This document shows, piece after piece, positions 1 through 64,000 of a stretch of 64,000 nt of DNA. Source of the stretch: Cheilinus undulatus (lineage: Eukaryota > Chordata > Actinopteri > Labriformes > Labridae); NCBI RefSeq assembly GCF_018320785.1, contig NC_054866.1, forward strand, positions 35,441,000 to 35,504,999, read 5' to 3'. Position numbers and translations under genes: made by a program. Under the pieces are notes generated by a model. The model was not told the origin of the DNA. It worked only from the letters and a program-made list of their open reading frames with translations, and searched no databases. How positions within the stretch are numbered: the stretch's first letter is position 1; each line of letters starts with the position of its first letter.

Positions 1-510
1 ATCAATGCGGTGTGACATGGAGGCGATCAGCCTGTGGCACTGCTCAGGTGTAATGGAAGCCCAGGTTGCTTTGATAGCTGGGTTCAGGTCTTCGGCATTG
101 TTGGGTCTGGTGTCTCTCATCTTCCTCTTGACAGTACCCCATAGATTCTCTATGGGGTTCAGGTCAGGTGAGTTTGCTGGCCAATCAAGCACAGTAACAC
201 CCAGGAACACCATGGTCATTGAACCAGCTTTTGGTACCTTTGGCAGTGTGGGCAGGTGCCAAGTCCTGCTGGAAAAATGAAATCAGCATCTCTGTAAAGC
301 TTGTCAGCAGAAGGAAGCATGAAGTGCTCAAAAATGTCCTGGTAGATGGCTGCGTTGACTGTGGACTTCAGAAAACACAGTGGACCAACACCAGGCTTGA
401 AATATTTCACTCTATCTGTAATGAGTCTATCTAATATATGGGTTTCACTTTCTGAAATGAGTGACAAAAAATATTGAACTTTTTCTTGATATTCTAATTT
501 TTTGAGCTAT
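1..510 (-). mobile_element. Tc1/mariner transposase 3' part, cut by window edge
   Basis: Read on the minus strand, positions 215 to 1 give the C-terminal catalytic part of a Tc1-type DDE transposase, with the hallmark [18 protein letters not shown] followed by the usual end region. Positions about 370-216 give the preceding part (VNAAIYQDIFEHFMLPSADK). Between them the reading frame slips by one base near the QQD motif, so the copy is dead. The part at about 380-510 is fish-type non-coding Tc1 sequence joined directly to the catalytic part, so the N-terminal half of the transposase is missing. The element runs off the left end of the window. Confidence 0.85.
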
Positions 511-1379
511 TCCTGTAGTCCAGATTTGAGACTGGAGCTATGATACTTTGTTCACTGCAATGGTCCACAGTTTCCTGGATCAGTAAAACTGAAGTGCTGA
601 CTCAAAATAGCAAGATATCTATTTCTATCCCTGAGACCCTTGTGAAAAGAAGCAGTCCTTTCATCGTGAAGTTTGTCTTTATAGAGAACTGTTCAGTCTT
701 TACCGGAAACATAAAAGGCCCTGTCATATGCCTGTTGCAGTGTTTTGGTGCGCTGCAAAGGTAGCTTTCCTGTTTTCTGACTGCATTTTTGATGTGTGCC
801 TAGAAGGAAGATGTCATGGATATTCTTTTATTTTGAAGGATATATCTCTATCTCTTTGTTCCATCGTATCTTTTGTTCAATCACAAGCTCAACTACCCCA
901 TTTTCATTCAGTTTTTTCATTATGATTGAAAAATTCAAGAAATTTTGGTAGCAATTTTTCGTTTAGGAGGTGGTAGGTCCTGACATAGTTGAGAATCATT
1001 GGTTGAGAGGCTAAAGTACAGTGATGGACACATATCAGCGGAGCTCCAAAGGGTGTACAAAAGCAGCTTTTAAACAGTTTAATGTCAGTGCTTTTGCTGA
1101 TATATTCAAATGAAGCTTTAAAGGGGCAAATGACAGGGAGTGAGAGCTTTTGTTTCTGTTAACAGGCTCTTTTTCATGCATGCTTGCTCCATTTTGTGAT
1201 CTATGGAACACAATAAGCAAAAATTATAGGTGGATACCAAAATGTGGACAGATACACCCAAATGACTGTGCATAATGCATTTTAGACATTGCGCCATATG
1301 TCAGCCTAATAGGGGCCAAGGTGTCATCTTTGATGATGTTACAACTTCTTTACGTGGGCGGTCCTTTTTTGTCCTTAAG
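511..1379. other. intergenic, nothing recognised
   Basis: AT-rich DNA upstream of OlfC gene A. Short open frames here show no family motif, no signal peptide and no splice context. No clear repeat ends are seen. Confidence 0.5.
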
Positions 1380-1390
1380 AGTATTTAAAC
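1380..1390 (+). promoter_or_regulatory. TATA-like box of OlfC gene A (weak)
   Basis: The sequence GTATTTAAAC lies about 110 bases before the chosen start codon and about 70 before an earlier in-frame ATG at 1459. It is the only TATA-like motif close to the first exon. The distance is larger than in genes D, E and F, so the assignment is tentative. Confidence 0.3.
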
Positions 1391-1497
1391 CATCTGTATC
1401 ACAGGCATTTTCACTAGGTAGGGCAGCAGCTCTCTTTTTAGCTCTTGAATTATTACACATGACTGAGCTGGAGATTTTCCTCCAACCTGAACCGGCC

Positions 1498-4400
1498 ATG
1501 GCCATGGCTTCGTTATTTTTGATACTTTCCATCTTTGATAAAAGCTCTGTCTCAGTTGCTGCTGTGGACAGCTGTGTTTTCTTGGGGGAAGAAGAGAGAA
1601 ACAGTCTGTATGAGAACGGAGATGTAGTTATAGGGGGATTGTTCCCTCTACACTACAGCTCTGTGTCCTCTGCCCCAGCTTATAAAACAAAGCCAACACC
1701 AACTATGTACAAATAGTAAGTGACATTTTACACTTACTGGATTTTGTAGAATGCATGTTAGCTTGGGTTTTTTATTCAGTTTATTTCCCTCTGTAATATT
1801 TGTGCTTTCAGATGAATTCATTTTTGATTTGACAGTTTCAGCTCTCGTGCCCTGCGCTGGATGCAGACCATGACATTTGCAATCAAAGAGATTAATAAGC
1901 GCAATGACCTGCTGCCACAGCTCAAGCTTGGTCTCCACATTCGTGACAGCTGTGATGACATACCTGTGTCTCTAAGAGCATCGCTGCTGCTGGTGAACGG
2001 CCAGCCAGAGAGAGGTTCCTCAGCCGAGTATGTGAAACGAAACCAAAATCCAGAAAGAAGCCGCAGTTCAAATTTAAGTTGCTCTGCTGTACAGAGGACG
2101 GTATCCTCAGTAATCATAGGAGACGCTGCCTCTGGAGTGTCTATGGCGCTGCTAAGAAGTCTGGGTTCTTTTCATATCCCACTGGTGAGACTGTTCGATC
2201 ATTTTTGTTCAGATAAAACTAGGATTATGTGTTTCTGCCAAGTTGAACAAGTCATTTGTAGTTCCCATGTATTATTGGACTGTAAAACATTACTGTCTAA
2301 CGTAAACAGTTTTTCCAAAATGTCAATTCTGCAAAGAATTTCCTCTCTTTGATTGTACTACTTTAAATTATTCAATCCAAACCCCTTAAATGCACTCTTA
2401 AAAGCTCTTAAAGACAGTGGATTTGTCTAGTGTAATGTGAAGCCTATTGAAAACCTTTCTCACAGCCATTGTGTGCAGAAGCTTAACTGTCCATTGCTTT
2501 AATACCAGGTGAGCTATTTTGCATCCTGCAGCTGCCTGAGTAATCAAAGGGAGTTCTCCACATTCATGCGCACCATGCCCAGTGATGCCTTCCAGATCAG
2601 AGCGCTGGCCCGGCTGGTTAGTTATTTTGGCTGGACGTGGGTGGGAGTCATCGGTGTGGAGTCCGATTACGCTCGTTTTGCAATCGAGCTCTTTCTGCAG
2701 GAGTCGGTGCAGTATGGTGTGTGTGCTGCCTACACTCATTTTTACCCTGTAACTTTAAATCAGCAGGCTCTAGATGAGCTCCTGGATATTATTCAGGTAA
2801 CAGTGAGTCATTATTATATATTTGCAATGCATCATGTTGTGTCACAAAATGACATTAGCTTTTGTGTTGATTTAGCTTGTAGTGTGATTCTGAATAAAGA
2901 CAAAGGCACTTGAATCAGAATAAGAAATACTTATCTGTAGGGGAAATTTGGTTGTTAATGTTGTGTTACACACAACATGGCAGTGAGAAATAGAGTTATG
3001 ACCAGAAATAGGAATTAGATAATAAACATAAGTAAAATTAAGAAGCAACATGTACAAATAGTGCAGCGCATTGGGGGAATAAAGCCATGTTTAGAAAGTA
3101 CAGACATTAAAGAAATCAGTGTGCAGTATTGAACAGTCACTGCACAGTTTTGTATCCTTATTGAAAAACAATATTATCAAGTTTAGCATCAGTATTGCAT
3201 TTTGATGTAAATTGGAGCAACAAATGAAGTCTTGGGTCTCAATATTTACAAATGCATGTTCATTTATATGTATATAAATGTTGTTACTCTAATAATGGAT
3301 ACCGTTGAACCTAAATGATCTCTCGTCAGTAATGAAGCCTGCTTCACAAATATTCTAAATGTGTCTCATTTTGATGAGGGGGTGCTGACTAGTTTGTCAT
3401 TATTTGACTGGGTAAAGCCTGAGGGGAGCTTCAAGAGGAAATGTTGATTTTCTTTTATAAAAAGCTAGATTTTTCACTGATACAAACACTCAGTAAAATC
3501 GATTGATTGCCTTGGCCTAGGTTATACATAGACTCAGAGTTCCTGCTGACCCTTGAAAAGTCTGAAATTTAAGGACTTAAAATGTCTTTAAAAGGCTTAA
3601 TTTTACTAGTGAGAGGTCTTGAATTTTGAAAGGCACATTGGCTAAGAAATGTCTTTATCAATTCTTAATTTTTTTAGCCAACATTATAAGATTGTGATCA
3701 TTCCTTTTATTTGCATATATGCTAGAGAGAGAGGTATTAGTGAAACAATTTAGGAAACAATTTAGGAAAAGAAGAAGAAATGACTAACCACACAGGCAAC
3801 GTCATAGTTATTAAAGGCTGCCCCAAAAAACGGCAGAAAAACGGTGGCTACAACATAACGGATGTAAAGTAAGCATCAAGAGGTGTCTGTCCAAATGTTT
3901 ATTCTAGCTTCCTCATGTCTGCATCTCATCCTCTTGCTCTGTAGAATAATGAGATGATATGTCCTATTTAAGCTGATATTTAGTGCCACTGCTTGTTTCG
4001 TTTTGAAGAAACTGGCAATTTGATGTTAATCCTCTCATTTTGGTGAAATCTATAGGTCATACAATTTAATGTTTGCCTTTATGAAAGGTTAGCTTTACAC
4101 AGTCTATATTTTTGGTGTTAAAACAGTAAACAAAAATATTAATATGAAATATCAAAAAACACAAATTCAAGCTAAAATCACTGAAGTTTAAAAACTTAAG
4201 CTTTATAAAGGAAATAGTATTCTTTTTGATTAAAACAGTTCTGTATTTCTAACTAAATTTCCTCCTCAAATTGTTGTATAAATATTCTCCAGAATCCAGG
4301 GAATTCAGTGTTGGATGCTCAAAATTTTCTTGGGGATCCCTCAGACCCCATTTTAATTGGCAACTTCCTAGTAATTAAGTAAACTCTGTACTGCTATCCA

Positions 4401-7400
4401 CGTGTCCGGTTCTCTAACTTTTAGTCTACCAAGTTACCCAGTTAAAAAGTTTTGCAGCTCACGCTTATTTTAACTTGTCTTCCCTGACAAAGTGTTATTC
4501 TGCTTTAAATAGTTTAAACTGTTTAGAATCAGTTTGGCACACCTGCTAAAATTTGTTTTGATAATTATTAACATATGGCATATAGATTCAATAGAGGCAT
4601 TAAATGTGCCAGAAATCAACCATTAGCACATTTAGGGCCAAAAAATGATTTGTTCTACACAATTTGACATTTGATAAACAGTACATTAAATTTAAAAAAT
4701 CAACCAAAGTCTGGTCTACAAAAAATCTCATAACTTTAATTTTTGACCAATTGCTGCACAGAAAGGGGTATTAATTTATCCCAGTCCAACCCTTAAAAAG
4801 GGTTGGACTTTATTATGAATAATATTACTTATAAGATAAGGGAGGCCCAACATGCCACTTCTTTGTTAAAGCTTTTGAGTTAGTTTTATAGTGGTATTAA
4901 ATTTGAACTATATCCACATTGTCTCTGTTTAGATTGCAACCTCAAAGGTTATCATTAACTTTTCCGGTGAGTCGGAGCTGCAAGCTATTCTGACAGAGAT
5001 CCGACGCTGGAATATAACTGGTCTGCAGTGGATTGCCAGTGAGGCTTGGGCCACGGCCACGTCACTCTGGGAAAATTTTGGAGATCTAATGATGGGAACA
5101 CTGGGGTTTGCCATCCGGAGAGCTGATGTGATTCCAGGGCTTAAAGAACACCTCATGAGTCTAAGACCACCACATATTGAAAAATCTGCTTTTTTGGCCG
5201 AGTTTTGGGAAGAGCTGTTTAAATGTCGGCTGAATGGGTCGGTAAACAGTCACTCTCATGGGAGTGACAACTACTTTGACAGATTACCATGTAAAGGTAC
5301 AGAGGATTTAAATGACGTTTACTCTCCTTACGCTGACGTGACACAGCTAAGAGTGTCTTATAATGTCTACAAGGCGGTGTACCTGGTTGCCCATTCCTTG
5401 CATGATATGAGCAATTGCATTGTTGGCCAGGGGCCTTTTCTTAATGGCACCTGTGCAGATCCGAAGAACTTTCAACCATGGCAGGTGAGACTGATTGCCT
5501 GTTAATCACATGTCTTAGCAAACTTAGATAAATAAAAGCTTGCGTTTAGTTAACATGTTTTTTTTCTAACCATCTTTCAGCTCATCCACTACATGAAGCG
5601 TGCTAACTTTTCTGCACTGGGAGAGAAAATCAACTTTGATGAAAATGGGGACCCTATTGCTTATTACGATCTCTTGAACTGGCAAAAAAGACCAGATGGA
5701 TCACTTCATTTGGTAAAAGTGGGCTTCTTTGATGCCTCCTTGCCTACGGGACACAGCCTGGTCATAAATGACTCAGGGATTCAGTGGCCTGTTGGGAAAC
5801 AGGTGTGTTCACTGCAAACAGGCTTGAGACCGTTTTTACCTCTTAGACTACTGTATGTACTTTTGATCAACACATCAGTGAATTTGATTTTGATTGCATG
5901 CAGTATAATCAGTTGGTCAATCAGACAGAGACATATTGACATGCTGACAATTAATTGCACATGAAAGTTGCAAAAAATGGACCCCATTTATTACCAAATA
6001 TTGTGATAACAATCTCTGCAGTGTATGTTGACAGTTATTTTTTTATGGAATACAATATGGGCTAATAACAAAAAAGATGAAGTATATACTATGAATTTAT
6101 TTGGGATGTTAAGATTTCCGATTCTGTTAGCGATCATGATCATAGTGTATCCAACCACAGAGCCCTAGACCAGTATGTTGATGGACTCTGGCCATTGGCA
6201 AATAATGTAGCATGAACTGATGTCAGTAACAGATGTATTTCTGTTGTATAGGTTTAATCCTGGCATTTAGCACACCTTACAGCCAGGGCTCCAGACTAAC
6301 TTGTTTTACTAGGAGCACAGTGGCCCCTTACTTAAAATATTAGGGGTGCAAACAGAAAATTTAGGGGTGCACACTGTAAATTGACTAGCGAAATAAATAC
6401 TCATGTTTCCTCTCATTTTTACTGTATTACTGATAAATACATATTTTATGTTTCCAGCTGGCATTGTGTTTGCTCAAAGTGTTGTGTTTTAATTGTGTAG
6501 TGCCAGTATTATCAGCAAATTTCGTGTTCCCCGCATGTTGTGGGTATTAGGGCTGCAGTTACCAAGTCTTTTTGTAATCGAGTACTCTATCGATTCTTCT
6601 GATGATTAATCGAATACTCTAATCACAAATATTGCATTTTTTAAATCAATTCCTTTTGCTTTTTTTTTTTCAAGAGAAATAGTACCAGACAAATGATAAA
6701 ATACGGTGGGTCCCTTAAATGGACTACTTGTATGTTAAAAATACTAGGTATTAAAAGGTTATCTAAACAAAATATCTAAAATAGTTCTGATGGCAATTTA
6801 CATTTCTTAAAGTTGAAAGGAAAGGAAGTTAAATAATTCCATTAGATTATGCCATAATTGAGGTTTAGGGATCATCTCCCAGGAATTCTGGCTGCTAATT
6901 CGTTATTTCTTATATTGACCCGGTACTGATATTGGATCGGATCGGTCCCATCCCTAGGCATGAGCTTTGATTTTCCCAGTGAGTGCATCTCTATTGTAAA
7001 CTGCTTAAATGGCATTTAGCTGCTTATTCTGCCTACTGTGCTCACCCTTCTCAATCAATTGTATGAACTCTTAAGATATTGGATGCTCTCAGGCACTTTA
7101 TATAGTATTACAGACTCTGTATTTTATTTTTAAATCTTGATGTTTGTACGTCAGTGTATGTTTGAGCTGTGTACATTCCACTACTGCTCGAGGCAAATTT
7201 CCCCTTGGGGACATTAAAGTATATTTTATCTAATCCTATTTTAATCCTGCTAGACTTGGATGTTGAGGTGTTCACTGGATCATCTTGTAAAGTAGTGTTG
7301 TTAAAAAAAATTTAGATCTGATACCATTTCTTAGATTGACAATAGAAAAAATGTGTAAGAACAAAATCTGATACTTATACTCTATAAAAGAACAGAAAAT

Positions 7401-8934
7401 AATCAGTTGGAAGTTTGACTTTATTCCAAAGTAAACTTTAAAATGTATCTAAAACAAAACAAAAAACCCAAACATTTTTATGATAAGAGCTAAAAAAATA
7501 AGGGTTAAGTTCTCTAAAGAGAAACAGTCATTGCACTTTTGTTGTGTAATAGCTCTCAGAATTGTCCTTGTATTTTTGTAGATCACAAAAATTGTGTTGA
7601 ATACATTCATCTGTAATTCCTATCCAATTCTGAAGGTGTCTCAGACGTGTGTAACTTAGTAAAGTAGAAGCAGAAGGCCGTAGTTCTTTATTGAAAGTGG
7701 TGTATTTTGAGTGGCTGAACTTTGCCTCCCAGGCTTCCCGATCTGTGTGCAGCGACAGCTGTCCTCCAGGCTCCCGCATCGCCAGGAGGAAAGGGGAACC
7801 TGTGTGCTGTTTCGACTGTGTTCCTTGTGCTGAGGGCCAAATTAGTAACAAGACTGGTGTGTTAAGTTCAGTCTTTGTTGCATTATCTAATTATAAACTG
7901 ACCTGCTTGTATCTAAATGTGGCCTCTTCACACTTTTCTCTCTCCATCTCCAGATTCTTTAGAGTGCTCACGCTGCTCTGAGGACTCATGGCCAAATACA
8001 GCCAGAGATCTCTGCCTCCCAAAGTCTATTGAGTTCTTGTCTTACCATGACTTGATGGGTATCGTGTTGTGTGTTGTATCAGTCCTTGGAGCTTGTATTT
8101 CCCTTTCAATACTGGCAATCTTCTTTGCATACCAAGACACACCTCTGGTGCGAGCTAACAACATGGAGTTGAGCCTCCTACTCCTGATGTTTCTTGCAGT
8201 CTGTTTTCTTGTCAGCCTGCTGTTTATCGGTGAACCCTCAGACTGGCTTTGCCGGATCAGGTACCCAGCATTTGGGATCAGTTTTGCTCTCTGCATATCA
8301 TGCCTACTTGCCAAGACTATAGTGGTCCTGATGGCATTTAGGTCTACGCTGCCAGGAAGTAATGTCATGAAGTGGTTTGGACCCAACCAGCAGAGAGCGA
8401 GTGTGCTTTTAGGGACAGTTATCCAGGTAGAAACACTTACAATGAGCCAGCTTTATTGTCCTTTTAACTGTGATTCCAACAAAAATTCACAATGTTCTTC
8501 CTTTTGCTTAGGTAATAATCTGTCTCATCTGGCTGTTTACTAATCCGCCTCACGTTACAAACAACACAGATTACCACAGTGCTACCATCATTATCGAGTG
8601 TGTTGCTGGTTCAGAGGTTGGCTTCTGGTGTGTTCTGGGATACATTGGCCTCCTGGCCTGCATGTGTTTCCTAATGGCCTTTTTGGCCCGAAAGTTGCCT
8701 GATAAGTTCAACGAGGCAAAGTTCATCACCTTCAGCATGCTGATATTCTTTGCAGTGTGGATTACTTTTATCCCAGTTTATGTGAGCACAGCAGGGAAGT
8801 ACACAGTGGCTGTCCATATTTTTGCCATTTTAGCCTCAGCTTTTGCTCTCCTATTTTGTATTTTTGCTCCCAAGTGCTACGTCATAATTCTGAAACCAGA
8901 AAAAAACAGCAAGAAGAACATCATGCAAAGATGA
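1498..8934 (+). CDS. OlfC/V2R receptor gene A, eight coding exons
   Basis: Family C GPCR of the fish V2R (OlfC) type, likely an olfactory receptor for amino acid-like cues at the plasma membrane. Exons: 1498-1715, 1842-2184, 2509-2796, 4933-5484, 5581-5802, 7733-7856, 7954-8426, 8512-8934; together 880 codons plus stop, no break seen. Signal peptide from [10 protein letters not shown] (an upstream in-frame ATG at 1459 is possible). The Venus-flytrap spans about residues 30-535 (start FAIKEIN, hinge motif [22 protein letters not shown]). The NCD3G Cys-rich exon (residues about 542-582) has CCFDCVPC. The 7TM part is about 600-860, ending [21 protein letters not shown]. Two introns are extra to the family plan: 2797-4932 inside the flytrap exon (after DIIQ) and the 85-bp 8427-8511 inside TM4 (after VIQ). 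It is more divergent than genes B-F (EPSDW where others have RPSEW) and is the only one on the plus strand. Confidence 0.9.
3530..4560. repeat. dispersed repeat in intron 3 of gene A
   Basis: The left part (about 3530-3690, with AGTGAGAGGTCTTGAA) and right part (about 4257-4560, with GAATTCAGTGTTGGA) match, in the same order, a second copy at about 37430-37885. The copy here has about 560 extra bases between the two parts. No terminal repeats or coding capacity are seen. It is probably a non-autonomous DNA element and may have enlarged this unusual intron. Confidence 0.6.
6285..6640. repeat. MITE fragments in intron of gene A
   Basis: Two fish-type repeat fragments lie in the 1.9-kb intron between exons 5 and 6. 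One (about 6285-6380) starts AGGGCTCCAGACTAACTTG and repeats TTAGGGGTGCA. The other (about 6545-6630) starts TTAGGGCTGCAGTTAC and continues with the ATCGA-rich sequence typical of hAT-type MITEs. Neither has both ends. Confidence 0.4.
7185..7250 (+). repeat. LINE 3' tail fragment
   Basis: The stretch around GGCAAATTTCCCCTTGGGGA followed by a run of short TATTTTATCTAAT-like units is the usual 3' tail of CR1/L2-type fish LINEs. No reverse transcriptase sequence is attached. Confidence 0.45.
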
Positions 8935-9401
8935 AAATGTAAATTACTCCATTAACAATTCACTTTTATGTTAAAGATGGCTTTTTAATTGAGTATCTTG
9001 ATGTGGTAGGATATAGACTCATGCCTAAATAAAATCAGGCACACTTCTCTTATGGTGTTGTCAGAATGTTTTAAAATTTTCCATTTTACTGTCATTTTTT
9101 TAACTACAATTCTATCATGTTATAAATAAATGGTTATTATATATCCTACCTGATTTCAAATTTCAAATGCTTAATGTATAATGAGTGGGAAAGTGTTGAA
9201 TATTGTTTTTATAAATGTTCTCCACTTTAAACAAGTGGAGCACAAGTCATTGTAAAAAATTTGGAGAGTTTCATATTTGAACGGAGTTTTCAGCCAAAAT
9301 ATAAAGAGATATAAAACATTTGGATATGTATGAAATTCAGAAATGCCTAACATTGTGTCCATTGATTTATTTAAATCCAAACATCCTGGAAAACCTTAGA
9401 T
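8935..9401. other. 3' flank of gene A, nothing else recognised
   Basis: Follows the stop codon of gene A. An AATAAA at about 9028 (within CCTAAATAAAATCAGG) is a plausible polyadenylation signal. No gene is seen. Confidence 0.4.
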
Positions 9402-9907
9402 CAGTGATTCCCAAATTGGGGTACTCGTACCCCCCGGGGGTATGTAAAGTGACGTAGGGGGTACGTGAAAAAATAAAAATAAAAACAAAAACGTGATTTT
9501 TCTTTCTCTTGGATCTTGGAGAAGGAAATCTGTCCTGAATTGTCCAAGATTCTTGTAGTAACACATGTTCAGCCAGATACCCTTCTTATTAAAGCTGTGG
9601 TGAGTGTGTACTTAACAGTTTCAAGTTCATAACTGAATATGTTCTAGAAATGTAAATTTATTTTTTCAAAAGTGAACTGGTGTTGTTCACTGAAAATGCT
9701 GGTAAATAGATCTATTTTGTGAGAATAATTCACTTTAAGAGATTTTATTTGTATGTTATGCATTGTAAATGTGGGAGGTGGGGGTGGGGGCAGGCTTACA
9801 GACACATTTCTTTTTCTAGCGGCTATAAGCGCGTGAGAGTAGTGGGTACATGGCTGGAGGTCAAATGTCTGAAGGGGTATGGGCTATGAAAAGTTTGGAA
9901 ACCACTG
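9402..9907. mobile_element. hAT-type MITE with perfect 8-bp target duplication
   Basis: The element begins CAGTGATTCCCAAATTGGGG and ends with the imperfect complement GTTTGGAAACCACTG. It is flanked on both sides by the same eight bases CCTTAGAT (9394-9401 and 9908-9915), the hallmark of hAT insertion. Internal sequence is GGGGGTA-rich at the left and has no coding capacity. Length is 506 bp. Confidence 0.85.
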
Positions 9908-9915
9908 CCTTAGAT

Positions 9916-10898
9916 AATTCTTAAATTTAAAAAAGCAAGAATGAGAACAGTCATAATCAACCATTAATACCAGTTATTTAATAGAATATATATATTTATA
10001 TTTTTGATTAAAGTTTCTGTGTTTAAACTGTAGAAGAAGTTGAGGCGTGAAACCTATAGTAGAATAACGAGAAGAGAATATGCAAGAATTGCGTGCAGCA
10101 TTCGGAGTTAAGTTGCAATGATTACACAATGAAATATTTATAAAACATGTTCCCTGTTTGTTACCAGAAAATAAATCATTTAGTTCAAAGAGTAACTAAA
10201 CCCCAGGGTTTTGTTAAGTGCATTGCTCGAGTGCTTCTGCTTAATCTAATATTCATTTTTTAACTACAGATGATTCAAATGGGGAAATGATGGTATATGC
10301 TCCCATAGAAGACAGAAACTTGCATGAATCGACCTATTGTAATAATTTTTTTTTTTTTTGCCACAAGCCTCTGACTGGTGAAGCTCATGCTACTTATGAA
10401 TATCAGCTATCGGCTGTGACTGACCACTGAAGATAACAGTTATGGAAAAGTGGGCTGTCAGTGTTGAACTCTGTAGTGTTTAAAGCTGGCCTGACTTGAG
10501 TTCAAGTCTAAATTCTTACTATTCAGAGTAATGTCATTCAAACAAATGGAACTGCACTACCGCACTGGTTAGATATTCTTATTTTTTCATTAAAAATGAA
10601 ATAAAGAAATAAATCATACATTTTTTTCAAACCAGTTTTATTTATTATGCATTCATCATGAATTCAGGTATTCAATGTTAAGTGATCATTCCCATCAGTA
10701 AGTTTCATCCTAAAAGTGGGCTACATCTCTGTACATCTCCGGTGTAACTTAATGCATATATATTTGCCACATTTACATTTAAAATAGACAACTAAATACA
10801 TTGTTGTTCGATTTAAAACATCTTGCTTCAATTGTTTTTAGAATTGTGTTATTTTAAAACTAGAAATAGCAGTAGAGATATTCTAAAATCACATTTCT
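9916..10898. other. convergent intergenic region, nothing recognised
   Basis: AT-rich spacer between the 3' ends of gene A (+) and gene B (-). No motif-bearing frame and no repeat with two ends is seen. It is the tail-to-tail junction of the two receptor orientations. Confidence 0.5.
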
Positions 10899-13800
10899 TT
10901 ACAGTTTTCCCATGACATGTTTCTTAGTATTCTTCTCTGGCTTAATCAGTATTATGTAACACTTAGGTGCAAAAATGCTTATCAGTAAGCCAAATGCTGA
11001 AGATAAGATTGCAAATATTTCCACGGCTACAGTGAACTTTCCAGGAGAGCTTACATATGCAGGGATGAAGGTGATCCACACTGCACAGAATATCAGCATG
11101 CTGAATGTGATAAATTTAGCTTCATTAAAGTTATCAGGCAACTTTCTTGCAAGAAAAGCCAGAACCAGACATATTACTGCCAGAATCCCAATGTACCCCA
11201 GCACAGCATAGAAAGCAGCCTCAGAGCCCGTATTACACTCTAAAACAATCTTCTTATTGCTGTATGTGAATACCATGTCAGGGAAAGGTGGCTTTAGTTT
11301 CAGCCACAGCACACATATCACTACCTGAATCAAAGTGCAGGAGCAAACTATTATCCTTTGCTGTGCAGGACCAAACTTTTCTGCCACTTTCTTTCCAGGA
11401 AATGTGGCTTTGAAAACTGTCACAACAACAATAGTTTTTCCAAGGACACAGGACATACAGAGAGCAAAAGTCACACCAAAAGCTGTGTGTCGCAGCATGC
11501 ACGTCCAAACAGTGGGTCTGCCGATGAAAGTTAGGGGGCAGAGAAAACACAGAAAGAGAGAAATCAAGAGGAAACAGCTGAGCTCAGAGTTGCTGGCCTT
11601 TATGACAGGAGTTTCTCTGTAACGGATGAAGACAATCATTGTTGCCAGAGACATGGAAGCCCCTAGCAGGGATACGACTGTGAGGGCTATTCCCATTGGC
11701 TCATTATACGTTAGAAACTCAATAGTTTTAGGAATACACTCATCTTTCCTTTCATTGGACCAGTATTCCTGAGGACAGGGTGTGCAATCAGCTGCTCCTG
11801 TTGAATGTTGGAAAGAGAATCAGTTCTGTTTTGATGTTTCCAGAAAAATTAAATAAGTTTTTGAAATTCAAAGTCAGACAGTCCATATGTTAAAAACACA
11901 AAAACACACATTTGATTATAAACATATTTTTTAGCATGGTTTGTGTATGAGTTTGTACCTGTTAGGTTTGCTATAGTCCCATCAGCACAAGGGATACAGT
12001 CAAAACAGCAGGTTGGTTTTCCTTTTATTTGAGCTTTTCTTGTTCCAGTTGGACAAACAATTGAGCACACTGATATTGGGACCTGGGGAAAGAGGTTGAA
12101 TCGAAGCCATTATAGTGAAGAGATATTCATCTGATTTTATATTCCAACCCATAACACAGAAACAAGTTATAATGATTACCATTTTTCCTGTCCTCCACAC
12201 GATTTCTTCATCTCTAATGCTGAGCTTATGATCACCGTTTGCAGAAGAAGCAAAATGGCCCACTGTGACATGTTGCACCTGCCCATCTCTCAGCTGCCAG
12301 TTTATAATATCATATGAAGCAGGAGGGTCTCCATTGATATCAAAAAACACATCATCCTCAAATTGATTCCTAAAATTCACCCTTCTTAACTGGTCACTGA
12401 CCTGAGGAAAGAAACAATATGAAAAGAGGATTATTTTACAAGGATATACATATGTTGGATTTTAATTGCATTTTTTCTCACCTCCATGGGTTTGATTTCT
12501 GATGAATTCAAACAAGGCTTCACTGAGTTTCCTCCAACTGGTTGGCAGAATATCAGCTGATGTAAGGCATGAGCAATGGCATAAACTGCTTTATAGACAT
12601 TATACGACACTCTGAGCTGTGTGACATTAAAGAACACATCCTCTGAAGTCTTCAGTGTCTCATTGCCTATGCATACTTCATACAGTGCTTCAGTAACTCT
12701 GTATTCTGTAGATGAAACTGGTCTACAACCCACCATAGTCTCCCAAAAGTCATTGACAAATGCTGCATTCGGATCTCTGTAGGGGCTAATGTGTGTCAGA
12801 AATTGCTGAAGTTTTGGAATAGCCATCTTTTGCACCACAAACCCCAAGGCTCCTCCAAAAACTCGGTACATTTCTGGTGTGGATGGTCGAGCTGCTGTTA
12901 TCCAGGCCTCACTGGCTATCCATTGAATTCCAGTAATGTTCTGTTTAACAATCTCTTTCATCAAAGGGTAAAAGTCGCCTTCTGGAACAAAAGCAAGGAT
13001 CACCTTGACAGTTGATTGCTTGATCATTTCCACAACATCAAGAACTTTATCCATTGTGTAAGTCCGTAAAATAGTCCCTACAAATGCGATACAGATGCCA
13101 TGCTTTTTAACCTCTGCAGCAAAAGCCTGGATCCCATTCCTGCCATAGTCATTGTCAGAGTGTATGGCTCCAATCCAGTGCCAGCCAAAACGTTTAACCA
13201 GTGTTGCCAACGCTTTTGCCTGGAAGTAGTCACTGGGAATTGTCCGAAAAAATGTAGGATATTTGGCTTTATCACTCAGGCAGGCACATGTTGAGAAGTA
13301 ACTTACCTATCAAGAGAACACCAAAAGTTGTCTGAAAAAAAACACCACAAAAAACAATCACTACTAAAACACCACATACAAAAACATCAGTGCAATAAAA
13401 AATCTGTTTTAGTCTCTTACAACTGGCACTTGAAATGGTCCAAGAGCTCCAGCAACAACTAAAGATTGAGTGGATCCAGACTCTGCTATAAGGGCAGATA
13501 TAGCTGGAGGACAAGGTGAAATCTCCTCTGGTGTGCTTGCCAGTGTCAGTGCAGCTCGTAAAGTGTTGGTAGGAGATGCACAAGAATCAAGGATCCTATA
13601 ACCAAGAGATACATTTGGCAGGAGAGCAGGATCATTATTGATTTCTTCAATTGCAAACATCATCACTTGAGTCCATCGGAAAGGACGCAGGTCAAATCTA
13701 AAAAGTAACATTTCATTGAATTAGGTTATAATCGCTGCTGCTGGTACACAAACAACATACATTCAATCAAAATCAGTTAAACAATAGAGAGTATGTGTGA

Positions 13801-14039
13801 TACCTGTTAGCCAGATGTATTAAAACTTACCCCACACACTTCACTCCAGGTGGCTTGCTCTTGAACGTAGAGGCGCTGCCTACCTCTTTGTTGAAAACTG
13901 GGAAAATCCCTCCAATCATTATGTCTCCCTGCTTGAACAAGCTTGGCATGTTAAACCTTCCTAACAATTCACAGCCATAGACGGTGTTCAAGCACAAGAC
14001 AAACAGTGATACAACTATAGCTTTCTGTTGCTCACGCAT
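10899..14039 (-). CDS. OlfC/V2R receptor gene B, six exons
   Basis: Minus-strand OlfC receptor, 851 codons plus stop. Exons in transcript order: 14039-13831, 13697-13421, 13306-12482, 12401-12180, 12082-11959, 11797-10899. All junctions have GT/AG and the family phases (2,0,0,0,1). The signal peptide (residues about 1-22, [13 protein letters not shown]) is followed by the first mature cysteine of CELLGRF. The Venus-flytrap covers about residues 25-505 ([49 protein letters not shown]). Exon 5 holds the Cys-rich domain with CCFDCIPC. The 7TM exon begins at residue 553 and has RPTVW at the second extracellular loop, [11 protein letters not shown] in TM3 and [21 protein letters not shown] at the end. 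It differs from C-F in the membrane domain (KKVAEKFGP in place of SNVMKWFGP), so it probably belongs to another subfamily. It appears intact. Confidence 0.93.
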
Positions 14040-14648
14040 GTTTGCTCAGCAGATTTTAAGAGAGATGAGAGAACAGCTCTTACAACAACCTTGTCATATG
14101 AAGGTAGATATGCCATTCTCAAAGGCTGATTCATTTCCCACTGGACAAAAAAAATTGAGGGGTGCAATTATTACAACAGGGAAGGATATTGCTACAGCTA
14201 GGATGCACAGTGCACTGTCACATAATGTAGGCATAAAGGCACTTGGGGTTCAATATTAGTGGGATAGGGTGAAATAGGATGGTAACATTTTGACTTATGT
14301 TATTTTTTTTTTCAGCAGAAAACTTTTTAATTAAAGTCGGTCATTAAAAAAAAAAAACGAATCATCTCTAATATTTGATACATTTACACTGGACCAGGAA
14401 TCAGAATGGCTTTCATATTTGTGTCATGGATGACATTTTTTGGAGGGAGTAGCCGTTGAAAGATATTCTTAATGTCTTCTTTATACTTTTCAGCAGTTCA
14501 TGCTGAATCAAACCAAACAGGTTAGGTGTGAAAGCACCCTTAAATATAGAAGTCTAAATGATTGTAATAATAACAACAGTATTTTGTCTTTGTGCATTTT
14601 GTTTACAGCAATAAAAGGCAAATACATTAGATTTTCCTTAAAATGTGT
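14040..14648. other. 5' flank of gene B, nothing recognised
   Basis: Upstream of gene B no convincing TATA box is seen; the nearest A/T motif on the minus strand is CTTAAAATC at about 14050-14058, very close to the ATG. No other gene or repeat is recognised. Confidence 0.35.
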
Positions 14649-15625
14649 TAGGGATGCACGATAGATTTTTTTTTACAGATATCTAATGTGCTGATATTTA
14701 CAGATTCATTTTAGCCAGTATCGATACCAATACTGATACTCCAATATGTATTTCAGCCCTAAAACTTCATTCCTCTGAACACATTTTTATGTTTAAGGAT
14801 GAACAAAGAAACTAACTTGAGTACTGAAAACACACTTTAAAGTTTGAAGATTGAGAATGAATAAAGATAAAGACCTCAAGTGGTGTAGGTCTGTTGGTCC
14901 AGCCTAAAACTTTACAAACACATTTGTACAAATGCCAAAAATTTAGAGTCAATCTATGCTGATTTTCACAGCCAAAATAGTGGTTTTAAATATTGGCATA
15001 AATTTTGATATCTGCCGATTATGATAACTGCCATTTTAAGCTAGTATCTGCTTATAATGATATTAGGGGTGGGGGAAAAAATTGATACAGCATAGTATCG
15101 TGATATTTTGTCTGGTGATATGTTGTATCGTCTCGTCCACCAAGTATCGATTTTTTTCAAATTAATTTCTAATATGAACTGAAGTTTATGATAATGGAAA
15201 ATTAAAATCAGTTGTTTAAGACAATTGTTTGTCCAGTGAGGTCAGCAGAGGTGATGGTCATAAAAAGTTAAACAACAAACCAACAAAAGTTAGGACAACA
15301 AACCTGACAGCACCAGGGGAAGGGCATTAGGAATGCAAGCAGGCCCAAATAAGATGGACATGACACATGAGGTTTGCAAGAAGTGCTACATGGAAATAAA
15401 ATACTTCAGACATATAACAAACATGAGGGCAAGACTAATCCTAAAGCAGCTAAAAAGATGAAAAAATGGTGTAGATCACAATATATCGCAATATATGGTA
15501 TCATGATACTCACTGTATTGAAAAATGTTTAAAATCACAATATTATTGAACCCTGACCCAAGTATCGTGATAATATCGTATCGTGGGGCCACTAGTGATT
15601 CCCACCCCTAACGGATATCAGGCAG
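14649..15625. mobile_element. TAGGGATGCA-family MITE, split by another hAT element
   Basis: The left end TAGGGATGCACGATAG and the following sequence (about 14649-15063) match copies near 39861 and 58599. The copy is interrupted by the element at 15064-15610. A short right remainder (CGGATATCAGGCAGG) follows, but the expected right end is not clear. Ends of this type with GATATC-rich interiors are common for hAT-type MITEs in fish. Confidence 0.6.
15064..15610. mobile_element. hAT-derived element with BED-finger remnant, nested
   Basis: The ends are TAGGGGTGGGGGAAAAAATT and its near complement at 15590-15610 (GATTCCCACCCCTA), with ATCGTATCGTG-type inner palindromes. The flanks AATGATAT and ACGGATAT agree at six of eight positions, fitting an aged 8-bp duplication. 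The centre (about 15370-15460, + strand) still reads CKKCYMEIKYFRHITNM, like a hAT BED zinc finger, so it derives from an autonomous hAT element. Confidence 0.7.
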
Positions 15626-17792
15626 GAAGTGTGTTTGTCCTCTCTAGGTATCAAGGGGTGTCTGTGTCTACCTGTCTCTATGTTCAGACAGTGATCAAGT
15701 TGGTACACGATCAATGTCTTCCTAAGTTTCTTATCAGTCATTGTGCTTAAATAACCTGCTACAGTGTCTGTTCAGAGCCCAATAACACTGGAGTTTAGTT
15801 TCAGTTCTTGTTGTGCATGTCCAATAGTTAATGCCATTTTTCTCTCTCTCTCTATAATCTTATTGGTTGACATGGTGTCAGGGTACTGTAAGGTAAGCTG
15901 AGCCTCAGGATCAGCTAATCACTGCTCATCGTATCAGCGCTCTGTTTTAGCAGTAACAGGACAATGGCACTCGCTATCAATTAATCACTCAACAATAGGC
16001 ACTCCCTCTCACTCTCTTCTCATTAAATTCTTGGGTTGGAATATGAAGGCTATGTATGATCTTTTTTTACATCTTCAATACTTTTGGTGCTTTTCAATGT
16101 GTAAATAACAGATATTGTATTGTTTAAAGCATATGTTATAAAAAGTGTCCAGATCACTTGTGGATCTTTTTATACATTTGCAGAGAGTTGCAACAATTTG
16201 CATTTGCAACAGTAACAGCCCTATGTTACTTCAGCTAATGAAAAATACATATCACTGTCATCTGACAACTTTGCGCCTTGGCTTAAAGCTTTATCAGTCA
16301 GTCTGTCAGGATTTAGGATAACAGTGAAGCCTCCTAAAATGTTTGGACCCATGCACAGATCTATATTTGCATTTGTGAATCTTTTTATGCCCATGCAAAA
16401 TGTTCTCCAACGGTAACTGCAGCCCACAGAGTACAAATATCAGCATTACACTTTTTCAAGTCAGATGGGACCAGGATATCTGACTGCTCAATAATAACAT
16501 TCAGTTTAAATTTTCATGAGTAATCCCAAGCCATCTTTACTATTTTTTTGTATAAGCCAACATTTCTGTATGTGTATGTGTAAAATATTTAACATACTGA
16601 CATCTGGTGGGCAAGCCTTGTCAGCACATTTACAAAAGGGTGGGAACCTTGTGAGGCACAAAGTCAAATACAAGTACCTTAGGTTAGTACATTTACAAAA
16701 ACCTTTCTCAAAAAATTGAAACAATATCCTTTTGAATCAGCTTTGATACATTAGTTATAATGTTTGAACATTAATCATTACTCTTTTCTTCTAACCTACA
16801 TTTTCCCCTTATTCTCACCAAGATATTTAATTTTTTTAATTTTCAAATTTTTGATATGTGAGCAAATTACAGCATGGTTGGTTGCATGAGTAGTAGCATG
16901 AGTTCTCATACAGTTTCTTGTACCAATGGTTCATCAGCACCATGGGGCTACAACTGACTTATGCTGTAATTCTTTTCTAGTGTAAAGTGTAATGGCTGCT
17001 GTTGGCCTTGTAAAATATATCTTAATGATTTGTTTCTTAATCACAGCTTTAATGGAAGTTCTAGTTTTCTAGTGTGTAGAAAATATACAGTACAAACTGT
17101 AATTCCTTTTTTAAGTCTTTTTAAAATTATTGGTCATGCTTGACTTGTCTTACTGGATATCAAAATTTTAATCATACCCTTGTTCTATGGCCATGATGTG
17201 ATGATATCGTCTTTTTTCCTCTAAATGTTATTGAGAAGGTAACGTTTTTTAATGTCATGTGATACTGTAAATGTTGGAAAAGATTCAATTTTGGACCTGT
17301 AACTTCCTTCCTAAGTGACTCCTTGTTGTGACAAACTTTTTATTATTGTGTTTTCTACTGTGTCATGTACAGAAATTTAGGTTTAATTTTCTTAACTGCC
17401 TTATTACTGGATTCGCTTTAGGCTGTTGTTGATATAGGAGGAGAATCTCTTATTCTCACTGTTTTGATTTAGTGGCTTTATATCTTATCCAGTAACCTTA
17501 ATTCTTACAGTTTTTACATTACATACCTATGAAGCTGTCCATCATGGATATACTGAAGCTCTACTGCAGCCTAAATTTCACACACATTGTACACTATGGC
17601 TTTTAATTGTCACATAAACTGAAAACAAATAAACAGAGTCATTGTATTCAGTTTATTTAGAATGTCACAATAAGAAAAAGACAACAATAATCTAATTTAA
17701 ATCTACATAATGTGTTGGAATATTAGATTAAAACAGATGAATCTTTCATCACACAAAGCCAGTGGTTATAGAGGGCATTTTGAAATGACAGA
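15626..17792. other. intergenic, nothing recognised
   Basis: About 2.2 kb of AT-rich DNA between genes B and C. Short open frames (for example 16221-16436 and 16506-16724) have no family motif or splice context. Confidence 0.5.
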
Positions 17793-20700
17793 TTAAAGAG
17801 TTCTTGGTGGTATTTTCCCCATCAAATGTTTCTTTGAGTTTCGTTCTGGCCTGAAGATGATAATATAGCATTTTGGTACAAAAATGCATACCAGCAAACC
17901 AAAACTGGATGCCAGAATGGCAAATATCTCAACAGCTACAGTGAACTTCCCGGGAGAGCTGACATATGCTGGGATGAAGGCGATCCAGACTGCACAGAAT
18001 ATCAGCATGCTGAATGTGATGAGTTTGGCCTCATTAAAGCTGTCTGGAAGCTTCCTAGCAAGAAAAGCCAGTATGAAACACAAGAGAGCAAGAAGTCCGA
18101 TATAACTCAAGACAGCCCAGAATCCAACTGCTGATCCCAGGGCGCACTCTAAGATGATCTTTTCTTTATAGTACTTCATGTTCTTCTTTGGGAACGGAGG
18201 GTTGACTGTGAGCCAGATGATACAAATCAAAACCTGAATGAGGGTGAAAGTCAGAACACTGAGTCTCTGCTGTGTTGGACCAAACCACTTCATGACTTTG
18301 CTCCCTGGAAGTGTAGCTCTGAAGGCCATCAAAACCACTATGGTTTTCCCCAGCACACAGGATATACAGAGAACGAAGGTGATGCCAAAAGCTGTGTGTC
18401 TCAGCATGCAGGACCACTCAGAGGGCCGTCCAATGAATGTCAGCGAGCACAGGAAGCATAGCTTTAATGAGAATAATAACAGGAAGCTCAGATCTGAGTT
18501 GTTGGCTTTTACTATGGGTGTCTCTTTATGAGTTAAAAAAATGATAGATGTCAGAAGAGACAAAAAAACCCCAACACAGCTGAATCCAGTCAAAAGAGCT
18601 CCCATGATCTCTTTGTAAGACAGGTATTCAGTGGGCTTTGGGAGGCACTGATCTTTCTTTTCATTGGGCCAAAATTCAGGAGGGCAGGTTAAACACTCTA
18701 GAGAATCTGTAAAATACATGACATTAATCAGAGGTACAGTAGTTCCAGTTTATTAAAACATAAAAGAAACTATTGTTAAATTAGCCCATTAGAAAATCCT
18801 TACTGACTTGTTTGGTTACTGATTGTTCCCTCGGGACACTCAAAGCAGTCAAAGCAGCACACCGGCTTGAACTTGTTTAGGGCTTTACGGGTCCCAGGTG
18901 GGCACGGCTCTCTGCAGACAGATCTTGGAATCTGAATTGGCCAAAACCAGAATGCTTTAATTAAAAAAAAGTTTTATATTAAACCGATATTGTAATTTCT
19001 AACAAATTCATATGCAACTACTTACTTTATTATGTACACTGTATATTAAAAGATACAACATGACTTTTTCTTCAGTCAAGACTACTTAAGCCTGTTTGAC
19101 AACTGTCCCCAATCACCCAGAGAAAAAACATCACCCATGGTGGCCAGTTGTTTAATTATTTAGCTCAAATGTTGCCTAGATCTATTTATTTCTCTATTTG
19201 AGACACAAGGATAATGCATGCAGTGTTTTTAGTGCAGTTTACCTCCTCACTGTCTCCTCCCCAGACTACTTCTGTGTCATCTTTGAGTTTGAATTTTTTT
19301 CCCTCTGGAAAAGAGGTATCATATTGACCAATGTTTACAATTTTAACAGAGCCATCATCCGTCATCTGCCAGTTAACTAAGTCATACTGGGCAACTGATT
19401 CTCCATTTTCATCAAAGAAAACTTTGGCTCCATTCGGTGTGGTAAAATTGACATATTTCATCTGTTCCAACACCTATAGAGAGATGATTACCACATTTTA
19501 GGACACAAGCAACTCAGAGGGAAAAACTCTCATCACATCTAGTACTTACTAGCTTAGGCTCAACTCCGTTTTTATTTACACAAGGCTTCCCTGTTGTAGG
19601 ATTTGAGCCATTTGTACATTGCAGTAGTGCATGGAGGGCATACGCCACCAGATACACTGCTTTATACACATTATTCTCAGGCCTGAATTGTGCCACGTCA
19701 GTGTAGTCGCTGTGTACGGTCCTAAGATCCTCAGAGCCAGTACATAAAGTGGATCCATTAGATGGAGAAAAGCTGCAGTCAAAGAACTTCTCCCAGAAAG
19801 CTTTAATCATAGTACTGTTTGGCTCATCAGAAGGTTTCAAGCTGAGTAAGAAATCACCAAGACCTGGTATGGATGCCTCAGGGAGGGCAAAGCCCATTGC
19901 ACCTTGTAAAATGTTTTTCCTCTCAACAGATGCCAGCTGTTCTTGCATGATCCAGGACTCACTGCCAAGCCACTGCTTTCCAGAAATATTATAATTTTCC
20001 ATTTTTGACAGGAACAACTTTGTGTAATAGAAGGACATAAACAACAGGACCACCTTTGATGAGGACGTCCTCAGTGAGTCCACTATATCAGTCAACCTTT
20101 TGGTAGAGGTCTTACTAAAAGGCAAAGTGTATTCAACACATATGCCTTCTTTCTTTGCTTCCTTGGTCAGTTCAGCAACTCCTGTCTCAGCATACAAACC
20201 CACAGAGTAAATAACCCCCACCCAGCGCCAGTTAAAGTATTTCATAAGCTGCACCAGAGCAATGATTTGGAAGCGGTCACTTGGCACAGTTCTGAAGAAT
20301 GTGGGATACAGTCTTTTGTCACTCAGACAAGCACAGGTTGAGAGATGGCTCACCTTTAAGAATGAAAAATACAGACTCAGTGCAATCTCAAACCAATAAG
20401 GAATATATAATCACACATATTTCATCTCACCTGTGGAATGGAAAGCGGACTTAGGATGATGTTTATGTCTTCACTTACTCCGGACGATGAATGACCTAAG
20501 AGGGCTTGGATCTGACCATTGCAGCCACTGGTATCCTCTATAGTTACAGCTTCTATGGCTGCTCGTATCAGGTTTTCACTCCCACAGCCGTTATACAGTC
20601 TATAGCCCAGACTTACTCCAGGAAGCAGTTTAGTGTCTCTGTTGATCTCCTCCACAGTAAACATCATTGTGCGGGCAAACTTCAGCTCCCTGTCATTTAA

Positions 20701-21040
20701 CCTGTAAACAGAGTTATTCAAGGCTGATGAACCATTCATCATAAAGAATCATTTCACAAAACATAAGATCAGAACAAATAACATGACATTACTATAATGC
20801 AAACAGATTTCATATTTAAAGCATAGAGACTTACTTAGAGCAGACTGAATATGGAATTTCTTTGTAGTCATTGTCTCTCAGTTTGCGTGTGCTACTCATG
20901 GAGAAAACTCCTCCGATCATAAGATCACCTTCTTTTGAAAACTCCATGAACCCTGTCTGCCCGATCACTTTGCATGTTTGATTCTCTGACTTTGCTCCTG
21001 CCAGCAGAATCAATAAGAGAACTGTGATCCAACCCATCAT
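17793..21040 (-). CDS. OlfC/V2R receptor gene C, six exons
   Basis: Minus-strand OlfC receptor, 849 codons plus stop. Exons: 21040-20835, 20701-20431, 20353-19550, 19473-19243, 18931-18808, 18706-17793. Exon 5 is kept at the family length of 124 bp by a GTCAGT donor. Signal peptide [18 protein letters not shown]. The Venus-flytrap covers about residues 20-500 ([57 protein letters not shown]). The Cys-rich exon has CCFDCFEC. The 7TM exon begins at about residue 546, with [29 protein letters not shown] and SKVMKWFGP, and ends [13 protein letters not shown]. Exon 4 is nine bases longer than in A and B. It appears intact. Tandem orientation with B and a similar start-to-start spacing suggest local duplication. 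Confidence 0.93.
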
Positions 21041-21603
21041 CAGCCACCCTCCCCGTCACTGAAGCAAATTTGGTGTGAAAGCAGACCTTTAATACTTTTT
21101 TAAACCATAAGAGGAATATCACCAGCCAATGTGAGCACTGTTTTCAATTCTCTGGGGATGATAAGACTTTATTGCCTCTTGCAAAAACATGACTCTTCTT
21201 GCTTATTTGTTTTCTTCTGAAAGTATTCTGCCTCTTTTAATAAATCTTGAATATATAACCCTGTGTCAGTTTTCAAACAATACTTTATCAGTGCATCACA
21301 TATTATTAGACTGAAATATATGAAGATACTGTTTTATTTAAAATCTTTAAGAATTTTCCTCTTATTTATTTATTTATTACACATCCTAAAGGCAAGTTAC
21401 CATAGGCTCTGATAAGATCTGGAATAGCACATTTTACAAATCAACCTTACTTTTTATGTTGATCATTATACACCTGATGTACAGCAAGCTTTCTAGAGGG
21501 AAAGTGCAGATCAGTGGAACATGTTATTTTTTGATACCTGTGAGAGATATATAAAATACGCATTACAAACAAACTTAGACACATGATGCATACAATTAAA
21601 CAT
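21041..21603. other. 5' flank of gene C
   Basis: A TATTAAAG motif on the minus strand at about 21088-21095 lies roughly 50 bases before the ATG of gene C and could serve as a TATA box. Nothing else is recognised. Confidence 0.35.
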
Positions 21604-21790
21604 CAGAGGTGCACAATATATTTTTTGCCAATATCTGATATGTTTGTTTCTATTCCAATATCTATACCACTATTTAAATGTTCCTCAGTCTGAAACTTCA
21701 GTTTATATTGGTCTCAGAGGTCCCCAAAACATGCCTGGGAAGTTTGTTTCTGAAAAAAAAAAAAAAACTTGAGTATTGGATTTTTGCTTG
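21604..21790. repeat. degenerate MITE fragment
   Basis: AGGTGCACAATATATTTTTT and the following CCAATATCTGATATG-type sequence resemble the left end of the TAGGGATGCA MITE family seen elsewhere in the window. No right end is found. Confidence 0.4.
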
Positions 21791-22719
21791 TTTACAAAAC
21801 CCTCTTGTTTCAGCCCTGCTCAGGTGTTTCTGTTTCTGTGGCTTTAAATGTTAATGAGCTGTCTGACTCCGCCCCTCTCAGGAAATGGATGTGGCTTAAT
21901 GGATGTGGTTCTCCTGATCCTAGGATCAGGGAGTAGTGTGGAACTTTCTTCCAAGCGGGGACGGCCAACCGAACCTGTGGAAGGTGCCAACATTCCACAT
22001 GACATCATGAGGGGAAAATCTGAGAACAGCTTTTTTCAGCACAGATTTTCAGAAGGGGGGGGGGTCTGATTCTTAGGGGGATTGTGGAAAAGCCAGGGGC
22101 ACATATTTTTGTTAAAAAAGACTGAAAAAGTGTATTTTGCATAATATCTGACCTCTAAAGGTAAATGACTTGAATAACTGAGCCATGTTTGAAATTGCCT
22201 GTTGTCATTCTTACCAGTTTATAAATGGTGCATAAGTTACTGTCATACAAAATTACATGTGATCTCTGCATATAGTTTATGTCTTTAAAGGAAAACCTAA
22301 GTGTTGAAATGTACCTGATGAACATAAAATAGATTTTAAAAAAAACACACGCAAAAGAGGTTGTTGCAGAAGAAAAATAAAAATAAATACATAAATAGAT
22401 CAGACTTTGATGCAGTATTTGTGAATCTTAAAAATCACATGGGTGAATGTTTTTTTTTCCCCTTTTTTGTCAGTATCTTAGAATTTAGCATTAAAAATGA
22501 GAATGAAAAAGTAGTGTATTAAAATTGAGAAAATGAACTAGCCATAAAGAAATAGTGATACATTTTTTTTCATATTTCCCACCCTTGAATACAGGACACA
22601 TTTCCTTTTAAAAGAGTCACTTTTAATACATTTACAAAGAGCTTTGTACATACTGGATTGTTAGAACTGCATGTGAAAATAAAAAGGATGAAAAAAATAC
22701 ATGAAAACAGAACTGAACA

Positions 22720-24053
22720 TGTTTACACAGCCACTTTCTGCTCATTTTCAGTTTTCGTTGTCAAATGTATCCACGTTCAGACGGCAACATTTCGAAAACA
22801 ATCTCCTGCTCACAAACTGCAGGAAACACCAAAAATGCTGTAACAAAGTGATTTACTGCACAAAAAATCTGTCTCTGCAACAAAGGCAGTACTGATCATT
22901 CATTGTTTTTGATGTGTTTTTGTCATCATGATAATGTGTGACATTTTGATCATACTGGGGTGCTTGAGAGTAAACCCTCCTCGTCATCACCATTGTAGTG
23001 CAACAGGGAAATTTCACTGTACATATAAACACAGAAATGTTTCGCTAGATCAGTTTTGTTGTAACCAAGATATCCGCTGAGAATAGTTCAGTTTCCATGG
23101 ACAAATTTAGCTTCTACAGTGTTTAATTTCCCATGTATTTCCTCACAGTGCTTCCTGTGAGTGCAGCTGGTAAAAGGAGAGGCTTTTCAGAGTGACATTT
23201 CTGTTTCCCCTTTTTCAAATATATCTGCTTCTTGGAAGCGATTACACCTATCTTTTTCAACCTTAACCCTGAACATGGAAGCTTCAATCCTGTCTCCTTC
23301 ATCAGCTGTGCAGCCAATGGAGGAGACAGGATAGTCTACGGGCTGGTATTTCTGTGTTAAAATGAAGAAGAAAGATAAAGGCAAAATCATTTCCAAGCAG
23401 CAGATAAATTGGGAAAAGGGGAAATAGAAATACTGTTCTGAAAAGGCTTTCCTTTTTTCAGCCATTCTTATAAGCAGGAAGTGCTGCGCTTTATGAGAAA
23501 ATTCATGAGAAATTAAAGACCATTGTAGGAGAATTTGTCTGTGGAAAATCAATTATTCTCAGCAGATGTCTACTTTATAACCAGACTGAGCTAATTTTAT
23601 GTGTTTATATGAGCCATGAAATTTCACTGCACTGCGATGGTGATTATCATGGGAAAAAGATAGATGGAATTATTTCCAAAATTAATAGTATGACTTTATC
23701 TAAAAAAAAGCATTTACAGCCCTCAAAATGAAAATAATATTTGCCCTTTTCACATTTATCTGATGCACCGTTCTTAATCCAGCTGTCTGTGACTGACAAG
23801 CTAAATCACAGCTCAGACTTCTGTGACACGCATGGCAATTGGCTGCAACTGTAGTGCGCATGGTCGTTTTCAGAAAGTGTCATTTTGCCCATCTACGTGG
23901 AGATGGGGACGTTTTGAAAACTTTTGATTCTTGAGCCCGTTTCCATATTGCTCCATTTTCAGGCACCCAAAATGCCATTCTCATGTAGTCAGACAGCCAA
24001 AAAGCCACAAAACTTTTGTGTTTTCTACTGAAAACGTTGCTGTGTAAACAGGG
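22720..24053. mobile_element. possible non-autonomous DNA transposon
   Basis: The left edge reads GTTTACACAGCCACTTTCTG and continues with CATTTTCAGTTTTCG. The right edge, read on the other strand, starts CTGTTTACACAGCAACG and continues with TTTTCAGTAGAAAAC. These are imperfect inverted ends about 1.3 kb apart. The interior has no transposase-like frame. Flanking duplications were not identified. Confidence 0.4.
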
Positions 24054-24073
24054 CCTGCATCTACATTTTTTAT

Positions 24074-24482
24074 TAGGGTTGCACAATATTATCAGCGTGA
24101 TATTGAAATCGGAAGATATCAGCTTAAAAAGTGAATTATCAGCAGATATGAACATTTCTGCCAGTATTATCAACCAATATATTGGCTCTAAAAATTTGCC
24201 TATATCAGTTGAAGATATTGGCCATACAAACAGATAAGTTAGTGAAGTTACAACATCTGAAGTCCTGTCCTGATACATCACCATTCCTTGCACTTTAATG
24301 TGTATTTTAAGGACTGAAATTTGTTAACTTGTTAATCCTCAAACATTTGATTTGTGTGTTTTTAAGGGCTAAGGTTTAAGGTCTGAACTACATTTAAATA
24401 TTGGTTTAAATATTTTTAACAGCTTACTTTGAAAATGTTGGTATATCGGATAATGGCAAAAATCCGATATCCTGCATCCCTA
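24074..24482. mobile_element. TAGGGATGCA-family MITE
   Basis: The left end TAGGGTTGCACAATAT pairs with the right end ATATCCTGCATCCCTA. Length is 409 bp. Flanks (TTTTTTAT and TTTTTGCT) agree partly, as expected for a decayed 8-bp hAT duplication. It lies just downstream of the flytrap-less receptor-like gene. Confidence 0.65.
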
Positions 24483-24515
24483 TTTTTGCTATCACTTTCA
24501 AAATTTGACATTTAT

Positions 24516-27500
24516 CTATGTTAATCTGTTAATCTTAATTACTAGTAAATACTTAATTGGGACCCTTGTGTTGTGTAGACAGGTTACAAGTCGAACATTT
24601 AAAAGAAAACTCAAAATGTGTATTTTTGTCGAGATGGTTTGCAGCAAACTTAAAAATGACACAAAAACACAGTAAAAAGTAGCAAGTAGCTGCACCTGCC
24701 CTAACACAGACCAAGCCTTTAGTGTTGATCCAACACTTTCCTCAACAGGTGTTTCCTCAAACAACGGTTTGACATGCTTCATGTCAGCAAGAGGGCTGAC
24801 GAAGCAGAAAAACATCACAACAGCAGACAGAGCCTTTAATTGCTGGTGCGTGTTACCACAAAGTTTCATGATCGTTAAAGCACTCCTGCAGGCTATCATC
24901 ACCTGTAGAGTTCTCCCTAGAGCACTAGAAAGGGACACAACCAGAGACATCCCAATACCAATCCTGGACCACTCAGAGGGCGGGTGGGTGGTCGCTGATG
25001 GTGAAGAAGAGTGCAAAGTGAGGGAAAAAAGCATCATCACTGTGGAGGTGCTAGCATGAGCAGGACTGACTCTGTATGGTGATATTTTTAGTCTTCTGAT
25101 GTAGAATCCAACCATTAACACAGCTGCCAGAAAAAATCTTGCACACCATCTGGGAGGTCCTGCTGGCTGCAATCTCTCCAGTCTGCTCTCGTGAACATAA
25201 CATTTGATTTGATCTGAGGAAGACAAGAAGTTTTTACTCTTGAAATTCTTTAGATAAAAGTTAAAGATCTGTGTTCTGTTTGTGGATGTTACCGGTTGGT
25301 GTTAGGAAGTTTTCCTTTGGGCAGGGCAGGAAATAGTGAGGTGATGGCATCTGTTTAAAGCATATGAAAATTAGTTACAGCACACACATTTCATTTATTA
25401 TGATAAATACTTTTTTTTTTTTATGGAATTCATTTTCCAACAGCCAGCCCTACTACTGCCTTCTTGTTGGTTTACAAAATGCAATATTTTTATTTTTTCA
25501 AAAACAAAAGTCACTGAAAGAGCCTTGCAGGATTAGATTTATACCAGTTAGATTTCTGTATATAGGAAATCTCCTTATTGCAGTGAAAACACTTTAAAAA
25601 TCCTCATTTTCTATAAAACTTAATTTTATTCATCGCAAATATAAACTTAATCTAAGATTGATTAACAAGTTAGCAATCTACCCTCATTTTCTCCTCGTGT
25701 ACCTCTGGCCACATAAACACATGCATGCACACCAAAGTTATAATAATTTTAGGCTTTTCATCAGTTTTTATTTCAATTTCATTTTTACCTTTTATTTTAT
25801 ATTTCAGTTTAGTTTTAATCAGTTTTTCCTTCTGGGTTGCTAGTTTAGTTTGGTTTTCATTTTGCAAAAATTCTTTGTTTTAGTTTAGTTTTTATTAGTT
25901 TTAGTGTTTTAGTTTTGTCGGCAATATCGGATACTCGTCAGGGGCGAGACCCAAAAGGGCTCATCACTTTTCATTTCATTCATTCGATTCTGATGTTAAT
26001 TCACAATTTAAGACCAAAAATTACCACTTTGTGAAGTCTTCTCCAATCAAATCAGGGGATTTTACTCTCTCCAGGCTTGGGCATACATGTCAGTCATTAT
26101 GCTGCGGTCAAAAACTAAAACTATAATCACCTTGATGCACACACGCTCACACATCCATGCAGAGAGGTGCTGAGGTTTGTCCAAACTACAACTCCATCAT
26201 AGATCTATTGATGTGCTGTCTTTACCTTTTAATGTTGAACTATGTTGATGTTTGAAGGGCTTGTATACAGTTCCAGTGTCATTCAGAAGCACTTTTTCTG
26301 ATCATTTCGGTACTATTGTTACTAAATCTGCTTGAAATGCAGTCCTTCTTATGTTATCTATATACACATTTAATTGCAATCATCTAATAACAGAACCCGT
26401 AACAAATACAATTATTTTTTTGTTTAAGTAAAAAACAAAGGCAATGACCTGGGTGTAGTGAGCTGCACATTTCAGAAGACCAGATGGGACACAGATGCAT
26501 CTGCAGTTCAAGTGTGTGCTGTGATTATCACTCTTTAGCTGCATGAAGGGAATTACAGACAAATGCACAAGGTTTTACATTTATTCTTATGTACTGTACT
26601 GCTCTAATTTCAAGTTCTACTTAAATTCAACACCTGATCGTTTAAACCACATTTCCTGTTTACAACATATACGGCACTCACCTCTATAGGCAGTTGAATG
26701 CAGCTTCTCCTAGACAAGAAGTAAACCACAAACTGCTCAATATTACACTTGCAGAAATGCCTGTTCTGCATCTCTTCATTCTTCCTTTGCAACATGTTCA
26801 TACAGCCATAGAGAGGCACACATTTCATTGTCGCACAGGGAAAGAGGGTGCAGTCTTTTTTTATCCTAGTTTGATGCCTGTCCAAGGCAGCGCTCATTTC
26901 TGGACATCTAAACAGAGAAGTAGCATATGTCACGTTTTTCATACATTCAGTTAAATGCACAGCTTCTGCAAATGTTTACAAAAAGCAGTACAGCCCAGTC
27001 TCTTTTAAATGGAATATCACAACATCCAGTGCAGCCCAACTGTAAGAATGTCTGTGTTAATAATTGCAGTAAATTGGCTTCAGATTGTAATTCACCCATT
27101 AAAGCTTCTCTGGAGATCGTCTAATTATCTTTTGAGAGGTGCCTCAGTTTGGTGTTTAGTCTCCCATAATTCAGGCTGGATCCCCACTGAGGACAACATT
27201 TAATTACAAACTAATCCCACAGTGTCTTTGTGAACCTCAACACTGTGGTATCCAGTTCTGGACCAAAAAAAGCAAGTTCAAGAGCAAGGCACAAGAGAGG
27301 AAAACAATGAAAAGACAGAAAATATACCACTAATTTACTCACCTGTCATGTCTCTTTGTTAGTTTAGTTTTGCCATGAATATCAGCATTTTTTTGTATCA
27401 TACTTGAGCTGAAGCGATTTGTTCCTTCATTGTGCCTACTCAAACCAACCTCAGAGCACTGGTCCCATCTTAGCCATGTGCCAGACGACACCATCCATGT

Positions 27501-27536
27501 GAACAGGGTTAAGAAGAGAAACGTGACTGTTGTCAT
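24516..27536 (-). CDS. flytrap-less OlfC-derived receptor-like gene (novel or decaying)
   Basis: Predicted exons on the minus strand: 27536-27343 (signal peptide MTTVTFLFLTLFTWMVSSGT), 26907-26682 (Cys-rich), 25350-25293 (58 bp), 25213-24516 (membrane exon); an optional 90-bp exon 26538-26449 would also keep frame. This gives 391 codons (421 with the optional exon) and no internal stop. The last exon is clearly OlfC-derived: after DQIKC come TM1-like FFLAAVLMVGFYI, LFSLTL, PPSEW (family RPSEW), SSALGRT (CVLGKT), LTIMK (SNVMK), THQQLKALS (TQQRLSVL), VGSTLKAWSVLG ([12 protein letters not shown]) and STKIHILSF (EAKFITFSM). Splice phases 2, 0, 1 are those of OlfC exons 1/2, 2/3 or 4/5, and 5/6. 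The phase 0-0 flytrap exons 3 and 4 are absent. TM7 and the PKCY end are missing. It could be a fast-evolving gene with a new role or a relic; the open frame and good splice sites favour the first. Confidence 0.55.
26449..26538 (-). other. possible extra Cys-rich exon of the flytrap-less gene
   Basis: Between a CTTCATGCAG acceptor and a weak CAG/GTCATT donor on the minus strand lie 90 bases, phase 0 at both sides, coding LKSDNHSTHLNCRCICVPSG and then LLKCAAHYTQ. The cysteine content matches the neighbouring exon 26907-26682. It may be an optional exon or chance. Confidence 0.3.
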
Positions 27537-27581
27537 CTCAGAGCCTTGTCTTTGGCACAGGCGTGCTTCATGGAGAAGATG

Positions 27582-27592
27582 TATTATATAGC
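27582..27592 (-). promoter_or_regulatory. TATA box of the flytrap-less gene
   Basis: GCTATATAATA on the minus strand lies about 48 bases before the ATG at 27536. Position and match are like those of the TATA boxes of genes D, E and F, which supports a real start here. Confidence 0.55.
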
Positions 27593-28500
27593 CTCTTATC
27601 TGCTTCTCAGGAGGTGTAGCAAGCCACTCAGTGGGCTATCCTCTGAGGTACTTTTTTTTTTTTTTTTTGTGCTCATGACCTCTAGGAGGTCATGCATGCA
27701 AAATAAAAATGACAAGTAAAGCTGGGCCCAATTTTTCCTCTCAAGATTATAATTACCTGGTTAACATTGTGTATCAAAGCTGATATGAATCAATTTGCAA
27801 TGATTGGATTCGAAAACATACATAAATAAACCCTGTGATGTGATAATGAACTACAATTATTAATGCAAGCCATGCAATATCGCACCTAATATCACATCAC
27901 ATCTTAAGTGGTTTGGATTTACATTTTATGATGATCTGTCAGGTCTTGGAGACATTGCATCATTTTAATGCTTGAACTTGCCTTTATCGAAATAAGTTCA
28001 AAACAAATTCTGCATAGTTGAAGCATATGAGCGCTGTGAATGTCAGAGAAAGTATAGGAAGAATGGTCGTACAGCCAGTAGCAGCCGGCCTTATATTGTG
28101 TGGACTCTACTGTCATTCTACAGCCTAGTTTACATCTGTAACTCTGCAGCCTCATAACATCACTAACAGATTTCAAAAGCTGCACAGCCCTACGTCACAA
28201 TCTGACCACAGAATATGCAGAGGCATACTATATTACACAAAGAATGTAATATTTTATATCAGTGACAAAGCTGCACAGCTGTTTCAATGAAAACCTTAAA
28301 ATGAGCTATTGAACTTCACAGGGATGCTGCTCTCTCTCTCTACATCAAAGGGATAATAATGGATTACTTTATGAAAAAGTAATCAGATTGCTTTAGTTTT
28401 GAAGATTGCTGTTTTGAAGATTGCTGCACTCACAAAAGATTTAAAAGCCTTTGTTGACCTTTTCTGTCTCTACAAATCAAATCTACTGCTACTAATTACA
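27593..28500. other. intergenic, nothing recognised
   Basis: AT-rich DNA with a T-run at about 27651-27668. No motif-bearing frame is seen. Confidence 0.45.
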
Positions 28501-28502
28501 TA

Positions 28503-29501
28503 CAGTGCCTATAAAAGCAATTCACTCCCTTGGATGTTTTACCCTCTTATTGATTTTGTAAATCAATCATGGTCAATATAATTTGGCTTTTTACACACAC
28601 AAAAATACAAAAAAAAACCTCTTCGATGTCAAAGTGAAAACATTTCTCCAAAATAAAGTTAATTTAATAAAAATATGCAAAGTAAAATAAGTGACTTCAT
28701 AAATACCCCTTCAAGTCAGTATTAAATAGATACACCTTTGTCTGCTATCACAACACTGATTCTTTATGGACAGTCAGGCTTACACATCTTTACACTGCAT
28801 TTTTGCTCCATTCTCGTTGCAAAATGGCTCAAACTCTATCAGCTTTCATGGAGACTGGTGTGAAGAGCCCTCTTCAAGCCTAGCCACAAATTCTCTATTG
28901 GATTAAGGTCTGTGCTTTGACTCATCCACTTCAGAACATTCACCTTGTTGTCTTAAAAACTTTTCTGTGTGCTTTGTGTCATTGTCTTGCTCAAAAATAA
29001 ATCTTCTCCCAAACTATAGTTCTCTTGCAGACTGAAGAAGATTGTCCTCCAGGATTTTCCTATATTTTGCTGCATTTCCTTCCAGGGACTGCTGCCGAGA
29101 AGCATCCCTACAACATGATGTTGCCACCACTGTGCTTCACAGTGGTGATGGTTTGTTTGCGGTGATGTGCAGTGTTTGGTGTCAGCCAATCATAGCGTCT
29201 TGTCTGATGTCCAGAAAGCACCTTTTTGGTCTCATCAGAACAAAGAACTTTCTTCCACTTGACCATGGCGACTCCCACATGCCTTTTAGTGAGCTCTTTT
29301 AATCTGAGTTTTCTTCAACAGTGACTTCCTATTTGCCACTTTCTCATAAAGCTTTGAGTGGTGAAGAACCCAGGCATCAGTTGTTGTATGCAGAGTTCAT
29401 TTTGACATTAAAGGGGCTTTTTGTAAAAAATGTGCCATAAAAGCCAACTTATATTGACCATGATGTATTTATAAAATCAGTAAAAGGGTAAAATATCCAA
29501 G
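28503..29501. mobile_element. DNA transposon with long inverted repeats (Tc1/mariner-like)
   Basis: The left end follows a TA dinucleotide and reads CAGTGCCTATAAAAGCAATT. The stretch 28528-28592 (with GGATGTTTTACCCTCTTATT and TGGTCAATATAATTTGGC) is repeated inverted at 29431-29501. The outermost bases of the right repeat are missing. The interior is a fish-type repeat without an intact transposase frame. It is probably an internally deleted, non-autonomous copy. Confidence 0.7.
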
Positions 29502-32500
29502 ACCAAAATATAAAACTTCTTTCCTTAAGTCATGCAGTGATGTTTTCAGCACAAACAAAGGAAATGTCCCACAGTGAAAATGCAGGGAAGACTACTAACG
29601 GCGTGGAAAACAGCCAAAGTAGTTAATTTGACATGTTTTTTCTCCGACAAGGCACATAACCATTTTTAAGGATTCTGGGGTGGCCAGTCATCCAGGTGAC
29701 AGCTGGCCCTCCCTTTGATTCAGGCCCTGCTTTCATAGAACACATAATGACGTCACATTTGCAGCACAGGCCTTCAGTATAACTTTACTGTCATATTGAA
29801 TATTGCCTTTTACCTGAAGAAATTATTGAAAATCTGAATAACTTTGTTCTAAAGAATAATGCAGTGAAACGTAAGGACTTTTAAGAGTTTTATTTAAATA
29901 GAAACTGACCATATGATTAATTAAATATTTAAATACTAAACATGTGCACGTATGATGGTGACTAAAACATCTGAAACATTAAAGCAATTAAATCAATGAT
30001 TTGTGAATCATTTCACATGTGAAATTATAAATCTGTCTTAAGGTATAAAGGGCAGAATGTGGGATTATCTGCATAATCTAGATAAGTCTTATTTATAAAT
30101 CTGGTTTCTTTGCTATTAAAAAATAGAATAATACACAACAAAATATTTTAAATGTGTCCTCCATTTTAAGCCTTTTCAAAGAAAAAAAATATTAGTACTA
30201 CATCAGATTTTCGTTTTTTTTAAATCATCATAAATTGTTTTAATCATATCTTTGCTTTTGTCTTAATTAAGGAAACAGCAACAAACAAAACAAGTATCTC
30301 ATACAGATAGGATGTTACAAAAGAAGAGTGTGGCCAAGGCTCTCAGTGGCATTGTTGAATCTGAGGTGACATCAATGAACTGCTCCTAGTCTGGCGAAGT
30401 CAGAATAGGAGCAGCCCCCCCCCCACCTTTGGCTCACCTTATGAACCGCTGCATTAATGTATATAAAATAGATCATTTTTAATGCGATGTTTTTTTCTCT
30501 GTTAATTAACACTTGACATGTGATGCACTCCACAGTGTTTTCTCCACATATCAAAGAAACACTCATTATATCATACTTTGCAGAAACATTCATGATATTA
30601 ACGCTACCAGAAAAAATAAATCTCTATTTTGTTAGATATCAAAATGATGACATTGTAACTCACAAGTATTTTACCTAGAATTCCCTCCTCACACAAGTCA
30701 AATTTCTTGGGTTATTTTATTTTAGGACTGGGCTGTCAGGATACACACCCTAAAAAAATAGTCTTTCTAAAACGGCAGTGCTTATGATATTTTTTCATTA
30801 AATTATTGCCTTGTTTAGTGCCATGTTTACTTCCCTTGTCCTGTCATATCTCCTCTGACCTGTTGTTTGGTTGTACATGAAGTAAATATTTCTTCTTAGA
30901 CATCTCTCCCTCATTGTTGGAAAATGTTGCTGCTTTAGGTGCTTGTGTGATAATTGCATGGTTTGAAACAACCAACAGTATGTAGGTGCTGTGTTTCTCA
31001 CAGTGGGAGAATGATCAATAACCTTTTAGTACTTTTGTGATTGTTTTTTAATTATTATTATTTACTAGTGAACTTTTTCTTGAGTATTTTTTTTGTCTTT
31101 CTGTCACAGTGCTGGGAGCAGGAAAAAATGCATCTGCTCTTTTCATGTATGAGATAGACACAGATAATGACAACTAGAATCCTGAATCACTGTTATCCCA
31201 CTTAAGTCCTGCTATCTTTTTTCCCAACTAAACCACAGGCATTTTAGCTCTGCTAAACCTGTATGCAAACCCCATCTTCCTCAAATAGCTGATATAGTAA
31301 AGCTGGTATAGTAAGGTAACGCTGTTAATATTGTTATAGTCATGTCTGAAGAACAGTCCTCTGACTTGTCCCTGTCTTGTCAAGCTACAGTGCAACAACT
31401 CTCATGTGGCTCTGCTCTTTCAGCAGTCTCTGTGAATACTTTAGACTCTCCCAGAAATTTGCTGCAAAGGCAAACGGTTTAAAAAGTGGGTGATGTGTCC
31501 CAAAGAAATTAGGAAGCAGGAATTTGTCAAACTACCTGATAACAAAATAATCTTGTGCTTTAAAATTTGACATTTACATGTGACACAAGACAATCAAGTT
31601 TTTGAAATTCAGTGCATCCAAGATAACTCAGATGAGAACAGTTAACAACAATGATGTACAAAGACCAAACTCAAGGCTTTTGTTTGTTTTATACATTATG
31701 AAATAAAGTGAAATGTTCAGCACAGCTGCCACATACTCTCCTATGACTTAAGGTCACTACTAAGGAGCAAGAGTACACCTTATGCAGCCTGTGCAGTGTC
31801 ATCTGTCTGCTTATCTGCCCCTCTCCTAAATCTATGTCTGACTTCATACTGTTAAATCTGAAGGAATACTTCCTGCAGTGGTGTTAAAAGCTGGATTTTT
31901 AGAGTGGTGACAAATTTAGAATATCATACAAGCACATAATATAACCACATGTAAACACACTTACTCCAGGTATTTTAAAGAATAGACTAATTTAGTAGGC
32001 AGGTATGTTTTCCCCTCTTCCGCTGTGAAAGCTGTAAACGGATCCCAAAATGAAGTATCCAGCCCTGGCCAACTTAGATGGTGTTGTCCTTCCCAGCAGT
32101 GAGACAGGTGGCCTCCTCTCTCACGTCCACTTCTGATAAGCTCTCTAGACTGACCTCTTTTTCCCTGTCCCTGTCTTTTTAAACTTAGACTGGGCCGTTC
32201 ATGGCCAGCCTTCTGTCCATGGACCTGCTGCGTCAGAGCAAACCACACATGAAGCTGTGATCCCAGGAGAGAGAAAAGATAACTTTGCTTGTTTGATAAA
32301 ATGAAAGACGATGCAGTAGTCAGACAAAATATAAATGTGGTTTGAACTTAGGAACAATTCTGCTTGTCCAGCTAAAAAACCTGAACTAAAGGGGAGTAAT
32401 AATTAACAGACTTTTTCTTGAAGGGAAACAATTATCATTACTGATAGTTTCTAAAGCTCTTAAATCTAAGCAATGAGAGGTTTTCTTGATGGGCCTTTTA

Positions 32501-33878
32501 CTCATTTAGGCAAAGCAAGTTTTCTTTTATGTCACCTGTCATACTCTAAGGAACATTTATTTATTTCAAGATTTGTTTGAATTGAATTCCTTTATTTAGA
32601 GAGGAGGGCAGTGGATGGAGTCAGAAACCAGGATAAGAGAGTGGGGAAAGACATCTGGATAAGGAGCCACAGGCCTGTAAAACCCACAACCCTGATAAGA
32701 AACTTGGTTCATTAAAAAAGATGAGAAGAAATTTGCAATCACGAGAATGAGAGGAGATTTAACACTCTTTTTAAGACGACCTTTATAACAAAATAACAAA
32801 ATTGTATTTCATTTAAAGTCACAAAAAGCAAATTCAGATAAATTTTAAAATGTTTTCATTAGTAATCATCATGACCTGAACATTCTTGAATAGATATTGT
32901 TCATGTCTAGTCCAGCCATGACTCAAACTCTGCATTGTAACAAAGGTCTGGTATAGTTTTTATTTTTACTGACACCAGTACTAGTTAAATAGTTTTCAAA
33001 AAGTGCCAGTGCCTGAATCCATACTCTTAAGTGAAGAAAGTGTGATAAGTCATCAGCTTAATAAAAGCTGTCTCAGTATCATAAATGATTCAGAAATAAG
33101 ATGTCAATAGAACATAGAAGCAAAGGTAACAGGTGTAAGTCCTTCATATTATTTCATGCTTTTTCTTTGGAGTATCAGAGATTGCATAGGGGTGGTGAGG
33201 TACCAAAACGAAGCACAGAAATCTGTCTTGTATTTCTGTTTGGTAGGTATCAGATGTGTTGGCACCGGTGCTATGTTGGTACCAGATGTCGATACTCGTC
33301 ACTAATCTTAACAGCACTTGAATTCAAAACCTCAAAGCTGTATTTTGACAATTATTTGTTTCTTTTTCCCAAAAATATCTGCATTGAAAATGTATTGTTA
33401 CTGATAGTTTTAGAAGTTCAGTTTGATATGATCACCTAAAATCCAACCTTTGCTTCATTATTTTAGTTATAATGTAATTTTCAGATACTTTTTAATGTAT
33501 CTGTTACGTTCAGGATATTTAAATAGGGTTAAATTTTACACCCGGAATGAATGAAAATGGAATCAAGTTAAGTTTAAGAATTAGATTAATGTTGTGATTT
33601 TTTTAATCAATGTTTCCATTATCCCGTTTCCCATTGTTATACATTTGTCCCAAACATATATTTTCTAAAGCTTTTTGTTAAAATATGGACAGGGATGCAG
33701 CTGAAGATCTGAACTGAATTGATTTTTGCTTGAGGCTTAAAGTCATCAAACCATGCTGTAAGATTTACTGCTTCTGAAGTCATCTGTGAATTTGAATGCT
33801 CTGCAATCAAGAGAGGAATGGCCTTTACTTTTTATTTTTAGCCATTTTGTACATATATTTGTATTGCATGTGCCTACA
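29502..33878. other. gene-poor spacer, nothing recognised
   Basis: About 4.4 kb of AT-rich DNA. Features noted are a C-run at 30415-30424 and a decayed TACCAGTACTAG/GGTACCAGATGTCGATAC-type repeat at about 32970-33305. No open frame shows a recognisable protein family and no splice-linked exons of OlfC type were found on either strand. Confidence 0.45.
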
Positions 33879-34311
33879 TACAGTGCTTAACATATTTATT
33901 AGACCACCACCCAAAGTAAGGGTTATGCCACAGCTGCCCTAAATTAACAGCATTGGTAATTACCAAAATCATTTTTTTATGTTTCTGCAATGGTTAATAC
34001 ATCAATATGTAGAAGCTGTTTAACCCAAATGATATTTTTAATGCTAAAATATCATTATTATTGTTATCCACGAATTTTCAAATTTACTGATTTACAAAAC
34101 AAAACTGAAAAAATAGTAAAGCACATTAATATTTCTTGATTAATATGTCAGATTATAGTTATTAAATTGCATTCCTGAACAGAAAAATGACTTTTAGTGG
34201 TTGAATGTTATGCTTGATGTATTTCTGACTTCTTAGAGAAGCTCAGTGAGCCGGCTCAAATTTGGATATGAAAAGGTGAATTAAGTTTGAAATTCCTCAT
34301 TCCTGTTCAAA

Positions 34312-35374
34312 ATGGTAAAACGTGGAGAGCTCACTGAAACTGAAAGAGTCCGAATTAAAGCACTTCGTGATGCTGGATGGTCTCTGAGACAAATAGGGAA
34401 AGAAAGAAAGTGTTCTCACAGTGTGGTCAAGTATGCTTTGGAGTCAATTGCTGAGACGGGTACTTAGAAAACGCACAAAGGAAGAGGCAGGAAATGAAAG
34501 TTAACTGAAGCAGATGTCAGACGCCTCAAGATTTGAAGTACTAGAGACAGAAGGAAGACCACTGCTGATCTTCAGGCAGAGATGGATGCTTCTAGATCAG
34601 AGTCTGAGAAAGTCTCCAGAATGACCATAAGCAGACGACTGTCGGAACAAGGCTTAAAGGGAAGAATAGCTGCTAAGAAGCCATTATTGAGGCCTGCAAA
34701 CATCCAGAAACACCTCAGATTTGCCAGGGAGCACAAACACTGGACTGTTGATGACTGGAAGAAGGTACTCTGGACAGACGGGTCCAAGTTTGAACTCTTT
34801 GGTCAGCATCGTCATGTTTATGTCCGCAGAAAAGCTGGAGAACGTTTTGATGCCAGATGCATTGCACCCACAGTGAAACACGGTGGAGATTCCATTATGG
34901 TATGGGGTTCCATTTATGGATACGATGTGGGCAAATGAGTGAAAATGGATGGTATCATGAACAAGAACGTCTTACCACAACATCTTAGTGCATTATGGAA
35001 TCTCTTCTGGACTGAATCTGATTGGTCATGGGTTTATATACCAATAAGACAATGACCCCAAGCATACTTCAAAGCTGTGCAGAGACTATCTGACCAAGAA
35101 AAAGGAATCTGGAGTACTGGAACTGATGGACTGGCCAAGTCAAAGTCCGGATTTGAATCCTATTGAACAAATTTGGGATTTAGTAGATTCTGAGATTGAT
35201 GGCACAAAAGTTTCATCTAAAGCAAGTCTGTGGGAACAGCTAGAAACTATTTGGAACTCAATAACAAAAGAGACTGTGGAAAAGTACATAAAACAATGCC
35301 AGCAAGTATGCAACCTGTTATCAAGGCCAAAGGAGGCCATACAGAATATGAAGTTTTTGGATTATTATGTGTGA
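34312..35374 (+). pseudogene. Tc1-type transposase, disrupted
   Basis: The gene encoded a DDE transposase of the Tc1 family that cuts and pastes the element at TA sites. The N-terminal DNA-binding part has three in-frame stops between about 34460 and 34540. A clean open part runs 34582-34938 with the first catalytic aspartate in LWTDGSKF. The C-terminal part lies in a different frame, with DLNPIEQ. Confidence 0.88.
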
Positions 35375-35473
35375 AAAAGGACTATTTAGTTGTTTCAGTT
35401 TGTTATTTGCCAAATGAATAACAATAACATTTTTAGTCTTAAACAAGTTTTTGAAAGATATCTAAAATATTTA

Positions 35474-35881
35474 CAGGGTATCTGCGGGGTCTTGAAAAGT
35501 ATTAAAAGGTGATAAATCAATTTTGGAAAAATTAAGACCCTTAAAAAGTATTAAAAAGTCTTATCACGACTTTATAAAGTCTTAAATTTTGAAATTATTT
35601 TTTCTGAATTAGCTGTCCAAGAGTTTGAGTCCCAAAAACATTGTAAAAGTGTGCGAATTTATTCATTTTTTTTTAAAAACAAAGATGAACAGGTACATAA
35701 AAAACTAGGCTATTGTGGGTGCACTCGTAAATTGTCGCTGAGAGCGCCAGAGCGAGCGATATCACTGATGTAAATGGTTACAGCTTGAAGTGGCGGTGAG
35801 GTATTAAAAAATACTGAGAAGGTCTTGAAAAAGTCTTTAAAAGGTATTAAAATTAACTTCAAGATTCCTGCATATACCCTG
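35474..35881. mobile_element. MITE nested in the Tc1-like element
   Basis: The ends are CAGGGTATCTGCGGGGTCTT and, on the other strand at the right, CAGGGTATATGCAGGAATCT. ATTTA flanks both sides (35469-35473 and 35882-35886). The interior is rich in TATTAAAAAGTCTTA, a common fish repeat motif. It splits the 3' non-coding part of the Tc1-like element and is therefore younger than that element's insertion. Confidence 0.75.
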
Positions 35882-35937
35882 ATTTATGTTTTCTCCTTTT
35901 TATGACAGGTGGTCTAATAAATTTGTTAGGCACTGTA

Positions 35938-37429
35938 TGTTGATTGTATTTACTTGAACTCTAGCTTGTCTTGACCCAATAATAGTGCAAGACAGAATGA
36001 TGGATGCAGACATCATGACAACTATTAACAAGACTTTTAGGACCTTCATAGTCCTCACCTGTTCTCTACCCATAGTTATTGTATTATCAAAAGGTGTTAG
36101 ATTTTATTATTTTGTGCCAAACTTAAAAAAACCCCAACAAAGTTTAATTTAGACTGCTGATAAGAAAGAAGAATGACATGAGAAATCAAGCAGAGAAACA
36201 AACAAGTGAGGAGGAAAGAGATCACAACAACCCCCTAATTGATTCCAAGTGTGACATTAGCCTGTTGTGACAGAGGGGTTAATTAATAGACTCATTTTTT
36301 CTGCTTGAAACCGTATGCCACCTGATGTTCCTGTTGTTGTGTAAGAGGATGAAGCAATCTTCATTGTTGGTCTTTTGTGTTTGCGTTTTGGGGCCCTGCT
36401 CCAGCTCTCCCACAGGAGTCGAGCCACTGGGTAATGAAGTCAAGCCTGCAACAGATGGGGACTTGTTTATCTTTCACTTTTTTTCTTCTGGGTTGTTTTT
36501 GTCATTGCACAAGTGCAATGTTAATTTCTGTATTGCATCAGTGTATTTTTGAACCTGAAGACATCAGTGTTGGCACAAGTTTTTTTTTTTTTTTTTTTTT
36601 TTCAAATGACAAGGGTATTCTTGGGCTTGATGGGGGCCTTATTGAACAGTAATAATATCATTTTCACATAGTACTAACATAAAGTTTCTTTGTTTCACAG
36701 ACTCTCCATAAAGGTTTCCTCTAGTCTGTTGGAAGTTATTCAGGGTTTAAACATTTATTAAGTTTTCTGCGTGGGTAAATACAGCCCTTGCTACCATTTC
36801 TTTACATTCTCACAGCAATGAGGTAATATTACCTGCACAATTTGTCTCCAAATGACTTTTATTTTCCAGTAAGCTTTTTTTTAATCTGGAAATGTATGCT
36901 TTATCTTCTATCATATAATTGCATAAAACAAGGATCTTGAGTCTTGAGTAGAAGTTTTAAAACTGTTATTATATATTTCTTTCAAACAAAGGTCCATAAT
37001 AGGCAGGAGAAATGATTACAAGGACTCATAACTCTTTGGATGTACCTAAAGGCATAACAGAATCTATGATACTTGTTGATAGATCAATATGAATACCTGT
37101 TTTGATATTATAGCATCAGAATTCAATGCCCTCTGCACCTGATTTTAGGTAATGTCTTTCTTTTATTGTCAGACATTGCAAGTAAGTTCCTGCACACTGT
37201 GTAGATTACACAGGTGCATTTGGTATTCAGTTTCTGACAAGTTGTACAGTGTCTGTGCAATAATAACCACATGCAGGAGTTTACTTAGGATTTTTTATTG
37301 ATGAAAACAAGATTTATGATAGATTAACTCTTCTACGGGGCACCTGTGCTTAACCTTTGCTTCTTATTAGGCCATGTCTCATTACAATTATACTGATTGC
37401 ATCATTCTAAAAACGTGGTATTGAGCAGG
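35938..37429. other. gene-poor spacer, nothing recognised
   Basis: AT-rich DNA with a T-run of about 24 at 36579-36602. No protein motif is seen in the short open frames (for example 36325-36552). Confidence 0.45.
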
Positions 37430-37885
37430 GCTCCTGCAGACCCTTGATAAGTTGTAAATAGTCTTAAATTGCACGTTTGAAACTGAAGGCGGTAAAATGT
37501 CTTTAAAAGTCTGATTTTTACCAGTGAGAGGTCTTAAATTTTTGCACTTGAGTAAGACATTTCCTTATCAAATCTTTTTTTTTTGCCAACCTTATATGAT
37601 TTTAGTCATCTTCCACCACAGACTGTTGCGTAAATATTGTCTATAATTCAGAGAATTCAGTGTTGGACGTTCTAAATTTCCTGTAGGAAATCTCAGACCC
37701 CTCTCTGTTTTTTTCTGACTCACTGTGATTTAGAAACTTACTGTTGTGAAACACTTGTCCTGTTCTCTGTTACATTTGGGATAGCAGGTTGCCCACTTAA
37801 AAATTCTAACAAGCCTTCCCTGAAAAAAGTATGACTCTGCTTTTTAATAGTTAAACTGTTTAGGATAAGCTCAGAACACTGACTC
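37430..37885. repeat. dispersed repeat, second copy
   Basis: Matches the repeat in intron 3 of gene A (3530-3690 and 4257-4560) in the same orientation and order, including AGTGAGAGGTCTTAAA and GAATTCAGTGTTGGA. It lacks the central segment of the first copy. Confidence 0.6.
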
Positions 37886-38224
37886 AGCACCAAGCCATGA
37901 GGTTAAAGGAACTGCAGAGCTCAGAGACAGGATTGTTGTAAGGCACAGACTGGGGTAGATTCATGACAGACAAAATTAATTTAAATGACTGTAGCATCAG
38001 ACTACAACAAAACAAAATTGATAAAAAAGCAACAAGGGTCTGAATTCTTTCTAATAAATGCACTGTATATCTTCTTCTGTTCAAAGTTTTGGGATGTGGA
38101 GCAGATACTAGCTGTCACTTGGCTGAGAGGTGGCCTACATCCTTGACTGGTCATTGGTCAATCCCAGAACTGACAAATAGAGAAACAAAAAACAAAACAA
38201 AACAAAACAAAAAAAAAACTTAGA

Positions 38225-38358
38225 GTCCTCATTTAACCAAGCCAGCATGTCTTGACTGTGGGAAGAAGCCAGAGGACAGACACAGAAAGGCCCTGTGGGA
38301 CAGGGAATCAAACCTTTCTGTAAGGCTAAAGCCTTAACCACTGCACCACCATGCAATC
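38225..38358 (-). repeat. tRNA-derived SINE fragment
   Basis: Read on the minus strand it begins with GGTGGTGCAGTGGTTAAGGC (A-box region), has a B-box-like GGTTTGATTCCC, and continues CCTTTCTGTGTC and CTTCTTCCCACAGTC. This is the order of the common fish tRNA-like SINE. It is decayed and not a functional tRNA gene. Confidence 0.7.
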
Positions 38359-38853
38359 CTGTTCAGTCATCAGGGATATGGGAAAGCAAATTTTATCTCT
38401 GGATGTTCACATACTGATTTGACAATGGTAACAGAACTGTACAGAGCAGTTTAGGGTTTGTAATTATAAGACATCTATGCTGAGGCAGGTCACAGAACTT
38501 AAAAAGTCCTCTTAAATGCTTGCTTTACTGTTCTGATGCTTCTCCTTTTACACAATGGTTGCTTTTGGTTGCATTAGATAAACACTGCTGGCTATGTTTT
38601 TTTTTTTTTGTTTGACAGGAAAACTTTATTCAGTGGCTTTTCTGTCATTTTAAGAGCATTTTTGTTGAGACGGTGCTTTTATTTTGGAAGGAGTCTTTCT
38701 TAATGAAGGCATTTATACATATTATGCAGCAGTCTTCAATAATGTAGAGATTTGCTGAAACAAGCAAATAAATACTATAACAGAAAAAAAAAGAAATCAG
38801 ATATTTGAGTTACATGAGAAACACCGGATCAAAAGTGGGAGTATTTACATGAT

Positions 38854-41800
38854 TTAATATTGTATATCATTATTGGACGTTTTGCCCATTATATGTTTTC
38901 TAGTGTTCTGCTCAGGTCTGAACAAAATAATGAAACATTTTGGCATAAAAATGCAGAGAAGTAGCCCATAACTGGAGGCTAAGATAGCAAATATCTCCAC
39001 AGCCACAGTAAACTTTCCTGGAGAGCTGACATACGCTGGAATAAATGTGATCCAGACTGCACAGAATATCAGCATGCTGAAGGTGATGAATTTCGCTTCA
39101 TTGAAATTATTGGGCAGCTTTCGAGCCAGAAAGGCCAGAATAAAACACAAGAGAGCAAGAAGGCCGATGTATCCTAACACGGCCCAGAACCCCACAGCTG
39201 AGCCAAGATCACACTCTAATATTATCTTCTCTTTGTAGTGTTTCATGTTTTTTAGTGGAAAGGGAGGGTTGATTGTCAGCCAGAGTATACAGATTAAAAC
39301 TTGTATGAGAGTGAAAGCCAGGACGCTGATTCTTTGCTGTGCAGGCCCGAACCATTTCATTACATTACTACCTGGGAGAGTCGCCCTGAAGGCCATTAGT
39401 ACAACTATAGTTTTCCCCAGCACACATGATATACAGAGGACGAAGGTGATGCCGAATGCTGTGTGTCTCAGCATGCAGGACCACTCAGAGGGCCGGCCGA
39501 TGAATGTGAGAGAGCACAGGAAGCATAAAGTCAAGGAGAAGAGAAGCATGAAGCTCATCTCAGAGTTGTTGGCCCGGACTAGCGGTGTTTCTTTGTGGCA
39601 GTAGAAGACTAGTGTTGTTATCATAGTTAAGAAAACTCCAAGCAAGGAAAATAAAGCCAATAATGTTCCAAGGATTTCATTGTAAGCCAAGAACTCGATG
39701 ACTTTAGGGATGCAGGTGTCTCTCTGGTTGTTGGACCAGTATGTCGGAGGACATTTCATACAGATGATTGAGTCTGCAAGATAATAGAGAGTATATGTAT
39801 TAATTATGGGATCTGTTGTCTCAAAATCAGTGCATACTAACATGTTTTACACTTGTTTAATAGGGATGCATCAGATTTTTGCTGATACCCCATATGCTGC
39901 TATTTACAAATTTATTTTAGTTACTGATACTGATATTCCATTATGCATTTCAGACCTAAAACATAGGCCCTTATGACGCACTTTAAAGCAGTATTACTAA
40001 ACCCTGCTTAACCAAAGAGCCAAATTGTTGAAAAATACCTTTAAAAGAGCCATGATCTAAGTGGTGAAAAGTGCAATAAAAATGAGTCAAAGTGGGAAAA
40101 ACGTTCAAAAAGTAGCAAAGAAGTGGCAGAATGTGGGTGAAAAGGGGCAAACTAGGCATAAAATAGCAAAAACTGGGTAAAAAATGGGGAGAAAAATTAG
40201 TTACAGGCAGCAAAAATGGTAAAAAAAAAAAAAAAAAGCGGTTAAAACGTAAAAAATGAGTGAAAAGTCACTGAAATGGGCAAAAAGCAGCAAGAGCGGA
40301 AAAAAAATGGGGAAAAGAAATGGAATTCAAAGGCAAAAGACAGCTTAAATGGGTAAGAAGTGGCAAAAAAGGGGATTTTCAAATAGCAAATGGGGAGGGG
40401 AGGCACAGCCAAAAATTAAAGGCTGACGATTAAAGGTATCGCTGCACAAGAGTGTAGCTTGCAATGGATAGTTTCTGAGGTAAAAGTTTCCCTTTTTTAA
40501 GTTTTTTTGGGAGAAAAAATATTTCAACTGAAGACAGAAGAGCCACATGTTGAGTATCTCTGCTTAAAAGGTTAACAATGGAGAAACAAGCAAACTTGAA
40601 AGTTTGTGTCTGTTGGTCCTGCCTAAGTCTCCACAAACTACATGTGGCTATTATTTACAGCCAAATGAGCTAATATCTGCAGGTACCATTTTCAGGTTGA
40701 TTATATTGTGGATCCCTAATGTTTTATTTATTCTGTCTCATGTATACAGGAAATAAAACATTGGCATGTACCTGTTATGTTACTGATCTCGCCTGCTGGA
40801 CACGGTATGCATTCATAACAACATACTGGCTTTCCTTTTTGGAGGACCTTATGAGTTCCTGGGAGACAGCTCTCACTGCAGATTGACACGGGAACCTCCT
40901 AAACACACAAACACACTTCATATACACTCTGTATGGCATGGAGAGTCAAAGAGGAATGGATAGTATAATAAACCATTATGTATAGGATGATTTTTAGGAC
41001 AATTTTACCTTAATCAGACCATTTCCCCACACAACTGGGATGTTATTGGTAATAAACTGATTGCTCTCTGGGAGAGAAGCATCATAAACGCCCACTGTTA
41101 CCCCTTCCATGGTCCCTTTGTGGGTCACTTGCAGATTAACCAGTTCATATCTGGCAGGCGAGTCCCCGTTGCTGTCGAAATAAACTCTTTCCCCTTCTTT
41201 AGTGGTGAAATTCACTAAATCAAGGTATTGCAAGACCTATAAAGAAGTGAACAGCTTTAATCTGCAGTAATCTTTGCTTTTATCACTCTGCCAGACTTAA
41301 GCAGTGGATCCTCACCTGCCATGGTTGAATGTTTTTACTGTCAGCACAGCTGCCGTTTGCAAAAGGCCCTTTACCCTCTTCACATTTGATCAGGTTGTCA
41401 AGAGCGTGAGCGACTGCATAAACAGACTTGTACACATTGTTAGTGAATCTCAGCTCGGACACATCGGTGAACTGCAAGTCAACATTTTGCAGGCTTTCCG
41501 ACCCAGTGCACGGCTTTTTCTGTGTGTTTTCTGTTTCATTCAGAGCGCAGTTGAACACATCTTCCCAGAAATCCCTGACAAACTGACTGTCGGGAAACTG
41601 CAAGGGGTGGAGCTGCCTCAGGTGCTCCTCGAGCCCGGGGATGTCAGCTTTGCTGACAGTGAATCCTAGTGAACCAACCAGGATTCTGTGTCCCTCGCTG
41701 TCTGTGAGAGAGTGATCCGTGACCCAGGCATCACTCCCAACCCACTGCAGCCCTGTTATGTTCTGTTTGAACAGCTCTTTGGCAAGCAGCTTAATTTCTC

Positions 41801-42842
41801 TGTGAGACATGAATGCCATGACTACTTTGGATGTAGCATGCTTTATTATCTCTACTATCTCCTGCAGTCTCTCAGGTGGGCCTGACGATGAAAATGCCTC
41901 AGAATATTCAATGCACACTCCTAGTTCTTGTGCAGCTTGGATGAATGCAGCTATACCATTTAGGCCATATTCGTTATTCACAGCTATAGCCCCAATCCAG
42001 GTCCAACCAAAGTGTCTGACCAGCTTTGCCAGAGCTCTGCTCTGGTAGAAATCACTGGGAATTGTTCTGTAAAAAGTTGGATATTCTTTCCTGTTGCTAA
42101 GACAGGCACAGGTGGCAAAATGGCTGATCTGCAAAGAAAGAAAAAGACATTTGACCATGTAATTTTTAGCTCCTGTTGCTCAGAGCCTTCTATTACATTG
42201 CCAACATTTGCATAAAATTACACTTCACACTGGTCCTCCCGCTTGACTTACCACAGGTATATGAAACTTTCCAACAACTGGTGCAAATGCAATTGTTGGT
42301 CTTGATCCTGAATGTCCTAAGATAGCCTGCACTGTGTCAGTTTTAGTGCAGTTGTCATCACTGATTTCCTCCTTGACTCCACTCACCAGTGCCAGTGCAG
42401 CTCTCAGTATGTCCATCGATCCACACTCACCGTAGATCTTGTAGCCCAGTTTAACTCCTGGGAGCATGTCAGGGTTTTTGTTGATCTCACTTATAGCAAA
42501 TATCACAGTCTGAGCAAACTTAAATTCTCTGAAGTTAAAGCTGGAGTGATAAACATAGAACAGAATAATACAAATGTTATTAGTGCATCAAATACAAGAT
42601 GAAATACACAACAATCATAAATGTCATTCAAACAGTACATACTTCTTGCATTTCCTTACACCTGGAATTGTCTCAAATGTATCAACTACATAATCCTGCC
42701 CGGTGCGAAATGAAAAAATGCCTCCAATAACTAGGTCACCATTTTGGGCTAGTTCAGGTGGTTTTGCAGAGCCTTGCAGTCGACACTCACAGTCTCCTTC
42801 TCCCATAAGTAGAGTAAAGAGGATCAGCCTCAACAATGGCAT
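38854..42842 (-). CDS. OlfC/V2R receptor gene D, six exons
   Basis: Minus-strand OlfC receptor, 857 codons plus stop. Exons: 42842-42643, 42540-42252, 42128-41316, 41236-41009, 40895-40772, 39773-38854. The start is [18 protein letters not shown], a good signal peptide; the frame is open upstream only through a TTG. The flytrap covers about residues 22-505 ([68 protein letters not shown]). Exon 5 has CCYECIPC. The 7TM exon starts at about residue 552 with [10 protein letters not shown] and contains [50 protein letters not shown] and [22 protein letters not shown]. Intron 5 holds a MITE. Parts of the membrane exon are almost identical to gene F. It appears intact. Confidence 0.94.
39861..40718. 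mobile_element. TAGGGATGCA MITE with nested GGCAAAA repeat tract, in intron 5 of gene D
   Basis: The left end TAGGGATGCATCAGATTTTT pairs with the right end GTGGATCCCTA. The flanks TTGTTTAA and ATGTTTTA agree at six of eight positions. Inside, about 40000-40570 is a second element with ends like CTGCTTAACCAAAGAGCC and AGAGCCACATGTTGAGTATC. Its core is a purine-rich tract of short degenerate units such as AGTGGCAAAAA and AAATGGGTAA. Confidence 0.65.
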
Positions 42843-42896
42843 AGCTCTGCTCTGCAATCAAGACCCGGCCAATCAGCCCTACAGCTGACTGCAGGG

Positions 42897-42904
42897 CTTT
42901 ATAC
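42897..42904 (-). promoter_or_regulatory. TATA box of gene D
   Basis: GTATAAAG on the minus strand lies about 56 bases before the ATG at 42842. An inverted CCAAT (GATTGG) lies between it and the ATG. The implied leader is short. Confidence 0.5.
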
Positions 42905-43614
42905 ACACTCAGCAACAAGTGGGCAGTTGTCATGGTTAAACTTGAGCCTCAGGAGGCAGCGGGAAAGCCAAACAAGTGGAGCCAAAGATGTTTTGTCCGT
43001 GAAACTGGGTTTTGTTTTGGACGTCAGTTTTAAAAGGTGTGTTTAGTATCTGAAAATCAGCAAGGGATTTGACTCTGTGCTTGTCCGTTGTCTAAGGCTT
43101 AATGTACTGTGGGTCTTGATTGAAATACCATTGCTGCTATTTTTTCTCTGTTGTTTGTCACCAGGGTCATCACTAGTATTTCAGCTTTGAAGTGATACAA
43201 GTAAAATTAATCTGTGTTGATATCTGTTTTAATACACAGGCAGCAAAATTGAAGTCCCAGATCCCCATTATTTACTTATTTTTTGTTTATTGCTACCTTA
43301 CTGGAACATAGCCAATTTTTAGTGCAAAAATGACAGTGTGTAGGGGTTTGCCTGCAATCTTCGCCTTTACACCTGCTGTATGAAACTGGTGTGCCTTTTT
43401 AAAGTTTCAGTGCTTTTATTTCTATTCATTATAAAAATGACAGATTTTAAGTGCAATGAGAACAGGCGTCTGAAATGGCAGCACAATCAATCAAGATTTC
43501 ATCCTCATTAGCATGAACGAAAGTCTGAATTTATGCAATAAATGAGAACATTATTACTTCATGCAATCCTCCTTTTCTTATCATGTGGAAATTTTCCCCT
43601 TTGGATGAAAGACA
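42905..43614. other. 5' flank of gene D, nothing else recognised
   Basis: About 0.7 kb of ordinary intergenic sequence. No gene or repeat with two ends is seen. Confidence 0.45.
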
Positions 43615-43616
43615 TA

Positions 43617-45147
43617 CAGTGCCCTGAAAAAGTATTTGCCCCTTTCTGATACCTGATTTTTTTGCATATCTGTCACACTTAAATGTTTTGGATCATCAAT
43701 TTTAATATCTTACAAAGACAACCCAAATAAATATAAAATGCAGTTTCTAAATGATGATTTTATTTATTAAGGGAAAAAAATCCAGACCTATCTGGCCCTA
43801 TGTGAACAAATAAGACCTGATTACTGCCAGATTTGTTGACTCAAGAAATCACTTAAATAGAAGCTGTCAGACAAAGTGAAGTAGACTACAAGATCTCAAA
43901 AAGAAACACATCATGCCACGATCCAAAGAAACTCAAGAACAAATGAGAAACAAAGTGATTGAAATCTGTCAGTCTAGAAAAGATTAAAAAGCCATATCCA
44001 AGGCTTTGAGACTCAAGCATACCATGGTCAGAGCCATTATCCACAAATGAAGAAAACTGGGAACAGTGGTGAACCTTCCCAAGAGTTGTTGGCCAATCTA
44101 AATGTCTCCAAGAGTGCATGACGACTCATCCAGGAGGTCACAAAAGAACCCAGAACCACATCCAAATAACTGCAGGCATCACTGGCCTCAGTTAAGGTCA
44201 GAGTTCATGACTCAACCATAAGAAAGACACCTGGCAAAAATGGCATCATGGGAGAGTTCCAAGGCCAAAACCACTGCTGACAAAAAAGAGCACAAAGGCT
44301 CGTCTCACATTTGTCAAGAAACATCTTGATGGTCCCCAAGACTTTTGGAGAAATATTCTGTGGACTGACGAGACAAAAGTGGAACTTTATAACAGGTGTC
44401 CAGCCTGTTACATCTGGCGTAAAAATAACAGCATTTGATAAAAAGAACATCGTGCCAACAGTCAAACATGGTGGAGGCAGTGTGATGGTCTGGGGCTGCT
44501 TTGCTGCTTCAGGTCCTGGACCACTTGCTGTGATTGATGGAACAATGAATTCTGCTGTCTACCAGAAAATCCTGAAGGCTAACGTCTGGCCGTCAGTATG
44601 TGCCCTCAAGCTTAAGCGCTCTGGGTTATGCAGCAGAACAACGACCCGAAACATACCAGCAAGTCCACCACTGAATGGCTCAAGAAAAACAAAATTAAGG
44701 TTTTGGAGTGGCCCAGTCAAAGGCTGGACTTAAATCCTATTGAGATGCTGTGGTGTGACCTTAAACTGGCAGTTCATGCTCGATTACCCTCCAATATGGC
44801 TGAATTAAAACAATTCTGTGAAGAAGAGTGGGCCAAAATTCCTCCACCGCGATGTGAAAGACTCATCACCAGTTATCGCAAACACTTGATTTCAGTTATT
44901 GCTGCCAAGGGTGGCACAACCCCTTATTAGGTTCTGTAGGCAATTACTTTTTCACACAGGGCCAGATAGGTTTGGAATGTTTTCCCTTAATAAATAAAAT
45001 CATCATTTAGAAACCACATTTTGTATTTATTAGGGTTGTCTTTGTGAGATATTAAAATTGGTTTGATGATCTGAAACACATAGGTGTTAGAAATATGCAA
45101 AACAACCAGGAATCAGAAAGGGGGCAAATACTTTTCCCTGGTACTCT
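43617..45147 (+). mobile_element. Tc1-like transposon with about 200-bp inverted repeats, inactive
   Basis: Flanked by TA. The left end CAGTGCCCTGAAAAAGTATT is matched inverted at the right (GAGTACCAGGGAAAAGTATT). Inverted similarity extends about 200 bp inwards (43617-43815 against 44945-45147), including ATTTAGAAACCACATTTTGT-like sequence at the right. The plus-strand transposase begins near 43915 (MPRSKETQEQMRNKVIEICQ) and ends at 44930. It is broken by many stops. The last open part (44628-44930) has [13 protein letters not shown] and WPSQRLDLNPIEMLW. Confidence 0.92.
43915..44930 (+). pseudogene. Tc1-type transposase, disrupted
   Basis: DDE transposase of the Tc1 family. The N-terminal DNA-binding region has several stops. 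A middle stretch with VKHGGGSVMVWGCFAASGPG (from about 44461) is open. The final catalytic region is in another frame. No function is expected. Confidence 0.88.
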
Positions 45148-45339
45148 AGCTCCTTAGTCATACCCAAACTGGACAGGTGTTTCCCACATGTTCGACAGTT
45201 TCCACACTGGGCTTACACCTACAAGTTGACAAGGATAAATCTGAAGCATTGCCAAAGTCATGTCAACAACTGTCCTCAGACATCACCCTAAGTAAGAGGG
45301 ATAGCATGCATTGCACTGGTACTAAAGTAAAGTGCAGAA

Positions 45340-46000
45340 CAGGGATCATCAACTGGTGGCCCTGAGCCCAAATTAGGCCCCTCACAGCTTCCCATCTGGC
45401 CCCCATAAGATTATTAAATTATAAGAAGATGGGAAGCAACAAAAAGTGTTTTGGTATTTAGTGTATTTGTCCATCAGTTCCTACAACTATTAATGGAACC
45501 CCTTTAACAATTGACTTTAGAATTTTTTTTTTTTTCAGCAATGATTTAAAATTTGATGGCATCAAGGAAACCTTCCTGTAAGCCAATGATAAGCAAATTT
45601 AATGCATAATAAGCACATTCCTGTTAGTCTATTCTTGATCAAAGCTGTGGTTTTCTGCAATAAATTTCTGATTCAAGATCTTTTTGTGTAATATACCCTG
45701 CCTGACATGAAACAGGCAAAAAGTCTGTTTCCTGTTTCCATGTGTTCTTCACAATTTATGACATAGTATATTGGCATCAAACCCAGTAATGAAGGACATA
45801 ATAGTGCATGAAATATGTGGCCAAACTATCACATTTGCCACCTTGTACCTGATTGTAGTATTGGCAGTTAGGATGGATCTTACTGGTAAAGGATAAAATT
45901 TATGTTCATTTGGAAGAAAATGAAAATATTTTAACAAAATATGTTAATTTGACCAAAATTCCAGTTTTATTAATAATTCGGCCCCCAAAGCGCCTGTGTA
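45340..46000. repeat. probable hAT-type MITE fragment
   Basis: Begins CAGGGATCATCAACTGGTGG and CCCTGAGCCCAAATTAGGCC, a common fish repeat start. Near the other edge is TTCGGCCCCCAAAGCGCC. The two edges do not form a clear inverted repeat, so the boundaries are approximate. Confidence 0.4.
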
Positions 46001-47422
46001 GGGGAAAGCTGGCTCATACAGATGTAGCTGATTACCCTTGGCATAATATATGTACAATATACAACTGTTAAATTTGTCCATGTTTCTACAATATTTTCCC
46101 TTTCTTTCTTGTTTTCACCATTTGATATACAACCAGTTTACAGGAAACTAATGTATTATCATGGTCATGAGGAAGAGGGTGAGGTCCAGTAGTAACGAGC
46201 TGAAAGCAGACTTATCACCACCAGAATGCATACACCTTTGTCATGAATCAATTCTGATTTGGTGATTGTACACTCAGAGATGGACAATCCAGTAAAATGA
46301 CAGAATCAAAAGCCTAACCTTACATTAAGTGTGCATGCAAACCATAGACAGTAGAAATGTTGGTTGAAACATGTCAGACATCAGCTATTTGGTTATTTAA
46401 GGTGGCATCTGAGACTAATCTGTGGCTGCCATATTGAAAACACTATCTCAACTAACATTAGATCAGCTGAGTATCAAGAAGAGATATGTAATCAAAACAG
46501 ACAAAGTTGATTTGTAAAGAATAACCCTTGTGTTTTCCCATAAAGGCATGAACTTTTCTGGCCAAATTTTTTTTTTTAACCAGGCTGTATATAAATTCAT
46601 TTCATAGAGAACATTTTTGAGTGTGCATTGGCTTCATTTTTCAACAATGGAAGTTGCTGTTTAATGTAAAAATGCTGACCAATGTCAAATGAGAGAAGCC
46701 AAAAGCAGATAACACCCTCAGCTGACAAAAAAGTATTGTGATGTACAGTGCTGTGTAGACCTTTTATGCATGTTTTGGACAAACACTGGTGCTAAAATAA
46801 AGCGAGTAATGGGGAGTAAGCCAGCCTGAGGACACCACCAGGCAGAAAGGAGGATTGCCACAACCCAGGTCAAGCTCTAGATGTCCTTGCATTTTAACAG
46901 GGACATGGGAAAATAATCTGTTAAAAAAAAACTTCACACTTTTAGTGTGGAGGAAGGCATGGATGTGATGATGGCCTTTGGTTCTGTCTGGTGGGGTAGG
47001 AGTGTTGCCATGAGCCTCTGGTCGTGCTGTTGAGGGTCTGAAAACTGCAGGCAGTCTCCTGGTGTTCACCAGGGCCTGGACCACAGAGATGCCATTGAGC
47101 TTGACCTTGGCTGCTGAGCAACACACACATGGCTTGACATGTTTCGAGCTTGACTCCGCCCTCTCCTCTCCAGCTCCACATTGTGACACATCGCCCTGTG
47201 ATTAATCCGTAGCGCCCTATGCCTAAAACTCATGCACATGACTGCTTGTATTTGTTTAATCAAATTAAACCATCCTTTATTTGCATCATTTTAAAATAAT
47301 TCTCATGATATTGTTACAGGCCTATGTTCTTCATGTGGTACAGTCCTAGTGTAATAAAGACAGACTGGTTCATTAACTGTGGTGGTACAGGAAGGCCTTT
47401 GCTACCATTTTATTTGGAAATT
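46001..47422. other. 3' flank of gene E, nothing recognised
   Basis: Between the repeat and gene E. Overlapping minus-strand open frames at 46764-47263 come from a locally GC-richer patch and have no family motif. Confidence 0.45.
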
Positions 47423-50400
47423 TTAGTAGGATTTTGTTGCTCCCTTCCCCATGATATTCTTTTTTGTATTCTTCCCTGGTTTCAGTAAGATAATGTAACA
47501 TTTTGGAACAAAAATACAAATAAGTAGTCCAAAAGTAGAGGCTAGAATGGCAAATATCTCCACAGCAACGCTAAACTTCCCAGGAGAGCTGACATATGCA
47601 GGGATAAAAGTAATCCATACAGCACAGAATATCAGCATGCTGAATGTGATGAACTTAGCTTCATTAAAATTATCAGGCAGCTTTCTGGCTAGAAAAGCCA
47701 GCACGAAACAAAACATGGCCAGAAGTCCTATATACCCAAGTACTGCCCAAAAACCCACAGCTGAGCCAAAAGCACACTCTAATATGATTTTGTTCTTGAA
47801 CTCCTTCAAGTTCTTGAAGGGAAACGGGGGAGAGATCGTTAACCAGAGGATACATATGAGTATTTGTATAAGTGTGAAACCAAGAACACTGAGTTTCTGC
47901 TGAGTTGGCCCGAACCATTTCATCACGTTACTCCCTGGAAGTGTCGCCCTGAAGGCCATTAACACAACTATAGTTTTCCCTAGAACACATGATATACAGA
48001 GGACAAAGGTGATGCCGAATGCTGTGTGTCTCAGCATGCAGGACCACTCAGAGGGCCGGCCGATGAAAGTGAGAGAGCACAGGAAGCACAGAGTTAAGGA
48101 GAAGAGCAGGAGGAAGCTCAGCTCAGAGTTGTTGGCCCGAACAATCGGCGTGTGTCTGTGTCTGAAAAAAATGAAGGCGACGACAGCAGTCATAAATGTT
48201 CCTAAAAGTGAGGCTGAAGTGAGGAGTGCTCCCAAAATCTCTTTATAAGATAGAAACTCTGCCTCCTTTTTTACACAGGCATCTCTTCTCTCATTGGACC
48301 AGTAGTCAGGCTGACATTCTTCACAGGTGATAGAATCTGAAAAAGGATGTAAAAGCAGTTGTTAGAGGTTGACTATTGTAGACCAAGGGAACAAACGCTT
48401 ATCAAACCTTTATGATAAAATGGCCGTGTTTTTCAGTTGTTTATGAGCAACAGCAAACTTCTGAGATGGAGGGGTTTGTCAGTCTGACAGATAACGATGC
48501 TGTAGCACACTAAATGAGATTATGTTACAGGAATCTCTGACAAAATACCAATATCACAGAATAAATGATATGAAAGCCAAAGCCCAGAATAAATATTATA
48601 TTTATTCTGGGCTTTGGCTGCCTGTTCTGCCTTGGATTTTTTGTGGCTACACTGATCAGAATGTGTTGGTGAGTTTTTTAGATCAGTGGTTTTCAAACTT
48701 TTTTTGCCCAAGGCACACCTAAGGTTAAGCCAAAATCTCAAGGCACACCATATTTAAATTGATACAAAATAGACCTTTTAGAATAATGTTACAGTCAAGT
48801 TGGCCTATAAGGGGAGAAAGGGGAGAGCTTTCTGGGCACAGCCAACTGGGGGATCATGGAGATGGCAAAAGGTGGAAAAAACGGGTTAAAGTTGATGAAA
48901 AAACATGGCAAAATTGTGCAAAAGTGGCTAAACAAAGTCAGTAATGGGCGAAAATTGGTAAAAAGTGGCCTACCAATGGGTTGAAATTGGCCAAAACTTG
49001 TTGAAAGTAGGGGGGCCCTGATTGCAATTTTCTGGCCGATCACTGATCACCGAACTTTAAAAAGCCTGACCTGCCGATTCTGATTTTGGCTGATACCAAT
49101 TTTTTTTATAACTGACAGCATACACCTTCAATGTTCCAATCTTATTTTATTGAATAACATTGAACAATACCCGTAAAACAATACAAACTTATTGTTTTAA
49201 CTGCACATGAGGTAGTTTTCTCAAATATAAATGAAAAGTTTAAAGCATTGCTGTCCAAACTACTAAATTATATCAGTTCCTTTAGTCTTTCATTTATCAC
49301 ATTTTAGTAGGTAGAGGCATATGAAACCGATCTTATCCACCAATCTTATTTACAAGGATCGGCCAAATCGCCGATCTTCCAAAATTAAGGAAATCGGCAC
49401 CGATACCAATTTTGGCCGATCGATCGGTGCACCCCTAGTTGAAAGTGTCAAAATAGTGGCAAAAATGGGTTATTATTGGCCTAAAAGGATTAAAATGGGA
49501 TAAAAGTGATAAGAAAAAAGTGCAAAAGTGGCAAAAAAAGTGGTAAAAAGGCAAAAGTGTCAAAAAGGTGGCAAAATAGATCACAAGTAGAAGAAAAGTG
49601 GCAAAAAGGGTTAAAGTTACTACAAGGTGGTTAAAAAGGGTTAAAAGTGATGGGAGAAAATGGGAAAAAGTGGCAAAACAATAGCAAAATTGTGCGAAAA
49701 GTGGCAAGAAGGTAGCAAAAATGGGTTAAATGTGGCAAAAAGTTCCAAAAAAAGGTAGCAAAATTGGGTTAAATGTGGGAAAAAGGTAGCAAAAATGGGT
49801 TGATTGTGGGAAAAAGTTCAGAAAAAGGTAGAAAAAATTGGTTAAATGTGGGAAAAAGTTCCAAAAAAGTTGCAAAAATGGGTCAAAAGTAGTAATAAGA
49901 AGCAGCAAAAAAAGTAGTCAAAAGAAGTGGCAAAAATGGGTAGAAAAATTGTTTAACTTGGTTAAAAATTGAATCGATTGATAAATTTTACACCAATTCA
50001 ACCCAATAATAGTTTGCCATGCTTTTCTGCTCTTAACGAGGTAACTGTTAACCAGGATGCTAGCACCGATGCTACTGATCCAACACACATACACTGATAT
50101 CATCAATAAATCAGGGGAGGTCCCATTCTCTAGGGTTTTTACAGGGGTCCAGCCAGTTCTATGGGCAGGCCTGGTTACAGTTCTTGCCATAAAATTGTAG
50201 TAATATATGGTGCAAATTACCACGGCACACCTAGACTTGCCTTAAGGCACACTAGTGTACCTTGGCACACCATTTGAGAACCACTGTTTTAGATTATAAA
50301 TGTTTCAAATTTTAAAGACAGTTTAAAACTGGAAGGGTGATGCTCCATGTATCATGCATGTCACTGAATACCCCCAATCCTTTGTGCTTTCAAATAGGTG

Positions 50401-53226
50401 ATAAAAGTGTTTTGTAGGGGCATGATGTAGAAATATCTGAAGAGTCATTAATGTACAAAAAATAACATAAGGTTTCCAGCAAATGTCATTGCTTCAGAAA
50501 CTACATTTTCCATTACTTCTATCTGTGCATGGCTGTAATGTGCCTCTGCCACCAGAGGGTGGCTGTAGCATATCTAAATTGTGTTCCTAGCCACAATTAC
50601 ATAACAGAAAAAGAAGAAAGCAGTAATGTCTGATGGCAAAACTGCAGTGTTGTAAATTAACTTTGCTTCCCTACATTCAGGAAACAATCTATTTTAAGAT
50701 TCAGTCACACTGTCTAACAAGTAGACTGCCATCAAATGGTCTCAAAACAACACTCCTTCAATCTAGCAATGGATTTACTTAAATTTATGTGAACACTGAA
50801 AGTTTGTGTTGTCAGTTAGTGTTGAAACCCTTTTGTATGACCTTCAAAACCTTAATTTGCATTTGCAGGATCTTTCCCTACATGAAGGTCTTAGTATTTG
50901 TTTGGATATTTGATGTTTACTGTATCAATCAGCTTCTGTTTGTCTGATAAACATAACAGTTCTTAACAGCTGCTGATGGCTTCTCCAGGCAGATTACTAC
51001 ACCATGTAATTTCTATAATTTGGTGCATGAAAATGGCATGATAACAACACCTGCAATATTGCTTATCTCTCCCTCTGCACATCTGAGGCAGTCATAGCAG
51101 CAGACAGGCTTCCCCTTCTGGAGAACCTTGCGAGTTCCTGGGTGGCATTTCTCGCTGCAGACTGACTGAGGCACCTGCATGAAAAACAGACAGGCGTTTT
51201 ATTTTTTAGACATCTCAAACATTATGGTACAGTAAATAATACAGTATTAGTACTTGAGAGTAGTAGCTATGAAAGGTTACCTTTTGTGAGTTTTCTGCCC
51301 AAATTAAAGACCTATTGTGCAGAATAAGCTGCCTATCTGCTGGTAGTGATGCGTCATAAAGGCCAACTGCGACAAAGTCTACAATGCCATTTTTATTTGG
51401 CTGCCAGTTAATAATTTCATACTTTGCTGGTGGGTCTCCATTCTCATTGAAGTAAACATCATCTCCTTCCTTTGTTTTGAACTGAATCTGCTGAATGTGC
51501 CGTAAAATCTGAGGAGATGTGCACTCATTTTTAATAGCTTGATACACTCGTTACAATAACAGACTATTTTCATAGGCATTGTAACTTCACGTGAATTGTA
51601 ATTGTTGGTGCTTAACTTACCATGGATGGATCCAGCTGCTCTTTATTGTTACATGTTTTATTGCAGCTGAGCATCCTATGAAGTGCGTGGGCCACAGCAT
51701 ACACTCCTTTATAGACATTGTTAAAGATCGGCATTAGAGACATGTCAGTGAAGCTGTTCTGAACTTCAGTCAGATCTTCCTGTCCAGTACATTCTCTCTG
51801 GTTTCCTGCTGTTTTCTTGAACCTACATTGAAATAGTGTCTCCCAAAACTCTGTGAACATTTCATTACTAGATGAATTAAGTGGCTTCACATCCAGCATG
51901 AACTCTCTCATACCACTGACTTGAGCTTTAGGGATTGACAGACCTATAGCACCATCCAGAACATGATGCCCACCTGTGGCTGCGATTTGGGAGTCAAAGA
52001 TCCAGCCCTCACTGCCTACCCATTGGTATCCTGTCAGGTTGTTCTCAGACAGCTTGCGTGTTAGCATGTGCATATCTGAGGCAGAGAGGAAGGCAACAAT
52101 CACTTTAGAAGTGGAGGCCTTGATGGTGTCCATTACCTTTTGTATTTTGTCTGGTGGATCCGTTCTAAAGACGGATAAAGAGTACTCCAGACAAATGCCC
52201 AGCCGTTGGGCCGTTGCTGTGAAAGTAGCCATGCCATTGTTGCCATAATCATCGTTTGTTCTTAAAGCTCCAACCCAAGTCCAACCGAAGTGTTTGACCA
52301 ACTGGGCCAAGGCTCTGCTCTGGTAATTGTCACTTGGTATTGTTCTGAGAAAGGATGGGTACTTGGTTTTATCACTGAGGCAAGCACAAGTAGCTGCATG
52401 GCTGATCTGTAAGGAAAAAAGATGAAGCCCAAGATAAAAATGCACTGTAAAGAAGTACTTACAGAGAATTAAAGCTACTTTTCCACATGCATAAATCAAA
52501 TTTGACCTTACTCACCAGTGGGATATAAAAGGGCCCGACGACAGTAGCGATAGCCATGCATGGAGAAGAGAAGGTCTCTCCCATGATGGCTTGCACTTGA
52601 GCAGGTCTTGTACATGGTTTGTCAGAGGATGCAGACACCATTTCATTACCATTAACCAAGGCTAGAGCGACTTTCACAGCTCTAGCAATGGATCCACATG
52701 AATCATAGATCTTATAGCCCAGAGAGATTCCAGGGAGCAGGTCTGAGCTGTTATTTATCTCTTCGATGGCAAAACGCATAGCCTGGGTATACTGGAAGCC
52801 CCTGAAATTCAAACTTGATACAGGCAGAAATAGGAGAAGAAACAGTAGCACATTAAATCAAGGCATTCTGTGATTTTAATTCCTAAAAGACAATATAATT
52901 ATCGTCTTTATTCTTAGTTTATAGTCATTTTTGTTGTATTGAATCTCTACCACCTTTCTCTTAGCGATATAAGTAGATTTTAATGCCATTTACCGAATGC
53001 ACTGTAGTGGCAAAGGTGTGTGTGAGAAGGTATTCTGTCCTTCCTCCCAGCGGCTATGGAAAGAGAAGATTCCCCCCAACATAATGTCCCCCTCCATGGA
53101 CAGCTGGGGGTATTCTACCTCCCCCCTCCGACGGCACACCAATTTTTCAGCATGAGAGACATACACAACCCAGAGCAGCCCTAACAGTGCCCAACCCTTC
53201 TCTAACCATCTCTGAGTGGATGTCAT
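47423..53226 (-). CDS. OlfC/V2R receptor gene E, six exons
   Basis: Minus-strand OlfC receptor, 860 codons plus stop. Exons: 53226-52994, 52813-52516, 52406-51621, 51508-51281, 51174-51051, 48336-47423. The start [20 protein letters not shown] is the first ATG after a TATA box and gives a signal peptide. The flytrap covers about residues 30-510 ([82 protein letters not shown]). Exon 5 has CCYDCLRC. The 7TM exon begins near residue 557 with [13 protein letters not shown] and contains [50 protein letters not shown] and [22 protein letters not shown]. Intron 5 is 2.7 kb because a hAT-type element, itself carrying a nested element, sits in it. It appears intact. Confidence 0.94.
48870..49980. repeat. 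degenerate tandem tract of GGCAAAA/GGGTTAAAA units
   Basis: Purine-rich short units (AAAAGTGGCAAAA, ATGGGTTAAATGTG, GGTAGCAAAAATGGGT) repeat with variation before and after the nested MITE (about 48870-48999 and 49446-49980). Similar units occur in the element in intron 5 of gene D. The tract looks like a minisatellite that expanded inside the transposon. Confidence 0.7.
49008..49437. mobile_element. nested hAT-type MITE, perfect 8-bp duplication
   Basis: Starts TAGGGGGGCCCTGATTGC and ends GGCCGATCGATCGGTGCACC then CCTA. Flanked exactly by GTTGAAAG on both sides (49000-49007 and 49438-49445). The interior has repeated CCGATC/GATCGG. It inserted into the GGCAAAA tract of the element at 48684-50286 and is thus younger. 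Confidence 0.9.
50548..50563. promoter_or_regulatory. CTCF-like motif
   Basis: GCCACCAGAGGGTGGC agrees with the vertebrate CTCF core (CCACCAGRGGGC) at most positions and is nearly palindromic. It lies in intron 5 of gene E. Similar strings also occur in fish repeats, so binding is only a possibility. Confidence 0.25.
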
Positions 53227-53263
53227 ACTGCCCCTAGACCTCTTCAGCGAAAGCTTGCACTGG

Positions 53264-53272
53264 TATTTATAC
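53264..53272 (-). promoter_or_regulatory. TATA box of gene E
   Basis: GTATAAATA on the minus strand, about 40 bases before the ATG at 53226. It is a near-consensus match. The implied leader is only about ten bases or so. Confidence 0.6.
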
Positions 53273-54639
53273 ACTTTGGAAGTGTAATGTGAATGTTAAT
53301 ACGTCAGAGATGTGTGATCTCTGATGAACTAGTGAGATGAAAGGACACCATAAAGTAAAAGAGCTTGGATCCTTGGTTTATTCAAATTATACTTAATGTC
53401 AATGCTGTCAGAAAGGACTAGATGACAAATGAAAATTTGAACTTTTTTTTCTGTTGCAATTTTAATTGTTTTTTTCGAAAATATATTCTAGTACTCATAT
53501 GTGCTCAGGGCTTGACTGGGACAGAAACAATCAATCTTAATTATCTTTAACCACCAAAACACTGAAGAAAAGAGGATATATGTAGGATTAAAAAATATTA
53601 GACTATTCTAAAAATGTGTAACTCTTACTGTTATATATGGGCTTGAGTTTGCATCCACTTGTTGTTTGTTAAAACAGTATTAACTTCTGTTTTTGCTCTT
53701 TTTTGCTCCCTACCAACAAAAAATACTGTTTTGAATCTGTGCGAGCTGTTTATGGTACAGTAAACATTGTTTAAAACCTGTTAAGCTCTGTGATTTGGAA
53801 AGGTTTATATGTTTTTACACACACCCAATTTAGTAGTGATGTTATAATTGTAACTCAGTTTGCTTTCCATCCTTTCACGCATGCACAGGAAGAACATGTG
53901 AACTCCACACAGAAAGTTCCTGTCCAACACAGAATTTTCTCGACTTTTTCAACTTTTTTTCATGAAACATAAAGTATTAAAAAAAAAAAAAAAAAAAAAA
54001 AAAAGACCTGCGTACAAGGAAGCAGTAGATAATAGAAATGATATATTAAGAGGTCAACACTATAAAGTCTTCCTTTTACATTTGTTTGCATGATAGTAAA
54101 GGAATAATAGAGATGATTTTCTCAACAAACATCTGTTTAATGTTTAGATTCAAACCAGAGTGGAAACTTGAGGATACAGTGCAAGGTTCTTGGCAAATGA
54201 GATACATAGACTTTGTGATTTGATATAATGAGGTTTAATAAGAATTCAACATTTCTCAACACTGAATCATGCATACAAACTAAACTGGGATCTAAACTGT
54301 ACTGTACATAATTTTTCTGTTTTAATATTGTATATATTGTAATGTGAACCTTAAAAGAGTTAATTTATATCTGAAAACAACACAAATTTAAAGACACATT
54401 ATATTTAGGTTTTTTATTGTTCCTGTATGATATATCAAATAAGAGGTGATTCATTTGTTTAAGGTCACTGATAGACGTGAGGTTTTTTAGAGCAAATTTA
54501 TTTCCCTTTCAAACTATCGACTCATCTGTTCAGACATTTAGTGTAGATAAGCAGAAACTAGATTTACATTTTCTCAGAAAAATATTTACATGTAAAGTGT
54601 TTTTGTGAATCAGAGACATCTAAAAATGATAAATTGGAC
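53273..54639. other. spacer between genes E and F
   Basis: AT-rich. Contains an A-run at about 53979-54004 and, at about 53877-53935 on the minus strand, a short fragment of the tRNA-derived SINE body (TTTCTGTGTGGAGTTCACAT). No gene is seen. Confidence 0.5.
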
Positions 54640-57600
54640 TCAGAGGGATTTTGGGGTTACTTTACCCATCAGATGCTTTTTGGTGTTGTGCTCAGGCTTT
54701 AATAAAATGATGTAGCACTTGGGCAGAAAAATACAAAACAGCATCCCATAACTGGAGGCCAGAATGGCAAATATCTCCACAGCCACAGTGAACTTTCCTG
54801 GGGAGCTGGCATATGCTGGGATAAATGTGATCCAGACTGCACAGAATATCAACATGCTGAAGGTGATGAATTTCGCTTCATTGAAATTATCGGGCAGCTT
54901 TCGAGCCAGAAAGGCCAGAATAAAACACAAGAGAGAAAGAAGTCCAATGTAACCCAAGACAGCCCAGAAGCCCACAGGTGATCCCAGGGCACACTCGAGG
55001 ATGATCTTGTCCTTGTAGTGTTTCATGTTTTTGAATGGGAAAGGAGGATTAATGGTCAACCAAAGTATGCAGATCAAAACCTGTACCAGAGTGAAAGCTA
55101 GCACGCTGATTCTTTGCTGTACAGGCCCGAACCATTTCATCACATTCCTGCCTGGAAGTGTGGCTTTAAATGCCATTAAGACAACAATAGTTTTGCCAAG
55201 AATACATGATATACAGAGGACGAAGGTGATGCCGAATGCTGTGTGTCTCAGCATGCAGGACCACTCAGAGGGCCGGCCGATGAAAGTGAGAGAGCACAGG
55301 AAGCATAAAGTTAAGGAGAAGAGCAGGAGGAAGCTCAGCTCAGAGTTGTTGGCCCGAACAATTGGAGTGTGTCTGTAATGGAAAAATATCAGGGCTATGG
55401 TCATGGCCAGGCAGGCCCCAAAGACAGAGAAAGTGACCAAAAGTATACCCATCAGTTCCCTGAAGGTGAGGAACTCAATCGCTTTCAAGTCACAGTTATT
55501 CTTCTCTTCGTTGGACTTGTACTCTGGGGGGCATTTGTCACATTTCACTGCATCTGAAAGCATAAACATGTTTAGGCTGTACAGCACAGACATCCTTAGA
55601 TACATCAGTAGAGTGCTGGCAGTGATTTTACCCAAAAGAAACACGACGAGTGCTATGGTTAAGGCTAGGAATCCTGCTGTCTCACTTGTACTGTTGCTGA
55701 ACTCCCCATCAGCACAGGTGATGCAATCAAAACAGCAGATAGGCTTGCCCTTGACGAACGCACGACGAGTCCCTGGAAGGCAGCTCTCACTGCACACAGA
55801 CCTCGGCACCTGCATCACAGCGAGGGAACAGAAAAGATAGACATTCAAACTCAGGAATCAGACTCATGTTATATGGTGATAAACTCAGCAATTCATTGAT
55901 ATATTTTGGAAATTTTAAGTCAACGATCAAGCATGTCACATAATGAAATAGGCGTTTATTTACCTCAAGATTCTCGCCTGCCCAGATGGCACTGACTCCT
56001 GCTTTCATCTCAAACTGCTGGCCTTCAGGCTTGGAGGCATCGTAGTAACCAATAGTCTCAAAGAGTATGTAACCTGTCTCATCCATCTGCCAGTTCACCA
56101 GTGCGTAACGTGCCACAGGGTCACCCAACTCATCAAAGAACACATTTTCACCTATTTTAGTTGTGAAATTCACCTGGGTTAGGTAATGCAAAACCTGCAG
56201 AAAACATTTAGATACAGTTTAGAAACATAAACAGTTAGTTGTAACTGTTTTGATTCAGGAAAGGCAACTTAACCCAGCATTTACCTTCCATGGCTGTACA
56301 TTCTCCCTGTCAGCACAAGTATTGTTTTCAAAAGGCCCCTGCCCATCAATGCAGGTAAAGAGCATATGCAATGCATGAGCGACTGCATATGTTGCCTTGT
56401 AAACATTATTCAGCAGGCTGGCATCAGATACATCTGTGAAGCGTGTGTTTGTATCCCTCAGAGACTCCTTGCCCGTGCAGGCTGGGGCTAAACCCTGAGC
56501 TGTAGTCTCAGCTCTTGGAGTCAAGGTGCAGTCGAACACCATCTCCCACAACTCCACCAATCCCTGATCTCCAGGAGTGATGGAGGGCCTGCTGTTTGCT
56601 AAGAACTCCTGCAGTCCAGGGATGTGAGCATTCAAGGCTGCAAAGCCTACTGCCCCCTGCACCACAGCGTAGTTCACCGGTGAGGCAATGTAGCGATAAG
56701 TAATCCAGCCTTCACTGCCCACCCACTGCAGGCCTGTCACATTCTGAGCATAAAGCTCCTTAATGAGTATGTCAAGGTCAGTGCCATCAGCGAATGCTAC
56801 TATTACTTTAGAGGTGGATTTTTTAATGATGTCCACCACCTCTAAGAACCACTTTCTGGGATCCGTTCTGTAAATAGCCAAAGAGTACTCAACGCACACT
56901 CCCTCTTTCTCGGCTGCTTCAAGAAAAGTGGCCATTCCACCATTCCCATAGTCACTGTTAGTTCTGATTGCCCCAACCCAGGTCCAGCCAAAGTGTTTCA
57001 CAAGTTTTGCTAAGGCTTGGCTTTGGTAGATATCACTTGGAATGGTTCTAAAGAAAGAGGGGTAGTCTCTTCTATTGCCAAGACATGCACAAGTGGCTGA
57101 ATGACTGATCTGAAACACAAGCAAAACAGAGAGAGAGTATCTCTTAAAATTTATCTTACAAGAATTCTACACAGGATCAAATATTTTGACGTATGATACT
57201 TATTTTCATCCAAGAAGACAAATCCATTGATAGTCTATCTGTGCAGAAAGCATGGATACCTCCCACCACTCACCACAGGAATATGAAACGGTCCCATGGT
57301 GCGAGCGATACCTATAGTCGAGGTGGATGTGGTTTCTCCTATGACTGCATGCACATTAGAGAGTTTGCTGCAGCTGTCTTCCCTGCTCTCGTACCTGTTC
57401 ATCAGGTTTAACGACGCCCTGATGGACAGAGGGATGCTGGGACATGAATCAAAGATTCTGTAGCCAAGTGTCACTCCAGGCAGAAGCTCTGAGCTGTTGT
57501 TGATCTCCTCTATGGCAAACATCATAGTGTATGCATACTGAAGCTCACCAGGGTCCAGTCTGTACACAAAGATGGGCCAAACAGTATATTTTTTACATTT

Positions 57601-57903
57601 TCTCAAGTCAAACATGCATACATTTATACCAGGATTTACATTCAAAACATGAGAAAAAAAAATAACACCATTTACATTTTGACTATCCCTGTCTTACCCT
57701 TCACACTTGATTGTTCCTGGGTTGACATGGAGAGCAGGATTGACCCTGACTGGATTCTGGTGGAAAGAAAAAATGCCTCCAATGTTGATGTCTCCCTCTT
57801 TAGAAAACTGAGACAACTCTTTTGTCCCATATGTTTGACACATGGGCTTCCCTCCTCTGATAACCAATAGGGAAAGAAGTAGTAGATCTGCTATCAGCAG
57901 CAT
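54640..57903 (-). CDS. OlfC/V2R receptor gene F, six exons
   Basis: Minus-strand OlfC receptor, 861 codons plus stop. Exons: 57903-57698, 57559-57274, 57109-56285, 56194-55964, 55809-55686, 55553-54640. Signal peptide [18 protein letters not shown]. The flytrap covers about residues 20-510 ([81 protein letters not shown]). The Cys-rich exon has CCFDCITC. The 7TM exon starts near residue 558 with [11 protein letters not shown] and has [50 protein letters not shown] and [22 protein letters not shown]. Intron 5 (55554-55685, 132 bp) is open in the receptor frame, so exons 5 and 6 and the intron form one long open frame; the 124-bp exon length and phase-1 junction of all paralogues show that it is normally removed. 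It appears intact. Confidence 0.95.
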
Positions 57904-57963
57904 AATTGCTCACTTCAGTATCTACTACCAAAAGCCCAAAGACAAGACCACTCAACTCTGAGC

Positions 57964-57972
57964 AATTTATAG
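57964..57972 (-). promoter_or_regulatory. TATA box of gene F
   Basis: CTATAAATT on the minus strand lies about 62 bases before the ATG at 57903, comparable to genes D and E. Confidence 0.55.
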
Positions 57973-58598
57973 GATTATTCTTTTGACGATCACAGAGACA
58001 CAGATGCAAAGGTGAAACCCAGATGAATAGCCTTTTTTCTCTTCACCAATGACAGCGCTTGTGCTGTGATTGATGGATAAATGGGCCAATAAGGAGGACT
58101 TTTGGATATTGCAATAAACAATTCCTGGCATGTCCTAGGGGACATCCAGGATGTTGTGGTTTTTAGCTGTTATGCTGCTCTTAATTTTCATTTCTCCTCA
58201 AAATTAGTATGCTACTCTGCTGTTTCAAGACAACTAGAACTTTGTGTTGTTTTCAACAAAGCATCTCCTGCAGCCCCAGTAATGTAAATACACCAAATTA
58301 CTAATTAATGAATGCACACTTTCTCTCACTATAAATGACTCCGATGATGTCTTACAAAAATAAACTTTTACATTTTAGTTTAAAATAGAATACAGATTTT
58401 GAAAACAGATACAATATATATATATATATTTCTGCTTGCAGAAACACCCAAATCTATCAGCAAGTGGTTTGTGTTACTGGCATAGAGGCACAAAAGGCTT
58501 TGAAAACACTCTTGAAAACCGTCTTTGTGTCACCTTATCTGAGTTTCATTCTTGTTTCTGAAAAGTTGAGTCATCACATGGTGCCTTAACTTTTAAAT
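57973..58598. other. 5' flank of gene F
   Basis: Ordinary upstream sequence with a short TA microsatellite at about 58413-58429. Nothing else is recognised. Confidence 0.45.
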
Positions 58599-58830
58599 TA
58601 GGGATGCATGATACTGGATTTTTGCCAATATGCCTATATACAGATTCATTTTAGTTGATATAGATACCGATATTTAAATATGATTTTTGGACAAGAAATT
58701 TCACTCCTTTCAGGCACACTTTAAGGTTTGAGGATGACCAAGGAAATAAACTTTAGACATTAAAAACACTTTAAAGTTTAAAGAATAAGGATAAATAGAG
58801 AAAAACACCTCATGAGGAGAAATTGAAGGC
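58599..58830. repeat. TAGGGATGCA MITE, left part
   Basis: TAGGGATGCATGATACTGGA and the following ACAGATTCATTTTAGTTGAT match the left halves of the copies at 14649 and 39861, including the downstream CACTTTAAAGTTTAAAGAAT stretch. No right end is found. Confidence 0.55.
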
Positions 58831-59139
58831 TGGCCGGCCACATTGAGAAAGCTCCCTTATAATGTGTTAAAGACAGTGAATCCAACGGTAAAATGTTTAA
58901 AATATTTATAGAAAAATATCCTACATCACAGCTTTCCATTAATGGCTTTTGAAAATAAAAAGCTCTTAACTGTTAAGGATTTTGGGATTGACAATCAGAA
59001 TTCAGGGGGCCTTCCCCTCTAGATCCACCCCTGCTTAGGATGAATAGACGCACCTTTCAGGTGATGGCTCCTCCATCATATCTGCATGCCAGTACTAAGG
59101 TTCTGCGGATTTTCATCAAAGGGTGGAGGCATTAACCTT

Positions 59140-59545
59140 GCAAAGCAGATGGGTACGCCCGTTTCCTTGTTTCTCATTGGTGAATCCATCTTGCAAAGCT
59201 CCCATCTGAACTGTTTGGGCCCGGTTAGAAAGTGACAGGACCAATCAGCAATGAGGGGCAGTACAATCAGGCGCAGCAGAGTCGTGAGGTAAACAAGCAG
59301 CAGCCATAGCTAGTGCAGTTATGGAGGAAGAGATTAGCGTGGATGCTGATAAAGTGCCAGTTTCATCAGAACTTGACAAAATTTCTTCATTAAAAGAAGA
59401 ACAAAGAACAGCAGGGAGTTGTTTTCTTTTCAAAAACGACAACAGTCGAGTACTTACATGTCTATAGTCGCCATGTTTCGCGTTATTCCTCAGTAGCCGC
59501 GGACGCACAGCTCGATAGCGGCTACGTCACGTGTTCTGTTGCTCT
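59140..59545 (+). repeat. repeat with possible helicase-like N-terminal fragment
   Basis: The plus strand from 59322 reads MEEEISVDADKVPVSSELDK and then ISSLKEEQRTAGSC, resembling the start of the RecQ-like helicase frames scattered in fish genomes (SLKxEQxxA). It is followed by unrelated sequence with no helicase motifs, so only a short N-terminal piece could be present. Flanks are fish-type repeat sequence (CAATCAGC, GGCTACGTCACG). The call is tentative. Confidence 0.35.
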
Positions 59546-59881
59546 GATTGGCCCGTAGAGATGTGACAAACAGAGCGTTCATCCAATCCCACTCTGAGTT
59601 TTTTTCAAAACCTCTGCCTTTTCTCAAACGTTTCCTACTGAAGCGTGTCAGGTTATGGAGGCGTGGCATGCCTGAACAACTTTCGTATGCAAAATTTTTT
59701 TCTAAATCATAGCGCCTCCCGCTGGCAGCATGAAGTACTGTATTCATATAATTGCCTCTGTTTCCTCCAAAATTGGAGATATTGCAAATAACTTATCAAA
59801 TTTATGACGTATGATTGGGTGTAGTCAGTTTTGTGAAGCTCACATGTCTGCTTGTAACTTTCATGCCTCAACGAAGGATCC

Positions 59882-60690
59882 TTCGCCATGAAACAGGAAG
59901 TACTTATTTTAAGAGCTTAAACCTAATGTAGAGCCCTGAAACTTGGCACAAATATGCTCAGTGGAAAACCGAGATGATTGATGTTGATGTTGTGGGTGGG
60001 CGTGGCTTTTTGGCTCATTGGCGCCCCCTACAATATTTGAAAAATGCAGCCCCTGCAGGAGGTTTATGCTGGGATTTTGAAAATTATTGATACATTATCT
60101 CAAGATCTACAAAAAAGCCTCTTGGACCCATGCCATAAAACAAACAGGAAGTCCGCCATTTTGATTTATGTGGTCAAAAAGCAGCATATTGCAGACGTCA
60201 CAATTTTCAAAATTCCTCTTGGTGAATTCATCCAAACACCTCCATGTTAGGTAGATTGTAACGAGACATGTAAAGGTTAGAAATTTAATTGGAACTTTTT
60301 CATTACTCAAAGCGGCGTGGCCATGGTGAATTTTTCTTCGCTATGAACAGGAAGTAGAATTATCCTGGGCTTAGAAAACTTGGAGAATCTTGAAACCTGG
60401 CACAAAAGTTCACAGTGAGAATCTGAGATGACTGTCCTTGGTGTTTTGGGTGGCCTTTAGTTATTGGCTCAGTGGTGCCCCCTACAATATTTCACAAAAT
60501 CAGCCTCCCCACCACATATTACCTAGACATTTGAAAATGCTTGAGCATGTGTGTCATCTTAGGACCTACAATTAAGCCTCCTGGAACTATATTGTAAAAA
60601 AACAGCAAGTCTCTTTTTTCATTTTGCATGTTGAAAGTTTCAAAAGTCCCTTTTCTCTTAATGTAACCAAAATTAAGGCTGTGCTGCCAT
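59882..60690. repeat. two tandem units of about 454 bp
   Basis: Landmarks recur with a constant offset of 454-455 bases: TTCGCCATGAAACAGGAAGT (59882) against TTCGCTATGAACAGGAAGTA (60337); TGAAACTTGGCACA against TGAAACCTGGCACA; and GCGCCCCCTACAATATTT (60021) against GTGCCCCCTACAATATTT (60475). It is a decayed direct repeat of a common fish sequence. A third, more degenerate unit may precede it (CGCCTCCCGCTGGCAGC at 59711). Confidence 0.7.
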
Positions 60691-61310
60691 CTTGTGATGA
60701 TACAAAATGCTGCAACACTATTTAGGACAGGAACCAACCCATTACGAAGTTTGGTTATGTCTATTTATCCATGAAAATAAGAGAAAATGACAAACTGAGA
60801 GGAGATATCAAAGTATTGAGGAAAATAATGAAACAAACTTGTACACAACTGTGTCTCTGTATTTACTCCTATGCTATCTCCATCACCAATGATTGGAACA
60901 TTCAGAAAACCATCAGTTAATGCTTTAAGCCATGCTATCATTTTTCTCCTGTGGAGTGAGCACGCACACGAGGGAGAGGGAGTGAGGCTGCAAGCATGCA
61001 AGACAGAGAGAAGAAGCAACTGAGCCAAGCAAAGCAGAAAGGGGAGCTGTGAAGTTGACAGTACAGTGATTTGTTCATATTTTGGAGCTGCATTCAGAAT
61101 TTTCAGTGCTCATGCCCCCTGCCCATTTGTTTTACTGCCAAAATAACGGCAAACTCTGGACATTAATGAGGGGTATCACCCTCTGTTTCTCTGAAAATGC
61201 GAGCGTTGCTATGCCAACATACCTCGTGGGTACAGTGCGCCTTGCTGGAATATGCTACCTTCTTTCTTTTAGCTGATTGTCAAATTAGTTTTATTAAGAT
61301 TTATGGGTTT
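60691..61310. other. intergenic, nothing recognised
   Basis: No motif-bearing frame or paired repeat ends are seen. Confidence 0.4.
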
Positions 61311-63626
61311 TTACACATAAATACTGGGTGTCATATATTTTAACTCACACATGATGGGAGTGGGGCTGCAGAGATAGCTGTCTTTTATCTTGGTTCTTAG
61401 TCTGCTTTTGTTCAAAGTCATCAAGGAAAATGTTTGCTCACATATGTATGTTGAGCCCAACAGACACATTATTCTTTTTGCGTGGCGTGTCATCAGAGGA
61501 AATTTTTCCTTTTCCAAGCTTTGGTGGAAGTCTGTCAGGGAGAGAAGCTGGTGTTTATTCTTCAGTGAATCTTCACCCTGCATTTCAAGCAGTTCTAATT
61601 GCAGACTCTCCTCAACTTCTTCTGCATTAATGGAGAAGGGGGTAGAGGACAGCTGAATGTCTTTCTCAATGACAGAAAAATCTCTGAAGCGCAGATTGAA
61701 TTCTGTCAAAAGTAGGGGTGTGACGAGACACTTATCTCACGAGACGAGACGAGACAAGATTTGGGCCCACGAGATGAGATTTTACGCTTTTTTTTGATTT
61801 TGGAAAAAAAATACATGGGTGGATAATAGGTCCTTTGTACAACTAAAAAGTCATAATTATAATGCATTCAGGTCTACTAAAAAATGTTTGAACTAAGTCC
61901 TGAATAGGCTATCAATGCTTCCAAAGAGTATGTTTTGTCTAACTTTGACTCAGACTGTACATTTTATTACTCTTAAAATCAAACCTTTCATTTCAGTCTT
62001 TAATTTACTACACTATGCACTCATCACTGCAATTACAAAAACTATTTTTAATATTATATTTGGATGTATATAATAAAAGCATTTAGATTATTTTAAAAGT
62101 ACTTTAAGCACTGTTTACAACAGACTGAAATATAAAGAGCTGCATCAGTAAAATCAAACTATTTTTCATCCTCTTTAAGGACATCCATATTTAAAACACT
62201 CAAAATAAATCTTTAAGTCAATAACACGTAATTTAAAGAAATTGATTATTGTATTGTTTTGTGGTCTTTTTCTCATATGATCTTTAACAGTGTTGGACAC
62301 GATGCACAGATGAGCGTGTGTGTTTATATGTGTGCATTGGTGAGTGAGTGTGTCTCTGTCTGCTGTCATACAACAAACAGGGCATGGTTAACTGAAGCTC
62401 TAACCTTGCTTTTTGGAGCTAACAGTGGACTCTATGGCGCTCAAACAGAGTTTGTTTTGCCAAGCTTACCACTGCAGTATGCAGACCCGTTGCGCTACAC
62501 ATGTTAAGCTTCTGACTGATGATAGCACAGCCAACAGCTGATGGATCTGTGACTGACAGATGGTGAGACGAGACGGAGACATGTCAAAGGCGCGACTCAA
62601 AGTTACAAAGTCACAAACAGCGGCACTACGAGTGAGGCCTGTGCTCATACATGAGCTAAATAAACGCTGTATTCTCCTCATGGAGACTGCGCAGGCTTTC
62701 ACCAGCAGCATTTCAACAATTCACACTGTTATGATGATGCATAGGCGGATCAAGTACGGCCCAAGTAGCTTGTGGGGGGGAGGGGGGGTCATCTTAATGG
62801 ATACCGGATCAGCTCCGTTTCCCCATTTGCTCTCTCACCAACTGTTTTAAAGTGTCCAGGGCATGTTTGTGATCTATTTGTAACTTCCAGTTTGGTATTG
62901 TTTTCTGTAAGGAGAGCTGCTGCTCCAAGTTTCTGCGCAATATTGATCTTGCGAGATTGATTTTTCCGCAACGAGAAATCTTGTGGCGTTTTGATCTCGC
63001 GAGATCTCGTGCCACGAGATCTGGTCATACCCCTAGTCAAAAGCAATGTGATCACAGACGCATTTTTCCTTTTTTAGAACAAAGGTTGGCGTCTTGGAAA
63101 GTTGAATTGATTTTGGACATATTATTTCTGTGACTTTAGTGAGGCACTGTTTTATGAAGTCTCCCTCAGAGAAAGGCTTTCCATGATGGGCAATAAGATG
63201 AGCTATCTTGTAGCTGGCAGTTGTGGCATTTTCTTGAGTTTTGTTGGTACAGAAGAAATGCTTTTGCTGAGCTAGCAAGCTGGCGGTCATCTGCTTAACT
63301 TTCTGCTCTCGCTCGGCACCGGTATATGAGGTGTAAGACTGATGCTTAGTTTCATAGTGTCTTTGAACATTATAATCTTTTATTCCTGCAACGGTTTCAT
63401 TACAAATTAAACAGACACACCTCCCCTTGACTTCAGTGAAGAAATATTCGTTTGCCCACCACGCCTGAAACTTTCTGCACTCACTTTCTATCTTGTGTTT
63501 GAAAAGGAGTTTCTTCGCTTCATTTTTTGAATTCATGCTATTGACTCGCTCCACTTGCGTGTCAAATCCCATCTCTGCGAGTGGCCACACAACTTGTGAG
63601 AGGAGGGGGGCTGCCTTCTTCCACAA
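61311..63626 (-). pseudogene. hAT-superfamily transposase remnant (GTF2IRD2/ZBED-like), split
   Basis: Two open parts on the minus strand. The N-terminal part (63626-63033) has MNSKNEAKKLLFKHKIESEC, YFFTEVKGRCVCLICNETV and RHYETKH, a BED-like zinc finger with C-x2-C and H-x4-H, followed by SYKIAHLIAHHGKPFSEGDF. The C-terminal part (61709-61311) has LGSTYICEQTFSLMTLNKSR, the hAT dimerisation region. The catalytic middle of several hundred residues is absent, and a younger hAT-type element (61713-63035) sits exactly at the junction. It cannot make a complete transposase. The N-terminal zinc-finger part is the better preserved one. Confidence 0.8.
61713..63035. mobile_element. hAT-type element with perfect 8-bp duplication
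   Basis: Starts TAGGGGTGTGACGAGACACT and ends with the imperfect complement GAGATCTGGTCATACCCCTA. The eight bases GTCAAAAG stand on both sides (61705-61712 and 63036-63043). Subterminal CGAGAC/TCTCG sequence is inverted between the ends. The interior (1.3 kb) has no recognisable transposase and includes a GGGGGGAGGGGGGG run near 62775. It inserted into the older hAT transposase remnant. Confidence 0.9.
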
Positions 63627-64000
63627 CTAGCAAAGGCTAAGCAAACATGGCTGAGCTTGACAACATTGAATAGATTGCTGCTTTGTATTTGCTGTGACAA
63701 AATGACAGACAAAAGTTTTCTTAACTTACCAGGCAATGTTACATCCTCACTTGCTTTCCTTCAGGCAAGATCTTTTTTATTCCTGTGCCGGTAGAACAGG
63801 CACGTTGTGTCGTATAGCTCGGGATAGCCGAGAAACAGAAACCACAAATTTCTCCTCCATTTTCCAATTGAATGAACCTCCTCCTCCACATGATGTATAT
63901 GAAATACATCACTGTAGGATCTCCATGCTATTTGGCCATCACGCCACAAGTGATTTGCTTGAGTCCGGGTTTTTCAACTCTCACAAGGGTATGAAGCAAA
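63627..64000. other. right edge, nothing recognised
   Basis: Probably the 5' part of the hAT transposase element, judging by continuity, but no terminal repeat is visible before the window ends. Confidence 0.3.

Follow-up and report, generated by a model that had tools for sequence, protein, structure and literature searches.

OlfC receptors and the candidate locus

Among orphan class C receptors, the GPRC5 group and GPR156 have short ectodomains and retain the full seven-helix domain. The candidate gene described here, like these receptors, belongs by descent to class C and lacks a full Venus flytrap; it differs from them in being derived from OlfC, the fish V2R-like receptors, and in having lost helices 6 and 7. 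According to PMC1764893, full-length OlfC genes of zebrafish have six coding exons with strictly conserved intron phases, and it gives as their criteria a signal sequence, a stop after TM7, alignment of all six exons and the absence of any frameshift, stop or significant deletion. PMC10869828 counts a V2R as complete from 2100 bp upward, and the candidate would fail as a complete V2R for this reason. PMC1601972 ascribes V2R sequences whose TM regions are complete and whose N-termini are short to incomplete genome data or assemblies. The candidate is like the “truncated” or “partial” V2R genes of these surveys (PMC10869828, PMC1764893 and PMC1601972) in being undisabled yet not full length. Unlike the short-N-terminus V2Rs of PMC1601972, it lies on a 57.6-Mb contig and has held its frame through extreme divergence. 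Among the listed titles and abstract openings on truncated or flytrap-less OlfC, V2R or class C genes, none described a flytrap-less OlfC in use; the search covered mainly openly available papers and is weak evidence of absence.

The window, the whole stretch of DNA analyzed here, covers 64,000 bp of contig C2 (35441000-35504999) in the 1.17-Gb genome of Cheilinus undulatus. OlfC receptors form the majority of its recognizable genes, and 18 further OlfC exon 6 loci in addition to the candidate were found in the 185 kb around the window, minus 1 kb, with exons of the window as queries. Two full OlfC genes on the same strand, at 17.8-21.0 kb and 38.9-42.8 kb, flank the candidate. In the OlfC gene models of the window the exons measure about 200-233, 271-298, 786-825, 228-231, 124 and 896-917 bp (the last without the stop), and the introns are of phase 2 between exons 1 and 2, phase 0 at the 2/3, 3/4 and 4/5 junctions and phase 1 between exons 5 and 6.

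The sequence-only reading had proposed a gene of four open exons with GT/AG junctions, OlfC-type phases and a TATA box in the usual place, and this model was borne out. Four open minus-strand exons lie where they had been placed, encoding 391 amino acids with 0 internal stops and with GT/AG at all junctions (Table 1). The kept junctions have phases 2, 0 and 1, in line with the strict phase conservation of OlfC genes and with those of the window. Exon lengths of 194, 226, 58 and 695 bp (698 with the stop) fit OlfC exons 1, 2, 5 and 6 modulo 3, with exon 3 being 66 bp (22 codons) shorter than the 124-bp OlfC exon 5. The TATA box, at -54, has counterparts at comparable distance in three of the five neighboring OlfC genes (C at -61, F at -45 and E at -68, with none within 150 nt in genes A and B), and the chance of such a box in an 85-nt intergenic stretch is 7.9%. 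Donor strengths are 8.4 bits for exon 1, 7.5 bits for exon 2 and a weak 0.86 bits for the 58-bp exon. A hydrophobic stretch past the ATG, with a best 8-residue mean hydropathy of 2.47, is a putative signal sequence of the kind expected of OlfC genes. A GC contrast of the candidate exons is not claimed, with 9-27% of intergenic windows being equally rich.

Table 1. Features of the candidate gene, in window positions.
Feature	Position	Strand	Remarks
TATA box TATATAA	27584..27590	-	54 nt upstream of start codon
Exon 1, 194 bp	27343..27536	-	start codon, signal-peptide-like stretch, phase 2 end; matches OlfC exon 1 in position and phase
Exon 2, 226 bp	26682..26907	-	75 codons, 8 Cys, phase 2 to 0; matches OlfC exon 2 in position and phase
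Interspersed repeat in intron 2, about 390 bp (392 bp)	25732..26123		at least 39 other full-size copies, 80-87% identity
Exon 3, 58 bp	25293..25350	-	phase 0 to 1, weak donor; matches OlfC exon 5 in position and phase
Exon 4, 698 bp with stop	24516..25213	-	homologue of OlfC exon 6; same starting phase, Cys at same fourth place
Block of certain OlfC homology, TM2-TM5	24648..25061	-	137 aligned codons without stop or frameshift; in-frame gaps only

The candidate is like OlfC or fish V2R genes in its cluster, the strand of its two neighbors, its intron phases, exon order, TATA distance and TM2-TM5 sequence. It is unlike them in having no flytrap exons, a cysteine-rich domain (CRD) exon of 58 rather than 124 bp, no TM6-TM7 and no 7tm_3 match.

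Descent of the exons and the missing parts

Over TM2-TM5, the last exon of the candidate is certainly of OlfC descent, as judged by sequence homology. It matched the OlfC exon at 38857-39773 with a BLASTP E value of 2e-16 and scored 36.7 bits against an HMM of the five exon 6 sequences of the window, a score reached by none of 1933 scored shuffles (best 12.7). In a frameshift-tolerant profile scan it scored 46.5, with a maximum of 21.4 among 60 controls; these profiles were built on 14 exon 6 rows from matches covering at least 80% of the query, with the candidate excluded. Genome-wide, exon 4 had 12 matches: itself, seven OlfC genes of the same cluster (2.4e-9 to 0.002) and four at chance level. 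When compared with 31 class C exons from this genome, seven OlfC exons matched at 1e-9 or better and the next match was at 0.03. The proposed OlfC descent of the membrane exon is therefore supported by homology that is specific to one OlfC group. The likeness had been drawn from TM1 to TM6; it is solid for TM2-TM5, does not exceed controls for TM1 taken by itself, and is undetectable for TM6-TM7. The tblastn match does extend to 25133, into TM1; the first 66 positions of exon 6 had a score of 12.0, reached by 47 of 208 controls, and TM1 was set aside as weak.

Within the block the candidate is 31-34% identical to genes B, C, E and F, and those four are 87-93% identical to one another. In the tree, from which one OlfC exon with an internal stop was dropped, genes B, C, E and F group with seven further OlfC sequences to the exclusion of the candidate (support 53), which in turn lies inside gene A and the OlfC exon found at position 146221 of the cluster (support 90). 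The candidate's branch length is 5.7; long-branch effects on this placement are possible, and its B/C/E/F group contains five genes not favored by BLAST. A genome search for a second copy of the candidate gene returned none among 18 scored candidates.

The first three exons resemble OlfC weakly. None had a significant match in OlfC profile (HMM) searches, and in global peptide alignment of exons 1, 2 and 3 to OlfC exons 1, 2 and 5, respectively, 53, 38 and 77 of 1000 shuffles scored at least as high as the exons themselves. In the frameshift-tolerant scan their scores were reached by 7, 16 and 64 of 200 control windows. At the DNA level, alignment to the same OlfC exons was equalled by 0, 0 and 24 of 300 random windows that were not matched in composition. 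We lean to descent of exons 1-3 from OlfC exons 1, 2 and 5, and the ectodomain that had been called new may be just these three exons in an eroded state. Capture of exon 2 from another gene was rejected, as nothing elsewhere in the genome fell below E 0.14; a DUF6435 (Pfam) match of the open frame around exon 1, with E 0.12 and 12.8 bits against a cut-off of 26.9, was disregarded. The description of exon 2 as Cys-rich holds by count, with 8 Cys where the five OlfC exon 2 sequences have 2-3; it does not hold for composition (8 vs 4.45 expected, P 0.078), and no enrichment is claimed.

It is possible that the last exon alone is real, and that exons 1-3 are chance frames or the true gene has other upstream exons. 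The missing profile matches and the control windows that equal exons 1-3 in the scan speak for this, as does the frequency of frames like exon 3, which under lax limits occurred in 28% of 400 shuffles and in 64% of intergenic segments. The same 400 shuffles contained exon-1-like frames in 2.5% and exon-2-like frames in 1.75%, and never the full chain. With limits picked when the candidate was already known, the chain was defined as a signal-peptide-like start with a TATA box, splice sites no weaker than the weakest one in the candidate, and exons of the correct size and phase. On these criteria the complete chain was absent from all 200 intergenic segments, where an exon-2-like frame occurred in 0/200 and an exon-3-like frame in 31/200, and from 400 segment-wise dinucleotide shuffles at the candidate's own thresholds. 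With lax limits and no TATA box required, it was absent from 400 of 400 intergenic segments. The intergenic segments overlap one another because they were drawn from about 22 kb. The four-exon chain is more than chance would give. Together with the agreement of phases and TATA box with OlfC, and with exon 1 and 2 DNA whose alignment to the corresponding OlfC exons surpasses all 300 random windows (composition not matched), this makes a gene model without exons 1-3 improbable.

Loss of the Venus flytrap, as originally proposed, was supported: OlfC exons 3 and 4 were undetectable in profile scans. In frameshift-tolerant scans of intron 2, a decayed exon 3 was rejected at a score of 17.7 (control mean 15.6, matched by 9/60 controls) and a decayed exon 4 at 11.2 (matched by 172/200 controls). 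A sliding scan of 20.9-38.8 kb for an exon 3 remnant gave 19.1 for the window starting at 24900, below two other gap sites at 20.1 and 19.8. An opposite-strand exon 4 score of 20.6 (control maximum 15.7) reflects a loose alignment of 35 codons at 26019-26123, which shows no clear likeness and is probably due to chance. Exon 2 and the exon that follows it lie 1.33 kb apart in the candidate and 1.34-1.50 kb apart in five intact genes. Intron 2 contains an interspersed repeat (Table 1; 40 of 2188 first-look candidate copies were scored), and 939 bp remain without it, where OlfC exons 3-4 alone have about 1.01-1.06 kb of coding sequence. Deletion plus decay is the simplest account of the missing exons, with the shares of the two being inseparable.

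At the other end of the gene, a TM6-TM7 profile run downstream of the homology block to 20.9 kb scored 13.5, against a control mean of 13.4, and was reached by 39/104 controls. This region is the part of OlfC exon 6 richest in invariant residues. Some 30 bp beyond the candidate's stop, at about 24076-24484, inspection by eye showed a short element whose ends are inverted (TAGGGTTGCA ... TGCATCCCTA). It may have removed the TM7 end.

Receptor features, frame retention and interpretation

The product had been described as a family C receptor-like protein, and this part of the sequence-only reading found no support in that wording. Neither exon 4 nor the whole protein matched Pfam 7tm_3 or any other family at E up to 10, with HMMER filters dropping most matches above about 0.1; an intact neighbor exon matched 7tm_3 at 7e-85. 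The candidate has four hydrophobic stretches at 1.4 and six at 1.0, compared to seven at 1.9 or more in each of five OlfC exons. Its TM2-TM5 hydropathy peaks are within neutral expectation, as their sum was reached by 21% or 83% of simulations depending on the model. Among the residues invariant in 13 OlfC exons, 25/115 are retained overall and 4/42 from inner loop 3 to TM7. In that count 1/11 invariant Cys is kept, besides the Cys at the fourth place of the exon; two of those lost, one ahead of TM3 and the other in outer loop 2, are the partners in the class C disulphide. The Pfam silence, weak hydropathy and lost invariant residues and Cys make a G-protein-coupled receptor of the usual type unlikely, and in the strict sense the candidate is, from its sequence, unlikely to be receptor-like. 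Structure prediction by AlphaFold2 from a six-row alignment gave exon 4 a mean pLDDT of 48.7 and an intact OlfC exon with the same rows 48.1, so that neither value is informative; the best PDB match, a transport protein at E 0.14, was set aside.

Set beside the OlfC criteria, the candidate has a TM6-TM7 profile at control level where a stop after the seventh transmembrane domain is expected. Exon 6 alone of the six OlfC exons aligns significantly, and the frame is clean while exons 3-4 and TM6-TM7 are missing. The Venus-flytrap ligand-binding domain of class C receptors is also lacking.

The earlier argument that a dead copy of this divergence should carry stops was supported by neutral simulations, in which four sibling exons were evolved and runs with a profile score of 35-60 bits were retained. 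Paths spanning at least 130 aligned codons stayed intact in 0/52 runs at an indel ratio of 0.12, 0/46 at 0.05 and 1/36 without indels. An open run of 130 was found in 3/36 substitution-only simulations, and an ORF of at least 190 codons in 0 of 134 simulations. In an earlier neutral run, an open run of 130 was seen in 0/64 and a shorter path without stops or frameshifts in 12/64. The candidate itself has 0 disabling changes over 392 codons including the stop. Given that 3.9% of its possible substitutions create stops, the chance of an unbroken frame would fall below 5% once a neutral phase exceeded 0.02-0.065 substitutions per site; the candidate's dN is about 0.7-0.9.

A codon model of 136 codons in nine of the tree's 14 sequences rejected omega = 1 on the candidate branch (LRT 13.4), a value reached by none of 80 neutral simulations that were realigned identically with the other branches fixed (maximum 10.6). 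The value of omega is not estimable and has no lower bound, the estimate being at the bound because dS is saturated. If dS is set to the path lengths of the siblings, counted from that branch's own node (about 0.5-1.8), omega comes to about 0.4-1.7, and constraint may therefore have been slight. These data bear on whether the gene is an ordinary OlfC pseudogene that drifted neutrally since duplication and is open by luck. The loss of exons and conserved residues would fit such a history, as would a dN near the expectation for a neutral branch of the siblings' age, a clock that allows omega near 1, and the single intact path among the 36 substitution-only simulations. Against it are the 0/98 such paths in simulations with indels, the rejection of omega = 1 and the absence of the exon chain from controls, and we regard this history as very improbable.

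A recently dead relic, which was coding through its fast divergence and is now unexpressed or unused, is rather unlikely and has more in its favor. The flytrap and TM6-TM7 are gone, the helix hydropathy has decayed, and the selection signal averages the whole branch, so that the end of selection cannot be dated from it. In contrast, a relic would have to have kept 392 codons with the stop free of any disabling change, strong donors at exons 1 and 2 and a TATA box. On balance, it is slightly more probable than not that the candidate is a maintained, very fast-evolving protein-coding gene derived from OlfC, without the flytrap and TM6-TM7. The best reading is that it has ceased to be a ligand-gated class C GPCR. 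The frame, the splice sites, the position of the promoter and the codon test speak for a protein having been produced through most of the gene's history; its production at present is putative.

For this maintained gene, the starting point would be a tandem OlfC duplicate, kin to the surrounding OlfC group, which lost exons 3 and 4 and with them the bulk of the Venus flytrap. Exon 5 would have been shortened and the TM6-TM7 end lost or replaced, with the gene staying protein-coding while diverging very fast. Transcription is predicted from an OlfC-type promoter, and the product would enter the secretory pathway with a short Cys-containing ectodomain and a reduced membrane part of four to six hydrophobic stretches. 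Such a product would neither bind amino acids via a flytrap nor couple to a G protein. We tentatively suggest, as a possibility that falls somewhat short of an even chance, that an odorant receptor gene has been recast as a non-receptor protein, having lost the flytrap and the G-protein-facing helices and yielding a short, Cys-containing membrane or secreted product under selection. The likeliest role would be a non-signaling one, such as partnering intact OlfC receptors or modulating their trafficking, a guess that we consider unlikely to be right.

Chemoreceptor duplicates are usually classed as working or dead, and truncated ones are set aside. If our reading is true, a gene that holds its frame minus the ligand-binding domain and part of the helix bundle would be a third outcome for duplicates. 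Descendants of this kind are dropped by surveys because full length is required; length cut-offs hide them, and the candidate supplies concrete junctions (27343/26907, 26682/25350 and 25293/25213).

Structure of other genes in the cluster

The plus-strand OlfC exon 6 at window 7956-8931 appears to have an extra short intron at IQ|V. The same apparent split was seen in two more plus-strand OlfC genes (C2:35361170-35361241 and C2:35371939-35372026), with 70-86 nt between the matched pieces in the three genes, contrary to the six-exon rule of zebrafish. A fourth OlfC gene has a 493-nt break near the IQ|V site without a clean junction. In five minus-strand OlfC genes at C2:35378944-35417326 (L010-L014), exon 3 is in 3-4 pieces at similar places, as if introns had been gained. 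The OlfC gene at 53.2-47.4 kb (window 47426-51174, minus strand) has a long last intron of about 2.7 kb, provided that the exon 6 at 47.4-48.3 kb belongs to it. Frames resembling pieces of Tc1-type transposase were seen by eye on the plus strand at window 34537-35374 and 44281-44930.
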